Source of the DNA: Halioglobus sp.
GTDB lineage: Bacteria > Pseudomonadota > Gammaproteobacteria > Pseudomonadales > Halieaceae
Direction of reading: 5' to 3'
Assembly (NCBI GenBank): GCA_029246385.1
Contig: JAQWNG010000044.1
Span: forward strand, 70,270-111,655
DNA length: 41,386 nt
The notes under the pieces are model-generated. The model saw only the letters and a list, made by a program, of their open reading frames with translations. It had not been told where the DNA came from and ran no database searches. The position numbers and the translations under genes are program-made. Positions 1 through 41,386 of the stretch are shown here, piece by piece; the first letter of the stretch is position 1; each line of letters begins with the position of its first letter.

Positions 1-2
1 TG

Positions 3-359
3 GGCGAGGAAAAAATAAAGGATGTCTATGCTGGAGATGTCGTGGTCCCCCCAGAGGGTTACGCTTTTACCGACATTATGCTTAAGCAATTGTTCGCTGA
101 ATTGTGGACAAGGGAAACACTGTCTATGCGCGACAAGCGTATCCTGCTGCTGGGCATTATCGCCGAAAAAGGTGAGTCCATGACGTTCAAAATACAGATC
201 AAAGCCTCGTTGAAGCGTGGCGAGATCAATCCCGAAGAAGCGCGAGAATTTCTTCTCTTCATCGCGCAGTACGCTGGCTATCCCCGCGCAGCCTCAATGC
301 TGGGACCGGTCGAACAGGCCATTGCGGAATTTGAGAAAGAAACTGCGGACGCCGTCTGA
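3..359 (+). CDS. Carboxymuconolactone decarboxylase-like protein, 5' end cut off by the window
   Basis: The reading frame is open from base 3 to the TGA at 357-359, so the visible 118 residues are the C-terminal part of a gene that starts outside the window. A GTG at 42 is inside the conserved region and is not the start. The stretch with VVPPEGYAFTDIML, a tryptophan-threonine-arginine segment and then RDKRILLLGIIA resembles alpha-helical carboxymuconolactone decarboxylase (CMD) proteins of the gamma-carboxymuconolactone decarboxylase/AhpD superfamily. Many members of this group have unknown substrates, and I see no active-site evidence that fixes the reaction. A crotonase-family gene follows 131 bases downstream on the same strand, so a shared degradative pathway is possible but unproven. 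Confidence 0.75.
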   Translation, partial: GEEKIKDVYAGDVVVPPEGYAFTDIMLKQLFAELWTRETLSMRDKRILLLGIIAEKGESMTFKIQIKASLKRGEINPEEAREFLLFIAQYAGYPRAASMLGPVEQAIAEFEKETADAV

Positions 360-490
360 ACCATTCGCTCGGCAACATTACTTGGCGTCACCTCTGACCT
401 GCGGTTGCCATTCACTGCGCGCGACTCCAAAATAGTCAGCCTGGCATCTGCATTAGGCGCTGCCGCCACTCGACAGAGGAACGAATCATC

Positions 491-1333
491 ATGAAACCGC
501 AAGATTTTCGAGATATAAGCTACACGAAAGAGGATTCCGGCATCGTTACGCTGATGCTGAACACCCCCGGACGAAAAAACGCGCTCAGCGCGGTAACGTT
601 TCTAGAACTTTTCTACGCTGTTGACCACTTTGAATCGGATGACTCCGCGCATGCCATGATATTGACGGGAGCTAAGGATCCAAGCTCCAACGATGTAAAG
701 AAAGAGGCCTTCAGCAGTGGCGGTTATTTTAATCCAGATGCATTTGAGGGTTTGGAACCAGAGGTATTAGCAGATATTGATATGTCAGATGTCGCGCAGA
801 AACGGACTACTCTTAAGTTCTATCGCTGCGACAAACCGATCATTGCCGCGATCAACGGGCTCGCCATCGGGGGCGCATTTACGCTTTGTCTGGCAGCCGC
901 AGATCAAATTTATATGTCGGAGCACGCATGGATACAACTACCTTTCGCCAAACTTGGGATAGCGGCGGAACTTGCTTCCACCTTTTTGTTACCACGTTTA
1001 CTTGGATTTCAAAAAGCCAAGGAAATGCTTTTTTTTCCACAACGTATAAGCGCCGAAGAAGCCGTTGAACTTGGACTTGCCAACAAGGTCGTACCTCATG
1101 AAGAGCTTCTTAGCTATACCAGAGCGCAAGCACTGCAACTGATTCCCCCTTTAGGCCCTGCGATGTCCATTCGTGAGATGAAGCGATGCATGCACCAGCC
1201 CCATATTGATGCGCTAGAACAGGCCCTCAACATGGAGAACGAGGCATTGGCAAAGCTCATGGGTAGCAAAGATTTTGCTGAGGGTATGATGGCACGAATT
1301 GAGCGAAGACCGCCGGTATTTAAGGGTCAATAA
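491..1333 (+). CDS. Enoyl-CoA hydratase/isomerase (crotonase) family protein
   Basis: A 280-residue protein of usual crotonase length. The ATG at 491 is preceded by GAGGAA at a good distance. The crotonase oxyanion-hole region is visible around residues 117-130 (KPIIAAINGLAIGGAF). It is followed by a PFAKLGIAAELASTFLLPRLLG segment whose glutamate sits where isomerases and hydratases carry a catalytic acid. The family acts on acyl-CoA esters (hydration, isomerisation and others), and the exact substrate cannot be read from sequence. It does not look like a typical methylglutaconyl-CoA hydratase (LiuC). However, the liu operon 3.6 kb downstream lacks that enzyme, so a substitute role is conceivable. 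Bases 360-490 upstream hold nothing else I can support. Confidence 0.88.
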   Translation: MKPQDFRDISYTKEDSGIVTLMLNTPGRKNALSAVTFLELFYAVDHFESDDSAHAMILTGAKDPSSNDVKKEAFSSGGYFNPDAFEGLEPEVLADIDMSDVAQKRTTLKFYRCDKPIIAAINGLAIGGAFTLCLAAADQIYMSEHAWIQLPFAKLGIAAELASTFLLPRLLGFQKAKEMLFFPQRISAEEAVELGLANKVVPHEELLSYTRAQALQLIPPLGPAMSIREMKRCMHQPHIDALEQALNMENEALAKLMGSKDFAEGMMARIERRPPVFKGQ

Positions 1334-1430
1334 TTCCAAGTCACCCGCCCAGCTTATTGATTCAATCTGCGTCATTGTTTTCAACCTTCTCTCAACAGCG
1401 GTATTTGCCAGAGACTCTATAGGCTCCTCG

Positions 1431-2855
1431 ATGTATCGATTTCTTTTTTCAGACAACCGTTTTTTTACCGTGCGCCAGATGATCTGCGTATGTGCATGCC
1501 TCTCCATGTCATCGGCGTTAGCGCAGGCGGATGAGGCCCAGATGGGCACAGTTCAGGTTGACGAGATGCAGATTGATGCGCCGCAGGCTCTTCCCACTGA
1601 AGAGGTCAGCGTTGAGCCAGTGCTGCCTGAGCCAATAGCCGAAGTTAAGCCAGAGCTCACGGGAACTGAGCACGTTGCGACTGATGCCACTCTTATCAAG
1701 GAAGAATTCGATGTTACTCGCACAGAGCCGCTCGAGTCATCACCACAGCCCGAAAATGACATACTGGATATTCTAGGGACTAAAATCGCTTTGGGTCAGA
1801 CACAACGACTGCTCTGGGTGGGCGGAGAAACCTCTTACGGTAGTAAATTAGAAACCCCTGTAAATGTCATACGCGGGAAACATTCCGGTCCTACCCTATG
1901 CCTTACGGCCGCTATTCATGGCGACGAATTAAACGGCATTGAAATCGTGAGACGAGTAGTCAGCAAGCTGTCTGTGAAACAATTACACGGTACCGTCATT
2001 GGTGTCCCCATTGTCAATTTACTGGGCTTCACTAATGGCACGCGCTATTTACCAGACCGACGCGATCTTAATCGACACTTTCCAGGCAACCCTAAAGGCA
2101 GCTCCGCATCGCGCATTGCGTATTCTTTTTTTCAGGATATCGTGCGTCATTGCGACCTATTAATAGATTTACATACCGGCTCATTGGCTCGCACCAACAT
2201 TGCACAGGTCAGGGCAAACCTACAAGTTCCCGAGGTACTGGAGTTCACAAATAAGTTTGGCTCGACGGCGGTGTTACACAGCAGAAAGCTCCGAGGCAAT
2301 TTACGCAGTGCCGCGGTCAACTACGGTATACCTGCCGTTGCTCTCGAATTGGGTGAACCCGGAAGCCTGCAGGAACGACACATCAAAGAGGGCGTAAAAA
2401 TTATTAATGCTGTATTAAGCGGCGTGAACATGACCCGACCATTCTGGGCGACCAGCGGGCTGCAACCGGTATTTTATAGCTCACGCTGGGTTAGGGTTAA
2501 TTACGGAGGACTGCTAATTTCCAATGTTGATATCGGTGAGCGTATTTGGGAGGGCACCATTTTGGGGGCGATCGTCAACCCTATAACCGATGAGACTTTT
2601 GAAATCCTTTCACCCTACTCAGGTAGGGTTCTAGGGATGGCACTCAATCAGTTTATGTTGCCAGGGTATGCTGCTTTTAATATTGGCATCGCTGCCGACA
2701 AAGATAGCGCAGCAATCGAGGCACAAAATTTTGCGTGTATTGATACTGACGACCAGGTTGACAATGAGTTGAGCTGCTCACTCGACGACGAGGAACAGGC
2801 TGAACGCCAGGGCATTGAGGCTGGAGAACAAGAAGAAGAGGAAGATGAGTCATAG
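1431..2855 (+). CDS. Secreted aspartoacylase/succinylglutamate desuccinylase-family zinc hydrolase
   Basis: About 474 residues from the ATG at 1431; a second ATG at 1479 is an alternative. The frame is open back to 1299, but that part overlaps the crotonase gene and is unlikely to be translated. The first ~35 residues look like a signal peptide (arginine, then a hydrophobic stretch ending SSALAQA), so the protein is probably periplasmic or exported. An acidic, proline-rich low-complexity linker of about 70 residues follows. Zinc ligands fit H163, E166 (HGDELNG) and H248 (DLHTGS). Glutamate 306 in ALELGEPG fits the general acid/base of the AstE/AspA branch of the M14-like deacylases, as does the RYLPDRRDLNRHFPG motif. 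The C-terminus is an acidic tail. The substrate is unknown. Confidence 0.85.
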   Translation: MYRFLFSDNRFFTVRQMICVCACLSMSSALAQADEAQMGTVQVDEMQIDAPQALPTEEVSVEPVLPEPIAEVKPELTGTEHVATDATLIKEEFDVTRTEPLESSPQPENDILDILGTKIALGQTQRLLWVGGETSYGSKLETPVNVIRGKHSGPTLCLTAAIHGDELNGIEIVRRVVSKLSVKQLHGTVIGVPIVNLLGFTNGTRYLPDRRDLNRHFPGNPKGSSASRIAYSFFQDIVRHCDLLIDLHTGSLARTNIAQVRANLQVPEVLEFTNKFGSTAVLHSRKLRGNLRSAAVNYGIPAVALELGEPGSLQERHIKEGVKIINAVLSGVNMTRPFWATSGLQPVFYSSRWVRVNYGGLLISNVDIGERIWEGTILGAIVNPITDETFEILSPYSGRVLGMALNQFMLPGYAAFNIGIAADKDSAAIEAQNFACIDTDDQVDNELSCSLDDEEQAERQGIEAGEQEEEEDES

Positions 2856-2888
2856 TAAACCAATTGAACTCGAAATATTGAGGTGCTG

Positions 2889-2922
2889 GAACTTCGCGAG
2901 AAAAGGGTTTTCTCGAAAGTTC
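2889..2922. terminator. Strong hairpin between convergent genes, possible terminator
   Basis: GAACTT (2889-2894) pairs with AAGTTC (2917-2922), and CGAGAAAA (2897-2904) pairs with TTTTCTCG (2908-2915) around a GGG loop. Only a small internal loop (CG against A) interrupts the stem. It lies in the 175-base gap between the aspartoacylase-like gene and coaX, which converge. No T-run follows on either strand, so this is not a textbook intrinsic terminator; it may act as a transcript-end stabiliser. The rest of 2856-3030 shows no gene. Confidence 0.45.
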
Positions 2923-3030
2923 ACGGGGCATTAATGGCTGTCGATATTAAGTGGTTTTCAGTTACCCCCTAACGTGTCCCGCACCCGATCATCAGGTAAG
3001 TCATCAAATCATCACACTGCCAATGGCACA

Positions 3031-3771
3031 TCATCGCAGCCCCGCCATTATTTCCAGACCCTCAAATACGAGGTCGGGCACCATCTCACCGCCGCGATCC
3101 ACTAACTGCATCAGGGCCTCACCCGCGCCTCCGCAGAACAGCAGCGCGATCGGCTCACTACCCGCCTGATTCAACGCCAGCGAAACCGCACCCGCCTGCG
3201 CCAGCGCGATGCCATGGCGCACTGCCTGCGCTGTTGATGTGCCGGGCGTGAGTGCATGGCCAATATCTTCATTAAACCGAACACGATCAGTATCCAACAA
3301 CAGGGCGCGCTCCATCAAAGCCACGCCTGGGATGATATAACCACCCTCATGACGCCCCGTCGCACCAACAATATCGACAGTGAGAGCAGAGCCTGCATCG
3401 ATGACGCACACTTTGCTTTTCGTCCGCTCTCGGCCACCCACCATTGCTAGCCAACGATCAACACCCATGCGGCTAGGGTCGCTATAACTATTGACCAGGC
3501 TGCCCGTACAGACCTGCGAACGCGCAAACCACGGTGTAACACCCCACTGACTCTCGAGCAAACGTGACAGGCGTATTTCCGACGCGGGGGCTATCACGCT
3601 CGAAATCCAAATATGATCCAGCGATTCGCTGCAACCAAGCAATCGCTGCTGCGAGCTTTCGTCATTAGGCCGATAATCGCCACGGTCACTGACCTCATTG
3701 CCGTTGACGAGGCGCCACTTGGCGCTGGTGTTGCCAACATCAAGCTGTAAGCAGAGACCTGAGACGCCCAT
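3031..3771 (-). CDS. coaX: Type III pantothenate kinase
   Basis: Phosphorylates pantothenate with ATP in the first step of coenzyme A synthesis. The 246-residue length fits the CoaX type. The N-terminal nucleotide-binding motif LDVGNTSAKWRL (residues ~9-20), the SRMGVDRWLAMVG stretch, the VIDAGSALTVD motif and GGYIIPG match the ASKHA-fold CoaX family. The start ATG at 3769-3771 shares one base with the birA stop codon (TGATG on the minus strand), so the two genes are almost certainly translationally coupled. The birA-coaX pair is a common arrangement in proteobacteria. Confidence 0.95.
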   Translation of the reverse strand: MGVSGLCLQLDVGNTSAKWRLVNGNEVSDRGDYRPNDESSQQRLLGCSESLDHIWISSVIAPASEIRLSRLLESQWGVTPWFARSQVCTGSLVNSYSDPSRMGVDRWLAMVGGRERTKSKVCVIDAGSALTVDIVGATGRHEGGYIIPGVALMERALLLDTDRVRFNEDIGHALTPGTSTAQAVRHGIALAQAGAVSLALNQAGSEPIALLFCGGAGEALMQLVDRGGEMVPDLVFEGLEIMAGLR

Positions 3772-4745
3772 CAGATAGCCCTCACAGAGATTTCACCACC
3801 GTAGACTGATTGCACGCCTGTCGCTGTCTCCAACTGCAGCGCACCTCGCGCATTCACGCCACGGGCGATCCCGCTCAAAGGCGCATCACCGGCATGCAGC
3901 ATAACAGGTGTATCTGCAAGGGCATCTAAAGATTGCCACTCATCACGCCAGCGGGCAAATCCCTGCTGCTCAAAATCGGCGACCAGCGGGAGTAGCTCGT
4001 TGAGTAGCGCAGCCAAAATTCCACTGCGTCCCCGATGTTGATTGCCCGTGATTGTTCTTATGTCCGTCCAGGCCTGATCAATGTTGCCCGCGGCGGCTTT
4101 GGGCATGGCCACATTCAGGCCTACACCAATGACCACCCAACCATTTCCCGCAGCATCACCGTTCATTTCCAGCAATATACCCCCGAGTTTGGCGCTGTCA
4201 TGCAGTACATCATTAGGCCATTTGAGCTTCACATTAGGCACATCACAAGTATGCAGTGCGCGCGCGACAGCAACGCCTACGGCCAAACTCAAGCCTTCCA
4301 GGGCAGCGGCGCCCTGAGTAAACTTCCACAGCAGCGACACATAAAGATTACTCGCGTACGGGCTGACCCACGGACGACCACGGCGGCCACGACCGGCGGA
4401 CTGCTGCTCGGCGGTGCACACTAGGCCCGTCGAACAGCCCTGAGCAGCCAAACGCATCACGCGGGCATTGGTTGAGTCGACGGTGTCAAGAATCTCCAGC
4501 CGAGTCATCAGTGCATTGGCTCGGCCATCAAGTGCAAGCGTCACTCGAGTAGCATCAAGCAGGTCAATGCCGCCGCGGACGCGATAGCCTTTGCCCCTCA
4601 CAGACTCAATGGCGAGCACCGAGTCAGCCACTAAGCGGTTGACCTGCTTCCATACAGCAGTTCGACTCACTCCCATGGCAGCCGCAAGATCTTGCCCTGA
4701 GTGAAACTCACCATCTGCAAGCAGCAGCAATAATGGTCCTGACAT
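3771..4745 (-). CDS. birA: Bifunctional biotin-[acetyl-CoA-carboxylase] ligase / biotin operon repressor
   Basis: Attaches biotin to carboxylase subunits and, with its N-terminal winged helix, can repress biotin genes. The start at 4745 (MSGPLLLLLADGEFHSG) gives 324 residues, close to the E. coli protein. The frame is open further upstream to 4961, but that part has no family resemblance and would overlap liuR. The DNA-binding segment with MGVSRTAVWKQV lies at about residues 22-33. The ligase motifs GRGRRGRPWVSP and KLKWPNDVLHD follow. A biotin-dependent carboxylase, LiuD, lies close by and would be one substrate. The liuR gene is divergent across a ~220-base gap. Confidence 0.96.
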   Translation of the reverse strand: MSGPLLLLLADGEFHSGQDLAAAMGVSRTAVWKQVNRLVADSVLAIESVRGKGYRVRGGIDLLDATRVTLALDGRANALMTRLEILDTVDSTNARVMRLAAQGCSTGLVCTAEQQSAGRGRRGRPWVSPYASNLYVSLLWKFTQGAAALEGLSLAVGVAVARALHTCDVPNVKLKWPNDVLHDSAKLGGILLEMNGDAAGNGWVVIGVGLNVAMPKAAAGNIDQAWTDIRTITGNQHRGRSGILAALLNELLPLVADFEQQGFARWRDEWQSLDALADTPVMLHAGDAPLSGIARGVNARGALQLETATGVQSVYGGEISVRAI

Positions 4746-4899
4746 GTATGACGGTACTCTTGGGAGACTAGGCTGACGATGATAGCAAATAATGCCGATG
4801 GATCGAGTAACGTAGCACTGCCGACGCCCCGCAATCGTCAGACTAGCGCTTGCGGGGTGGTCTGGCGGAAATCCTATCACCACTCGGATCCCAACAAAA

Positions 4900-4921
4900 T
4901 TGACGTTTACGTTAACGTAAC
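4900..4921 (+). promoter_or_regulatory. Probable LiuR operator overlapping a -35 element
   Basis: Bases 4903-4918 (ACGTTTACGTTAACGT) match their own reverse complement at 14 of 16 positions. The sequence resembles the palindromic TTTACGTTAACG-type motif I recall for LiuR of gammaproteobacteria. A TTGACG that could act as a -35 element begins at 4900; no convincing -10 follows at the ideal spacing. It lies about 50 bases before the liuR start, so autoregulation of the whole liuRABDE unit is the likely function. Repression relieved by an acyl-CoA of the pathway is an inference from the family. Confidence 0.65.
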
Positions 4922-4968
4922 TCTTTGTTAAGCTGCTGCACCCACTGGTAATGCGCGACACAGAGCCG

Positions 4969-5376
4969 ATGACTAGCCAAACCTACACCATCTCAGATCT
5001 GGCCAGCGAGTTTGAGGTCACCACCCGCACCATCCGTTTTTACGAGGAAAAAGGGCTGGTACATCCTATACGGGAGGGGCAGAAGCGCATCTACAGCGCA
5101 GCGGACCGGGTGCGCATAAAGCTAATCCTGCGCGGGAAACGTATTGGTATGACACTGCAGGAAAGCGTCGACGTGATTGATCTGTACGATCCACAGCGCA
5201 ATAACACGCAACAACTACTCTCACTTATCAGTACGATCTCAGAGCGCCGAGCGCGATTTATTCAGCAAAAAGACGATATCGATGACATGCTGACAGGACT
5301 CAATGACGTACTGGCGTTGTGCGAGACAGCACTCGGAAAACGCCAGAGTACAAATGCAGTACCCCAAAAAAACTAA
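4969..5376 (+). CDS. liuR: MerR-family regulator of leucine/isovalerate degradation
   Basis: A 135-residue MerR-type protein. The start at 4969 ([12 protein letters not shown]) aligns with usual LiuR starts; an in-frame ATG at 4951 would add six residues. The N-terminal winged helix-turn-helix contains [14 protein letters not shown], followed by [15 protein letters not shown] and a predicted coiled-coil dimerisation helix (residues ~75-115). It lacks the cysteines of metal-sensing MerR proteins. It is the first gene of the liu cluster and has an ACGTTTACGTTAACGT palindrome immediately upstream. It therefore very probably controls liuA, liuB, liuD and liuE; liuA starts 13 bases after its stop. 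Confidence 0.9.
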
Positions 5377-5389
5377 TAGGACATTCTTT

Positions 5390-6559
5390 ATGACCTGCAC
5401 CCACCCTACCCTCAATTTTGGCCTTGGAGAAGACATAGATATGCTGCGAGATGCGGTGTATCAAATGTGCCAAAAAGAAATCGCGCCGCGCGCAGCGCAG
5501 ATAGACCGCAGTAATGCGTTCCCGATGGATCTATGGCAGACGCTAGGCGATATGGGCCTGCTGGGCATTACCATAGAAGATCGCTACGGCGGCAGCAGTA
5601 TGGGCCATCTCGCCCACTCCGTAGTAATGGAGGAGGTTAGTCGCGCCTCCGCCTCTGTCGGGCTGTCCTACGGTGCCATGTCTAATCTCTGCCTCAACCA
5701 GTTGGGCAAGAACGGCAATGAGGAGCAAAAACAAAGATATCTTCCAAAGTTGTGTTCAGGGCAACACATAGGAGCACTGGCCATGTCAGAAGCCAACGCC
5801 GGCTCTGACGTGGTGAGCATGAAATTAAATGCCCGCAAACAGGGTGATCGTTACATCCTTAACGGTACCAAAATGTGGATCACCAACGGACCCGATGCCC
5901 ATGTCTACATTATTTATGCCGCAACTGATCCTGCAGCCGGGTCCAGAGGTATTACTGCGTTCATCGTCGAGCGCGATGCACCGGGGTTCTCCCGCTCGCC
6001 CAAACTTGACAAGCTCGGTATGCGCGGTTCGAACACCTGTGAGCTAGTTTTTCAGGATTGTGAGGTGCCGGTCGAAAACAGGCTGCATGGCGAAGGGGAC
6101 GGTGTAGCAATTCTCATGTCGGGGCTAGACTATGAACGTGTCGTGCTGTCGGGAGGGCCGGTAGGAATCATGCAAGCGTGCCTGGACGAGGTTCTACCTT
6201 ATCTGCATCAGCGCAAACAATTTGGCCAAAGCATTGGAGAGTTCCAGCTGATGCAGGGCAAGCTGGCAGATATGTACACTAGTCTAAATGCCTGCCGCGC
6301 CTATTTGTATGCCGTAGCGAGCGCCTGCGACCGCGGCGAGGAAACACGCCAAGACTGTGCTGGAGTGATTCTGTATACGGCGGAGAAAGCCACTCAAATG
6401 GCGCTGCAGGCAATACAGGCGCTGGGGGGGTTCGGTTATACCAATGACGCCAACGTTGGACGCCTGCTGCGCGACGCCAAACTGTATGAAATCGGCGCTG
6501 GCACGTCAGAAATACGGCGCATGCTCATCGGCCGCGAACTGTTTAAAGCCACGGCTTAG
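5390..6559 (+). CDS. liuA: Isovaleryl-CoA dehydrogenase
   Basis: FAD enzyme oxidising isovaleryl-CoA to 3-methylcrotonyl-CoA in leucine breakdown, with electrons passed to ETF. The start at 5390 gives 389 residues, standard for the family; the longer open frame to 5303 overlaps liuR. The catalytic glutamate at about residue 249 sits in [13 protein letters not shown], the position characteristic of isovaleryl-CoA dehydrogenases rather than of short-chain enzymes, where it lies near the C-terminus. Other family marks are [46 protein letters not shown] and the C-terminal [14 protein letters not shown]. Confidence 0.96.
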
Positions 6560-6569
6560 GAGCACACAT

Positions 6570-8177
6570 ATGACACTGCTCGATTCACGCATTAACACTC
6601 GAGACGAAAGCTTTGGAAAAAACCGGGAACACCTAAAAGCGCAGGTTGATGACCTGCGGCGGCGGGTTAACATCATTCATCAAGGAGGTGGCAGCAAGGC
6701 CCAAGAACGTCACACCTCGCGCGGCAAGTTACTCCCACGAGAACGTCTCAACGCACTACTAGACCCTGGCTCGCCCTTTCTAGAGCTGTCTGAGTTGGCC
6801 GCCTATAACGTCTATACGGACGATGTGCCTGGCGCTGGAATCATTACCGGTATTGGCCGCGTATCGGGGCTGGAGTGCATGATTTTTATAAACGACGCCA
6901 CAGTGAAGGGTGGCACCTACTATCCGCTCACGGTAAAAAAACAGGGTCGAGCGCAAACCATTGCCGAGGAAAATCACCTCCCCTGCCTCTACCTCGTGGA
7001 TTCTGGTGGAGCCTTTTTACCGCTACAAGACGCTGTCTTTCCGGATCGCGAGCACTTCGGGCACGCGTTCTACAATCAGGCACGTATGTCGTCAAAGGGG
7101 ATTCCGCAGATCGCTGCGGTGATGGGTTCTTGCACCGCTGGTGGTGCCTATTTACCCGCCATGGCAGATGAATCCATTATTGTTAAAGATCAAGGGACTA
7201 TTTTTTTAGGTGGACCTCCGCTAGTAAAAGCCGCGACGGGTGAAATTGTTTCGGCGCAAGAGTTGGGCGGAGCAGACGTGCACTGCCGCACCTCTGGGGT
7301 CACCGACCACTATGCGAATAATGATCATCACGCCCTGGAGCTGCTGCGTCGCGCTGTCAGTCGCTTAAATCGGATCAAACACGTCACCCTAGATGTGCAG
7401 CCGAGCGTTGAACCGCTCTACCCCGTAACAGATATATATGGCGTGATTCCCACTGACACCAAACAGCCTTACGATGTTCGCGACGTCATTGCCCGCATAG
7501 TCGATGGCTCAGATTTTGATGAGTTCAAAGCGTTGTTCGGGGAGACCCTGGTCTGTGGCTTCGCGCGTATTCATGGCTACCCGGTGGGTATTGTCGCTAA
7601 TAACGGCATACTGTTCAGCGAGTCGGCGGTCAAAGGCGCTCACTTCGTCACATTGTGCGCACAGCGAAAAATACCCTTGGTATTTCTGCAGAACATTACG
7701 GGTTTCATGGTGGGGAAGCAATATGAGGCAGGGGGCATCGCCCGTCATGGTGCAAAAATGGTGCACGCCGTAGCTTGCGCGAGGGTACCCAAGTTTACGG
7801 TAATGATAGGCGGTTCATTCGGCGCGGGTAACTACGCTATGTGTGGACGCGCCTATGAGCCTCGCTTCCTTTTTATGTGGCCTAACGCTCGAATTTCAGT
7901 CATGGGGGGTGAGCAGGCCGCTGGCGTTCTAGCCACAGTCAAACAAGATCAGATGGCACGCGACGACGAACACATGAGTGCCAAAGAGGAAGCTGACTTC
8001 AAGCAGCCTATCATCGATTTGTATGAAGAGCAGGGTCACCCCTACTACGCATCAGCACGATTGTGGGATGACGGCGTGATCGATCCGGCAGACACCCGAA
8101 CAGTTTTGGGTTTATGTATTTCAGCATCACTGAACGCACCAATTGAGGAGACGTCTTTTGGCGTTTTCAGAATGTGA
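6570..8177 (+). CDS. liuB: 3-methylcrotonyl-CoA carboxylase, carboxyltransferase (beta) subunit
   Basis: Transfers the carboxyl group from biotin on LiuD to 3-methylcrotonyl-CoA, forming 3-methylglutaconyl-CoA. The start at 6570 follows AGGAG (6558-6562) and gives 535 residues, the usual size; the open frame extending to 6444 overlaps liuA and is rejected. Conserved acyl-CoA carboxyltransferase segments include [20 protein letters not shown] near residue 55, the [16 protein letters not shown] stretch, [20 protein letters not shown], and [20 protein letters not shown] near residue 415. These together are typical of MCC beta rather than propionyl-CoA carboxylase. It is paired with liuD downstream. 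Confidence 0.96.
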
Positions 8178-8178
8178 C

Positions 8179-8224
8179 GTGCTTAATGGATGGTTGTCTT
8201 TCGTCTCTAGGCTTTGTGCTTAAT
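8179..8224 (+). repeat. Short direct repeat in the liuB-liuD gap
   Basis: GTGCTTAAT occurs at 8179-8187 and again at 8216-8224, each followed by a similar short context (GGATG and AGAATG). The repeat lies in the 67-base non-coding gap where liuC is usually found. It may be chance, a regulatory direct repeat, or a trace of rearrangement. Confidence 0.4.
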
Positions 8225-8244
8225 AGAATGTGGGGTTAGGGCCT

Positions 8245-10242
8245 ATGTTTAAAAAAATTCTCATTGCTAATCGTGGTGAAATTGCCTGCCGAATCATCAA
8301 AACGGCACGGCGTATGGGTGTGTCAACCGTCGCAGTGTATTCAGATGCAGATCGCGATGCGATGCATGTGAAACTAGCGGACGAGGCAATCCTCATTGGC
8401 GCAGGTCCAGCGCGAGAGTCTTATCTGTTGGGAGAGAAGATACTGGCAGCCGCAAAAATCACGCACGCGGAAGCCATACACCCAGGCTATGGTTTCCTAT
8501 CCGAAAATGCTGATTTTGCAGCGACCTGCGCCGATCAGGGTGTGGTATTTATTGGCCCTTGTGCTGCAGCGATTGCCTCCATGGGCAGCAAATCTGCGGC
8601 CAAACGTATTATGGAGCAAGCGGGTGTGCCATTAGTGCCCGGCTATCATGGGGACGCCCAGGATCCGGCACAGCTCAAATCTGCGGCCCAAGCAATCGGA
8701 TACCCTGTCATACTCAAGGCAACCGCTGGCGGCGGCGGTAAAGGGATGCGGCAGGTGTGGTCAGAAGATGGGTTTGACGAGGCGTTGGCTGCTGCCAAAC
8801 GCGAGTCCCTGGCCAGTTTTAGTGACGATAAAATGCTAGTGGAAAAATATCTTATCAGGCCACGACACGTGGAATTTCAGATATTTTTTGATCATATGGG
8901 ACACGGCATTCACCTAGCGGAGCGAGATTGCTCAGTGCAGCGGCGTCACCAAAAAATTATTGAAGAAGCGCCCGCGCCGGGCATGACGGACACGCTGCGG
9001 CAGTCGATGGGTGAGGCGGCACTAACAGCGGCGCGCGCAATCGACTATCGCGGAGCGGGCACCGTAGAGTTTCTGCTTCAACAGGACGGTAGCTTTTATT
9101 TCATGGAGATGAATACCCGGCTGCAGGTTGAACACCCGGTCACGGAGATGATTACGGGGCTAGACCTTGTAGAGTGGCAACTTCTGGTCGCCTGTGGTGA
9201 ACCCCTTCCACTGACGCAAGAAGCGGTGCAGATTCGCGGGCACGCTTTTGAGGCACGAGTCTACGCGGAAGACCCTGATAACGACTTTTTGCCGGTTACA
9301 GGGACATTGGAAGTGTTGCTAGCCCCTGAAGAATCGCGTTATATACGATTGGACGCCGGCGTGTCCCAGGGTGATCATATCAGCATGTACTACGACCCTA
9401 TGATCGCTAAGTTAATCGTTTGGGATGAGTCGCGTGATCGCGCATTACGCAGGCTCGGTGACGCCCTATCCCAGTACCGCATCAGCGGAGCAGTCACCAA
9501 TCTCGACTTTCTATACAAACTTTCCACCTGCCCTCCCTTTGAAGAGGCTCAACTCAGTACTGGCTTTATCGATGAGCACAAAAATTTACTTCTTTATACA
9601 CACACTCGAGACCTCGCGCGCGAATTGCCTCTGGCCGCATTATCGTTACTACTGCACAAGCGGTCACTAGTCAGACTGACCACCTCCAGCCTTGACCCCT
9701 ACTCTCCTTGGCAGGACAACAACGCGTGGCGTCTCAATGAACCGCACAGTCACCGCATTACCCTGCACTGCCAGCAACAAGACTACACGGTCGAATTAGA
9801 ACAACGGGGCGAGCAGTATAGGGTGCAGGCACTGGGTCATGAAACGCTATTGGCGGGCACATTAGAGGACGGTACACTATATTTTGAGAGTGCGGGACAC
9901 CGACGACGTGTCACTCTGGCGCACGCGCGCGGCAGTTTTACTCTTTATTTACCCGAGGGTGCCTGCCACTTCCATGAGGTCTTTGCCGACACCGGCGAGA
10001 CAAAAAGTACCGATGCCGATGGCAAACTCTGTGCGCCAATGAACGGTAAAATTGTTACTCTGCTAGCACAAGTGGGTGATCAGATAGAAACTGGCGCAGC
10101 ACTGTTGGTCATGGAAGCAATGAAAATGGAGCATACTATCCGTGCACCCTATCGCGGCATAGTGCAAACCTTTCATTACAAGAGTGGCGATTTAGTCGAT
10201 GGCGGTGCAGCACTGGTCGACCTTGCCGTCAGTGAGGAGTAG
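8245..10242 (+). CDS. liuD: 3-methylcrotonyl-CoA carboxylase, biotin-carrying (alpha) subunit
   Basis: Carboxylates its own biotin using ATP and bicarbonate and supplies LiuB. The start at 8245 (MFKKILIANRGEIACRI) follows a G-rich stretch and gives 665 residues; a GTG at 8230 is a less likely start. In order it shows the biotin carboxylase N-domain, the ATP-grasp glycine loop KATAGGGGKGMR (~residues 158-169), EMNTRLQVEHPVTE, a divergent linker region, and a C-terminal biotinyl domain with the biotin lysine at ~627 in MEAMKMEHTI. BirA, encoded 3.5 kb upstream, would biotinylate it. The 67-base gap before it is unusual for this otherwise tight operon. Confidence 0.96.
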   Translation: MFKKILIANRGEIACRIIKTARRMGVSTVAVYSDADRDAMHVKLADEAILIGAGPARESYLLGEKILAAAKITHAEAIHPGYGFLSENADFAATCADQGVVFIGPCAAAIASMGSKSAAKRIMEQAGVPLVPGYHGDAQDPAQLKSAAQAIGYPVILKATAGGGGKGMRQVWSEDGFDEALAAAKRESLASFSDDKMLVEKYLIRPRHVEFQIFFDHMGHGIHLAERDCSVQRRHQKIIEEAPAPGMTDTLRQSMGEAALTAARAIDYRGAGTVEFLLQQDGSFYFMEMNTRLQVEHPVTEMITGLDLVEWQLLVACGEPLPLTQEAVQIRGHAFEARVYAEDPDNDFLPVTGTLEVLLAPEESRYIRLDAGVSQGDHISMYYDPMIAKLIVWDESRDRALRRLGDALSQYRISGAVTNLDFLYKLSTCPPFEEAQLSTGFIDEHKNLLLYTHTRDLARELPLAALSLLLHKRSLVRLTTSSLDPYSPWQDNNAWRLNEPHSHRITLHCQQQDYTVELEQRGEQYRVQALGHETLLAGTLEDGTLYFESAGHRRRVTLAHARGSFTLYLPEGACHFHEVFADTGETKSTDADGKLCAPMNGKIVTLLAQVGDQIETGAALLVMEAMKMEHTIRAPYRGIVQTFHYKSGDLVDGGAALVDLAVSEE

Positions 10243-10248
10243 TCATTC

Positions 10249-11151
10249 ATGAGCCTTCCTGCAACAGTTCGGCTGGTAGAGGTCGGCCCCCGAGATGGCC
10301 TTCAAAGTGAATCTCAAACCATCCCCCTTGCCGCCAAGCTACAGCTGATAGACGACCTTACTCATGCCGGTCACTCCTACATTGAAGCAGGCAGTTTTGT
10401 GAATCCAAGGTGGGTACCGCAAATGGCTGATAGTGAACAGGTCTTTAGCCGCATTGAGCGCCGCCCAGGGGTTCGCTACTGCGCCCTCACACCCAACCTT
10501 CTGGGGTTTGAGCGTGCTTTGGCCGTCGGCGCTGACGAAGTAGCCATTTTCGCCGTTGCCTCAGAGACCTTCTCTCATAAGAACATCAACTGCAGCATTG
10601 AAGAGAGCCTAGTACGTTTTCGCGAGGTAATGGGAGCCGCACAGCGGCACAATATACCGGTGCGCGGTTACGTGTCCTGCGCACTCGGCTGCCCCTATGA
10701 GGGGGAGGTGTCCGCGCAAAGCGTGGCAGAGGTTACGGCTCAGTTGTTTGAGATGGGGTGTTATGAGGTTTCATTAGGCGACACCATTGGCATCGGCAAC
10801 GCAGGGAGCATGGAACGTCTGCTGCGTGTCCTGCTCGCACGCTTTAACCCCGATCAACTGGCCGTGCACTGCCACGACACATACGGCCAAGCCCTGAGCA
10901 ATATCCTAATTGCACTCCAGCATGGCATTCACACCATTGACGCATCCGTCGCCGGACTGGGTGGCTGTCCCTATGCCCCGGGCGCCTCAGGTAATGTGGC
11001 CACCGAGGATGTGATCTACATGCTCCACGGCATGGGTATCGCAACCGGCATTGACCTGGAACTATTGATTGCGGCAGGGAGCCGAATTTCGGCTACTCTC
11101 GGCCGCACTAACGCATCCGCTGTGGCGCAGGCGCGCCTCGCAAAGCAATAA
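10249..11151 (+). CDS. liuE: Hydroxymethylglutaryl-CoA lyase
   Basis: Cleaves 3-hydroxy-3-methylglutaryl-CoA to acetoacetate and acetyl-CoA, the last step of the liu pathway. The 300-residue length is standard. N-terminal VEVGPRDGLQSE carries the catalytic arginine and metal-binding aspartate. SCALGCPYEGEV lies mid-protein. The signature ASVAGLGGCPYAPGASGN near residue 230-247 contains the active-site cysteine. HCHDTYGQAL holds metal-ligand histidines. The gene begins six bases after liuD, so it is in the same transcript. A 128-base gap follows before yaeQ, with no clear terminator. Confidence 0.96.
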   Translation: MSLPATVRLVEVGPRDGLQSESQTIPLAAKLQLIDDLTHAGHSYIEAGSFVNPRWVPQMADSEQVFSRIERRPGVRYCALTPNLLGFERALAVGADEVAIFAVASETFSHKNINCSIEESLVRFREVMGAAQRHNIPVRGYVSCALGCPYEGEVSAQSVAEVTAQLFEMGCYEVSLGDTIGIGNAGSMERLLRVLLARFNPDQLAVHCHDTYGQALSNILIALQHGIHTIDASVAGLGGCPYAPGASGNVATEDVIYMLHGMGIATGIDLELLIAAGSRISATLGRTNASAVAQARLAKQ

Positions 11152-11279
11152 GCAACACGCTTTATGACTCGCCGCTGCGCGCCCCTTTACACCTCGCCCG
11201 CCGCTGACACTACAGCGCTAGCTTACACGACAGAGGAAATACCGTATGCTCTGGCTTGCTTTAAGGACTGACGATAGCA

Positions 11280-11822
11280 ATGGCACTAAAACCAACCATT
11301 TATAAAGCTCAGATCGAACTGGCGGATAGCGATCGTGATTGCTATGAGGCGCTATCCCTGACCATCGCTAAGCACCCATCGGAAACGCTAGAGCGCATGA
11401 TGGTGAGGCTACTGGCTTACTGCTTGAACTGTGCCCGCGGGCTTGATTTTACCAAAGGCATGGCCACCGCTGATGAGCCAGACTTGTGGACACACAGTGA
11501 CAGCGGGGAAATTGAGCAGTGGATAGAAGTTGGCCATCCAGAGGAACTTCGCCTGCGCAAAGCTTGCGGTCGAGCGCATCAGGTGAGCGTCTACGCGTTC
11601 GCCAAAAGCACACCTACCTGGTGGAAACTAAATCAAGCAGCAATCAGCGCACTACCGCATTTACAAGTATGGCGACTTGACTGGCCCGAAACCCAGTCCG
11701 CAGCCCATCTTCTAAATCGCACGGTGCAGCTGAATGTCAGCATCGTCGGCGGAATCTTGTACCTCGACAATGGCAGTACCTCCAGCAGTGTAGAGCCCCT
11801 CCTACTGTGTCAAAACAATTGA
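11280..11822 (+). CDS. yaeQ: YaeQ family protein
   Basis: A 180-residue protein matching the YaeQ family in length and in its opening MALKPTIYKAQIELADSDRD, followed by HPSETLERMMVRLLAYCLN and an acidic segment with ADEPDLW. YaeQ has a PD-(D/E)XK nuclease-like fold; its cellular role is not settled (the E. coli protein was once linked to RfaH suppression). AAGGA lies about 12 bases before the ATG. It ends five bases from the stop of the convergent membrane hydroxylase gene. Confidence 0.9.
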   Translation: MALKPTIYKAQIELADSDRDCYEALSLTIAKHPSETLERMMVRLLAYCLNCARGLDFTKGMATADEPDLWTHSDSGEIEQWIEVGHPEELRLRKACGRAHQVSVYAFAKSTPTWWKLNQAAISALPHLQVWRLDWPETQSAAHLLNRTVQLNVSIVGGILYLDNGSTSSSVEPLLLCQNN

Positions 11823-11827
11823 AGCGC

Positions 11828-13066
11828 TTAGCGAGCAACTTTCGAATTATGCAGTGGCTGCGGGCGCAGTAAAAACAATAAGAACAGCGCGTTCATACCC
11901 GCATACATTAAAGTCGGCGCTAAAGCGCTAACGCTCACCCCTCTGCTCCAGAATAACAAAACCAATAAACTCAAAGCACCCAGTCGCAGCAGTTCCCATC
12001 GATTCAAGTCACTAGCCGCACCACCTTCGAGCCATAGCGCTGTGGTGATGGCTGTCGCTAGAACGACTACCCAGCCAGCAACGCCGTGCCAGTATGCAAG
12101 TTCTGCGCTTTGCATTGCGCCAAGCAACAGCCCAACCGACACTAATTGGAAGAGACAATACATCGATACTAGCCAACTGATTTTCGGATCATACCGCTTG
12201 AAGTCACGAAGGTCGGTCTTTTGGCGGGGATACTGCAGCGCCACATCCGCTGGCCTCCAACCGGTGTGGGCTACCCAGACCCTCATTTTGTCACGCCAAC
12301 GAGCCGCACTCCAACTGTCTTTCGCCATATCAATGTATACATGCGTTAACGCTTTTACCGGGTTCCAACTGTTAAGCGCACCTCGAATACCAAACACCAC
12401 AGGATCGTCTTTTCGTTCTTCCTGAAACGTTCCAAATACGCGGTCCCAAATTATAAACAAGCCGCCGTAGTTGCGATCCATATAGAGATCATTCTGGGCA
12501 TGGTGCACTCGATGATTGGAAGGCGAGACGAAAATCCATTCGAACCAACCCAGTTTAGGAATATGCTCAGTGTGCACCCAGAACTGGTAAATCAGGTTGA
12601 TTGACCCGACGGTGATCACCACTTCTGCAGGAATGCCCAGCATATACATCGGAACAAAGAACACCCAACCAAATAAAAAGCCTGTGCTGGTCTGTCGCAG
12701 AGCAGTCGTCAGATTGTAGTCCTCGCTTTGGTGATGTGCGACATGAGCCGCCCACAAAATCGTCCGTTCATGGCCCATTCGGTGCAGCCAGTAATAACAG
12801 AAATCATACAATATCATGGCCACAACCCAAGTGGCCCAGTGGTGCGGATCCATTAGCGGCGTAGAGAAATGTTCGGTGATCAGATAATAGATAGCGCCAC
12901 CGACGCCCAAGGTAACAAATCGCATCGCCTGACTTAAAATACCTAGAAAGAGACTGCTGATGCTGTCGTTCAGGCGATAGGTATTGCGTTCTTTAACCCA
13001 GCCATAAAAAAACTCCAGCACAATGGCGAGTATAAAAAAGGGAATTGCATACACAACAAGATTCAT
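11828..13066 (-). CDS. Membrane di-iron hydroxylase, sterol desaturase / alkylglycerol monooxygenase type
   Basis: About 412 residues from the ATG at 13066, preceded on the minus strand by AAAGG at a suitable distance; the frame is open to 13117. Several hydrophobic segments surround the histidine clusters of the fatty-acid hydroxylase superfamily: WLHRMGHE, HVAHHQSEDYN, HTEHIP and HRVHHAQND. The length, the extra C-terminal membrane half after residue ~270, and the FGTFQEERKDDPVVFG stretch are closer to alkylglycerol monooxygenase (TMEM195-like) proteins than to C-5 sterol desaturases. The likely action is O2-dependent hydroxylation of a lipid in the inner membrane; the substrate is unknown. 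It is co-oriented with and 19 bases from the DUF2959-like gene. Confidence 0.85.
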   Translation of the reverse strand: MNLVVYAIPFFILAIVLEFFYGWVKERNTYRLNDSISSLFLGILSQAMRFVTLGVGGAIYYLITEHFSTPLMDPHHWATWVVAMILYDFCYYWLHRMGHERTILWAAHVAHHQSEDYNLTTALRQTSTGFLFGWVFFVPMYMLGIPAEVVITVGSINLIYQFWVHTEHIPKLGWFEWIFVSPSNHRVHHAQNDLYMDRNYGGLFIIWDRVFGTFQEERKDDPVVFGIRGALNSWNPVKALTHVYIDMAKDSWSAARWRDKMRVWVAHTGWRPADVALQYPRQKTDLRDFKRYDPKISWLVSMYCLFQLVSVGLLLGAMQSAELAYWHGVAGWVVVLATAITTALWLEGGAASDLNRWELLRLGALSLLVLLFWSRGVSVSALAPTLMYAGMNALFLLFLLRPQPLHNSKVAR

Positions 13067-13085
13067 AGAATAATGCCTTTGATCA

Positions 13086-13715
13086 CTATGTTTCGTCCAA
13101 AAAAACTTTAGAATCAACGATGGACGCTGTCAACGCATTGATTAGTGCTTCAATATTATCGTTTGTGTCACTTAACTCCGTCTTTCGTGACCCTACCGAA
13201 GATTCATTTAGCGCGTACTTGAAGTAAATTAAAAACTTTCTAAGGTCAGCCAAGACTGGGTCGATCATGGCTTCAGAGTTTTGCAGTGGCTTAATCAATT
13301 TCTCATAGCGCTGCCGACTTGCTGCAAATTGCGTCTCGTTCTCTGCCTTCAGGCGAGCATCTGTCAGATAGCCAATTTCGTCTCGCCATTCCTCGAACAA
13401 TCGGAACGCTGTCTGACTCACTGCAGCTACAGCGCTGCTCACAGATACAGCAGCTTGAACCGAGTCGCGATAATCCTTGAATTCAGCGACGAAAATTGGC
13501 TGCAGGTCATCGCCGGCAGCGCGACCCAACGCTAACAATGTTGCCTGGTCCACGCGCAACTGTTCAACCAACGCTTGGTGCGCTTTAAGTGATGCCTCCA
13601 CTCGCTGCAGCAATGGATCTAACCTGTGAATGTTCGCCTGTTGCGCGGACGCATAGGCGCAGGACTGGGACACCACGATAAACAACGATAACACTGGCAA
13701 GAAAAATTTGAGCAT
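13086..13715 (-). CDS. DUF2959-like secreted coiled-coil protein
   Basis: A 209-residue protein starting MLKFFLPVLSLFIVVSQSC, a plausible signal peptide or lipoprotein signal with a cysteine at residue 19. The remainder is helical and rich in charged residues. The order LFEEWRDEIGYLTD, then RQRYEKLIKPL, then MIDPVLADLRKFLIYFKYALN and a terminal helix matches what I remember of the DUF2959 family in marine gammaproteobacteria. That family has no established function. It probably shares a transcript with the membrane hydroxylase 19 bases downstream, so a role at the envelope is a guess only. Confidence 0.7.
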   Translation of the reverse strand: MLKFFLPVLSLFIVVSQSCAYASAQQANIHRLDPLLQRVEASLKAHQALVEQLRVDQATLLALGRAAGDDLQPIFVAEFKDYRDSVQAAVSVSSAVAAVSQTAFRLFEEWRDEIGYLTDARLKAENETQFAASRQRYEKLIKPLQNSEAMIDPVLADLRKFLIYFKYALNESSVGSRKTELSDTNDNIEALINALTASIVDSKVFLDET

Positions 13716-13991
13716 TAGTCCCTCCCATCACACGCCGCACTGAACGCATTCTATAAAGCCCTCTAGTATAATAGCCTGAGGCGCATAACGCAGCCTTTCA
13801 AGTGCGGTTATATCGTGCCGATTGTGACTGGTGCATCTAGCGCGCTGCACCTATGATTGCTGTCCCGGACAATAGTTCCTCCAACATGACAATTGACATT
13901 CCTATCCAAAACCAATTCATCAAGACCTCGACTGAGCCGCCGGAGTGCCGTAACCCCGCTCGCTCACTTGATGGCAGAGACGCTTGAGCGT

Positions 13992-14489
13992 ATGAATTAT
14001 CTGCACCAAAGTACACCGATCGGCATATTGCGACTGGTCTCGAATGGCACTCAGCTCGTTAAGATTGAATTCGAAGGGCAATATGCTGAAGGGGCTGTTG
14101 AAACCTCGAATCGCGTGTTGGTCAATTGCGCACATCAACTGACCGATTACTTTGCCGGCAAGCGACAGCGTTTTGAATTGCCGTTGGGAGCGACAGGCAC
14201 ACCCTTTCAACAATCTGTCTGGAAAGCCCTCACTGACATTCCATATGGCCACTTGCGCAGCTACAAGGATATCGCCCGCAACATCGATAGTCCGGCTGCA
14301 GCGCGAGCGGTCGGAGCCGCCAGCGGACGCAACCCCTTGCCCATTGTGGTGCCTTGCCACCGGGTCATTGGCAGCAATGGACGTCTGACCGGTTTCGCTG
14401 GCGGACTGGAGGCTAAGCGGGTTCTATTGCAACTCGAAGCATGCCCAACTGACAAAGCTCCGATGAAAAATCCCAGTGAAAGCGTCTAG
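13992..14489 (+). CDS. ogt: Methylated-DNA-[protein]-cysteine S-methyltransferase
   Basis: Repairs O6-alkylguanine by transferring the alkyl group to its own cysteine. The start at 13992 (MNYLHQSTPIGIL) gives 165 residues and aligns with usual Ogt starts; an ATG at 13971 would add seven residues, and the frame is open to 13893. The active-site cysteine is residue ~122 in VVPCHRVIG, with the DNA-binding helix region TPFQQSVWKAL and the RAVGAASGRNPLPI segment before it. The protein ends convergently eight bases from the YdcH-like gene. Bases 13716-13991 hold a TATAAT at 13767-13772 without a good -35, and no other gene. Confidence 0.94.
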   Translation: MNYLHQSTPIGILRLVSNGTQLVKIEFEGQYAEGAVETSNRVLVNCAHQLTDYFAGKRQRFELPLGATGTPFQQSVWKALTDIPYGHLRSYKDIARNIDSPAAARAVGAASGRNPLPIVVPCHRVIGSNGRLTGFAGGLEAKRVLLQLEACPTDKAPMKNPSESV

Positions 14490-14497
14490 TAAAAATA

Positions 14498-14743
14498 TCA
14501 AGCGTTGAGATCAGGGATCATATCGTCTTTAAGCCGAATGATGGCGTCCTTGAGGCGTAGCTTTTCTTTTTTCAGGCGCTGTAGCAATATCTGGTTCTGA
14601 TAAGGAAAGCCGTGCAGCTCTTCTATCTGCATATCCAGCGCCCGATGTTTGGTTTGCAAGTTCATCAAACGCATCCCGGGCGTGACTAATTCGTTAGCCG
14701 CTTCCGTATCGCCAACAACGTCGTTTTCAGGTGGCTCATTCAT
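14498..14743 (-). CDS. YdcH/DUF465 family small protein
   Basis: An 81-residue protein whose C-terminal part (KHRALDMQIEEL, then LQRLKKEKLRLKDAI) forms the short coiled-coil hairpin of the DUF465 (YdcH) family. The extra acidic ~25 residues at the N-terminus suggest that an internal ATG near MRLMNLQTKH may be the true start. The function of the family is unknown. It is followed by ogt in convergent orientation. Confidence 0.8.
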   Translation of the reverse strand: MNEPPENDVVGDTEAANELVTPGMRLMNLQTKHRALDMQIEELHGFPYQNQILLQRLKKEKLRLKDAIIRLKDDMIPDLNA

Positions 14744-14839
14744 CAGGTATTTGCTACTGCCAGTACGGTTCTTAGTCGAGAGTATAACTCTAAACCCTGA
14801 GTAAATGCTGACACAAACCTACTAATGTTCACAAACACA

Positions 14840-15691
14840 CTAATCTAACCCTACCTGCAGTAACCGCTCCCATAGAGGATGGGCGCCATCAGCCATACCA
14901 TAGAACGGCGGGCTATAGAGTGAGTCACCGCAATTATAGCGCAGCGGCTCTCCGTTTAGCCCAACCAGGCAACCCCCGACAGCTTCTAATAGCGCTTGAC
15001 CCGCCGCCGTATCCCATTCACAACATGGCGCAAAACGTGGATAGAAATCCCCCTGGCCTCGTGCCATACAACAAAATTTTAATGCGCTGCCCATGTTGCT
15101 TCGTGCCACACAGGGCCAATTCTTTTCCACCCATTCAAGGCACGTTTGCAGCCGCTCACCCCCATGGCGTCGGCTCGCCAAGACCACAAGGGGCTGATCT
15201 GGCCGCAGCAGAGGCGGCACCAGCTCGCAAACCGACCAGCCGCCATCTTCGGTGACGCTGTAAGTTGCCGCCCGTTGACCGGGAATGCCGACATAGGCGA
15301 TCTGCTCCAAGGGCAAGTACAGAAGGCCTAGCGCGGGTCTGTGGTCATCGATAAGGGCAATGTTGATCGTGAACTGGCCTGTTCTGGCCAAAAATTCTTT
15401 GGTGCCATCAAGTGGATCAATGAGCCAATAGCGACGCCACTGACGGCGATGCGCAATATCAGCCGGCACCGACTCCTCCGACAGGACAGGAACAGTCGCA
15501 TCCAGCGAAGTCAAACCAGCCTGCAGTATTGCGTGAGAAGCAAGATCAGCAAGCGTTAACGGTGAATCATCCTGTTTAGATTGATAATCGGCAGATGCCG
15601 GGGCGTGGTAGTGCGCGCAAATAGCCTGACCCGCCTGTAGGCACAAATCGAGTAATGGCGACACCCATTGCTGTAAGTCTTGCTGTTCCAT
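14840..15691 (-). CDS. cysQ: 3'(2'),5'-bisphosphate nucleotidase
   Basis: Hydrolyses 3'-phosphoadenosine 5'-phosphate (PAP) and related nucleotides left over from sulfate assimilation. The start at 15691 (MEQQDLQQWVSPLL) gives 283 residues; an ATG at 15703 is an alternative. Lithium-sensitive phosphatase motifs are present: the aspartate-rich QDDSPLTLADLASH, PVLSEES, the metal site DPLDGTKEFLARTGQFTINIA and the C-terminal CEWDTAAGQALLEAVGG. It is divergent from yrfG. Confidence 0.95.
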   Translation of the reverse strand: MEQQDLQQWVSPLLDLCLQAGQAICAHYHAPASADYQSKQDDSPLTLADLASHAILQAGLTSLDATVPVLSEESVPADIAHRRQWRRYWLIDPLDGTKEFLARTGQFTINIALIDDHRPALGLLYLPLEQIAYVGIPGQRAATYSVTEDGGWSVCELVPPLLRPDQPLVVLASRRHGGERLQTCLEWVEKNWPCVARSNMGSALKFCCMARGQGDFYPRFAPCCEWDTAAGQALLEAVGGCLVGLNGEPLRYNCGDSLYSPPFYGMADGAHPLWERLLQVGLD

Positions 15692-15823
15692 ATTTGTTAC
15701 CATAACCGACACTATAGCACTGCTCAGTCTCTGGCCCTTTAAACGCTGCGAAAAAAGGCAAAAAAAGGCATAATCATAGCCAACGATCAATGCTTACTCG
15801 CGACTGGGGCCCGATAATAACGC

Positions 15824-16489
15824 ATGATTAACTGGAGCCGTATAGACACTGTATTATTGGACATGGACGGCACTCTGCTGGACCTGCACTTCGACAACTA
15901 TTTTTGGATCGAGTATCTGCCGCACGCCTATGCTGTGCAACATAAAATATCCAAAGAAAAAGCCAGCGCCTATTTGTTTGGGGAATCCAGTGCCAAACAA
16001 GGCACGTTACCATGGTACAGCCTTGATCATTGGTCACAACGGCTAGATATGGACATCGTCGCCCTCAAGCGGGAGCTCCAACACATGATCAGCGCCAGAC
16101 CGTTTGCTATCGAGTTTCTCACCCAGCTGCATAACAGTCATAGGGACGTGCTGATGGTCACCAACGCGCACCGCAAGACACTGGAGGTCAAGATGAATCA
16201 GGTTGATATAACCCAGTGGTTCGACCGGGTAGTCGTCTCACACGATTTACTTGCACCGAAAGAGGAACAAATGTTTTGGCACCGGTTACAACAGCTACAC
16301 CCTTTTGACCCCTCCCGCACCCTACTGATCGATGATACCGAGAACGTTCTGGCCAGCGCACAGCAATATGGCATCGCCCATTTACTAACCCTGCTGCAGC
16401 CGGACAGTCAGCGTCAGAAGCGCATTGATACACGTTTTCGAGGGATTCACCATTTTGATGAAATTATGCCGCCTGGCCCTAAAGTGTGA
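15824..16489 (+). CDS. yrfG: HAD-family GMP/IMP nucleotidase
   Basis: A 221-residue haloacid dehalogenase-fold phosphatase. Motif I is LLDMDGTLLDLHFDNYFW (residues ~11-28), motif II lies in VLMVTNAHRKTLEVK, and motif III/IV in LLIDDTENVLASA. The sequence around HFDNYFWIEYLPHAYA is typical of YrfG, which dephosphorylates GMP and IMP in E. coli. The downstream hslR overlaps it by four bases (GTGA), the same neighbour order as in E. coli, which supports the assignment. Confidence 0.92.
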   Translation: MINWSRIDTVLLDMDGTLLDLHFDNYFWIEYLPHAYAVQHKISKEKASAYLFGESSAKQGTLPWYSLDHWSQRLDMDIVALKRELQHMISARPFAIEFLTQLHNSHRDVLMVTNAHRKTLEVKMNQVDITQWFDRVVVSHDLLAPKEEQMFWHRLQQLHPFDPSRTLLIDDTENVLASAQQYGIAHLLTLLQPDSQRQKRIDTRFRGIHHFDEIMPPGPKV

Positions 16490-16893
16490 AGGCCTCCAAT
16501 GATCAAAGTCTAAAAGTGCGCTTGGACAAATGGCTGTGGGCGGCCCGCTTTTTTAAGACACGCAGCCTTGCCAAAGCCGCCATTGAGGGCGGCAAAGTAC
16601 ACCTGGATGGCCGACGCGTAAAAGTGTCTAAGGAAATCTCTGCGGGTGACATTCTGCAAATACGTCAGGGCTCAGATGAGAAGGTGGTGCGGATTAAACA
16701 GCTTAGCGATAAGCGCCGCGGTGCACCCGAAGCCCAGTTGCTTTATGAGGAAACCACCGAAAGCCTTGCTAGACGAGAAAAGGAGGCACTGGCGCGCAAA
16801 TCCGCTGGAGGCGTGATAGATCGCTCGGCTCACAGACCCACCAAGAAACAGCGTCGTCAAATCCACAACTTCAAAGACTATTCCTCACAGTGA
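16486..16893 (+). CDS. hslR: Ribosome-associated heat shock protein Hsp15
   Basis: An S4-domain RNA-binding protein that recognises stalled 50S subunits carrying peptidyl-tRNA. It has 135 residues and starts with GTG at 16486, inside the yrfG stop region (GTGA overlap), so it is probably translationally coupled. The S4 domain runs from VRLDKWLWAARFFKTRSLAK to GDILQIRQG (residues ~10-65). The C-terminal tail is basic (RPTKKQRRQIHNFKDY), as in E. coli Hsp15. Confidence 0.94.
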   Translation: MKASNDQSLKVRLDKWLWAARFFKTRSLAKAAIEGGKVHLDGRRVKVSKEISAGDILQIRQGSDEKVVRIKQLSDKRRGAPEAQLLYEETTESLARREKEALARKSAGGVIDRSAHRPTKKQRRQIHNFKDYSSQ

Positions 16894-17040
16894 AGCAAGC
16901 CGCGCGTTGCATTGTGCCGCGATAGCACTGCCACAGGCCCATCCTGGCATGGCCGGCGCTTTTCCGCCTGCTGGCACACCGGCAAAGCTCGAGGTTGAAA
17001 ATCAGGCAATTGTTCAGCATGGCAACTCCCACTTTTGCAC

Positions 17041-17056
17041 TAGGATACGCTAGAAT
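17041..17056 (+). promoter_or_regulatory. Possible -10 elements just before dxs
   Basis: TAGGAT (17041-17046) and TAGAAT (17051-17056) are the only -10-like hexamers near the dxs start at 17063. No good -35 lies upstream of either, and no Shine-Dalgarno sequence is present between them and the ATG. If the second is used, the transcript would begin at or near the start codon. The remaining bases of the 16894-17062 gap show nothing else. Confidence 0.3.
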
Positions 17057-17062
17057 TACACC

Positions 17063-18991
17063 ATGCCCTCGGACTTACCTACCATTCCACCTGATACCCC
17101 GCTGCTGGACAGACTTGAGCAGGGGGATTCTCTGCATGCCCTGAATACGCTGCAACTGCTGCAACTTTCGGAAGAGCTCAGGGCTTATCTCCTGTATAGC
17201 GTGGGTCAGACGGGCGGGCATTTTGGCGCAGGACTGGGTGTGGTCGAACTCACTGTCGCCTTGCACCATATCTACAACACACCTCATGACCGGATCGTCT
17301 GGGATGTGGGTCACCAGACCTATCCGCATAAAATTCTCACGGGCCGCCGGCAGCAGATGCACAGCATGCGACAGGCAGACGGATTGGCAGGCTTTCCCAA
17401 GCGGGCGGAAAGTGAGTATGACACGTTTGGTGTGGGACACTCTTCTACCAGCATTTCTGCTGCCATGGGCATGGCGCTGGCAGCTAGACAGCAGGGCATC
17501 AATCGCAAGGTCATCGCCGTCATCGGTGATGGCGCGATCACCGGCGGTATGGCTATTGAGGCACTCGCTCACGCCGGCCATGAGCGGCCCAATATGCTGG
17601 TCATTCTGAACGACAACCAAATGTCTATCGGACACAACAAAGGCGGGCTCGCAACGTACTTTGCAAAAATTTGGGCCAGCAAATTTTATATCTCCATGCG
17701 CAAGGGCTCAAAAAGAGTTCTACAGAAAATTCAACCTGCCTGGGAGTTAGCCAAGCGCACGGAGGAGCACCTCAAAGGCATGGTCGCACCCGGAACGCTG
17801 TTCGAAGAGTTAGGCTTTCACTATATTGGCCCACTCGACGGCCACGACCTGCCGGGATTACTCCAAGCTCTGACGAATATGAAAGATCTGGACGGACCGC
17901 AATTCCTGCATATCCGTACAATGAAAGGTAAGGGCTTCCAGCCTGCCGAACAAGATCCTATCGGCTATCACGCCGTCAACAAGATTGAGGTCAAGCCGAA
18001 GGGGCCGTTGGCAGCAGTTACAGAACCCAAGCCCAGCGGACCCAAATATCAGGCAGTATTTGGGCGCTGGCTGTGTGATATGGCAGAGCGCGACAATCGC
18101 CTGGTCGGCATCACGCCCGCTATGTGTGAAGGCTCTGGCATGGTGGAGTTTTCTAAGCGCTTCCCCGACCGTTACTACGATGTGGCCATTGCTGAGCAGC
18201 ATGCGCTGACTATGGCCGCAGGCATGGCCTGTGATGGACTCAAACCCGTGGTTGCCATCTACTCCACTTTCTTACAGCGCGGCTACGACCAGTTGATTCA
18301 CGACATTGCCCTGCAGAACCTTGATGTCACCTTCGGCATCGATAGAGCGGGACTGGTGGGAGAAGATGGGCCAACGCATCATGGGGCCTTTGACCTCAGT
18401 TACCTGCGCTGTATTCCAAACCTAGTTATTGGCGCGCCTTCTGACGAAAATGAGTGTCGGCAGATGCTTTACACTGCTTATCAGTATCCGGGGCCAGCAG
18501 CCATTCGCTACCCGCGGGGGACAGGGCCTCGCGCCTTAATTGCTGATGAGTTAGTTCAAATGCCGATTGGTAAAGCGCGAGAAGTGCGCAGCGGGAAACA
18601 AGTCGCCATTCTCAACTTTGGCGCCCTACTACCAGAAGCCCTGCTGGCGGCCGAAACATTGAATGCGGCGGTTGTGGATATGCGTTGGGTGAAGCCCATG
18701 GATACCAAAATAATCGAAACGCTGGCTGGAGAATACGACCTGCTGGTTACGCTGGAAGACAACGCCATTAGTGGGGGAGCCGGTTCTGGTGTCAACCAAT
18801 GTTTGGCCGAGCAGCATCTTTTGGTGGGGGTACTGAATCTCGGCATTCCCGACCACTTTATTGAACACGGAGCATCAGAAGAGCAGCACGCATGGATTGG
18901 ACTCGATGGTCCCGGCATAGAGCGCGCTATAAAAGCGAAATTGAGTAGCGCCTCTGCATATGCACCGACTAAAGAGCACCTCGGTGTCTAA
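17063..18991 (+). CDS. dxs: 1-deoxy-D-xylulose-5-phosphate synthase
   Basis: Thiamine diphosphate enzyme condensing pyruvate and glyceraldehyde 3-phosphate, first step of the MEP isoprenoid route. The 642 residues match the family, and the N-terminus aligns with pseudomonad Dxs, supporting the ATG at 17063 despite no ribosome-binding site. Motifs include [19 protein letters not shown], the TPP site [18 protein letters not shown] with [14 protein letters not shown], and the transketolase-type [16 protein letters not shown]. XseB follows after 97 bases and ispA after that, so isoprenoid chain building downstream of Dxs is encoded together. Confidence 0.97.
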
Positions 18992-19088
18992 GCCCTAATA
19001 CTGCGGACAACCTGCCCGACGCATAAACCCTATACTTTTACTGTCACACCCACGCCTCGGGCGCACCTTCCACACAGGTACTGATGTT

Positions 19089-19328
19089 ATGGCTAAAACT
19101 AAAAAACTTGATATAGAAGCAACCGTTGCTCAACTAGAGGGCACGATCCGCACACTGGAGGACGAGCAGTCATCCCTTGAGGAGTCCTTCAATGCTTTCG
19201 AGCAGGGCATCAAACTCATTCGCCAAGCGCAGCAGACCTTAAATGAAGCTGAGCAAAAGGTGAGATTGCTGCTAGAGGACGATGGAGAGCCCAAACTAGA
19301 ACCGTTTACTGACGGAAACACCGAGTGA
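19089..19328 (+). CDS. xseB: Exodeoxyribonuclease VII small subunit
   Basis: A 79-residue protein of the XseB family, which partners XseA in the single-strand DNA exonuclease. It has the characteristic short coiled-coil hairpin: ATVAQLEGTIRTLEDEQSSL, then LEESFNAFEQGIKLIRQAQ, then LNEAEQKVRLLLEDDG. It overlaps ispA by four bases (GTGA), suggesting coupling. The usual gammaproteobacterial order is xseB-ispA-dxs; here dxs comes first. XseA is not in the window. Confidence 0.95.
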   Translation: MAKTKKLDIEATVAQLEGTIRTLEDEQSSLEESFNAFEQGIKLIRQAQQTLNEAEQKVRLLLEDDGEPKLEPFTDGNTE

Positions 19329-20239
19329 GCAAACGTTTTCATAACTTTCTCCAGGCCAGCAAAGACCAGGTCGATCGTCAGTTGGCTGACATCGCTGCAA
19401 ATCAAGCGACAGTGGCTGTAGGCATGGGAGAGGCTCTTGACCCGATTATCCAAGCCTATAGGTATGTGCTGACTAATGGCGGTAAACGCGTTCGCCCGAC
19501 TCTGGTCTATGCAGCCGCTCGGGCTGTAGGACATAACGGTCAGGGCACAGGTTTGGATCACGTCGCCTGCGCATTGGAAATGATTCACACCTATTCCTTG
19601 ATACACGACGACTTGCCCGCAATGGATGATGACGATGTGCGCCGAGGCCGACCAAGTTGTCACAAAGCATTTGATGAGGCGACGGCCATATTGACGGGCG
19701 ATGCGCTGCAAGCGCAGGCCTTTGAACTGTTGGCAAATGCTGCTGGTTTCCGCCCTATACAGCGTGTGACCTTGATTAAGTCGTTAGCTAAGGCTGCCGG
19801 GCTACAGGGCATGGTGGGCGGGCAGGCTATGGATATTAAGGCCACTAACACTGACCTAAGCCTGCAACAACTGCAGTCGATGCACGCCTATAAAACCGGC
19901 GCCATTATCCGCGCCGCCTTGACAATGGGCGGGATCGCCGCCGATGCCAGCGCCGAGCAATTATCTGCTCTGGGCGCCTATGGCGGCCACATCGGCCTAG
20001 CATTCCAAGTGGTTGATGACATCCTCGATGTCGAAGGCGATACGCAAACGCTGGGCAAAACGCAAGGCAAGGATAGTGAGGCCAATAAACCAACCTACGT
20101 CAGCCTGATGGGGTTAAGCGGTGCCAAAAAGGAATCTCAGCGATTATTGCAGGCAGCAATAGGTGCCTTGGGAGAATTCGCAAACACCGCTGATCCTTTG
20201 CGGGAAATGGCTCACTACATCGTCTCTCGCGACTGCTGA
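19325..20239 (+). CDS. ispA: Farnesyl diphosphate synthase (geranyltranstransferase)
   Basis: Extends dimethylallyl diphosphate with isopentenyl diphosphate to geranyl and farnesyl diphosphate. It has 304 residues starting at GTG 19325. The first aspartate-rich motif is DDLPAMDDDDVRRGRPS (residues ~95-111) and the second is VVDDILDVEGDTQTLGK with TQGKD after it. The five-residue DDxxxxD arrangement and small chain-length region fit short-chain bacterial IspA. The stop lies 27 bases from that of the convergent ribA. Confidence 0.96.
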   Translation: MSKRFHNFLQASKDQVDRQLADIAANQATVAVGMGEALDPIIQAYRYVLTNGGKRVRPTLVYAAARAVGHNGQGTGLDHVACALEMIHTYSLIHDDLPAMDDDDVRRGRPSCHKAFDEATAILTGDALQAQAFELLANAAGFRPIQRVTLIKSLAKAAGLQGMVGGQAMDIKATNTDLSLQQLQSMHAYKTGAIIRAALTMGGIAADASAEQLSALGAYGGHIGLAFQVVDDILDVEGDTQTLGKTQGKDSEANKPTYVSLMGLSGAKKESQRLLQAAIGALGEFANTADPLREMAHYIVSRDC

Positions 20240-20266
20240 CCAAGCTGGGCCGGCGGACTGCGCAGA

Positions 20267-20872
20267 CTAATCGTTGCCTTCTATCATATGACCAAGCTTT
20301 CCCACCTTGGTCTGCAGATACTTTTCATTGTGCGGGTTACTGGTGGTGTGCAGAGCAATCCGTGCAACGACCTCAACGCCCTGCTCCTCCATTGCCGCTA
20401 CTTTGCGCGGATTGTTAGTCATTAATCGCACAGCGCTGATGCCAAGGTGCTCAATCATTGACTGCAACATGCTGTAGTCGCGTATATCCGCCCCAAAGCC
20501 CAGTCGCTCATTAGCCTCAACCGTGTCTGCGCCAGCGTCCTGCAGTTTGTAGGCCTTGATCTTATTGAGCAAACCGATGCCTCGTCCCTCTTGGCGCAAG
20601 TAGAACAGTGCCCCCCTGCCCTCCTGTGCAATGGCCTCCATCGCGGCCTGCAACTGGCTGCCACAGTCACAACGCATGCTGAATAGGGAATCCCCAGTAA
20701 GGCACTCAGAGTGCACACGGGTCAATACCGGCTCCCCGTTGGACACATCGCCCATAGTCAGGACCACGTGCTCTTTATTGGACTCATCGTCCTCAAACCC
20801 GTGGAGATCAAACTTACCCCAAACTGTGGGTAGGAGAGTGGACTCTATGAAGCGCAATGCCACGCGGAACAT
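20267..20872 (-). CDS. ribA: GTP cyclohydrolase II
   Basis: Opens the imidazole ring of GTP in the first step of riboflavin synthesis. It has 201 residues. The zinc site is intact: [18 protein letters not shown] supplies three cysteines. [16 protein letters not shown] and [10 protein letters not shown] are the GTP-binding and catalytic stretches, and [10 protein letters not shown] follows. It is the last gene of the rib cluster. It is needed as the real RibA because the RibA-like half of the ribB fusion upstream has lost its zinc cysteines. Confidence 0.97.
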
Positions 20873-20928
20873 CCGTAAGAAAAGGTCGCATAGTCTAGCA
20901 GCTTTGTGTGATCTGGTGCGAGTGCTGC

Positions 20929-21582
20929 CTATTGGGATTTCGACAAAGATAGGGTTCCGTTCTGTTCCTGCAGTTTGACATGCCGTAAATAGCTCATACC
21001 CAACAAAACCGTGGCGGGATAATCGCCCTCTACGACCACCGCTGGGACATTATCGACCTGCAGCCCTCCAACGTTAACCGACTGCAGAGTCACAGCGTGG
21101 GCGGCAACCACGCCACTAGCCGTTTCCACTTGGGATGGGATGCCATCGTCACTGTAATTGATACCCAACGCCCTGGCCTGAGAGGCATTGATGGCGATGA
21201 CATTGGCGCCAGTATCAACCAGCACCAGTGCGCCGCGACCATTGATAATCGCGTTAGTCCGATACTGCAGCTTTGCATCACGGGGGATGGTGACAACGCG
21301 TTCTTCGATTTTCTGATACGCAGTGGTCACGTGCTGGGACAGTCCGACTGTTTTCATGCGTCCATCGATGTCTAGCGTGGCCGTCGCAGCGCCCGTCGCA
21401 ATCAATGTTACACCGGCAAAGGACTGCCCCACTTCCAACATTTTACGCTGGCCATCAATCATCAATACAGCGGCCTCCCCCAAAAACGCCTCGACTACAA
21501 CAGAGGCAGGCTCCCCGCGTGCCTGCGCCGCCAGCATTAGCAGACCGACCGCTGCTAAAGTAAGCACTCTCTTTGTGTGCAT
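20929..21582 (-). CDS. Retropepsin-like aspartic protease, secreted or membrane-anchored
   Basis: A 217-residue protein with an N-terminal signal sequence ([23 protein letters not shown]). The active-site aspartate is probably D123 in [16 protein letters not shown], the DTG motif of clan AA (TIGR02281-type) single-domain aspartic proteases. A later hydrophobic-glycine segment, [10 protein letters not shown], fits the family. The N-terminal ~90 residues form an additional domain with a repeat of small residues around [13 protein letters not shown]. It lies between pgpA and ribA in the rib operon, and no substrate is known. A dimer would be needed for activity. Confidence 0.82.
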
Positions 21583-21603
21583 GCAGAGACCTCAGGCGCG
21601 ATG

Positions 21604-22110
21604 CTAGATAAAATACAGCGCAATGTGCAATGTCGCACAGGCCATCGCGCCGGCCAGAACATCGTCAATCATGATACCAAATCCACCACCGACCTTTCTA
21701 TCCAGAACACTCACCGGCCACGGCTTGATAATATCGAACACGCGAAATGCTAAAAACCCTGCAACAATCCATGCCCAGTCAAACGGCACTGCCCACAGGG
21801 TGATCCAGTATCCGACAAATTCATCCCACACAATCCCTGGGTGATCATGAACCTCCAATTGCCGGCTGGCGGCGCCACAAATCCAGACACCTAGCGCGGC
21901 ACAGACGATAATAAAAAATGAGTAATAAAGAAGGCTCCAGTCGCCAATGAGCAGATAAATCGGCACCGCCATTAATGTGCCCGCTGTGCCGGGGGCCTTG
22001 CGAGACAATCCACTGCCAAAGCCAAAAGCCAAAAATTGTACGGGATAACGCCAAAAATCCGGCGCTGGCTGCGATTTCAAATGACTATCGGGTGATGCGG
22101 GCATGGTCAT
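21604..22110 (-). CDS. pgpA: Phosphatidylglycerophosphatase A
   Basis: Dephosphorylates phosphatidylglycerophosphate to phosphatidylglycerol in the inner membrane. It has 168 residues. The motif FGFGSGLSRKAPGTAGTLMAVP, the DHPGIVWDEFVGYWITLW catalytic stretch and the RVFDIIKPWPV segment are diagnostic. Hydrophobic membrane segments follow each. It sits directly downstream of thiL, as in many gammaproteobacteria, with a 47-base gap. Confidence 0.96.
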   Translation of the reverse strand: MTMPASPDSHLKSQPAPDFWRYPVQFLAFGFGSGLSRKAPGTAGTLMAVPIYLLIGDWSLLYYSFFIIVCAALGVWICGAASRQLEVHDHPGIVWDEFVGYWITLWAVPFDWAWIVAGFLAFRVFDIIKPWPVSVLDRKVGGGFGIMIDDVLAGAMACATLHIALYFI

Positions 22111-22157
22111 TACCGTGTTCAGGTGTCGCTAGCAATGGTCTGATCAGACGGCGCTTT

Positions 22158-23087
22158 CTAGTGATCAAAGTGCTGATATCCATGCGGTATGTCAATGTCC
22201 AATCCGAAGTCCACCCCAGCGCCCGCCTGCACCTGTCCTATTCGCGCACTGCCGGCGGGCGGCGATTCATCAGCCGGCAGACAGAAACATAACTCATAAT
22301 CATCTCCGCCAGCCAGTGCCCATTGCAAAATCGTTTGAGAGCAGCCATGAGAACGCAGAGCGCCAGACAACGGCAGACGTTCGGTCTCAATGCAGATCTT
22401 CACGCCGCTTGCTGCAGCGATGTGCCCGGCATCTGCTAGCAGGCCATCGGACACGTCGATGGCTGCGGTAGCTCGGCCTAATAACGCCCGGCCAAGCTCA
22501 AGGCGCGCCCGAGGCCGATTGAAACGATCCAGCAGATACTCAGCATAATCGGGTGTCGGCTGCCACTGCCCCTTTAAAAAAGCCAGGGCACCAGCCGCAT
22601 CGCCCAGAGTACCAGACACATAAACCTGATCCCCTGCCCGCGCGCCGCTTCGCAGTGTAGCCAACGTCATGGGCAGCGCGCCCATCACCTGTACCGAGAT
22701 TGACAGTGGCCCCCGCGTGGTGTCACCGCCGACTAACGGCAACTGATACTCCGAGACCGCTGCAGCAAGACCCTGACTAAACGTATTAAGCCACAACTCG
22801 TCCACCTCAGGCAGTGTCAGCGCCACCGTCATACCCAGCGGTCTAGCGCCCATAGCGGCGAGATCACTGGCGGCAACAGCGACAGCACGAAACGCAATAT
22901 CTTCGGGGAAACTATCGCAGGGAAAATGCACGCCGGCGACCATCGTATCGACGGAGGTCGCGAGTCGCTCGCCCTCGCCCAGACGCAAAATGGCGCAGTC
23001 ATCACCGACGGAAAGGTCTACCGCATCACCGCGACCCAGATCAGAAAAATAGCGGTAAATCAGTGAAAACTCGGCGCCTGACATCAC
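22158..23087 (-). CDS. thiL: Thiamine-monophosphate kinase
   Basis: Phosphorylates thiamine monophosphate to thiamine diphosphate, the cofactor used by Dxs in this window. It has 309 residues. The N-terminal VGDDCAILRLGEGERL and TSVDTMVAGVHFPCDS stretches carry metal and nucleotide aspartates. VGGDTTRGPLSISVQVMG, VSGTLGDAAGALAFL and AIDVSDGLLADAGHIA follow, with GGDDYELCFCLP near the C-terminus. The start overlaps the nusB stop by four bases (ATGA). Confidence 0.96.
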   Translation of the reverse strand: MMSGAEFSLIYRYFSDLGRGDAVDLSVGDDCAILRLGEGERLATSVDTMVAGVHFPCDSFPEDIAFRAVAVAASDLAAMGARPLGMTVALTLPEVDELWLNTFSQGLAAAVSEYQLPLVGGDTTRGPLSISVQVMGALPMTLATLRSGARAGDQVYVSGTLGDAAGALAFLKGQWQPTPDYAEYLLDRFNRPRARLELGRALLGRATAAIDVSDGLLADAGHIAAASGVKICIETERLPLSGALRSHGCSQTILQWALAGGDDYELCFCLPADESPPAGSARIGQVQAGAGVDFGLDIDIPHGYQHFDH

Positions 23088-23536
23088 AATGCCGCGTCGA
23101 ACTCAACCTTGCGCAATTGTCTCGCGGCCTTATCCAAAACGCCGTTGACATACTTGTGGCTGTCCGTAGCACCAAATTTCTTCGCTAATGCCACCTCTTC
23201 GTTGATGACGACCTTGTAGGGTACATCGATGCGCCAAGTTAGCTCGTACACCCCCATGCGCAATAGCGTCAGCTCGATGGGATCTAAGTCTTGCAACGTG
23301 CGATCCAGCAGCGGCTCCAGAGCCCCGTCCAGTTCATCAAGACAGGCTGGAATTTTGTGTAAAAGAGACTGGAAATACTCCAAGTCGACATGACTAAAAT
23401 CATAATCCATGCGGAATTCCGCTTCAATGTCACTGACTGCAGTACCCGCCATATGCCATTGATACAGCGCCTGCATGCCGTAGTGCCGAGCCTTGCGGCG
23501 CTCAGCGGCGAGCGTATTGTGCGCCGGCTTTTGCAT
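23084..23536 (-). CDS. nusB: Transcription antitermination factor NusB
   Basis: A 150-residue, all-helical RNA-binding protein that joins NusE (S10) on boxA RNA in rRNA antitermination. It begins with RRKARHYGMQALYQWHMAG and ends with VNGVLDKAARQLRK, both typical; LDPIELTLLRMGVYEL and VPYKVVINEEVALAKKFG lie between. The start codon abuts the ribH stop codon (TAA-ATG), and the stop overlaps thiL, so the three genes are tightly coupled. Confidence 0.96.
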   Translation of the reverse strand: MQKPAHNTLAAERRKARHYGMQALYQWHMAGTAVSDIEAEFRMDYDFSHVDLEYFQSLLHKIPACLDELDGALEPLLDRTLQDLDPIELTLLRMGVYELTWRIDVPYKVVINEEVALAKKFGATDSHKYVNGVLDKAARQLRKVEFDAAL

Positions 23537-24010
23537 TTAACCGAGTGCATTCATCAGGCTTACCATCTCCAATGCGGACATAGCGGCCTCTTCGCCTTTA
23601 TTGCCAGCCTTGCTGCCGGATCGCTCAACAGCCTGCTCAATGGTATCCACGGTTAATACGCCAAACGATATAGGGATGTCGTACTCCATACTCACCATCG
23701 CAATACCTTTAGTGCACTCGCCTGCAACGTATTCAAAGTGCGGAGTACCGCCACGAATCACTGCGCCGAGAGCAATAATGGCGTCGACATTACCGTTTGC
23801 GGCAACTTTTTTACACACCAGCGGTATTTCAAAAGCGCCCGGGGCGCGCACGATAGTGATCTGCTTATCGCTGACCCCATGGCGTCTCAACGCGTCGAGA
23901 GCGCCTTCTAACAGATGCTCCACAACGAAACTGTTCCAGCGCCCGACGACAATAGAATACTTGCCCTTGCCGCTGATGAATGTACCTTCAACTGTCTTGA
24001 TATCAGTCAT
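23537..24010 (-). CDS. ribH: 6,7-dimethyl-8-ribityllumazine synthase
   Basis: Condenses 5-amino-6-ribitylaminouracil with 3,4-dihydroxy-2-butanone 4-phosphate. It has 157 residues. [33 protein letters not shown], and [20 protein letters not shown] with the catalytic histidine match the family. Its four-carbon substrate would have to come from RibB, whose apparent homologue 11 bases upstream looks catalytically degraded. Confidence 0.97.
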
Positions 24011-24021
24011 ATACTTTCCTC

Positions 24022-25134
24022 CTATTGTCCGGGCTCTATAAAATCTAGCACTTCCAGATCAAAACCAGAAATGGCATTGTACTTTATGGGCGCACCCATC
24101 AGGTGAATTTTTCCCACCCCCAAATCTTTAAGAATCTGCGAGCCTAGACCCACCTCATTGTAGGCGTCCGGCACCACACCGCTCGCGGGACTGTGGTGCT
24201 TTCCCAGCGCCTTATCAATGCTGGCCAGCAGCTGCTCCGGATGCTCAGTGTGCGCCAATAGCACGATCACGCCGCGACCGTTTTGCGCCACCGCCTGCAG
24301 GCATTTTCCCAAGCTCCAGGTGGGATGATCAGCCATATTGCTGGTCACAAGATCACGCATGGCAGATTGTACGTGCACACGCACCAGCGTCGGTTCATGC
24401 GCCTGAATTTCACCGCGGGACAACGCGATATGGACTTTGCCAGCATTCTGATCTTGATAGGCCGTCAGACAAAAAGGGCCGTGATCAGTTTCTATCGTGC
24501 CCTCGCGTATGCGGCGGACAGTGCGCTCGTTCACCATGCGAAAATGAATCAAGTTAGCAATAGAACCAATTTTTAACGTATGTTGCGCCGCAAATTCGCG
24601 CAGCGCCTGACCATCAGCCACCGAGCCGTCGGGCTTGAGTATGTCCGCAATAACGGCTGCGGGCAGCAAACCGGCCAGTCGCGCGTAATCGCAGCCCGCC
24701 TCGGTATGGCCGGCCCGCGTCAACACACCACCGGGCATCGCTGCGAGCGGAAAGATATGACCTGGCTGCACAATGTCGGCCGCTTGCGCCCGAGGCGCCA
24801 CCGCAGCCTGCACCGTAGCAGCACGGTCGACAGCAGAAATGCCCGTGTCGATACCTACAGCACCCTCTATCGACAGTGTAAAATTCGATTTTTCTCCCTG
24901 CGCACCATCGACCATTGGAGGTAAATCCAACTGCTGGCAGCGCTCTTTCGTTAGGGTCAAGCAGATCAACCCTCGAGCCTGGCGCGCCATAAAGGTGATG
25001 TGCTTCGCCTTACAGTGTTCAGCTGCCACCATCACTACGCCTTCGTTATAGCTGTCAGCATCGTCATCGAGCAACACCACCATGCGTCCCTGGCGAATGT
25101 CGCTGATTAGCTCATCTACGCTATTTAATTCCAT
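24022..25134 (-). CDS. RibB-RibA-like fusion (RibBX type) with both active sites altered
   Basis: A 370-residue protein from the ATG at 25134, starting two bases after the ribE stop. Residues 1 to ~200 follow 3,4-dihydroxy-2-butanone-4-phosphate synthase (RibB). [20 protein letters not shown] and RAGHTEA are retained, including the metal-binding histidine. However, the usual DDEDRENEGD loop reads [12 protein letters not shown], so the positions of E. coli R37, E38 (metal) and D42 carry S, Y and V. The glutamate of the later VxxE-I motif is aspartate. Residues ~205-370 resemble GTP cyclohydrolase II but lack the CX10CXC zinc cysteines and the RQEGRGIGL motif. Degenerate RibA halves are known (RibBX, for example in Shewanella); loss in the RibB half is what stands out. 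It may be inactive, regulatory, or an unusual enzyme. Confidence 0.85.
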
Positions 25135-25136
25135 TC

Positions 25137-25823
25137 CTATTGTTTCCACATGCTCGTGTTCAGACCGCCCAGAAAACCGTTCTCGGCGAGCGTTTCCATA
25201 GACAAATCGGCCCCAGAGGCACTCGACGCAGCGTCTCCTTGGATTAGTCGCTCCAGATAGCGAGCTATCACATCGACCTCGAGATTGACGCGACTACCCG
25301 GCCGATAGTGCCCGAAAACGGTTTCTGCCATTGTCTGAGGAATAATATTCAGATCAAATTCTGCACCGTTCACGGCATTGACGGTGAGGCTGGTACCATC
25401 AATGCACACGCTACCCTTGTGAGCGATATATCTGGCCAACTGATCGGGCGCTCGCAGTACTACGCGAATAGAGCGTGCATCTTCAATCAGGCTTACAACC
25501 TCACCGACGCCGTCCACATGGCCGCTGACGATATGCCCACCGAGCCGGCTCTGTGGCGTCAACGCTTTTTCCAAATTCACTGCAGAGCCCATCTCTAGAT
25601 TGCCCAACGTCGTGAAGTTTAGTGATTCCACCGAAACATCCGCCCAATAACCATCGCCTGGCAGCTCGATGACGGTCAGGCAGACACCATTGGTACAAAT
25701 ACTGTCACCGAGGGCCACGTCCTCCAAACTGAGCTTGCCGGTGTGAATGCGCAGGCGCATGTCACCACCGCGAGGCTGCATATCGGCCACTGTGCCGACG
25801 GCTTGGATAATTCCTGTAAACAT
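25137..25823 (-). CDS. ribE: Riboflavin synthase, alpha subunit
   Basis: Dismutates two 6,7-dimethyl-8-ribityllumazine molecules to riboflavin. The start at 25823 (MFTGIIQAVGTV) gives 228 residues; the longer open frame upstream is not family sequence and overlaps ribD. The two lumazine-binding repeats are visible: the first ends near residue 95 with CLTVIELPGDGYWADVSVE, the second starts GGHIVSGHVDGVGEV and contains DGTSLTVNAVNG. It is 11-15 residues longer than the E. coli protein at the C-terminus, ending in a serine/alanine-rich tail. Confidence 0.96.
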   Translation of the reverse strand: MFTGIIQAVGTVADMQPRGGDMRLRIHTGKLSLEDVALGDSICTNGVCLTVIELPGDGYWADVSVESLNFTTLGNLEMGSAVNLEKALTPQSRLGGHIVSGHVDGVGEVVSLIEDARSIRVVLRAPDQLARYIAHKGSVCIDGTSLTVNAVNGAEFDLNIIPQTMAETVFGHYRPGSRVNLEVDVIARYLERLIQGDAASSASGADLSMETLAENGFLGGLNTSMWKQ

Positions 25824-25839
25824 AATACGTGCTCTCTCA

Positions 25840-26982
25840 CTAACGCTGCTGTGGAACGGGCTCACTACCTCGGATGGGAACCGCCGTAAAACACCAGTCT
25901 GTTCCGACCTTGCGCACATCTTCCCATTGCAGTTGCACTTTATCAGCCATGTTGTTCAGCGGCAGCTCCAGCAGGGGACGTGCCCTGTCACCAAGAAGCG
26001 CGGGGGCCATGTAGACAATTAGCTCATCCAACAATCCTGCCTGCAGCAGCGCCCCGGCTAAACGCGGGCCAGATTCTACCAGAATTTCATTATATTGCTG
26101 CGCCGCAAGGTATTCCATTACGCAATGCAGATCTAAGCCACTGGCACCACGAGGGAGTGCCAGACGCGCAACAGCGCTAGCCGCGATCGCCGTGGGCACC
26201 GCGACTGTCTCGTCATGACACAGCAGCGTTGGCGCGGTCCCATCGAGCACCTTGGCATCAGCCGGCGTTTGCAGACGTGAGTCGAGCACCACGCGCATCG
26301 GCTGACGGCCACTGGCCAGTCGGACTGCTGCGCTGGATAGGCCTAATTCTTGGGGTCTAACGGTCAGGGCACAATCGTCCGCCAATACTGTCCCCACGCC
26401 AGTAATAACGGCACAACTCATAGCCCGCAACCGCTGCACATCCTGCCTTGCGGCGGGACCCGTAATCCACTGACTCTCACCCGACGCCATGGCTGTGCGC
26501 CCATCTAAGGACATGGCTAATTTAGCCCTCACCCGCCCTCGTCCTCGGCTCATGCGCGCAATAAAACCAGGAATGACGCCGCGAGCTTCGCTCTCCAGAA
26601 GGCCACATTCCACCGCGATGCCAGCAGCACGCAATTTCTCTAGACCCTGACCTAGCACCAGTGGATTAGGATCGCGCAGAGCGACTACGACCCGTACCAC
26701 GCCTGCCTGAATCAGTGCGCTGCAACAGGGGCCGGTTTTACCTTGATGACTACATGGCTCTAACGTGACATAAGCGGTAGAACCAACCGCATCTCCGGCA
26801 GCTTGAAGAGCCTCAATTTCTGCATGATTGCCACCGGCTGGGCAAGTAAATCCCTCGCCAATTACGCGACCGTCGCGCACTAACACACAACCGACAGAGG
26901 GATTTGGCATGGTCGAATACTGCCCGCGCCGCGCTAATTGCAATGCGCGAGCCATCATCTGTGTGTCGAAGAGGGTATCCAT
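25840..26982 (-). CDS. ribD: Bifunctional deaminase/reductase of riboflavin synthesis
   Basis: Performs deamination of diaminohydroxyphosphoribosylaminopyrimidine and reduction of the product. It has 380 residues. The N-terminal zinc deaminase domain has NHAEIEAL and LEPCSHQGKTGPCCSALI (zinc histidine and cysteines). The C-terminal reductase domain starts near residue 150 with RVRAKLAMSLDGRTAMASGE, followed by SQWITGPAARQDVQRLRA and the late EILVESGPRLAGALL. The start is 20 bases after the nrdR stop, so nrdR and the rib genes probably form one transcript. Confidence 0.96.
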   Translation of the reverse strand: MDTLFDTQMMARALQLARRGQYSTMPNPSVGCVLVRDGRVIGEGFTCPAGGNHAEIEALQAAGDAVGSTAYVTLEPCSHQGKTGPCCSALIQAGVVRVVVALRDPNPLVLGQGLEKLRAAGIAVECGLLESEARGVIPGFIARMSRGRGRVRAKLAMSLDGRTAMASGESQWITGPAARQDVQRLRAMSCAVITGVGTVLADDCALTVRPQELGLSSAAVRLASGRQPMRVVLDSRLQTPADAKVLDGTAPTLLCHDETVAVPTAIAASAVARLALPRGASGLDLHCVMEYLAAQQYNEILVESGPRLAGALLQAGLLDELIVYMAPALLGDRARPLLELPLNNMADKVQLQWEDVRKVGTDWCFTAVPIRGSEPVPQQR

Positions 26983-27002
26983 AGGCGGGCACTAACAGCC
27001 GG

Positions 27003-27467
27003 TCAATTTTTTGGTGGCTCAGCTTCTAACCGCTCAATTTCGTTACGAAATTCGGCGATATCCTGAAAACTACGGTAAACAGAGGCGAATCGTACATAAG
27101 CAACTTGATCCAGTGCTTTCAAAGTCTCCATCACTAACTCACCCAATACCAGTGACTGCAGTTCACGCTCACCGGTTGCTCGCAAGACATGCTTAATGTG
27201 GTTTATTTTCGCCTCGATATCCTCAACAGAGACCGGACGCTTTTCGAGGGCACGCAGTAAGCCGGCACGCAATTTATTCTCATCGAAGGGCTCGCGATTA
27301 CCGTTTTGCTTGATCACCCGAGGCATCACCAATTCTGCCATCTCGTAGGTGGTATACCGCTCAGCGCAGCTTAAGCACTCCCTTCTGCGGCGCACTTGAT
27401 CCCCATCGGCCACCAGCCTAGAGTCGATAACCTTGGTGTCTTGCGCACCACAAAACGGACAATGCAT
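27003..27467 (-). CDS. nrdR: Transcriptional repressor NrdR
   Basis: A nucleotide-sensing repressor of ribonucleotide reductase genes. It has 154 residues. The zinc ribbon [17 protein letters not shown] ... [17 protein letters not shown] occupies residues 1-43, followed by the ATP-cone domain ([20 protein letters not shown] onward). Linkage with ribD is a classic arrangement in gammaproteobacteria. No NrdR box is visible here, as its targets lie elsewhere. Confidence 0.97.
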
Positions 27468-27711
27468 GAACGAGTCTCGTTAATCTAAGTTGCTGAACCT
27501 TAACATATTTTTCATATTCCCGGCTTGACTCATTTGAGGTACACAGGCGGCGAGGACGGTACTGTCCAGACGATGTACTAGACGACCGAGTCAGCGATGG
27601 ACAACTACACACTGGCAATCGCTAACCGTCAACAGCAGCGACAGCAAGGCAGTTTTACGTTGCTGGGGGGGTGCCCTGAGAGCCTCTGATAACAAGGGAT
27701 TCAGGGGGTAG

Positions 27712-28974
27712 CTAACCATAAACCGGAAAGCGCTGACATATGGCCAGCACTTTAGCTTTTACTGCGGCGATCGCTGCCTCAGAAGTCCCATCCTCAAGCG
27801 ACTCCAACACATCACACATCCAGTCGGTGAGCTCAATACATTCTGCTTCACCAAAGCCGCGCGTCGTAATGGCAGGCGTGCCGACGCGCAGACCTGACGT
27901 CACAAATGGAGAGCGCGGATCATTCGGCACCGCATTTTTATTAACGGTGATATTGGCATGACCTAAAGCGGCATCGGCATCTGTGCCGGTATAGGGCTTG
28001 CCAATCAGGTCAACTAGCATCAGATGATTTTCGGTGCCACCAGAGACAATTTTGATGCCGCGTTTGATAAAGGTAGCCGCCATTGCCTTGGCGTTTTTCA
28101 CGACCTGCTTTTGATACTCCACAAACTCAGCGCTCTGGGCTTCCTTAAAACTCACAGCTTTAGCTGCGATCACATGCATCAGCGGCCCTCCCTGAATTCC
28201 AGGAAATATCGCCGAGTTAAATTTCTTCTCCAGTTCCGCATTTGCTTTAGCTAAGATGATGCCGCCGCGCGGGCCACGCAGCGTTTTATGCGTAGTCGAT
28301 GTCACCACATCGGCGAAAGGCACCGGATTGGGATAGATACCGGCCGCAATAAGGCCCGACACATGCGCCATATCGACCAAAAGATAGGCGCCGACTTTGT
28401 CCGCAATCTCTCTAAAACGCGCCCAGTCTATTACCTGAGAGTAGGCAGAAAAGCCCGCCACAATCATTCTTGGCTTGTGCTCCAGCGCCAATACCTCTAC
28501 CTGATCATAGTCAATCTCGCCAGTCTCTGCGTTTAATCCATATTGGATGGCGTTGTATGTCTTGCCGGAAAAGTTAGGCTTTGCGCCGTGAGTCAGATGA
28601 CCACCATCGGCCAAACTCATACCGAGTATTGTATCGCCCGCGGTGCACAGCGCCAGATAGACGGCAGCGTTAGCCTGCGAGCCCGAGTGGGGCTGAACAT
28701 TTGCATAATCTGCACCGTACAATGCCTTGACGCGCTCAATGGCTAGCACCTCAGCTTTGTCTACATACTCACAGCCGCCGTAATAGCGCTTACCGGGGTA
28801 ACCCTCAGCGTATTTATTGGTCAGAGCAGAGCCCTGCGCTTCCATCACGCGAGGACTAGCGTAGTTCTCTGACGCTATAAGCTCTATGTGGTCTTCTTGC
28901 CGGCGCTCTTCTTCAGCGATAGCGCGGAAGATCTCATCGTCAAATCCTTCAACAGTCATGTTGTTTTCAAACAT
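27712..28974 (-). CDS. glyA: Serine hydroxymethyltransferase
   Basis: PLP enzyme interconverting serine and glycine and loading tetrahydrofolate with one-carbon units. The start at 28974 ([15 protein letters not shown]) follows a G-rich GAGGGGGG stretch on the minus strand and gives 420 residues; ATG at 28959 is possible. [53 protein letters not shown] and the PLP lysine in [15 protein letters not shown] are all present. It is divergent from ettA. Bases 27468-27711, between glyA and nrdR, hold an imperfect inverted repeat (CCCTGA ... TCAGGG) without a T-run, and nothing else I can support. Confidence 0.97.
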
Positions 28975-29147
28975 GCTAACCCCCCTCGGTGGTGACAAGG
29001 TAAATAATATCTACCCTAAATAACAGAACCGTATTTTACCCGAAACGCGAGCCCGATATAAGAGCAGTCCGCGATGCAGACCGAACTATTGACGCTTCTT
29101 TTCTGCTAAGATTTTCTTTCTCTAACCAAGATAGCGGATACACACCA

Positions 29148-30812
29148 ATGGCTCAGTACGTCTTCACTATGAATCGGGTCGGTAAGATTGTGCCACCCAA
29201 GAGAACGATCCTGCAGGATATTTCTTTGTCTTTTTTCCCTGGCGCTAAAATCGGCGTACTAGGTCTCAACGGATCGGGCAAATCGACGCTGCTGCGCATT
29301 ATGGCCGGACTCGATAGCGACATTCTCGGCGAGGCGCGACCGCAACCGGGGATCAAGATAGGCTATCTGCCACAGGAGCCCCAGCTCAATGCCACCAAAG
29401 ATGTGCGTGGCAACGTGGAAGAGGGCGTGCAAGAGGCCGTTGACGCACTAGCGGGGCTGGAACAGGTTTACGCCGACTATGCCGAGCCCGATGCGGACTT
29501 TGATGCCCTCGCTAAAGAGCAGGGCCGACTCGAGGATATTATTCAGGCCACAGACGCCCATAATCTGGAGCACAAACTGGAAGTCGCCGCAGACGCGCTG
29601 CGCCTGCCACCGTGGGATGCGAATGTGGAAACACTATCCGGCGGCGAACGGCGCCGGGTAGCACTGTGCCGACTGCTACTGTCCAACCCCGATATGATCC
29701 TATTAGACGAACCCACCAACCACTTAGACGCCGAGAGTGTGGCCTGGCTGGAGCGTTTTCTGCACGACTTCCCCGGCACGGTGGTCGCTATCACCCACGA
29801 CCGCTATTTTCTCGATAATGCGGCCGGCTGGATCCTAGAACTAGACCGTGGTCGCGGCATACCCTACGAGGGTAATTATTCGGACTGGCTCAACGCCAAG
29901 GAACAACGCCTAGAGCTGGAAAAACGCACGGAGGCATCCCATCAAAAAACCATAAAATCGGAACTGGAGTGGGTGCGCAGTAACCCCAAAGGTCGCCAAG
30001 CCAAGAGCAAAGCGCGTTTGCAGCGATTCGAGGAGTTGCAGTCACAAGATTATCAGGCGCGAAATGAGACCAATGAGATTTATATTCCTCCGGGTGCACG
30101 CCTGGGAGATAACGTAGTCGAGGTTAAAAACCTCTGCAAAAGCTTCGGCGAACGTCTGCTGTTTGACAACGTCACCTTCACTGTCCCCAAAGGCAGCATC
30201 GTTGGAATCATTGGGGCCAACGGCATGGGCAAGTCCACACTGTTCAAAATCCTAATGGGAGCGGAACACGCAGACGCAGGCGAGGTCAACGTCGGCGAAA
30301 CGGTGACACTGGGCTACGTCGATCAGTCACGCGACGACCTGAACGGCAGCAAAACAGTTTGGGAAGAGCTTTCCGACGGTCTCGATATCATCCGCATCGG
30401 CAACTATGAGGTGCCTTCTCGGTCCTACGTAGGACGCTTCAATTTTAAAGGATCAGACCAGCAAAAATTCGTCAAAGACCTCTCCGGGGGCGAGCGCAAT
30501 CGCCTGCATTTGGCAAAGTTATTGCGTCAGGGTGCCAATGTGCTGCTACTCGACGAACCGACCAATGATCTCGATGTGGAAACGCTGCGTGCGTTGGAGG
30601 AGGCGCTGCTTGTGTTCCCTGGATCTGCAATGGTGATTTCGCACGATCGCTGGTTCCTTGATCGTATCGCTACGCACATCCTTGCCTATGAGGATGATGG
30701 CGCTGTGGTATTCCACGAAGGTAATTTCAGCGATTATGAAGAAGATCGCAAAGCCCGCCTTGGCGCGGCTGCAGATCAGCCACAGCGTTTGAAGTACCGC
30801 AAGCTACAGTAA
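29148..30812 (+). CDS. ettA: Energy-dependent translational throttle protein, ABC-F ATPase
   Basis: Binds the ribosomal E site and gates entry into elongation according to the ATP/ADP ratio. It has 554 residues, the usual EttA size, with the characteristic start MAQYVFTMNRVGKIVPPKR. Two ABC domains are present: Walker A GLNGSGKST and GANGMGKST, signatures LSGGERRRVALCR and LSGGERNRLHLAK, Walker B ending LLDEPTNHLD and LLDEPTNDLD. Between them is the charged P-site tRNA interaction linker (residues ~240-320). No transmembrane segment is present. Confidence 0.96.
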   Translation: MAQYVFTMNRVGKIVPPKRTILQDISLSFFPGAKIGVLGLNGSGKSTLLRIMAGLDSDILGEARPQPGIKIGYLPQEPQLNATKDVRGNVEEGVQEAVDALAGLEQVYADYAEPDADFDALAKEQGRLEDIIQATDAHNLEHKLEVAADALRLPPWDANVETLSGGERRRVALCRLLLSNPDMILLDEPTNHLDAESVAWLERFLHDFPGTVVAITHDRYFLDNAAGWILELDRGRGIPYEGNYSDWLNAKEQRLELEKRTEASHQKTIKSELEWVRSNPKGRQAKSKARLQRFEELQSQDYQARNETNEIYIPPGARLGDNVVEVKNLCKSFGERLLFDNVTFTVPKGSIVGIIGANGMGKSTLFKILMGAEHADAGEVNVGETVTLGYVDQSRDDLNGSKTVWEELSDGLDIIRIGNYEVPSRSYVGRFNFKGSDQQKFVKDLSGGERNRLHLAKLLRQGANVLLLDEPTNDLDVETLRALEEALLVFPGSAMVISHDRWFLDRIATHILAYEDDGAVVFHEGNFSDYEEDRKARLGAAADQPQRLKYRKLQ

Positions 30813-30872
30813 CGCTGCGGATTGACCTGCGCAGACTTTGTCATCGAAAGTATAAACAGGTTGATTGCCGGG

Positions 30873-32255
30873 TCAATCCAGCGCTGCCAGCGCATCGGCC
30901 AGTTTTGATACGGCCGCTATCTTCATGCCAACGATAGCACGCTTGGGCGCATTGCCCATTGGAACAATGGCCCGCTTAAAACCGTGTTTAGCGGCCTCGG
31001 CTAGACGCTCCTGCCCATTGGGGACAGGCCGAATTTCGCCCGACAAACCTACCTCGCCGAAAATAATCATGTCGCTTGGTATAAGTCTGTTGCGATAACT
31101 GGACACGATCGCCAGCAACAAGGCGAGGTCTGCGCTCGTCTCCAATACTTTGACGCCGCCGACTACATTTGCAAAGACGTCCTGATCACCGACTTGGAGC
31201 CCGCCGTGGCGGTGCAGTACTGCCAGCAGCATGGCTAATCGGTTTTGCTCCAGCCCGACGGCCACGCGGCGTGGATTGCCCAACTGACTGTCATCCACCA
31301 GCGCCTGAATCTCCACCAATAGCGGTCGCGTGCCCTCCCAAACAACCATCACGGCGCTACCAGAGGCGGGCTCACTGCCGCGGTCGAGAAAAATAGCCGA
31401 GGGATTTTTGACCTCACGCATACCCTGCTCTGTCATGGCAAAAATACCTAATTCGTTCACCGCGCCGAAACGATTTTTCTGTCCGCGCAGCGTGCGAAAA
31501 CGGGCATCATCACTGCCATCCAAAAGAATAGAGCAGTCGATCATGTGTTCCAGCACCTTGGGGCCTGCGAGCGAGCCGTCTTTGGTGACATGGCCTACTA
31601 ATAACAACACCATTCCAGTCTGCTTCGCATAGCGGATTAAGTAGGCCGCACATTCGCGCACCTGCGACACGCTGCCGGGGGCAGAGGTAATCTCATCGGT
31701 ATACACCACCTGAATAGAATCTACCACCAGTACCTTAGGCTTCAGCTCCTGCGCTGCCTCGACAATCGACTCCACGTTAGTCTCGGACATAAGTCTAAGC
31801 TTGTCTGTCGGCAGTTGTAAGCGCTGCGCGCGCATAGCAATCTGCTGCAAGGATTCCTCTCCGGTGATATACAAAGCATCCATAGAACCGGCGAGGTGGC
31901 ACATCGTTTGCAGTAGCAGGGTGCTCTTACCCGCGCCCGGGTTGCCGCCTATCAGGATGGCCGAACCCGGCACTAATCCGCCTCCTAGAACCCGGTCAAA
32001 CTCCTCTGCTCCAGAGGAAAATCGAGGCAGATCCTCTAAATTGATGTCCTTTAACACCCTAGCGCTGTCTAAACGCCCGCTGAACCCGGCAAACTTACCT
32101 CGCACCTGGGCGCCGGCGCGCCCCGACCCTTTTTCTGGGCCGAGCTTTATTTCAGTCAGCGTGTTCCAGGCCCCGCAGTCTCCGCACTGACCCTGCCACT
32201 TTACATAATCGGAGCCACAATCATTGCAGACGAAGGCCGTTTTTTGTTTTGCCAT
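30873..32255 (-). CDS. radA: DNA repair protein RadA
   Basis: RecA-like ATPase that helps branch migration and recombination-intermediate processing. The start at 32255 (MAKQKTAFVCNDCG) follows GGAAG and gives 460 residues. In order it shows the C4 zinc finger (CNDCG ... CGDCGAW), Walker A GGNPGAGKSTLL, the RadA-specific KNRFGAVNELGIF motif near residue 255, and the Lon-like C-terminal domain with FANVVGGVKVLETSADLAL and GEVGLSGEIRPV. It converges on ettA and is divergent from the DnaT-like gene, with a 108-base gap. Confidence 0.96.
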   Translation of the reverse strand: MAKQKTAFVCNDCGSDYVKWQGQCGDCGAWNTLTEIKLGPEKGSGRAGAQVRGKFAGFSGRLDSARVLKDINLEDLPRFSSGAEEFDRVLGGGLVPGSAILIGGNPGAGKSTLLLQTMCHLAGSMDALYITGEESLQQIAMRAQRLQLPTDKLRLMSETNVESIVEAAQELKPKVLVVDSIQVVYTDEITSAPGSVSQVRECAAYLIRYAKQTGMVLLLVGHVTKDGSLAGPKVLEHMIDCSILLDGSDDARFRTLRGQKNRFGAVNELGIFAMTEQGMREVKNPSAIFLDRGSEPASGSAVMVVWEGTRPLLVEIQALVDDSQLGNPRRVAVGLEQNRLAMLLAVLHRHGGLQVGDQDVFANVVGGVKVLETSADLALLLAIVSSYRNRLIPSDMIIFGEVGLSGEIRPVPNGQERLAEAAKHGFKRAIVPMGNAPKRAIVGMKIAAVSKLADALAALD

Positions 32256-32363
32256 TTTTCTTCCAGAAACACGCATTTTTTAATCTAGATATCAAAGCGC
32301 ACCGCGCACCGATTCCATGAATGCGGTATCCTAACCCACTTGCGTCAGGATTCCGGTAACACA

Positions 32364-33509
32364 ATGTCAGATTTTTCGCTGATTCCCGAACGACAACTGC
32401 TGTTTTCTCCGCTTCTCGCAGCAACCATCGGCCTTGAGGAGGCCATTTTGTTGCAGCATTTACAGCATTTGTTCGAACACCAAAGCCCGCAGACCCGAAA
32501 CGGCTACGCGTGGCTTAGTGTGGACAGAACCTTTCTGCTGCGCACCCTACCATTCTGGACTGCAGAAGACTTACACCGCATCAGTCGCAGTCTGGCAGAT
32601 AAGGGGGTGCTGTTAATCGACTCCGCGCCATTGCACACAGCCACGCAACTAGTGTTTGCGCTGAACGAGCCGGTTAAACCCACAGCAAAGCCTCTCTCGT
32701 CGGAGCCTGCCTCGTCGGAGCCTGCCGCGCTCGCGCCGGCCAAGCGCGGCGCCGGATTACTGCCAGTGCACTGGTCGCCCAGTGAAGACTTGCTGCAGTT
32801 GTTAAGCCTAAACCATAACATACCGCGACAGTTCGCCGTGGACCAACTGGAAGATTTCATCTTTTACTGGCGTGAACGCGCAGAGGCTAGCCATGCTTGG
32901 GAGAATAAGTTCCGCCAACATATTATTTCTGCTTGGCGGCGCCAACAGCAAAATCAGGCAGAGTCGTTCCGTGTCCCAACGATCGCCACGCTAGACAATC
33001 ACTGGCGCCCCAGCGCGGACGCCCTAGACATTATGGAACGCGCGGAAATTGAGCGCGACTTTATCGAACAATCTGTTCCCGAGTTCATCCTTTATTGGCG
33101 GGAGCGCGGCGCCAATCCCAAGGAACTCAACTCAAAGTTTATTCAACACATTCGCATACAGTGGGCCAGATACACCTCCAGCCTTGAGCACAGTACAGAG
33201 CCCAAGCGTATCGCTGACCACTGGCAGCCTTCAGGTGATGTCTTTGATATTTTGCGCTTGTCACATATCGATACCCAATTTGCCCAATCACTCGTGCCCG
33301 AGTTCATCGTATACTGGCGCGACAGCAATCAAGCGCAGACCTCTTGGAACAGCAAATTTATTCAGCATGTAAAATATCACTGGGCAAAACGTCACCAGAT
33401 TGAACAAGCGGGGCACAATAATGGCGGACACAAAGGCACAAATACAACGGGTCGCACAAGAGATCGAAGCCTCCAGCAAGACCTCACCGACACATCATGG
33501 GCAGAGTGA
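32364..33509 (+). CDS. DnaT-like primosomal protein with three tandem DnaT C-terminal domains
   Basis: A 381-residue protein from the ATG at 32364. Residues 1 to ~90 (beginning MSDFSLIPERQLLFSPLLAA) look like a DnaT/DnaD-type winged-helix N-terminus. Three repeats then follow, starting at histidines 136, 213 and 286: an HWxPSxD motif, a variable helix, (V/L)(P/E)(E/D)FIxYWR, then NSKFIQHI...W. In E. coli DnaT this kind of domain occurs once and binds single-stranded DNA and primosome partners in PriA-dependent restart. A linker with a duplicated SSEPA unit precedes the first repeat. The 3' end overlaps the next gene. The exact role is inferred from family and context. Confidence 0.78.
   Translation: MSDFSLIPERQLLFSPLLAATIGLEEAILLQHLQHLFEHQSPQTRNGYAWLSVDRTFLLRTLPFWTAEDLHRISRSLADKGVLLIDSAPLHTATQLVFALNEPVKPTAKPLSSEPASSEPAALAPAKRGAGLLPVHWSPSEDLLQLLSLNHNIPRQFAVDQLEDFIFYWRERAEASHAWENKFRQHIISAWRRQQQNQAESFRVPTIATLDNHWRPSADALDIMERAEIERDFIEQSVPEFILYWRERGANPKELNSKFIQHIRIQWARYTSSLEHSTEPKRIADHWQPSGDVFDILRLSHIDTQFAQSLVPEFIVYWRDSNQAQTSWNSKFIQHVKYHWAKRHQIEQAGHNNGGHKGTNTTGRTRDRSLQQDLTDTSWAE
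32696..32725 (+). repeat. 15-base tandem duplication in the DnaT-like gene
   Basis: CTCGTCGGAGCCTGC occurs twice in a row (32696-32710 and 32711-32725), in frame, producing SSEPA-SSEPA in the alanine/proline-rich linker before the first DnaT-type domain. Slippage during replication is the obvious explanation. Confidence 0.9.
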
Positions 33510-34092
33510 GACTAGCCGCAGACTAGCGATGGAAGCGCATGTCGACGCACTCAATCAGGTTTTCGCTTTGTTCCGACTGAACTACCACAACCAGTACTAT
33601 GCGGCTTTTCCGGATGCACAGCAGCTCAATCAAATAAAAAAGCTGTGGCTAGAGTCCCTGTCGGACTATTCGGTAGACCATATCCTAAAGGGCGCCAAAC
33701 ACGCCATAGAGCACAGCGAATATCTGCCGACACTAAACCGAATGCTTGAGTGCTGCCAGCAGGGACTCGCCGATTTGGGCCTTCCGCCTGCATACGCCGC
33801 CTATGTAGAGGCCTGCAGTGCACCCTCCCCTAAGTCTGCTCAGGCATGGAGCCATGCTGCTGTTTACCTCGCCGGCCGCGATAGCGACTGGTTTTTCCTG
33901 GCCAACAACACAGAGCGCGTCAGTTGGCCCGTATTTAAGGGTCACTATGAGCTCTATTGTGCACGCGTACTGCGCGGTGAATCACTGACAGTGCCGGAAC
34001 CTGAAGCGATAGAACAGAAGCCCTCTGAACCCATGGCGTCTGAAGAGCAGCTTGCTCGACTGCGCGAGTTGCGCGAACAAACCGATCTCTAA
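33421..34092 (+). CDS. Phage lambda P-like helicase-loader candidate
   Basis: A 223-residue protein from the ATG at 33421, overlapping the DnaT-like gene by 89 bases in another frame. An internal ATG at 33529, just after the DnaT-like stop, is the non-overlapping alternative. The central region (ALNQVFALFRLNYHNQYYAA, a gap, then QLNQIKKLWLESLSDYSVDH and EYLPTLNRMLECC) resembles phage lambda replication protein P, the loader that grips host DnaB. The C-terminus is charged. It lacks the AAA+ motifs of DnaC. Its position beside a DnaT-like gene and convergent with dnaB (41 bases between stops) supports a DnaB-related task. A phage-remnant origin is possible, but no other phage genes surround it. 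Confidence 0.62.
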   Translation: MADTKAQIQRVAQEIEASSKTSPTHHGQSETSRRLAMEAHVDALNQVFALFRLNYHNQYYAAFPDAQQLNQIKKLWLESLSDYSVDHILKGAKHAIEHSEYLPTLNRMLECCQQGLADLGLPPAYAAYVEACSAPSPKSAQAWSHAAVYLAGRDSDWFFLANNTERVSWPVFKGHYELYCARVLRGESLTVPEPEAIEQKPSEPMASEEQLARLRELREQTDL

Positions 34093-34133
34093 ACGTTAGC
34101 GGGAGCAGGTACACATGGCATAGTGTTGCGCCT

Positions 34134-35540
34134 CTAACGCTCGCCTGAGGAGCCCCGGGCAAGGTTCTCAAAACGTGTGTATTGGCCTAAAAAAGCCAGA
34201 CGGCAGATTCCGATAGGGCCATTTCGCTGCTTACCTATGATAATTTCGGCGATGCCCTTCTCTTCCGACTCCTCGTGGTAGACCTCATCGCGGTAGATAA
34301 ACATGATCACGTCGGCATCCTGCTCTATCGCACCTGACTCTCTTAGATCGGAGTTCACCGGCCGTTTATTGGGGCGTTGTTCGAGTGAGCGGTTTAGCTG
34401 AGACAGCGCCACCATTGGCACCTTGAACTCTTTAGCAATAGCCTTGAGGCTGCGCGATATCTCAGAGATTTCTGCTGTGCGGCCATCAGATGAGCCCGCG
34501 ACCTGCATTAGCTGCAGATAATCCACCATGATCATACCCAAGCCACCATGCTCACGAGCGACCCGCCGAGCACGACTGCGTATCTCCGTGGGCGTCAGCG
34601 CGGGGGTATCGTCAATGTACAAAGGCACGTCCTTCAGTTTGGTCACTGCTGCACTCAGCTTGGGCCAATCCTCCTGCTCCAACTTTCCATTGCGAAGACG
34701 TGACTGATCAATACGACCAGTAGAAGATAGCATACGAATAATCAGGGAGTCAGCCGGCATCTCCATACTGAACACCAGAATAGGCTTAGTCTGGTTCAAT
34801 ACCGCATGCTCCACAAGATTCATAGCAAAAGCGGTTTTACCCATTGAAGGTCGGCCGGCCACAATCACAAGATCGGACTCTTGCAGCCCCGAGGTCATAT
34901 TATCCAATTCAATGAAGCCGGTACTGATGCCGGTGATAGCCCCACCGGATTGGAAAAGCTCCTCTATCCGCGCTAAGGCCGTCTGCAACAGGGGGTTAAT
35001 ATCTTTGGGAGCACCGTCCTTAGGGCCGTCTTCACCGATCTGCATGATTCGGCGCTCTGCCTCGTCAATCAGCTCATCTGACTTGCGTCCGTCGGGATTG
35101 AAACCGCTCTCGGCTATGTCCTGTGCCGCCTCGATAAGCTTCCGCAGACTGGCTCGCTCACGCACCACCTGAGCATATGCCCGAATATTAGAGGCGCTCG
35201 GCGTATTTTGGGCCAGCTCTGCCAGATAGGTAAGTCCACCGGCCGCATCGAGCTCATCTCTGGCCTGCAACTTGTCAGCTACGGTAATGACATCGACCGG
35301 TTCCGCCGCTTCGGCCAGCTGTGCTATCTGGCGAAAGATCAAGCGATGGCCTAAGCGATAGAAATCGCCGTCCGAAACCAATTCGGCAACCGCATCCCAA
35401 CCGTCGGCCGAGAGCAACAGGCCACCCAGCACCGATTGTTCTGCCTCAAGTGAATGCGGCTGCATTTTAATCCGCGCGATCTCACCCGTTCCGGGATAGC
35501 GGAGTTCAGAAACGTTACTGGGAAATTCTGGATCAGCCAT
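34134..35540 (-). CDS. dnaB: Replicative DNA helicase
   Basis: Hexameric 5'-3' helicase at the replication fork. It has 468 residues, beginning MADPEFPSNVSELRY with the conserved MQPHSLEAEQSVLGGLL at residues ~26-42. The N-terminal collar domain spans ~25-130. The RecA-like C-terminal domain has LDNMTSGLQESDLVIVAGR with Walker A GRPSMGKTAFAM, followed by MIMVDYLQLMQ (Walker B) and the GAIEQDADVIMFIYRDE segment. No intein is present. It is the fourth gene in the rpsF/rpsR-rplI-dnaB order common in this class; a 177-base gap precedes it. Confidence 0.97.
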   Translation of the reverse strand: MADPEFPSNVSELRYPGTGEIARIKMQPHSLEAEQSVLGGLLLSADGWDAVAELVSDGDFYRLGHRLIFRQIAQLAEAAEPVDVITVADKLQARDELDAAGGLTYLAELAQNTPSASNIRAYAQVVRERASLRKLIEAAQDIAESGFNPDGRKSDELIDEAERRIMQIGEDGPKDGAPKDINPLLQTALARIEELFQSGGAITGISTGFIELDNMTSGLQESDLVIVAGRPSMGKTAFAMNLVEHAVLNQTKPILVFSMEMPADSLIIRMLSSTGRIDQSRLRNGKLEQEDWPKLSAAVTKLKDVPLYIDDTPALTPTEIRSRARRVAREHGGLGMIMVDYLQLMQVAGSSDGRTAEISEISRSLKAIAKEFKVPMVALSQLNRSLEQRPNKRPVNSDLRESGAIEQDADVIMFIYRDEVYHEESEEKGIAEIIIGKQRNGPIGICRLAFLGQYTRFENLARGSSGER

Positions 35541-35717
35541 AGCTACTATTATTTTATGCGATGTTACAGCCTATAGGAAATAAGCGGTCAGAAGAAGTGA
35601 AAACGCCCTGCTCGCAGTTCAGAATTGCACAGCACAGTATACAGGGCCGCACCGACCTAGGCCCCCGGTGCATTATTTGAGGTTAGCCATTCCCCACAGG
35701 AAACAAACCGCAACCAC

Positions 35718-36167
35718 TTACTCTGCAACGACCTCTACCGCGACCGCAGCAGTGACGTCACCGTGAACCTGAATGGCAACCTCGTACTCACCTAGCTCCC
35801 GCAGTGCGCCCGTTGGCAAGCGAACTTCAGACTTGTCCACCTCACAGCCGAGCGCCACAATGGCGTCTGAGATATCCCGCGTGCCGACTGACCCAAACAG
35901 CTTGCCTTCCTCACCCGCATTGGCACCGATCGTGATCGACCCCAACGCATTAATTGCATCGGCTCGCAATTGTGCGGCGCTGACTAGCTCGGCGGCTGCA
36001 GCTTCTAGTTCTGCACGGCGGGCTTCGAACTCTTCGGTATTGCTCTGCGTGGCGCGCACTGCTTTGCCCTGTGGAATAAGATAATTGCGGCCGAAACCGG
36101 CTTTCACATCCACTTTATCGCCGAGACTACCAAGCTTGGTAATGTTTTCCAGCAAAATGACTTCCAT
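35718..36167 (-). CDS. rplI: 50S ribosomal protein L9
   Basis: A 149-residue ribosomal protein that binds 23S rRNA near the L1 stalk. The N-terminal [20 protein letters not shown] and the [17 protein letters not shown] motif are diagnostic, followed by the long central helix and the C-terminal globular domain ending [19 protein letters not shown]. It lies downstream of the DUF2232-like membrane protein. Confidence 0.97.
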
Positions 36168-36214
36168 CTTACGTTCCTCTGTTCGGGGAGCATTCTCCCA
36201 CTACTTCAAATGTC

Positions 36215-37117
36215 TCAATCGTCTTTCCGATCATACTCGTCGTGCTTATGCAGCTCTTTTCCCGACACCTTCGGCCAGCGCTGACGAAAGTTGATCCGGC
36301 TGTCGGCGATCACGAACAACACCAACATGAACTTGACCGGATCGAACAACAACCAAATGATGTAAAACCACGTCAACCACATCTTACTCTGGCCGAGTGC
36401 ATCAACGCGAGCATGGATTAAAGCCAGCCCCGCAAACGTCAGCGGAAGCAGACATATCATTGCCCATGACCGGTACTGTTCGCCAAAACTCCAAAGGGCG
36501 ATGGCCACCGCAGCCAACGCTGCACTAACCATCATCGAGTACCGTAACGCCCTAAACTCTGTCCCAAAACCACCCGGGTTATACAGTGCTGCCTGCCAAT
36601 ATCGCGCCAACAACAAACACAGTATTGACACCATTGCCGTGGCCGCACCAAGCATGCCCGCAATTTGCCCAGCCTCCGGCCTTGGCAACACCACGGTTTG
36701 CCCTTCCTTTGACAACTGCTCTTCTAGCCCGCCCAGAAACTCACCGAAGAAAGCGACCAACTGACTCAGAGACTCCGCGGAAAAGGCCATCAGGACTAAT
36801 CCGATCAAAATACCGACGCCAACCCCAGCAAGAATTGACAGCGACAAACTCACTGTGCTGCGCAGCACAAGGGCCAGAGCCATGGTCCCCACCAATAACG
36901 TCATGGGCCCGCTGTCCCCATACGCGTAAAGTAATGTGCCGGCCGGCAACAGAGCCCACATAAACAACGAGGCTCCGTATCCCGCGCCCTTACGCAGAGT
37001 CACTAACGCCAATGCAGCGGCGCTAATCCAGCAAAATAATAGGCTACCGGCGCCCGCAACAATAATCAGCAGCGCCTGCAGTCGTCCACGCATGACAAAA
37101 TGTGCCAAGCTTCTCAA
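36215..37117 (-). CDS. Multi-pass membrane protein of the rpsR-rplI interval (DUF2232-like)
   Basis: A 300-residue protein with about eight hydrophobic segments and short charged loops, starting MRSLAHFVMRGRLQALLII; an internal ATG at residue 9 is possible. Hypothetical membrane proteins of this kind, with a MRxLAxFxMRGRxQA start, sit between rpsR and rplI in pseudomonads and relatives. The longest soluble loop (residues ~120-150) contains EEQLSKEGQTVVLPRPEAGQ. No catalytic motif is visible. Its conserved place within a ribosomal-protein operon is the only functional clue. Confidence 0.75.
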   Translation of the reverse strand: MRSLAHFVMRGRLQALLIIVAGAGSLLFCWISAAALALVTLRKGAGYGASLFMWALLPAGTLLYAYGDSGPMTLLVGTMALALVLRSTVSLSLSILAGVGVGILIGLVLMAFSAESLSQLVAFFGEFLGGLEEQLSKEGQTVVLPRPEAGQIAGMLGAATAMVSILCLLLARYWQAALYNPGGFGTEFRALRYSMMVSAALAAVAIALWSFGEQYRSWAMICLLPLTFAGLALIHARVDALGQSKMWLTWFYIIWLLFDPVKFMLVLFVIADSRINFRQRWPKVSGKELHKHDEYDRKDD

Positions 37118-37156
37118 GTTAAGTCTCGGCTCGGCAATGCGCTAATCAAAGTTTTA

Positions 37157-37384
37157 TTACAGGTGTGCATCCGTGTACGGCAACAGAGACAAAAAACGCG
37201 CACGCTTGATGGCGGTTGCCAGCTGTCTCTGATACTTAGCTTTGGTGCCGGTAATGCGGCTGGGTACAATCTTGCCGGTCTCGGAGACGTACGCCTTTAG
37301 CGTTTCCAGATCCTTGTAATCGATTTCTTTAGTGCCTTCGGCAGTAAACCGACAAAACTTACGGCGACGGAAAAAACGTGCCAT
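37157..37384 (-). CDS. rpsR: 30S ribosomal protein S18
   Basis: A 75-residue protein; [17 protein letters not shown], then [20 protein letters not shown] and the basic [14 protein letters not shown] match S18. It forms a dimer with S6 on 16S rRNA. The gene lies 47 bases after rpsF, and a hairpin in the rpsF leader may be the S6:S18 feedback site. Confidence 0.97.
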
Positions 37385-37431
37385 GGTGATACTCCTCTAA
37401 ACCTCTATATGCATTACGTGACAGAGAAAAC

Positions 37432-37881
37432 TTACTCTTTACCCGTCTCTTTACCATCGGCACTGGCACCGGCATCGTCAGCAGCAACGGCGACGACTTC
37501 AGCAGGGGCTGCCTCGGGCGCCTGGCGCTCTTCATAGCGACTCTTACGCTCACGATTCTCTTTTTCAGCCTTCATGATGAAAGATTCTTCAATAACAGAT
37601 TCTTTACGGCGGATGACCAGATGACGAATGACCGCGTCATTGAAACGAAAAGTGGTTGTTAGCTCTTCCAGTGCCTCATTAGACGCTTCTACATTCATCA
37701 ACACGTAGTGCGCCTTGTGAATCTTGTTGATGGGGTAAGCTAACTGACGCCGGCCCCAGTCTTCAAGACGATGCACCTGGCCGCCATGTTTCTGCATTGC
37801 GCTTGTGTAGCGCTCGATCATGCCGGGCACTTGCTCTGACTGATCCGGATGGACCATAAATACGATTTCGTAATGTCGCAT
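37432..37881 (-). CDS. rpsF: 30S ribosomal protein S6
   Basis: A 149-residue protein. [20 protein letters not shown] and [20 protein letters not shown] are diagnostic of S6. Residues ~112-149 form an alanine- and acid-rich extension ([19 protein letters not shown] onward), longer than the E. coli tail. In E. coli the S6 tail receives glutamates from RimK; whether that occurs here cannot be judged. A plausible promoter and leader hairpin lie just upstream. Confidence 0.96.
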
Positions 37882-37905
37882 ACGTTAAGCTCCTTACGGG
37901 TTAAT

Positions 37906-37928
37906 GCTACCCACGGTCGTGGTATAGC
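37906..37928 (-). promoter_or_regulatory. Possible S6:S18-binding leader hairpin of rpsF
   Basis: In the rpsF 5' leader the minus-strand RNA can fold with GCUA pairing UAGC and CCAC pairing GUGG around a GACC loop, with an internal loop of UA opposite G. A hairpin with nearby ACC/CCG residues resembles the S6:S18 autoregulatory motif described in many bacteria, where the complex represses its own translation. It ends about 25 bases before the start codon. Identification is by shape only. Confidence 0.4.
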
Positions 37929-37974
37929 AAGGAGGACCGACTACTAATAGTGCCGGACAATTTTAAGGAGCGGA

Positions 37975-38003
37975 AGTCTACCGAGTTTGACAGTAGGTGA
38001 CAA
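37975..38003 (-). promoter_or_regulatory. Probable promoter of the rpsF-rpsR-rplI operon
   Basis: On the minus strand TTGTCA (38003-37998) and TAGACT (37980-37975) are separated by exactly 17 bases. They match the sigma-70 -35 consensus at five of six and the -10 at four of six positions. The element lies between the rlmB stop and rpsF and would give a leader containing the hairpin at 37906-37928. Confidence 0.5.
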
Positions 38004-38014
38004 GGACATTATTT

Positions 38015-38776
38015 TTATATAGCGCTGCGCTGGCGAACCACCTCAAACAGACAAATACCCGCCGCCACGGAGACATTGAGGCTACCCACGGAACCGGCCA
38101 TAGGAAGATGGACCAGATTATCGCATTGCTCTCGGGTCAAGCGGCGCATACCTGCGCCCTCAGCCCCCATCACAAGCGCAAGAGATCCCATTAAATCACT
38201 GTTATATATAGATTTTTCTGCGCTATCGTCGGCGCCATAAAGCCATACGCCACGCGCTTTAAGGGCCTGCAGCGTGCGACTGATGTTGGTTACTCTCACA
38301 AAGGGCACCACCTCGGCAGCACCGCAGGCCACTTTGCTCACCACTGGCGTTAGATCCGCTGAGTTATCCTTGGGCACCACGACTGCATCCACGCCCGCTC
38401 CATCTGCACTGCGCAAACAAGCTCCCAAGTTATGGGGATCCGTTACCCCGTCCAACACCAAAATCAGGATTGGATTCTTCGTATTTTCAACAACCTGCAG
38501 CAAATCAGACTCGCGCCACAAATTGGACGCAGAAAATCCCTCCTGCACTGCAGTTGCTCTGACACAAGCCACAGCCCCTTGATGGCGTCCGCTGACTATT
38601 GCATCGAGCTCAGCGCGGGGCTGGCGCGACACCGCTACCCCCTGATTTTGTGCCAACTCCTGCAGTGCGGCCATCCGCTTATCGTCGCGACCCGCTTGCA
38701 GCAGCAGGCGCTGCACTGATTTAGGGTTGCGACGCAGCAGACTACCGACCGTGTGGATGCCATAGACATGTTCCAC
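38015..38776 (-). CDS. rlmB: 23S rRNA (guanosine-2251-2'-O)-methyltransferase
   Basis: Methylates G2251 in the peptidyl-transferase P loop. The 253 residues match RlmB: N-terminal MEHVYGIHTVGSLLRRNPKS substrate-binding domain, then the SPOUT knot motifs LVLDGVTDPHNLGACLRSAD, MGAEGAGMRRLTREQCD and LPMAGSVGSLNVSVAAGICLFE. It starts two bases after the rnr stop, so the two genes form one transcript, as in E. coli. Confidence 0.97.
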   Translation of the reverse strand: MEHVYGIHTVGSLLRRNPKSVQRLLLQAGRDDKRMAALQELAQNQGVAVSRQPRAELDAIVSGRHQGAVACVRATAVQEGFSASNLWRESDLLQVVENTKNPILILVLDGVTDPHNLGACLRSADGAGVDAVVVPKDNSADLTPVVSKVACGAAEVVPFVRVTNISRTLQALKARGVWLYGADDSAEKSIYNSDLMGSLALVMGAEGAGMRRLTREQCDNLVHLPMAGSVGSLNVSVAAGICLFEVVRQRSAI

Positions 38777-38778
38777 GC

Positions 38779-41124
38779 TTAACGCCGCCGCCTAGCGCCA
38801 GTCTTGCTTTTTGTTTTGGAAGAGGAAGGAATCTTTTTAGCTCTTTTAGCACCCTTGCCAAGCGGCCGGCCCGCCGGCTTTTTGGATGCAACATTGCCCA
38901 GACTTTTGGCATCGATCAGCTCTAGTTCAATCTTACGATCGTCTAGATCTACTCGCGCCACCTGCACCCGAACAACGCCCCCAAGCTGAAAATTGCGACC
39001 TGAGCGCTCGCCGGTTAGGCGCTGACGGGCCTTGTCGAAGTTGTAATAATCACCCGGCAGAGCCGTGATGTGGACAAGCCCTTCAATATAGAGATCTTTG
39101 AGTTCTACAAACAGGCCAAACCCTGTGACTGCGCTGATAACACCGTCAAAGTCGTCTCCGACATGCTCCTGCAGATATTCGCATTTGAGCCAAGAGTCGA
39201 CCTCCCGAGTAGCATCGTCCGCTCGCCGCTCAGTCATGGAAGAGTGCTCTCCCTGAGTCACCATGGCGTGAAGGTCATAAGGAAAAATCTGTTTGACAGG
39301 AATTGGCTCGGCGCCCTCCGCCCGCAGCACACCCTTTGCGTTACCAACGCTGCGGATAAGGTGACGTATACCGCGATGCACGAGCAAGTCGGGATAGCGA
39401 CGTATAGGCGAAGTAAAATGCGCGTAGGCGTCGTAGTGCAAACCGAAGTGGCCCTTATTCTCTGGCTGGTAGACCGCCTGACTGAGAGAGCGCAGCAGCA
39501 TTGACTGCACCACATTCGCGTCCTCGCGATCGGCTACCTGCAGCAACAGTTGCTGATAGTGCACAGGCGTTGGCTTACTGCCGCCGCCAAGGTTTAGGCC
39601 TAATTCCGCAAGGAACTTACGCAGGCCCTCGAGCTTTTCTTCTCCCGGCCCCTCATGCACTCTAAAGAGAATCGGCAGCTTATTAGCGTCGTAAAAACGT
39701 GCCGTCGCAACGTTTGCACAGAGCATGCACTCCTCGATCAGCTTATGCGCATCGTTTCGCACCACCGGCACTATCGCTTCGATCTTGCGATGCTCATCGA
39801 ATATAATGCGAGTTTCTACAGTCTCAAAATCGATTGCGCCGCGCTTGTCCCTTGCGGCGCGCAGCACGCGATACAGGCTATGCAACCGTTTAAGGTCGGG
39901 CACACGCTGGCTGTCGACGTCAGCGTGCCTGCCATGCTCCAACACCTCGCCCACCTGGGTATAGGTTAAACGGGCATGAGAATGAATAACTGCCTCATAA
40001 AACCGGTATTTAGCGAGTACGCCGGTAGCGCTTAACTCCATTTCGCAGACCATCGCTAGACGATCTACATCGGGCTTCAATGAACATAGACCGTTAGACA
40101 AGGCCTCCGGCAGCATAGGTACAACTCGCGCTGGGAAGTATACTGAGTTACCGCGCAACGCCGCCTCTTCGTCCAGCGCAGAGTTTGGTGACACGTAATG
40201 CGATACGTCAGCTATTGTCACCCACAAGCGCCAACTGCCCCCGTCGCCCTGCTCACAATAAACCGCGTCATCGAAGTCTCTGGCATCCTCGCCGTCTATC
40301 GTCACAAAAGGCAATTTACGCAAATCCAGCCTGTGCTCTTTGTCTTCTGCTAGTGGTTCGGCCTCCAAACCGGCCGCTTCCTTAAGCACTTCTTCAGGCC
40401 ACTCCCAAGGAATCCCGTGTGAACGAATGGCAACATCAATTTCCATACCTGGATCGAGGTGCTCACCCAACACCTCTGCGATACGGCCTTTGGCGCCGAG
40501 TTGACGCGTGGGATAGTCGGTGATTTCTACCGTGACAATCTGACCCGGCTCAACAAGGCCTTTTGCCTTGGGAGGTATGAGTATCTGCTGTGTGAGGCGA
40601 CCATTGTCGGGAATGACAAAGCCGATGCCGCTCTCTTCTTTATAGCGACCCACCACCGTTTTGTGCTTACGCTGCAGCACTTCTATGACCTTACCTTCCA
40701 AACGTCCCCGACGATCTTCCCCGGTGACCTGAATCAACACCTCGTCACCATCGAACACAAAGTGCATCTGCCGCGCACTAAGGTAAATGTCCTCGCCCTC
40801 TGCCAAAGGCATCGCGAAGCCATAGCCATCACGGTGGCCCTGCACACGGCAGTGCAGCAGATCCATCTTGTCGACTAGACAGTATTCATCACGTCGGTTC
40901 ATCATCAACTGGCCGTCTCGCTCCATAGCGCGCAGGCGTTTTCGAAGAGCGTCCAGCTGTTCTGGCTCCAAAAGATTCAGGCTTTTAGCGATGAGGGCGT
41001 GATTGAGGGGTTTTTCTACCTCGCTCAGCCGCTCAAGGATAACCTCTCGACTGGGTATCGGATTATCGTACTTTGCCGCTTCGCGTTCGGCATGAGGGTC
41101 GGCAATTTTGCCTTTTCGGGTCAT
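38779..41124 (-). CDS. rnr: Ribonuclease R
   Basis: Processive 3'-5' exoribonuclease that digests structured RNA and tmRNA-tagged messages. It has 781 residues. Domain order: helix-turn-helix (residues ~20-80, REVILERLSEVEKPLNHALI), two cold-shock domains (~85-240), the RNB catalytic domain with DGEDARDFDDAVY near residue 275, and the S1 domain with GVISAVTGFGLFVELKDLYI near residue 660. A basic lysine-rich tail (KGAKRAKKIPSSSKTKSKTG) ends it. It is divergent from tRNA-Leu. Confidence 0.97.
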   Translation of the reverse strand: MTRKGKIADPHAEREAAKYDNPIPSREVILERLSEVEKPLNHALIAKSLNLLEPEQLDALRKRLRAMERDGQLMMNRRDEYCLVDKMDLLHCRVQGHRDGYGFAMPLAEGEDIYLSARQMHFVFDGDEVLIQVTGEDRRGRLEGKVIEVLQRKHKTVVGRYKEESGIGFVIPDNGRLTQQILIPPKAKGLVEPGQIVTVEITDYPTRQLGAKGRIAEVLGEHLDPGMEIDVAIRSHGIPWEWPEEVLKEAAGLEAEPLAEDKEHRLDLRKLPFVTIDGEDARDFDDAVYCEQGDGGSWRLWVTIADVSHYVSPNSALDEEAALRGNSVYFPARVVPMLPEALSNGLCSLKPDVDRLAMVCEMELSATGVLAKYRFYEAVIHSHARLTYTQVGEVLEHGRHADVDSQRVPDLKRLHSLYRVLRAARDKRGAIDFETVETRIIFDEHRKIEAIVPVVRNDAHKLIEECMLCANVATARFYDANKLPILFRVHEGPGEEKLEGLRKFLAELGLNLGGGSKPTPVHYQQLLLQVADREDANVVQSMLLRSLSQAVYQPENKGHFGLHYDAYAHFTSPIRRYPDLLVHRGIRHLIRSVGNAKGVLRAEGAEPIPVKQIFPYDLHAMVTQGEHSSMTERRADDATREVDSWLKCEYLQEHVGDDFDGVISAVTGFGLFVELKDLYIEGLVHITALPGDYYNFDKARQRLTGERSGRNFQLGGVVRVQVARVDLDDRKIELELIDAKSLGNVASKKPAGRPLGKGAKRAKKIPSSSKTKSKTGARRRR

Positions 41125-41176
41125 AAGGTCTGAATCTTCCGTAAGAGTTTTTGTGAGATTGTGGCGATGCCACCAA

Positions 41177-41182
41177 ATTATA
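41177..41182 (-). promoter_or_regulatory. Possible -10 element for rnr
   Basis: A perfect TATAAT on the minus strand lies 53-58 bases before the rnr start. No -35 consensus sits at 16-18 bases upstream; that area is GC-rich and overlaps the divergent tRNA promoter, so the two promoters may interfere. Confidence 0.35.
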
Positions 41183-41190
41183 CTCTAGGA

Positions 41191-41219
41191 TTGACAGGGC
41201 CGCGCGGGAAAAGTACAGT
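41191..41219 (+). promoter_or_regulatory. Strong promoter for tRNA-Leu with GC-rich discriminator
   Basis: TTGACA (41191-41196), a perfect -35, is followed after exactly 17 bases by TACAGT (41214-41219). The bases just after the -10 (TCGCGCCC) form the GC-rich discriminator typical of stable-RNA promoters under stringent (ppGpp/DksA) control. The mature tRNA begins about 50 bases later, leaving a 5' leader for RNase P. Confidence 0.75.
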
Positions 41220-41269
41220 TCGCGCCCTGACAGTCCTACTCCGCAAGCTTTGCGGTCAGGTCTGCTCTT

Positions 41270-41356
41270 GCCCAGGTGGTGAAATTGGTAGACACGCTAG
41301 CTTCAGGTGCTAGTGCTCGCAAGGGCGTGGAGGTTCAAGTCCTCTTCTGGGCACCA
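41270..41356 (+). tRNA. tRNA-Leu (anticodon CAG)
   Basis: An 87-base class II tRNA. The acceptor stem GCCCAGG pairs with TCTGGGC (one G-T pair), followed by A73 and an encoded CCA at 41354-41356. The anticodon stem CTAGC/GCTAG (41297-41301 and 41309-41313) encloses loop TTCAGGT with anticodon CAG at 41304-41306, reading CUG codons. A long variable arm (TGCTCGCAAGGGCG region) and the GGTTCAAGTCC T-arm complete it. No further tRNA is seen before the window ends. Confidence 0.96.
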
Positions 41357-41386
41357 GACACTTGTATAGTAGCATATTAGACGCTT

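Follow-up and report, generated by a model that had tools for sequence, protein, structure and literature searches.

A DnaT-like and phage lambda P-like gene pair beside dnaB in Halioglobus, probably the DopC-DopE helicase-loading pair of Cellvibrionales

Two adjacent genes in the window, by which we mean the whole analysed stretch of 41,386 nucleotides from Halioglobus sp. (contig JAQWNG010000044.1), very probably constitute the resident helicase-loading pair DopC-DopE of Cellvibrionales, in which DopE would load DnaB and DopC would act as its O-like partner. A DopC-DopE pair derived from lambda O and P was reportedly proposed for helicase loading by Brezellec et al. in 2017, and we take the gene at 33421-34092 to be their DopE and the gene at 32364-33509 to be their DopC. 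The original prediction for this locus was a third, domesticated arrangement for helicase loading. The P profile and fold, the lack of DciA and DnaC in our searches of the genome, the housekeeping neighbours and the exclusion with DciA are all consistent with a domesticated loader of the P type and a DnaT-like partner. The arrangement is not new, since it was reportedly already proposed as DopC-DopE in 2017; it has been correctly rediscovered here. Possibly new are the number of DnaT domains in DopC, the tail that it has in common with O proteins of phages and the conservation of the gene overlap. The features of the locus are as follows.

30873..32252, minus strand: radA, divergent from the pair (TIGR00416 over cut-off)
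32364..33509, plus strand: DnaT-like partner (DopC), 381 aa (PF17948, E 2.3e-70; directly upstream of the P-like gene in 80/80 relatives' loci)
32409..32672, plus strand: N-terminal winged-helix-like domain of the partner, about residues 16-103 (phrog_6493, model)
32763..32957, plus strand: DnaT domain 1 (PF17948, E 1.9e-22)
32991..33185, plus strand: DnaT domain 2 (PF17948, E 7.1e-24)
33207..33398, plus strand: DnaT domain 3 (PF17948, E 2.6e-25)
33421..33509, plus strand: 89-nt overlap of the P-like and DnaT-like genes, in different frames
33450..33506, plus strand: conserved C-terminal tail of the partner, with D376-T-S-W379 at 33489-33500
33421..34092, plus strand: P-like helicase loader (DopE), 223 aa (PF06992, phrog_109, lambda P fold match)
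34134..35540, minus strand: dnaB, replicative helicase, convergent (TIGR00665 over cut-off)

The P-like gene opens with ATG, and its product matches PF06992, the lambda replication protein P family, with an E-value of 1.7e-7 and 31.6 bits, exceeding the curated cut-off of 26. The match to phrog_109, 'P-like helicase loader', is nearly full length (residues 6-220, E 1.4e-18), and the top PDB fold match of the protein model is lambda P in complex with E. coli DnaB (9oa1_Z, E 8.4e-5). Pfam scans at E<=1 detected no AAA+ family in the protein, unlike DnaC/DnaI, and no DciA domain (PF05258) in either the P-like or the DnaT-like protein. Profile and structural comparison therefore bear out the lambda P-type protein without AAA+ motifs that had been proposed from the sequence. 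PDB sequence searches with the protein and with its profile gave no real match. Searching all six frames of the genome with PF06992 (E<=0.001) returned nothing and missed the P-like gene itself, family searches of this kind having a lower sensitivity than hmmscan run on the protein; because it overlooked a gene that is present, the meaning of single negative searches is limited. When the protein served as query, the gene was recovered as a single match.

The coordinates, PF17948 and TIGR00665 agree in placing the P-like gene between the DnaT-like gene and convergent dnaB, as originally described. The P-like start sits 89 nt inside the DnaT-like gene, a detail absent from that description, and the stop codons of dnaB and the P-like gene are 41 bp apart. 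Seven of the eight flanking genes scanned have housekeeping names (SHMT, EttA, RadA, L9, S6, RlmB and RNase R) and one has no match, so the claim that no phage genes lie nearby holds for these eight. The unmatched gene is a 300-aa frame at 36215-37117, flanked by the genes for L9 and S6, which gave nothing in NCBIfam at E<=1e-10. A promoter and terminator scan gave results at chance level, and the only Rfam match was a tRNA.

Scanning genome contigs yielded 148 relatives, and the best 80 were retained. Those with a genus or family in the title are mostly Halieaceae, with some Cellvibrionaceae, the nearest being titled Haliea/Halioglobus. Halieaceae belong to Cellvibrionales, the group in which DopC-DopE is expected. 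Each of these 80 loci has the DnaT-like gene immediately upstream of the P-like gene, in the same orientation and overlapping it; the overlap measures 35-101 nt (89 nt in 49 loci), as expected for translational coupling. A later start of the P-like gene, at ATG 33529 downstream of the partner's stop, was rejected: ATG stands at aligned residue 1 in 54 of the 80 loci; the alignments of the remaining 26 do not begin before residue 3, and these loci too have a start codon close to that position. Of the same best 80 loci, 73 have a divergent radA upstream and 70 a convergent dnaB downstream, which lies no more than 900 bp away in 57; some loci without radA or dnaB in place are cut by contig ends. 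About 4.3 kb separates the P-like gene from dnaB in the Haliea-type genomes L066-L069 and L071.

Comparison with 5 of the 80 loci gave dN/dS values of 0.06-0.11 across both genes and 0.08-0.11 for the P-like gene, indicating purifying selection. Within the overlap, synonymous change is reduced in both frames. The P frame shows more amino-acid change there than in the rest of the P-like gene in 5/5 pairs, and the DnaT-like frame thus seems the more constrained of the two in this region.

The partner, read from ATG 32364, contains three PF17948 stretches, with a whole-protein score of 232.7 bits against a cut-off of 25. Its N-terminal domain is matched by the DnaD-like phrog_6493 (E 1.1e-5), and the model of this domain weakly resembles the replication initiator domains 4pt7, 5kbj and 4pql (Foldseek E 0.06-0.09). 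Foldseek with the partner model returned nothing at E<=0.001, and a PDB sequence search with the partner gave no real match; a profile built from 30 partner sequences recovers E. coli DnaT in the PDB with E 0.0024-0.04. PMC4132743 describes binding of ssDNA by the E. coli DnaT bundle.

All 79 complete partners from the 80 relatives' loci carry three DnaT domains, the partner of L040 being cut by a contig end. Partners with a single DnaT domain occur at 14 loci from six distant families (f2, f6, f8, f27, f35, f38), while the partner has four in two genomes of family f16 and two weak ones in one f47 genome. Tallied over whole genomes, where extra genes add to some counts, the 89 genomes with any PF17948 match have 3 (59 genomes), 1 (20), 4 (5), 2 (3) or 6 (2). 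Stenotrophomonas phage vB_SmaS_QH16 encodes a 'DnaD-like primosome initiator' (L120:2995-3861) with one DnaT domain (E 1.5e-13), which indicates that initiators of phages contain DnaT domains as well; the 11 genes of this phage stretch include no annotated P gene.

The partner ends in a peptide of the D-[TR]-S-W type, and T365, R366, S369, L374, D376 and W379 are invariant among 30 aligned rows. Occurrence of the tail was tallied as [DN][TRLC][SDNT]W within the last 30 residues; a first, narrower pattern was found in 68/80 and was widened after the misses had been inspected, so that the tally is post hoc. With the wider pattern the tail is present in the window, in 78 of 79 relatives' partners (in the exception, L115, one residue of the motif is undetermined) and in 17/17 partners from further genomes. 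Lambda O shows the pattern as well, as do 6 of 18 further proteins whose genes lie upstream of a phage or extra P-like gene; several of the 12 misses among those 18 still finish in an acidic stretch with W. The background rate was 1 in 623 frames, these being stop-to-stop frames of which real genes are only a part. The tally omits L040 (cut as above) and L145 (wrong automatic upstream ORF), as well as two P-like genes that have no ORF of 100 aa upstream (the second such gene in L150 and the one in L139). The DnaT-domain gene in L120, a locus with no P-like gene, was likewise left out; it missed the narrower pattern.

E. coli DnaT, the partner of DnaC, does not have the tail pattern. A Pfam scan found no PF04492 match in the DnaT-like partner, which nonetheless shares the pattern with lambda O. 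Lambda O binds P through its C-terminal part, and docking of a P-type protein by the tail is plausible on that ground; the D-x-x-W tail is accordingly a plausible candidate for a docking peptide of the P-like loader, allowing for a pattern chosen post hoc. Our literature matches on the lambda O tail contained nothing on the pattern; the searches were not designed for it, and we make no claim that it is unreported.

The genome assembly (3.3 Mb, 45 contigs, completeness 99.99) was searched for other helicase loaders. No DciA (PF05258) was detected at E<=1. No PF01695 match rose above the cut-off; the best of 18 weaker ones scored 23.2 bits against 24.1. The E. coli DnaC query matched one place only (E 4.6e-4), inside the DnaA frame adjoining dnaN. 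The best sub-cut-off PF01695 match falls in the same frame, and both were rejected as DnaC candidates because this frame is DnaA. With DnaA as the only DnaC match and housekeeping genes among the eight neighbours scanned, no intact DnaC elsewhere and no wider prophage remnant around the P-like gene came to light. The combination of a resident P-like gene with a genome devoid of dciA and dnaC/dnaI matches is that expected for DopC-DopE, with the reservation that family searches can miss genes. PriA is present, PriC was not detected at E<=1, PriB gave nothing above the cut-off (best E 0.12), and DnaT domains above the cut-off are confined to the partner gene.

The distribution of the two loader types was surveyed in 145 genomes of the GTDB order, with thresholds of E<=0.001 for P-like genes and E<=0.01 for DciA. 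P-like genes were found in 90 genomes, DciA in 46 (42 above the cut-off) and a DnaT domain in 89. All 89 genomes with a DnaT domain fall within the 90 with a P-like gene, and none of them has DciA. Exclusion between P-like genes and DciA is near-complete (Fisher's test, p 1.7e-26, relatedness of the genomes ignored); the one exception in 145 genomes is G060, where the P-like match is partial (59-180) and a DnaT-domain gene is lacking. Neither gene was found in ten genomes (G022, G043, G045, G052, G070, G080, G088, G092, G109 and G142), which may reflect missed genes, incomplete assemblies or another loader. Family f35 has many P-like genes, with 10 matches in G128 and 5 in G034 (L149-L156), several of them preceded by a DnaT-domain gene; the surplus genes are probably prophage copies beside a resident one. 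In PMC5109545, Brezellec et al. (2016) describe Cellvibrionales as lacking dna[CI] and dciA and leave the replacement factor open, and DciA is proposed for the DnaB loading step. DopE is counted as a loader family alongside DciA in excerpts of PMC13326638, the only source to use the name in this sense among the literature matches listed.

A tree of P-like proteins was built from 58 rows, 36 of which had been labelled resident beforehand from match rank and partner gene. Well supported branches force two label changes for the resident rows: the Cellvibrionales-type rows group with f2, f8 and f35, and f6, f27 and f38 form a second group beside P of Halomonas phage QHHSV-1. The deep forks are partly weak, and the two changes allow both two domestications and one domestication with later transfer to phages.

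These data bear on what the pair does. One alternative is that it acts in restart only, with the DnaT-like protein working with PriA and the P-like protein bringing DnaB to stalled forks, while oriC uses another factor. The presence of PriA is in keeping with this, as are the DnaT domains of the partner, which serve PriA-dependent restart in E. coli according to PMC4132743. However, the P-like gene substitutes for DciA almost one for one across the 145 genomes, and our searches of this genome found no other known oriC loader; we regard a restart-only role as improbable. That the P-like protein is a phage remnant or inhibitor, blocking or sequestering DnaB instead of loading it, appears highly improbable given the lack of phage genes among the flanking genes scanned, the purifying selection on the gene and its occurrence, almost always without DciA, in 90 of the 145 genomes.

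Under the preferred reading as a DopC-DopE loading pair, DopE would bind DnaB at its subunit interfaces, open the ring and hold the helicase for delivery to single-stranded DNA. The N-terminal winged helix of DopC would bind DNA or the initiator, its three DnaT bundles would bind ssDNA where the origin has opened, and docking of the DopE-DnaB complex would fall to its C-terminal tail. The pair would act at oriC and be essential. More tentatively, and as a possibility we would not yet call probable, DopC might be a modular adaptor that joins an initiator-type winged helix, a row of ssDNA-binding DnaT bundles and a lambda O-type D-x-x-W docking peptide. On this reading, with no PriC match and neither PriB nor another DnaT domain above the cut-off in the genome, a single pair would cover oriC firing as well as PriA-dependent restart, and the peptide would be the common means of recruiting P-type loaders to O-type proteins in phages and in these chromosomes.

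Helicase loading is an essential step that has here apparently been taken over by phage-derived genes. The exclusion pattern with DciA, the domain layout of DopC and the short candidate docking peptide, which links DopC to phage O proteins, now make the DopC-DopE proposal easier to test.

Comparison with known systems places the pair closest to DopC-DopE, with which it shares a chromosomal P-family protein next to a partner, in bacteria that lack DciA and DnaC/DnaI; the partner here has three DnaT domains and no PF04492 match, a possible difference from the 2017 proposal. Lambda O and P resemble it in the P family and fold, in the position of the O gene directly upstream of P and in the tail pattern of O, but the present pair is chromosomal and single copy, and the middle of its partner consists of three DnaT bundles with no PF04492. 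E. coli DnaT-DnaC likewise has a DnaT-domain gene directly upstream of the loader gene, whereas the present loader belongs to the P family and is not an AAA+ DnaC, and E. coli DnaT differs in its tail. DciA, of which this genome has no match at E<=1, is the proposed loader with which the P-like gene is nearly exclusive.
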